A DNA stretch of 8,534 nt from Bacillota bacterium. GTDB taxonomy: Bacteria > Bacillota_C > Negativicutes > Sporomusales > Sporomusaceae. A program made the translations under genes and the position numbers. Each line of letters opens with the position of its first letter. The stretch's first letter is position 1. Positions 1 through 8,534 of the stretch are shown in pieces. The notes below the pieces were generated by a model. It saw only the letters and a program-made list of their open reading frames with translations, searched no databases and was not told where the DNA came from. The stretch is taken from positions 1 to 8,534 of the forward strand of contig JAEZQV010000477.1 of assembly GCA_023441125.1 (NCBI GenBank), written 5' to 3'.

Positions 1-1419
1 CTCTTGACCTTGCTGCAGAGGAGTTCTGTTGTCATCCGGGCCGTTAACCTCGCCGGCAGTCTGGCAACCAGCGCAACCTTACTGGTTTTAATCTATTCGG
101 TTACGCAGGAGAATGTTTTCCGCTCCACCTATTTTTATGTCGATCACTTAAGCGCCGTATTACTGTTTGTGGTCGCCCTGCTCACCTTTACGGCCACGCT
201 GTTTTCCTTATCCTATATGGAAAAAGAGGTAGCCGACGGGCATCTTACCCCGGCTATGCTGCCGCGCTATTACGCCCTCTTGAATCTCTTTACTTTTGCC
301 ATGATCAGTGTCATTGTTGTCGGCAATCTGGGCCTGATGTGGGTGGCGGTGGAAGGCACCACGCTGGCTTCGGCCCTCTTAGTCGCCTTTTCTTTTAACC
401 GGGATGCCCTGGAGGCGGCCTGGAAATATGTAATGATTTGCACGGTCGGCATTTGTCTGGCCCTCTTGGGAACCATGGTTATGTATTATGCGCAGGTCAA
501 TGCCGGTGTGACCGCTGTCCAGGCTCTGGACTGGGTAAGTTTGAAGGCGATGAGTGGCAAAATGGACCCGGCCATTATCAAGATTGCCTTTATCTTCATT
601 CTGATCGGCTATGGAACCAAAGCCGGGCTGGCGCCCATGCACACCTGGCTGCCTGATGCCCACAGCCAGGCGCCGTCGCCGGTCAGCGGTCTGTTGTCCG
701 GTGCGCTCTTAAGCTGCGCCCTGTATGCGCTGGTGCGTAATGTGATTATCGTCCAGGGGGCCATTGGCGCGGATTTCCCCCGCTATATGCTGCTGGCGCT
801 CGGGCTGCTGTCCATTGCCATCGCCGTTCCCTTTGTGCTTGTCCAGCATGATGTCAAGCGGCTCTTAGCTTACTCCAGCGTGGAGCATATGGGCATTATC
901 ACGCTGGGGCTGGGGGTGGGTACGCCACTGGCCGTCTATGCCGCCTTGCTGCATGTTGTCAATCATGCCGTTGTCAAATCGCTGCTGTTCTACCTGGCCG
1001 GTGTTGTTACCCAGGAGTTCCGGACCAAAAACATTAAACAAATCGTTGGTGTCGCCCGGGTCATGCCGCTGGTGGCCACCATGTTTATCATCGCCATTCT
1101 CGCAATTACCGGCACACCGCCATTCAATATTTTTATCAGCAAATTCTATATTGTTCTGGGACTCTTCACGAATCAGCAATGGTTGCTGGCCAGCATCACC
1201 CTACTGCTGTTAACCGGAATCTTTGCCGGGATGATGTATTATTGCCTGAAAATGAGTTTTGGCGCCGGGCCGGTCGAAGTAAAACCAGGCCGGTTGGCCT
1301 GGTCGGCAACAACGGCGATGGTTCTTTCGCTGGTGGTAATCGTGGCCGGCGGCTTATACCTGCCGCCAATGGTCAACCAGGTGCTGGTACAGGCGGCGGA
1401 AATTGTGTTGGGGGGTTAA
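1..1419 (+). CDS. hyfF: HyfF-like proton-pumping membrane subunit of a group 4 hydrogenase-like complex (probably 5' partial)
   Basis: Integral membrane subunit of the antiporter-like family (HyfF, HycC, NuoL/M/N), which is thought to move protons or sodium ions across the membrane coupled to electron transfer in the peripheral arm. The protein is almost entirely hydrophobic helices. Counting from the TTG at position 4, family hallmarks are visible: E117 in VAVEGTTLASA, K206 in GYGTKAGLAPMHTWLPDAHS, the LAYSSVEHMG stretch at 289-297, K325 in HAVVKSLLF and K380 in FISKF. All are charged residues inside membrane helices. Similarity to E. coli HyfF, recalled from memory, runs to the C-terminus, but about 20 N-terminal residues (the first helix) seem missing. 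The frame is open to position 1 and the TTG at 4 has no visible ribosome site, so the true start is probably outside the window. It lies 4 bp upstream of the large-subunit gene, in one operon. Confidence 0.88.
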   Translation, partial: LLTLLQRSSVVIRAVNLAGSLATSATLLVLIYSVTQENVFRSTYFYVDHLSAVLLFVVALLTFTATLFSLSYMEKEVADGHLTPAMLPRYYALLNLFTFAMISVIVVGNLGLMWVAVEGTTLASALLVAFSFNRDALEAAWKYVMICTVGICLALLGTMVMYYAQVNAGVTAVQALDWVSLKAMSGKMDPAIIKIAFIFILIGYGTKAGLAPMHTWLPDAHSQAPSPVSGLLSGALLSCALYALVRNVIIVQGAIGADFPRYMLLALGLLSIAIAVPFVLVQHDVKRLLAYSSVEHMGIITLGLGVGTPLAVYAALLHVVNHAVVKSLLFYLAGVVTQEFRTKNIKQIVGVARVMPLVATMFIIAILAITGTPPFNIFISKFYIVLGLFTNQQWLLASITLLLLTGIFAGMMYYCLKMSFGAGPVEVKPGRLAWSATTAMVLSLVVIVAGGLYLPPMVNQVLVQAAEIVLGG

Positions 1420-1427
1420 AGAGGTGG
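1410..1427 (+). promoter_or_regulatory. Ribosome-binding region deciding the GTG start of the large subunit
   Basis: The reading frame of the large-subunit gene can be opened from a TTG at 1403, inside the end of the preceding gene. That would add seven residues (MCWGVKE) unlike any family N-terminus. The GTG at 1424 is better placed: it follows the preceding TAA (1417-1419) by 4 bp, and a G-run at 1410-1415 sits 8 bases before it. A second purine-rich stretch, AAAGAGGTGG at 1418-1427, overlaps the GTG and has no in-frame ATG, GTG or TTG at normal spacing. The coupled position suggests re-initiation by ribosomes finishing hyfF. Confidence 0.45.
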
Positions 1428-2923
1428 TTGAATATATAAGCATACCGGCGATTTCATTACAAGCGGCCGTTTCTGCCGCTTATCAGGAGCAGCAGGATCT
1501 GGTGGCCATGTTTGCCAATGACGAACGCGAATTGGACGGACATTATGCCATTTATTGTGTTTTTGCCGCCGGTAAAGGCTTCAAAGTAGTCAGGGCCCTG
1601 CTGCCGGCCGCTGGTCCGTTGGAATTTCCTTCCCTGTCGCCCCAAATACCCGCCGCAGCCTGGTATGAACGGGAAATCCACGATTTGTTCGGCTTAACGC
1701 CTGTCGGCCACCCTGATCTCAGGCCGCTGGTGCTGCATGAAAACTGGCCGGACAATGTTTATCCGCTGCGCAAGGATTTTGATGTGCATACACCGGTGGC
1801 CACTGTTCATAAACAGTGGCACATGAATACCGTGACGGGCGAGGGCACCTTTGAAGTGCCGGTCGGGCCGATCCACGCCGGCATCATCGAACCGGGACAT
1901 TTCCGCTTTAGCCAGGCCGGAGAATCCATCCTCCGGCTGGATGCCAAGATGTTCTTTGTGCACCGGGGCATTGAAAAGGCGGTGGAGGGCCTGCCGCTGG
2001 CCAAAGCTTTTTATCAGGTGGAGCGTATTTCCGGCGTCTGCAACGTCGCCCATTCCCTGGCCTACTGCCAGGCTGTCGAGTCGCTGGCCGGCGCTCAGGT
2101 GCCAAACCGCGCCCAGTATCTCAGGGCGCTGGTAGCGGAACTGGAACGCCTGTACAACCACGTGGGGGATATCGGCAACCTGTGCGCCGGCATGGGTTTT
2201 GCCGTGGCCATTATGGCCGGAGCCCGGCTGAAAGAGGCAATTATGAGAATCAATGAGGCCCTGACCGGCAACCGTTTTCTGCGCGGTATGGTCGTGCCGG
2301 GCGGGGTGCGGCAGGATATCGACGACGAACTGAGCAGCGCCATTATCGAACTGTTAAATAGGCTGGAACCGGATTTTACCGAATTAATCGGCCTATTCCG
2401 CAATAACGACGAGTTCCTGAACCGGGTCGACACCACCGGTATTGTACCGCGCCAGGCTGCACTCGACCTGGGGGTAGTGGGGGTCGGCGCCCGGGCTTCC
2501 GGTATTGACGCGGATACGCGGCGGGATTATCCCTATGGGTGCTATGCTGAACTTGAGTTCGCCGTGCCGGTGTATACGACCGGTGATGTGGCCGCGCGGC
2601 TGTGGGTAAGAGTGGATGAAGTGTACCAGACCATCAAACTCATCCGCCAGATTCTGGCGCAAATGCCGGCCGGTCCGCTGCGGGTGGAGATTCCTGCCAT
2701 TGCACCGTACAGTTCAGGCTTTGGCTGGAGTGAATCCTCACAGGGAAATTGCCTGCACTGGCTTATGACCGGCAAAGACAATACCATTTACCGCCTGTTT
2801 GTGCGGGCGGCCGCATATCCTAACTGGCCGGCATTGACGGTAGCCGCTCCGGGCAATATTATTCCGGACTTTCCGTTGATTAACAAGAGCTACGAGTTAT
2901 CCTACGCCTGCCTCGACCGATAG
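1424..2923 (+). CDS. HyfG/HycE-like large subunit (NuoC-NuoD fusion) lacking two nickel-ligand cysteines
   Basis: Catalytic-type subunit of a group 4 [NiFe]-hydrogenase-like complex, 499 residues from the GTG start. Residues 1 to about 120 form a NuoC-like (30 kDa) domain with its signature WYEREIHDLFGL and GHPDLRPLVL (80-104). From about residue 145 (GPIHAGIIEPGHF) it is NuoD/HycE-like, with the RGIEK motif at 181-185. True hydrogenases hold Ni-Fe with RxCGxC near the N-terminal side and DPCxxC at the end. Here these read RISGVC (201-206) and ELSYAC (491-496): S203 and S493 replace the terminal cysteines, while C206 and C496, the bridging positions, remain. Asp and Pro of the last motif are also changed. 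The protein stops two residues after C496, so there is no cleavable C-terminal extension, as in other group 4 enzymes. This pattern fits Ehr complexes; whether it binds any metal is open. Confidence 0.9.
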   Translation: MVEYISIPAISLQAAVSAAYQEQQDLVAMFANDERELDGHYAIYCVFAAGKGFKVVRALLPAAGPLEFPSLSPQIPAAAWYEREIHDLFGLTPVGHPDLRPLVLHENWPDNVYPLRKDFDVHTPVATVHKQWHMNTVTGEGTFEVPVGPIHAGIIEPGHFRFSQAGESILRLDAKMFFVHRGIEKAVEGLPLAKAFYQVERISGVCNVAHSLAYCQAVESLAGAQVPNRAQYLRALVAELERLYNHVGDIGNLCAGMGFAVAIMAGARLKEAIMRINEALTGNRFLRGMVVPGGVRQDIDDELSSAIIELLNRLEPDFTELIGLFRNNDEFLNRVDTTGIVPRQAALDLGVVGVGARASGIDADTRRDYPYGCYAELEFAVPVYTTGDVAARLWVRVDEVYQTIKLIRQILAQMPAGPLRVEIPAIAPYSSGFGWSESSQGNCLHWLMTGKDNTIYRLFVRAAAYPNWPALTVAAPGNIIPDFPLINKSYELSYACLDR

Positions 2924-2934
2924 GAGGAAACGAC

Positions 2935-3666
2935 ATGTTAAATGTATTACGCAAAATAATCAGCACCGGCACGGTGACCGAGGATTGGGAAACCGCCTTG
3001 CCGCCCCGGCGTTCCCGCGGCGAGGTGGCTGTACAGTCGGCTCAGTGCAGCGGCTGTAAACAATGTGTGGCTGTTTGTCCGTCCCAGGCTATTCAGGTAG
3101 CCGGAACCACGGTAAGCATTGATCAGCGGGCCTGTGTTTTTTGCGGGCTCTGCGTTGATACCTGCGAGGCAGCCTGCTTCCAGCAAACCGGTAACTACAA
3201 ATTAGCTGTCCTGGACGGCTCCCTGGCTGAGGCAGCAGCTTCGGAGCTCAAGCGTAAAATCCGGGCGGTACTGGGCCGTTCCCTGCATGTCAGACATGTT
3301 GACATCGGCTCATGTAATGCCTGCGACTTTGAAATGACTCACCTGGGTAATCCCATCTATGATGTACAGCAGTACGGAGTGGATTTTGTGGCCTCGCCCC
3401 GCCATGCCGATTTGTTGATGGTAACCGGTGTGGTCACGCGTAACTCGACGCAGGCTTTGCAAATGACCTATGAAGCGACCCCGCACCCCAAGCTGGTTAT
3501 GGCGGTGGGGGCCTGTGCGGCCAGCGGCCAGGTTTTCGGCGATAGTTATGCCATCCGCGGGGGCGTGGATAAGATCGTACCTGTAGATATCTATGTTCCC
3601 GGTTGTCCGCCGCGGCCGCAGGCCCTGATTCACGCCCTGCTGCTGGCCTTAGACCGTCTAAAGTAA
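2935..3666 (+). CDS. Fused ferredoxin / NuoB-like small subunit (HyfH-HyfI fusion)
   Basis: Electron-transfer subunit, 243 residues. The N-terminal part (1 to about 90) starts MLNVLRKIISTGTVT, like HyfH/HycF, and carries two 4Fe-4S ferredoxin motifs: C38-C41-C44-C48 and C67-C70-C73-C77. The second part (about 117-243) is the NuoB/HyfI small subunit, with the proximal 4Fe-4S ligands C127 and C130 (SCNACD), C194 (GAC) and C224 (PGCPPRP), plus the family stretches SPRHADLLMVTG and DKIVPVDIYVPGCPP. In E. coli these two units are separate genes of about 180 and 250 residues, so each half here is shortened and joined by a charged helix-like linker near 98-113. An AGGAGG at 2922-2927 overlaps the stop of the large-subunit gene, 7 bases before this ATG. 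It would pass electrons between an outside donor and the large subunit. It is the last gene of the operon; the next gene has its own promoter. Confidence 0.9.
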   Translation: MLNVLRKIISTGTVTEDWETALPPRRSRGEVAVQSAQCSGCKQCVAVCPSQAIQVAGTTVSIDQRACVFCGLCVDTCEAACFQQTGNYKLAVLDGSLAEAAASELKRKIRAVLGRSLHVRHVDIGSCNACDFEMTHLGNPIYDVQQYGVDFVASPRHADLLMVTGVVTRNSTQALQMTYEATPHPKLVMAVGACAASGQVFGDSYAIRGGVDKIVPVDIYVPGCPPRPQALIHALLLALDRLK

Positions 3667-3743
3667 AATTCCTAAGGGGGTTAGCTGGCCACTTATCGGC
3701 TGTTTTTCCTAGACAGCGCCGTACGCGGCAGCTCTGATTCTTT

Positions 3744-3784
3744 ACAGCAAGGCATCGGCAGTTTACCAGCCGATGCCTTGCTGT
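3744..3784 (+). terminator. Perfect 16-bp hairpin downstream of the Ehr-like operon
   Basis: The arms ACAGCAAGGCATCGGC (3744-3759) and its exact complement (3769-3784) are separated by a 9-base loop. The structure begins 77 bp after the small-subunit stop codon. No T-run follows on either strand, so it does not fit a simple intrinsic terminator. It could be a terminator working with a factor, a 3'-end mRNA stabiliser, or a protein-binding dyad. The hairpin itself is certain; its role as a terminator is inferred from position. Confidence 0.45.
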
Positions 3785-3892
3785 CTGCTGGCCGGACTGC
3801 CCTGTGAGCCGGAGCCTGCGACTACGATGTTGGGGAATGGGTTGGTAGAAATTTGGCCGCCTTTACGTCCAATTACCACAATATTTAGTAAT

Positions 3893-3921
3893 TTGTGATT
3901 TTTTGGCTGAGATAATATAAT
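3893..3921 (+). promoter_or_regulatory. Possible upstream sigma-A promoter for the GntR unit (P1)
   Basis: TTGTGA at 3893-3898, a 17-bp spacer, then a perfect TATAAT at 3916-3921. The -35 matches four of six consensus bases. It overlaps the start of the second promoter, so the two could compete or form a tandem pair. Confidence 0.45.
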
Positions 3922-3928
3922 CTAACAA

Positions 3929-3956
3929 TTGACACAATTATTAGTCATCATATAAA
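3929..3956 (+). promoter_or_regulatory. Likely sigma-A promoter of the GntR-corrinoid-DUF1638 unit (P2)
   Basis: Perfect -35 TTGACA at 3929-3934, a 16-bp spacer and TATAAA at 3951-3956, in strongly AT-rich DNA. It sits 58 bp before the regulator's ATG, which has a good AAAGGAG ribosome site at 4001-4007. It is the best promoter match in the window. Confidence 0.65.
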
Positions 3957-3962
3957 CTAATA
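3939..3962. promoter_or_regulatory. Dyad overlapping the -10 element, candidate operator of the GntR regulator
   Basis: Exact inverted repeat TATTAGT (3939-3945) and ACTAATA (3956-3962) with a 10-base centre. It covers the spacer and -10 of P2, where a bound repressor would block RNA polymerase. GntR/HutC regulators often control their own promoter through such dyads. The sequence does not match the commonest GntR site (GT-N-TA-N-AC), and AT-rich DNA makes chance dyads more likely. Confidence 0.4.
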
Positions 3963-4014
3963 TATATATACATATATATAGCAACGACAATGGAAGTGCA
4001 AAAGGAGTTATTAT

Positions 4015-4743
4015 ATGCGAAACCGCGATAACCTAATTCCTGTCTACTACCGTTTGGCGGAAGACATAAAAAAGCAAATCGAATCCGGTGAGTTAAAAGA
4101 CGGCGACCTGATTCCGACCGAGGTGCAGCTTGGCGAGCTATACTCCATAAGCCGCATGACGGTGCGCCAAGGTATCGCCCTGCTGGTGGAGGCCGGTTTG
4201 GTCGAGACGGTCAAAGGCAAAGGCAGTTTTGTCACCCGGCCCCGTTTAAACCAGCTGGTGATTGACCTTAAACAGGTTGGCGCTCCCCGGGAGCAGATAC
4301 GCTATAAGCTCTTGGATGTTAACTTAATCCGCAATAACAGGGAATTGGCCAATGAGCTGGGCTTTACCGGTGAAACCAGTGTAATTGCCATAAAGCGCTT
4401 AATGCTGAAAGGGAATTTGCCGGTGGCAATAGAGGAAAAGTTTTTGCGCTATCAAAAAGGCAAACCCCTGTTGGAAACCCAGCTGGAATATGCCGATTTT
4501 CCTGAAGTAGTGGCCAAGCATCAGGAAAGCGTGCCGGTTCGCAATGATATGCTGATTTCCGTGGCCGCCTTATCGGCCGAGCAGGCCAAACTCCTCGGTA
4601 CGGAGGCAGCACTGCCGGCGCTTGTAATCAAACAGGTTATCTACTCCAAAGATGATAAATTGCTGGGCGTGGCAACTATGGTTTGCCACCAAGACCGGTA
4701 TGAACTCAAGGCAACCTCGTATCCAATACTAGGAAGGTTGTGA
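4015..4743 (+). CDS. GntR-family (HutC subfamily) transcriptional regulator with UTRA ligand domain
   Basis: Probable metabolite-responsive repressor, 242 residues, the usual length for HutC-type proteins. The N-terminal winged helix-turn-helix (about 8-73) shows the GntR pattern: YYRLAEDIKKQIESGEL, GDLIPTEVQLGELYSISRMTVRQGI split over helices 1-3, and the wing GLVETVKGKGSFV. Residues about 95-235 form the UTRA domain (chorismate-lyase-like fold), which binds a small effector; the family pattern appears in VIAIKRLMLKGNLPVAIEE and in the closing strands near 215-235. Start ATG with AAAGGAG 7 bases upstream. The next gene begins 4 bp after its stop, so regulator and corrinoid protein are almost certainly co-transcribed. 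The effector is unknown; by context it may be a methyl-donor substrate or a product of its use. Confidence 0.9.
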   Translation: MRNRDNLIPVYYRLAEDIKKQIESGELKDGDLIPTEVQLGELYSISRMTVRQGIALLVEAGLVETVKGKGSFVTRPRLNQLVIDLKQVGAPREQIRYKLLDVNLIRNNRELANELGFTGETSVIAIKRLMLKGNLPVAIEEKFLRYQKGKPLLETQLEYADFPEVVAKHQESVPVRNDMLISVAALSAEQAKLLGTEAALPALVIKQVIYSKDDKLLGVATMVCHQDRYELKATSYPILGRL

Positions 4744-4747
4744 TAAC

Positions 4748-5404
4748 ATGTTAAAATTGCAAAAAATGCTGGTAGGAGCCATGGCCAGGCTGGATGACAC
4801 GATGGTCTTGAATTTGTTCAAACAAGGTCTCCGAATGGGAATTAGTCCTTACGTTCTGCTGGAGGAAATACGAATAGGCACTGACCGGGTGGGCGAGCTG
4901 TACAGCAAAGGCGAGTACTTTTTATCTGACCTGATTATGGCGTCCGAGATCTTTAAAGATGTACTGGCGTTGGTGAATCAGGACCGGGACATCAGGACGA
5001 AATCGTTTTACCCAACCGTAATTTTTGGCACGGTAGAAGAGGACATCCATGACATCGGCAAAAACATCACAACAGGCATAATGCGGTATAATGGCTTTGA
5101 CATCTGTGACCTGGGGGTTAATGTCCCGGCACAAAAATTTATTGAGGCTGTCAAGCTGCATAATAGCCGGATTGTTTGCTTAACCGGCTTGATTACCGAA
5201 GCGTTCGATTCCATGAAAAATACTGTTTTGCTGTTGGAGGAGGCCGGGCTGCGGACACAGACTACCGTAATTATTGGCGGTCTGGTCAATGAGACTGTCA
5301 GACAGTATACCGGCGCCGATTATTGGGCCACTGACTGTACAAGGGTAGCAGAACTGTGCCGTTCCATTCTGGCAACAGACAACCGTATTGCTCAGTCATT
5401 ATAA
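4748..5404 (+). CDS. Methyltransferase-type corrinoid (cobalamin-binding) protein, MtaC/MtvC-like
   Basis: Carrier of the methyl group in corrinoid-dependent methyltransferase systems, cytoplasmic, 218 residues, typical length. Residues 1 to about 85 form the helical cap domain (B12-binding-2) with LYSKGEYFLSDLIMASEIF. The Rossmann-like B12 domain follows, with the base-off/His-on signature: D99-I-H101-D-I-G104, where H101 should be the lower cobalt ligand, then 41 residues to T146-G-L148 (usually SxL), then 28 residues to G177-G178. The end carries the familiar GADYWATD. Thr for Ser at 146 is a mild departure. The ribosome site AGGAAGG (4731-4737) lies in the end of the regulator gene. Partners are expected to be a substrate-specific methyltransferase (the UroD-like protein at 7409-8515 is a candidate), a tetrahydrofolate methyltransferase and a reductive activator; the last two are not in the window. 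Confidence 0.92.
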   Translation: MLKLQKMLVGAMARLDDTMVLNLFKQGLRMGISPYVLLEEIRIGTDRVGELYSKGEYFLSDLIMASEIFKDVLALVNQDRDIRTKSFYPTVIFGTVEEDIHDIGKNITTGIMRYNGFDICDLGVNVPAQKFIEAVKLHNSRIVCLTGLITEAFDSMKNTVLLLEEAGLRTQTTVIIGGLVNETVRQYTGADYWATDCTRVAELCRSILATDNRIAQSL

Positions 5405-5419
5405 AGGATGTGCTAATCA

Positions 5420-6130
5420 ATGGGGACGGCGATCGTAGCCTGCCACACTCTCCGGGACGAACTCAACCTGGTAATTAAAGAAACCGGTGTGGATTATCCG
5501 GTTATATATATTGAGTCTGAACTGCATAACACACCGGAGCTTTTGCATAAGAGAATTCAGGAGGAGATTAATTGCCTTGATAATGTGGCCGTTATCCTGC
5601 TGGCCTTCGGCTATTGCGGCAACAGTTTGCTGGGGATAAAATCCGCCAAGGCCAGGCTGGTCATCCCGCAAGCGGATGACTGTATTCCGCTCCTCTTAGG
5701 TTCCTGCGAGGCAAGAAGAACTATTTTAAAAGAAAAGGGAACCTATTTTCTCACCCAAGGCTGGCTGGATAACGAGAGCAATTTATTGCGTGAATATGAG
5801 CGGTGTATTGAACGTTACGGGCCGGAGCGGGCTCTAAAAATCATGAAGATCATCCGGGGGCATTATAAACGCTTTATGCTTATTGACACAGGCGCCTATG
5901 CTGTGGAAACCATACTGCCGCAAACACAGCGTTTTGCAGAAATGCTTACTATGGGCCACGAAGTGACGAAAGGCTCGCTTCGCCTGCTCTATAAACTATT
6001 ACAAGGACAGTGGGCGGAAGAATTCCTGGTATTGGAACCAGGCCAAGAGGTTACAATACAAGATATCTGCCGCAGCCCTATTCAAGCGGAAGTGATTCAG
6101 ATCTCGCCGGCAAAGTTGATTAGCTGCTGA
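5420..6130 (+). CDS. DUF1638 family protein, function unknown, in corrinoid operon
   Basis: 236-residue soluble protein of the DUF1638 type, recognised by the opening IVACHTLRDEL, the conserved LHNTPE (35-40), the hydrophobic stretch ending in LLAFGYCGNSLLG (60-72), and ADDCIPLLLGS (86-95). It has no signal peptide or membrane helix. It is rich in cysteine and histidine: C8, H9, H36, C66, C88 and C96 lie in the motif regions and could form a metal or cofactor site (inference). The family has no established function that I know. From memory, such genes often sit beside corrinoid proteins and methyltransferases in acetogens and methanogens, which this operon repeats: it starts 15 bp after the corrinoid gene, with AAAGGA upstream. 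A role in corrinoid handling or as a methyltransferase partner is a guess. The gene ends just before a stem-loop terminator. Confidence 0.8.
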   Translation: MGTAIVACHTLRDELNLVIKETGVDYPVIYIESELHNTPELLHKRIQEEINCLDNVAVILLAFGYCGNSLLGIKSAKARLVIPQADDCIPLLLGSCEARRTILKEKGTYFLTQGWLDNESNLLREYERCIERYGPERALKIMKIIRGHYKRFMLIDTGAYAVETILPQTQRFAEMLTMGHEVTKGSLRLLYKLLQGQWAEEFLVLEPGQEVTIQDICRSPIQAEVIQISPAKLISC

Positions 6131-6146
6131 GCTTTTTACTGTAAAT

Positions 6147-6175
6147 AAAGCCACCCGTTGCCTACGGGTGGCTTT
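6147..6175. terminator. Bidirectional stem-loop terminator between the DUF1638 and LysR genes
   Basis: Perfect 12-bp stem AAAGCCACCCGT (6147-6158) with its complement at 6164-6175 and a 5-base loop. The arms begin in AAA and end in TTT, giving short T-tracts on both strands. It lies between the + strand stop at 6130 and the - strand stop at 6188, so it can end both convergent transcripts. Confidence 0.8.
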
Positions 6176-6187
6176 GCCTTACTATAC

Positions 6188-7144
6188 CTATGCTTTAGAG
6201 CCGGCTGTCCGGGATAATACTTGCGGTTCCAGCTTTTCAGCCTGGTCGGGTCGCAGGTTGCTGGATTCTAGTACTTTAAGAAAAAGTGCCACCGCAGGGT
6301 TTTGGTGTTCTTTTTTCCAGGCAGCCATGATATTGCAGCACGCTTCCTCTCCCTGCATGCCGACTAAAGAAATGCCGGCAGGAACGTGGCGAGCCAGTGA
6401 GGGGTCCTTGGGCATGAAAGAAACGCCTGCCCCGGCTTCGACATACCAGTAAACACTCTCCATCCGGGTGGTTTTGCTGGCAATGGTAGGCGTAAAGTTC
6501 CTGCTGGCGCAAAAATTCATAAACCAGTTAAACCCGTCCGGGGTTTCCGTGTCGGACAGAACGATGAACGGATCAGTAGCCAAAGCTGCAATATCAAGGG
6601 AAGTAGCGCCGGCGTAAAGATGGTCGCCCGGCAGCAAAAAATACAGCGGTGTTCGCTGAATTAATTGCTGGGCAAACCGGCCTGGTTTTAGCTCCTTACC
6701 CATGATGATCGTAAAGCCCAAATCCACTTCTTCTGACTCAATCGCCTCATCGATCATCCTGAGTGTCAATACGCGGATATCGACACTGATTTGCGGATAA
6801 AGCGAACGAAAGCGTTTGAGCGTGTAGGGAAGAAACGCATTCTCAAACCCAAAACAGCCGATCCGCAGGCTGCCCCGGATGCCGCGCTGAGCCTGGCGGG
6901 TTTTTTCAATAATGTCGGCAATTCTGGCAATCAGGCCATTGCCTTCGCGCAATAAGGTCTTGCCGGCCGGTGTCAGTTCAAGAGACCTGTGATGACGAAT
7001 AAACAGCTCGACACCTAATTCTGATTCAAGATCGGCAATTTGTTTACTTAATGCCGACTGGCCAATATAAATCCGTTTCGCCGCCTCGGTGAAACTCAGA
7101 CATTGGGCCACTGTTATAAACGATTGCAAACTTCGAATATCCAT
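6188..7144 (-). CDS. LysR-type transcriptional regulator
   Basis: DNA-binding regulator, 318 residues, slightly longer than the usual 290-310. The N-terminal helix-turn-helix (about 1-60) is classic: MDIRSLQSFITVAQCLSFTE, then AAKRIYIGQSALSKQIADLE and LGVELFIRHHRSLELTPAG. A linker helix runs from about 60 to 88. The periplasmic-binding-like effector domain begins at RGSLRIGCFG (90-99) and includes the hinge region DLGFTIIMG. The last 20 or so residues (SNLRPDQAEK onward) are polar and probably a loose tail. The start is fixed by AGGAGG 7 bases upstream on the - strand. It is transcribed away from the UroD-like methyltransferase gene at 7409, the usual layout for a LysR protein controlling its divergent neighbour. 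The effector cannot be told from sequence. Confidence 0.92.
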   Translation of the reverse strand: MDIRSLQSFITVAQCLSFTEAAKRIYIGQSALSKQIADLESELGVELFIRHHRSLELTPAGKTLLREGNGLIARIADIIEKTRQAQRGIRGSLRIGCFGFENAFLPYTLKRFRSLYPQISVDIRVLTLRMIDEAIESEEVDLGFTIIMGKELKPGRFAQQLIQRTPLYFLLPGDHLYAGATSLDIAALATDPFIVLSDTETPDGFNWFMNFCASRNFTPTIASKTTRMESVYWYVEAGAGVSFMPKDPSLARHVPAGISLVGMQGEEACCNIMAAWKKEHQNPAVALFLKVLESSNLRPDQAEKLEPQVLSRTAGSKA

Positions 7145-7408
7145 ACCGTTTCCTCCTGCCTGGCCAGTTATCTCCTATCTATAATCATAATATAACCGGC
7201 GGCGAAAGGGTAGATGATGGCGAAAATTTGCTATGATTTTTGGGAATGGTTTTAAGAATTTTGAGAATTTGACGCTGGTTATGAGCTGGGGTAACATGGA
7301 AATATAAGTTACGTACTACAAAAGGGGGAAAGCGCGTGAAATAAAACCGGCGATCAGCAGCGATTCAATTTTAAATTTAAATAAAAATTTCTATGAAGGA
7401 GTGGTACT
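7145..7408. promoter_or_regulatory. Divergent regulatory region between the LysR and UroD-like genes
   Basis: 264 bp, AT-rich, must carry both start signals. On the LysR side there are several TATA-like -10 candidates at 7180-7194 on the - strand, but no clear -35. On the other side there is a good promoter at 7269-7297. Candidate regulator contacts are the inverted repeat AAAAT/ATTTT (7223-7227 and 7236-7240) and the tandem repeat GAATTTTGA-GAATTTGA (7256-7272) abutting the -35. If transcription starts near 7304, the methyltransferase mRNA has a leader of about 105 bases. Confidence 0.55.
7269..7297 (+). promoter_or_regulatory. Likely sigma-A promoter of the UroD-like methyltransferase gene
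   Basis: TTGACG (five of six consensus bases) at 7269-7274, a 17-bp spacer and TAACAT (four of six) at 7292-7297. The weak -10 would suit a promoter that needs an activator, as expected for LysR control. Confidence 0.45.
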
Positions 7409-8515
7409 ATGAAGACAACACAGGAACTATTAGCGGAGCGCAAGAACCGGGTTCATAAAGCAGTTACCCTGGAAAAAACGGACAGAACACCGGTAATATT
7501 AATGGCTGATGCTTTTTGCGCCAATCAGATGGGAGTAAAATTGTCCGAGTTTTGCTCAAGTCTGGCCGTGCAAAACCAAACGATGTTAAACTCGGCAAAG
7601 GCCTTCGGCGATATTGACGGCATGAATGCGCCCTATGCGGCAGGACCGCTGTTCCCGCTGATTTTTATGACCCATGTCAAACTTCCCGGCAAGGAGCTGC
7701 CGGATAATTCCCTGTGGCAGCTTGACGAAAGAGAAGTCATGACGGCGGAAGACTATGATACCATACTTAATAAGGGCTGGGGGCCGTTTATGCAGGATTA
7801 TCTGGTCAACCGGCTGCATTATCCGCTCAGCCAGACCCTGGAAGAACTGGCGAAAACGCCGCAATTTGTGCAGAATTTCGAAGATGCCGGCTATATGATT
7901 TACTCGCCCATTATCGCCACTGCCGTACCGGAACTGCTCGGCGGCGGCCGTTCCATGCCGAAATTCATGCGGGACTTGTATAAAATTCCCGACAAGGTTG
8001 AGGCCGTGCTGGACATTATTCAGCAAGAGTGCCTGGAAATTCTGCGGCAGCAAATCCGGGCGACGAAAGCGTCCATTGTCTTTATGTCGCCGGCCCGTGG
8101 CGCCAGTGAGTTTTTCTCGCCGAAACTCTGGCAGCGCTTTGTCTGGAAATATCTCAAAGAAACAGTGGATGTAATCCTGGAGGAAGGTGTATTCGCCGAT
8201 ATTCATATTGACTCCAACTGGGAACGCGACCTGGAATTTTTCCGGACACTGCCGAAAGGAAAGTGTATTTTTGAAACCGACAGCGCCACCGATATTTACA
8301 AAGTGAAAGAGGTTCTTGGCGACATGATGTGCATCAAGGGCGATGTACCGGCAGCTAAGCTGGCATTGGGCACCCCAGAGGAGGTCTACAACTATTCGGC
8401 CAGACTGGTGAAAGACATGGGACCGGGCTTCATTCTCTCTTCCGGCTGCTCCATACCGCCGAACGCCAAGATTGAAAATGTCAAAGCCATGATTGCGGCC
8501 GCCACCGGCCAATAG
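7409..8515 (+). CDS. Uroporphyrinogen decarboxylase (UroD) family corrinoid methyltransferase, MtaA/MtvB-like
   Basis: 368-residue soluble TIM-barrel protein of the UroD superfamily branch that moves methyl groups to or from corrinoid proteins. Family marks: RVHKAVTLEKTDRTPV near the start (14-28), IHIDSNWERD (265-274), GKCIFETDSATDIYKVKEVLG (284-304, in parts), CIKGDVPAAKLALGTPEEV (308-326) and the closing SSGCSIPPNAKIENVKAM. In MtaA/MtbA zinc is held by H-x-C and a distal cysteine. Here the aligned residues are H266-x-D268 and C347, so one ligand is Asp. It is unlikely to be a heme-pathway decarboxylase, given the closing cysteine motif and the corrinoid-gene context. Ribosome site GAAGGAG (7395-7401), 7 bases before ATG. 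The substrate is not evident: methoxyaromatics, methanol, methylamines or coenzyme-like acceptors all remain possible. It is probably controlled by the divergent LysR gene and works with the corrinoid protein encoded 2 kb upstream. Confidence 0.88.
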   Translation: MKTTQELLAERKNRVHKAVTLEKTDRTPVILMADAFCANQMGVKLSEFCSSLAVQNQTMLNSAKAFGDIDGMNAPYAAGPLFPLIFMTHVKLPGKELPDNSLWQLDEREVMTAEDYDTILNKGWGPFMQDYLVNRLHYPLSQTLEELAKTPQFVQNFEDAGYMIYSPIIATAVPELLGGGRSMPKFMRDLYKIPDKVEAVLDIIQQECLEILRQQIRATKASIVFMSPARGASEFFSPKLWQRFVWKYLKETVDVILEEGVFADIHIDSNWERDLEFFRTLPKGKCIFETDSATDIYKVKEVLGDMMCIKGDVPAAKLALGTPEEVYNYSARLVKDMGPGFILSSGCSIPPNAKIENVKAMIAAATGQ

Positions 8516-8534
8516 AACATCTTTCACCACGAGT

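What the first reader, a model, noticed from the sequence alone, without database searches (positions are those of the whole stretch)
2030..2911. Hydrogenase-like large subunit with both terminal Ni-ligand cysteines replaced by serine but both bridging cysteines kept
Seen: RISGVC (codon TCC at 2030-2032) and ELSYAC (codon TCC at 2900-2902), where [NiFe] enzymes have RxCGxC and DPCxxC. Both changes hit the first cysteine of each pair, and both Ser codons (TCC) are one base from TGC. Known: in complex I NuoD all four cysteines are gone, and Ehr complexes lack some or all of them. Inference: the symmetric S-x-x-C/S-x-x-C pattern is not random decay. It may define a site with a different metal, a single-iron centre, or a quinone-like or other substrate pocket, while the antiporter and Fe-S subunits stay intact.
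Basis: partly seen in the sequence, partly recalled or inferred. Interest (0 to 1): 0.75.

Follow-up and report, generated by a model that had tools for sequence, protein, structure and literature searches.

The report
Hydrogenase-like pump with retired nickel site
This bacterial gene makes the core of an ion-pumping enzyme complex that descends from a nickel-iron hydrogenase but, together with a group of close relatives, has lost the parts that hold the nickel, so it very probably does different chemistry that remains to be measured.

Summary
In detail: RISGVC (Ser TCC 2030-2032) and ELSYAC (Ser TCC 2900-2902) stand where hydrogenases have CxxC. It is not a local mutation. Of 120 listed homologues, 27 (one identical to the window's protein) have Ser at both sites, 93 have all four Cys, none is mixed. 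With active-site columns masked, the Ser proteins form one clade nested inside 4-Cys proteins. The clade also lost the canopy Arg (Gln440) and a second-shell hydroxyl (Ala464) in 14 of 14 loci against 0 of 28 4-Cys loci, and gained a His beside the small subunit's proximal Fe-S cluster (14 of 14 against 0 of 28). Coupling residues, proximal-cluster Cys and the membrane arm are kept, under purifying selection. In 5 of 13 Ser relatives, but 0 of 35 other loci, an [FeFe] hydrogenase lies in the same gene run, three times with formate dehydrogenase. Best reading: a nickel-free member of the Ehr (energy-converting hydrogenase-related) kind whose emptied pocket serves another electron acceptor, perhaps a quinone; the acceptor is not shown and one genome speaks against quinone. 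New variant of a known kind.

The parts
1..1419 (+). HyfF/NuoN-like antiporter subunit (5' end cut by the window)
   Evidence: Proton_antipo_M 1.8e-54; best NCBIfam hits are hydrogenase 4 subunit F models, below their cut-offs
1424..2923 (+). HyfG/HycE-like large subunit, NuoC and NuoD parts fused, 499 aa (ORF also open from TTG 1403)
   Evidence: Complex1_30kDa, Complex1_49kDa, NiFeSe_Hases; HycE 7z0s_E 3.7e-100; Foldseek top hit 7z0s_E, TM 0.89/0.84
2030..2032 (+). Ser203 in place of terminal Ni-ligand Cys (Mbh Cys68)
   Evidence: Ser 27/27 in the Ser rows, Cys 93/93 in the others
2039..2041 (+). Cys206, retained bridging Cys (Mbh Cys71); Ala in one sub-lineage
   Evidence: 25 of 27
2741..2743 (+). 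Gln440 in place of canopy/catalytic Arg (Mbh Arg320, HycE Arg478)
   Evidence: Q 27/27, R 93/93; Q 14/14, R 28/28
2813..2815 (+). Ala464 in place of Ser (Mbh Thr345), second shell of the metal
   Evidence: A 27/27, S 93/93; A 14/14, S 28/28
2900..2902 (+). Ser493 in place of terminal Ni-ligand Cys (Mbh Cys374)
2909..2911 (+). Cys496, retained bridging Cys (Mbh Cys377)
   Evidence: 27 of 27
1889..1891 (+). Glu156, proton-shuttle Glu of the beta1-beta2 loop (Mbh Glu21), kept
2912..2923 (+). C-terminus LDR-stop: no residue follows the DR where HycE-like relatives carry a 32-33-residue tail
   Evidence: 0 of 120 listed rows with a tail; 7 HycE-like loci with tail
2935..3666 (+). HyfHI: 2x[4Fe-4S] ferredoxin domain fused to NuoB/HyfI-like small subunit; proximal-cluster Cys kept
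   Evidence: Fer4_10 and Oxidored_q6; MbhJ 6cfw_J 1.3e-43
3340..3342 (+). His136 of HyfHI, in the loci examined found only with Ser-type HyfG; aligns with the His of complex I NuoB 'EMMH'
   Evidence: alignment; 14/14 Ser, 0/28 4-Cys, 0/7 SESG; 25 of 120 listed HyfHI homologues

Best explanation
HyfG (1424-2923) is the large subunit of a nickel-free energy-converting-hydrogenase-related (Ehr-type) complex, HyfBCEFG-HyfHI, that evolved from a 4-Cys hydrogenase-type ancestor. SHOWN by sequence: both first-Cys (terminal Ni) positions, the canopy Arg and a second-shell Ser are replaced together in one clade, with a matched His in the partner small subunit; the proximal-cluster Cys, the loop Glu and C-terminal Asp used for coupling in Mbh, and the antiporter arm are kept. 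INFERRED: it cannot turn over H2 at this site. Electrons enter or leave at the ferredoxin domain of HyfHI (from ferredoxin, or from FdhF/HycB/[FeFe] hydrogenase partners where the gene run has them), run to the proximal [4Fe-4S] cluster and there reduce, or are supplied by, a small carrier bound in the emptied pocket. I think the carrier is most likely menaquinone or a similar hydrophobic two-electron carrier. Turnover drives ion pumping by the membrane arm, or pmf drives the reverse to feed CO2 or proton reduction.
For: Ser/Ser in 27 of 120 listed rows (one identical to the window), Cys/Cys in 93 of 120, no mixed rows. One clade, SH-aLRT 99, nested in 4-Cys rows, trait columns masked. Across 49 loci Ser203, Gln440, Ala464 and Ser493 are 14/14 in Ser loci (window included) and 0/28 in 4-Cys loci. 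5 of the 7 columns that separate the groups fall in the 20 mapped Mbh first/second-shell positions (post hoc hypergeometric 1.2e-6). The pocket is still constrained: 15 of 20 shell positions invariant in the Ser rows against 184 of 499 overall (4-Cys rows: 16 of 20 against 126 of 499); dN/dS 0.05-0.09 in 6 Ser pairs. Glu156 and Asp498 kept in 49 of 49 loci. Small-subunit His136, aligned with the His of complex I 'EMMH', 14/14 against 0/35. Eight of 13 Ser relatives have no FeFe/FDH gene in the held flanks, so some acceptor in the pocket or another soluble partner is needed. Menaquinone marker (MqnC or MenD) above cut-off in 10 of 12 Ser genomes. Emptied pockets of this superfamily reduce hydrophobic substrates in complex I and MBS (passages).
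Against: No acceptor is shown. Complex I quinone residues His38 and Tyr87 of Nqo4 align with Ile155 and Gly204 here (alignment; residues named); in space the loop Glu, kept here, takes the place of His38 as in hydrogenases. The canopy position is Gln, and non-protonatable changes there impair complex I (passages of PMC9474812). Ser genome G1040 has no MqnC or MenD hit over cut-off and no MqnA-family hit, although its gene run is the complete one; the partial MAG G001 likewise. Menaquinone markers are just as common in close 4-Cys genomes: 13 of 16 over cut-off, 14 counting a split MqnC in G1036. Completeness of these genomes is not told. The AlphaFold model does not resolve the pocket (residues 134-180 and 469-499 under pLDDT 50).
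Confidence: 0.45

Rival explanations
1. Metal-swap formate hydrogenlyase: H2 chemistry has moved from the internal [NiFe] site to an [FeFe] hydrogenase (with FdhF and HycB) docked on the Hyf membrane module; the HyfG pocket is a redox-silent structural transducer.
For: [FeFe] hydrogenase in the same gene run in 5 of 13 Ser relatives (L001, L003, L004, L077, L117) against 0 of 35 other loci (Fisher 7.5e-4, rows not independent). FocA in 4 of these 5, FdhF in 3; TGA at the selenocysteine position of FdhF in L003, L117 and the first FdhF of L001. H-cluster motifs intact in L001, L003, L117. G1040 has the full set and no quinone marker.
Against: 8 of 13 Ser relatives have no FeFe, FocA or FdhF gene in the held flanks (some flanks short). 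KB1 HydA lacks the first Cys of TSCCP. Pocket residues remain more invariant than the rest, odd for a silent site. The window's own upstream side is cut, so its partner genes are unseen.
Confidence: 0.25
2. A different metal centre, for example one iron, is held by Cys206, Cys496 and perhaps Ser or the small-subunit His136.
For: Cys496 27/27 and Cys206 25/27 kept; His136 co-segregates.
Against: Cys206 is Ala in P0023, P0024 and L003 while the rest of the site is kept. Arg and Ser shell residues lost.
Confidence: 0.12
3. Sulfur chemistry: polysulfide or disulfide reduction at the proximal cluster as in MBS, or a redox-active Cys206-Cys496 disulfide as the two-electron coupling element.
For: MBS also keeps two of the four Cys and reduces sulfane sulfur (passages of PMC7684303). 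Many Ser-type small subunits have a Cys two residues after His136: 13 of 14 loci, 15 of 25 His-bearing listed rows.
Against: The MBS site has a shortened motif leaving a 3-Cys cluster and lacks the loop Glu; here all four cluster Cys and CxxC spacing are kept, and Glu156 is kept. Cys206 is lost in one sub-lineage; the extra Cys is Gly in the window. MBS C85A/C385A stays active.
Confidence: 0.12
4. Still a [NiFe] hydrogenase, with serine oxygen as terminal ligand.
For: Four-Cys relatives are close (59-68% identity in the listing).
Against: Arg to Gln and Ser464 to Ala in all Ser rows and loci examined on top of both Cys to Ser. I recall no biochemical precedent.
Confidence: 0.04
5. Local mutation, pseudogene or sequencing error.
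For: None found.
Against: 26 other listed database clusters share the state; open frame, dN/dS 0.05-0.09 in the pairs computed.
Confidence: 0.01

Closest known systems
Four-Cys relatives (named 'Ni,Fe-hydrogenase III large subunit' or 'NADH-quinone oxidoreductase subunit C' by sources, e.g. Sporomusa carbonis P0044); probably the kind called EhrL with four Cys in D. ruminis (inference)
   Same: Same six-gene order HyfBCEFG-HyfHI, 59-68% identity in HyfG in the listing, no C-terminal tail
   Different: All four Cys, Arg440, Ser464, no His136; no FeFe hydrogenase in the held flanks of 28 of 28 loci
Ehr complexes (energy-converting hydrogenase-related; Coppi 2005 and Marreiros 2013 cited by others, neither read; described in passages of PMC3569383, PMC6349859, PMC10284858, PMC4378227)
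   Same: Hyf/Nuo-like membrane complex with lost Ni ligands, held not to be a real hydrogenase; FDH partner hypothesised in PMC6349859
   Different: Here exactly the two terminal ligands are replaced by Ser with bridging Cys mostly kept; origin inside 4-Cys proteins; FeFe hydrogenase in some gene runs. Whether published Ehr sets already hold such a subgroup was not checked
'SESG' proteins seen here (L061-L066, L068, L069; ISGDE / NLSYAG)
   Same: Ser at the same two first-Cys positions
   Different: Bridging Cys also lost (Glu, Gly), Arg440 and Ser464 kept in 7 of 7, separate deep clade; one joint clade rejected, AU p 0.0018
E. coli formate hydrogenlyase (HycE 7z0s_E)
   Same: Best solved relative by sequence and fold; FdhF/HycB/FocA neighbours in some relatives
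   Different: HycE has VCGIC/DPCYSC and the Arg; HycE-like loci have a 32-33-residue tail
MBS (MbsL, 6u8y)
   Same: Two of four Cys kept, ion-pumping arm, no NiFe
   Different: 3-Cys proximal cluster and no loop Glu in MBS; MBS may keep the opposite Cys of the second pair (C385 is 6 residues from the end of the 391-residue chain, as Cys374 is in 380-residue MbhL; inference from lengths, not aligned)
Complex I Nqo4/NuoD and NuoB
   Same: Fold, EMxH His in the NuoB-like subunit
   Different: No tandem Cys for N2, no His38/Tyr87 equivalents in the alignment
HDCR / group A4 [FeFe] FDH complexes (PMC12905484, passages)
   Same: FdhF, HycB, HydA set as in L001, L003, L117
   Different: The C. beijerinckii complex is soluble; no Hyf-type arm is described in the passages seen

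Membership tests
Catalytic group 4 [NiFe] hydrogenase | Four Cys ligands (L1 CxxC, L2 CxxC) | tested here: not met
   S203, C206, S493, C496
Catalytic group 4 [NiFe] hydrogenase | Canopy Arg next to the metal | tested here: not met
   Gln440 in 27/27 and 14/14
Catalytic group 4 [NiFe] hydrogenase | C-terminal maturation peptide | tested here: inconclusive
   Absent, but absent in the 93 listed 4-Cys relatives too, so it does not discriminate
Catalytic group 4 [NiFe] hydrogenase | H2 turnover and bound Ni | not testable with these tools
   needs protein
Ehr complex | Hyf/Nuo-like membrane and peripheral subunit set | tested here: met
   HyfBCEFG-HyfHI in 11 of 11 Ser loci with at least 9 kb upstream held; HyfF-HyfG-HyfHI in the window; L001 is cut upstream and L154 shows no upstream hyf genes in 4.4 kb
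Ehr complex | Loss of some or all NiFe-binding Cys | tested here: met
Ehr complex | Placement in the published Ehr tree (Marreiros 2013) | not tested
   paper not read; reference sequences not fetched
Formate hydrogenlyase | FdhF/HycB genes with the complex | tested here: inconclusive
   FdhF in 3 of 13 Ser relatives (L001, L003, L117); window upstream cut
MBS sulfane reductase | Proximal cluster with only three Cys, shortened motif | tested here: not met
   GSCNxC, GxC, PGC all kept in 49 of 49 loci
MBS sulfane reductase | Loss of the loop Glu (Mbh Glu21) | tested here: not met
   Glu156 kept
Complex I quinone site | Tandem Cys for cluster N2 | tested here: not met
   CNAC spacing
Complex I quinone site | His38 and Tyr87 (Nqo4) | tested here: not met
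   Ile155, Gly204 (alignment)
Complex I quinone site | EMxH His in NuoB (a feature I noticed, not a published definition) | tested here: met
   His136

The most novel reading that the evidence does not exclude
A hydrogenase-metal swap inside one membrane complex: a formate-hydrogenlyase-type ion pump retired its own [NiFe] site by a fixed set of pocket changes (two Cys to Ser, Arg to Gln, Ser to Ala, plus a new small-subunit His) and took on an external [FeFe] hydrogenase and formate dehydrogenase as redox heads, while the emptied pocket became a new acceptor or coupling site; some lineages run the pump without an [FeFe] neighbour. It would be an independent and recent replay of the step from hydrogenase to respiratory complex.
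Probability: 0.3. Interest if true: 0.82.

Novelty: new variant of a known kind. Interest (0 to 1): 0.6.

Why it matters
The step from H2-evolving hydrogenase to quinone-reducing complex I is usually studied across very distant proteins. Here 4-Cys and Ser/Ser forms are about 60-68% identical, share gene order, and coexist in single genomes (G004, G001), so the handful of changes that retire the metal site can be tested directly by swapping residues. It also warns annotators: some of these genes are labelled 'Ni,Fe-hydrogenase III large subunit' or 'NADH-quinone oxidoreductase' and could be miscounted as hydrogenases.

Tried and rejected
Rejected: sequencing error or decay. Rejected: one shared origin of Ser with the SESG proteins. 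Rejected: the DP to EL change as part of the anomaly (listed 4-Cys rows share it). Rejected: an FeFe hydrogenase in L150, a 23-24% identity hit about 7 kb past HyfHI, beyond spore-germination genes. Weakened: menaquinone genes as a correlate of the Ser state. Position 462 separates the groups among the 120 listed rows but not in all loci (3 of 14 Ser loci have Ser), and 264 and 355 do not separate Ser loci from all 28 4-Cys loci. One order search (10 genomes) gave no match above 51% identity. The AlphaFold model (35-row alignment) confirms the fold but not the pocket. Of the papers opened I saw only 'find' passages. None of these listings or passages describes the SxxC/SxxC clade or the FeFe + Hyf gene run; the library lacks most subscription papers, so this is not proof of absence.

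Full report
What is there. The window holds the 3' part of a Hyf-type operon: an antiporter-like HyfF (1-1419), a fused NuoC-NuoD type large subunit HyfG (1424-2923) and a fused ferredoxin plus NuoB-type small subunit HyfHI (2935-3666). The closest solved protein is HycE of E. coli formate hydrogenlyase by sequence (3.7e-100) and by fold (TM 0.89/0.84). Through the alignment to MbhL they replace Cys68 and Cys374, the first Cys of each pair; Cys71 and Cys377 equivalents (206, 496) are kept.

Is it conserved? Of 7995 matching proteins (7998 candidates scored) the search listed the best 120. Ser at both positions in 27, including P0001, which is identical to the window's protein; Cys at both in 93; none mixed; two of the 27 also have Ala for the first bridging Cys. 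Among the wider loci one remote protein (L048, 49%) has lost only one of the four, reading ELFYSC. Ser rows in the listing include Sporomusa, Anaerospora, Desulfotomaculum, Desulfosporosinus and Solidesulfovibrio. A 90-row tree built with 14 active-site columns masked puts all 28 Ser rows, the window included, in one clade (SH-aLRT 99) nested inside 4-Cys rows (sister link 97) (quick search, no bootstrap, some long branches elsewhere). A second family, SESG (ISGDE/NLSYAG), has Ser at the same two positions but lost the bridging Cys; a joint clade is rejected (AU p 0.0018). So Ser in place of the first Cys arose at least twice under this tree. Selection is purifying: dN/dS 0.05-0.09 in 6 Ser pairs, 0.05-0.10 in 3 four-Cys pairs; three further Ser pairs were saturated at synonymous sites.

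What else changed. With thresholds of 85% only seven of 499 columns separate the two groups among the listed rows: 203, 264, 355, 440, 462, 464, 493. Five of them fall among 20 positions mapped from the first and second shell of the Mbh metal site (list from a methods passage of PMC11228991; mapping and post hoc p 1.2e-6). In 49 loci with neighbours, 203, 440, 464 and 493 separate 14 Ser loci from 28 four-Cys loci without exception; 264, 355 and 462 do not hold everywhere. Position 440 is the canopy Arg (HycE Arg478; PMC9474812 passages), Gln here; 464 is Ser in 4-Cys loci and Thr345 in Mbh, Ala here. That this hydroxyl helps hold a cyanide ligand is my recall from soluble hydrogenases. Kept in all 49 loci: Glu156 (Mbh Glu21), His159 and Asp498. 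The 20 shell positions are more invariant in the Ser rows (15 of 20) than the protein at large (184 of 499), much as in the 4-Cys rows (16 of 20 against 126 of 499), so the pocket is still under constraint.

The small subunit. The proximal-cluster Cys are kept in 49 of 49 loci, with hydrogenase spacing. Right after them the Ser loci carry His136 (14 of 14), which none of 28 four-Cys or 7 SESG loci has. Among 120 listed HyfHI homologues 25 have it, including the 21 closest; their HyfG partners were not looked up. In the alignment to a complex I NuoB homologue it falls on the His of EMMH. A Cys two residues on is frequent but not general (13 of 14 loci; 15 of 25; Gly in the window).

Neighbourhood. 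The window's upstream side is cut, and the 4.9 kb downstream hold no FDH or hydrogenase gene. In relatives with flanks, 5 of 13 Ser loci have an [FeFe] hydrogenase in the same gene run: L003 and L117 (FocA-HycB-HydA-HycB-HyfBCEFG-HyfHI, then FdhD and, with HycB, FdhF), L004 and L077 (FocA-HydA-HyfBCEFG-HyfHI) and L001 (HyfG-HyfHI-FdhF-FdhF-HycB-HydA-HycB). One FdhF each in L117, L003 and L001 has TGA where selenocysteine is expected. None of 28 four-Cys and 7 SESG loci has an FeFe hydrogenase in the held flanks. The other 8 Ser loci, from one order that includes a Desulfosporosinus MAG, have none; five of these have a histidine kinase and a sigma-54 regulator upstream, as L004 does. Their flanks vary (1.7-9.6 kb on a side), and L154 shows no upstream hyf genes. 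Sigma-54-like sites lie 0.1-0.2 kb before focA in L004, L077 and L117, and apparently before hyfB in L151 (pattern recalled, no chance control, and further matches elsewhere in the same loci). HydA motifs are intact in L001, L003, L117; S. termitida (L077) has TPC for MPC, and KB1 (L004) has TSFCP for TSCCP and VPC for MPC.

Mechanism. The Ni ligands and the canopy Arg are gone in step, while the electron wire, the coupling loop and the pump remain. The simplest reading is that the complex still pumps but no longer with H2 at this site. In complex I and MBS an emptied site of this kind takes a hydrophobic substrate (PMC7684303 passages). His136 and the loci without FeFe or FDH genes favour such an acceptor. 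Against a plain complex I copy stand the missing His38/Tyr87 equivalents and the Gln at the canopy. Menaquinone markers (MqnC or MenD over cut-off) occur in 10 of 12 Ser genomes, 13 of 16 close 4-Cys genomes (14 with a split gene) and 3 of 8 SESG genomes, so they do not discriminate, and G1040, with the fullest gene run, has none of MqnC, MenD or the MqnA family PF02621 (the last on 10 genomes, found in 7). That genome fits the rival in which an [FeFe] hydrogenase supplies the H2 chemistry. I therefore hold the nickel-free conclusion at about 0.93 and the whole statement with a quinone-like acceptor at about 0.45.

What is known. Ehr complexes with absent Ni ligands are described (PMC3569383, PMC6349859, PMC10284858, PMC4378227; passages only). 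PMC3569383 notes an EhrL with all four Cys in D. ruminis, and PMC6349859 proposes an FDH-Ehr complex in genomes where no full quinone pathway was identified. So the kind is known. I found no description of this clade, of its exact half-dismantled site or of its FeFe neighbourhood in ten searches (listed in Tried and rejected). Hence: new variant of a known kind.

Noticed in passing
L061-L066, L068, L069 (HyfG-like, 44-47% identity to the window): A second nickel-free family, motif ISGDE / NLSYAG: all four Cys gone, Ser again at both first positions, canopy Arg kept, same gene order in the 7 loci with flanks; 8 rows in the tree, function unknown.
   Followed up: partly
L004 3481-4866 (Sporomusa sp. 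KB1 HydA): [FeFe] hydrogenase in the Ser gene run has TSFCPAW for TSCCPxW and VPC for MPC, so it may be impaired or altered itself; the S. termitida copy (L077) has TPC for MPC.
   Followed up: partly
window 4015-8515: GntR regulator, corrinoid protein, DUF1638 protein, LysR regulator and a MtaA/UroD-like methyltransferase: a corrinoid methyltransfer cluster next to, but apparently separate from, the Hyf operon.
   Followed up: no
window 3744-3784: Inverted repeat with 16-base arms (3744-3759 and 3769-3784, read by eye) after HyfHI, perhaps marking the operon's end; not tested.
   Followed up: no
L150 11605-12063: Small TIR-domain protein directly downstream of HyfHI; ORFs of similar size and place in L147, L149 and L152 were not tested.
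   Followed up: no
L001 2243-4171: First FdhF gene has a TGA at the selenocysteine site and then further frame breaks (MAG; gene decay or assembly error), followed by a Cys paralogue with an open frame.
   Followed up: partly
HyfB position 619 (L004 numbering): Arg in 15 of 15 close 4-Cys loci, Val in 11 of 11 Ser loci; may belong to the same functional shift.
   Followed up: no
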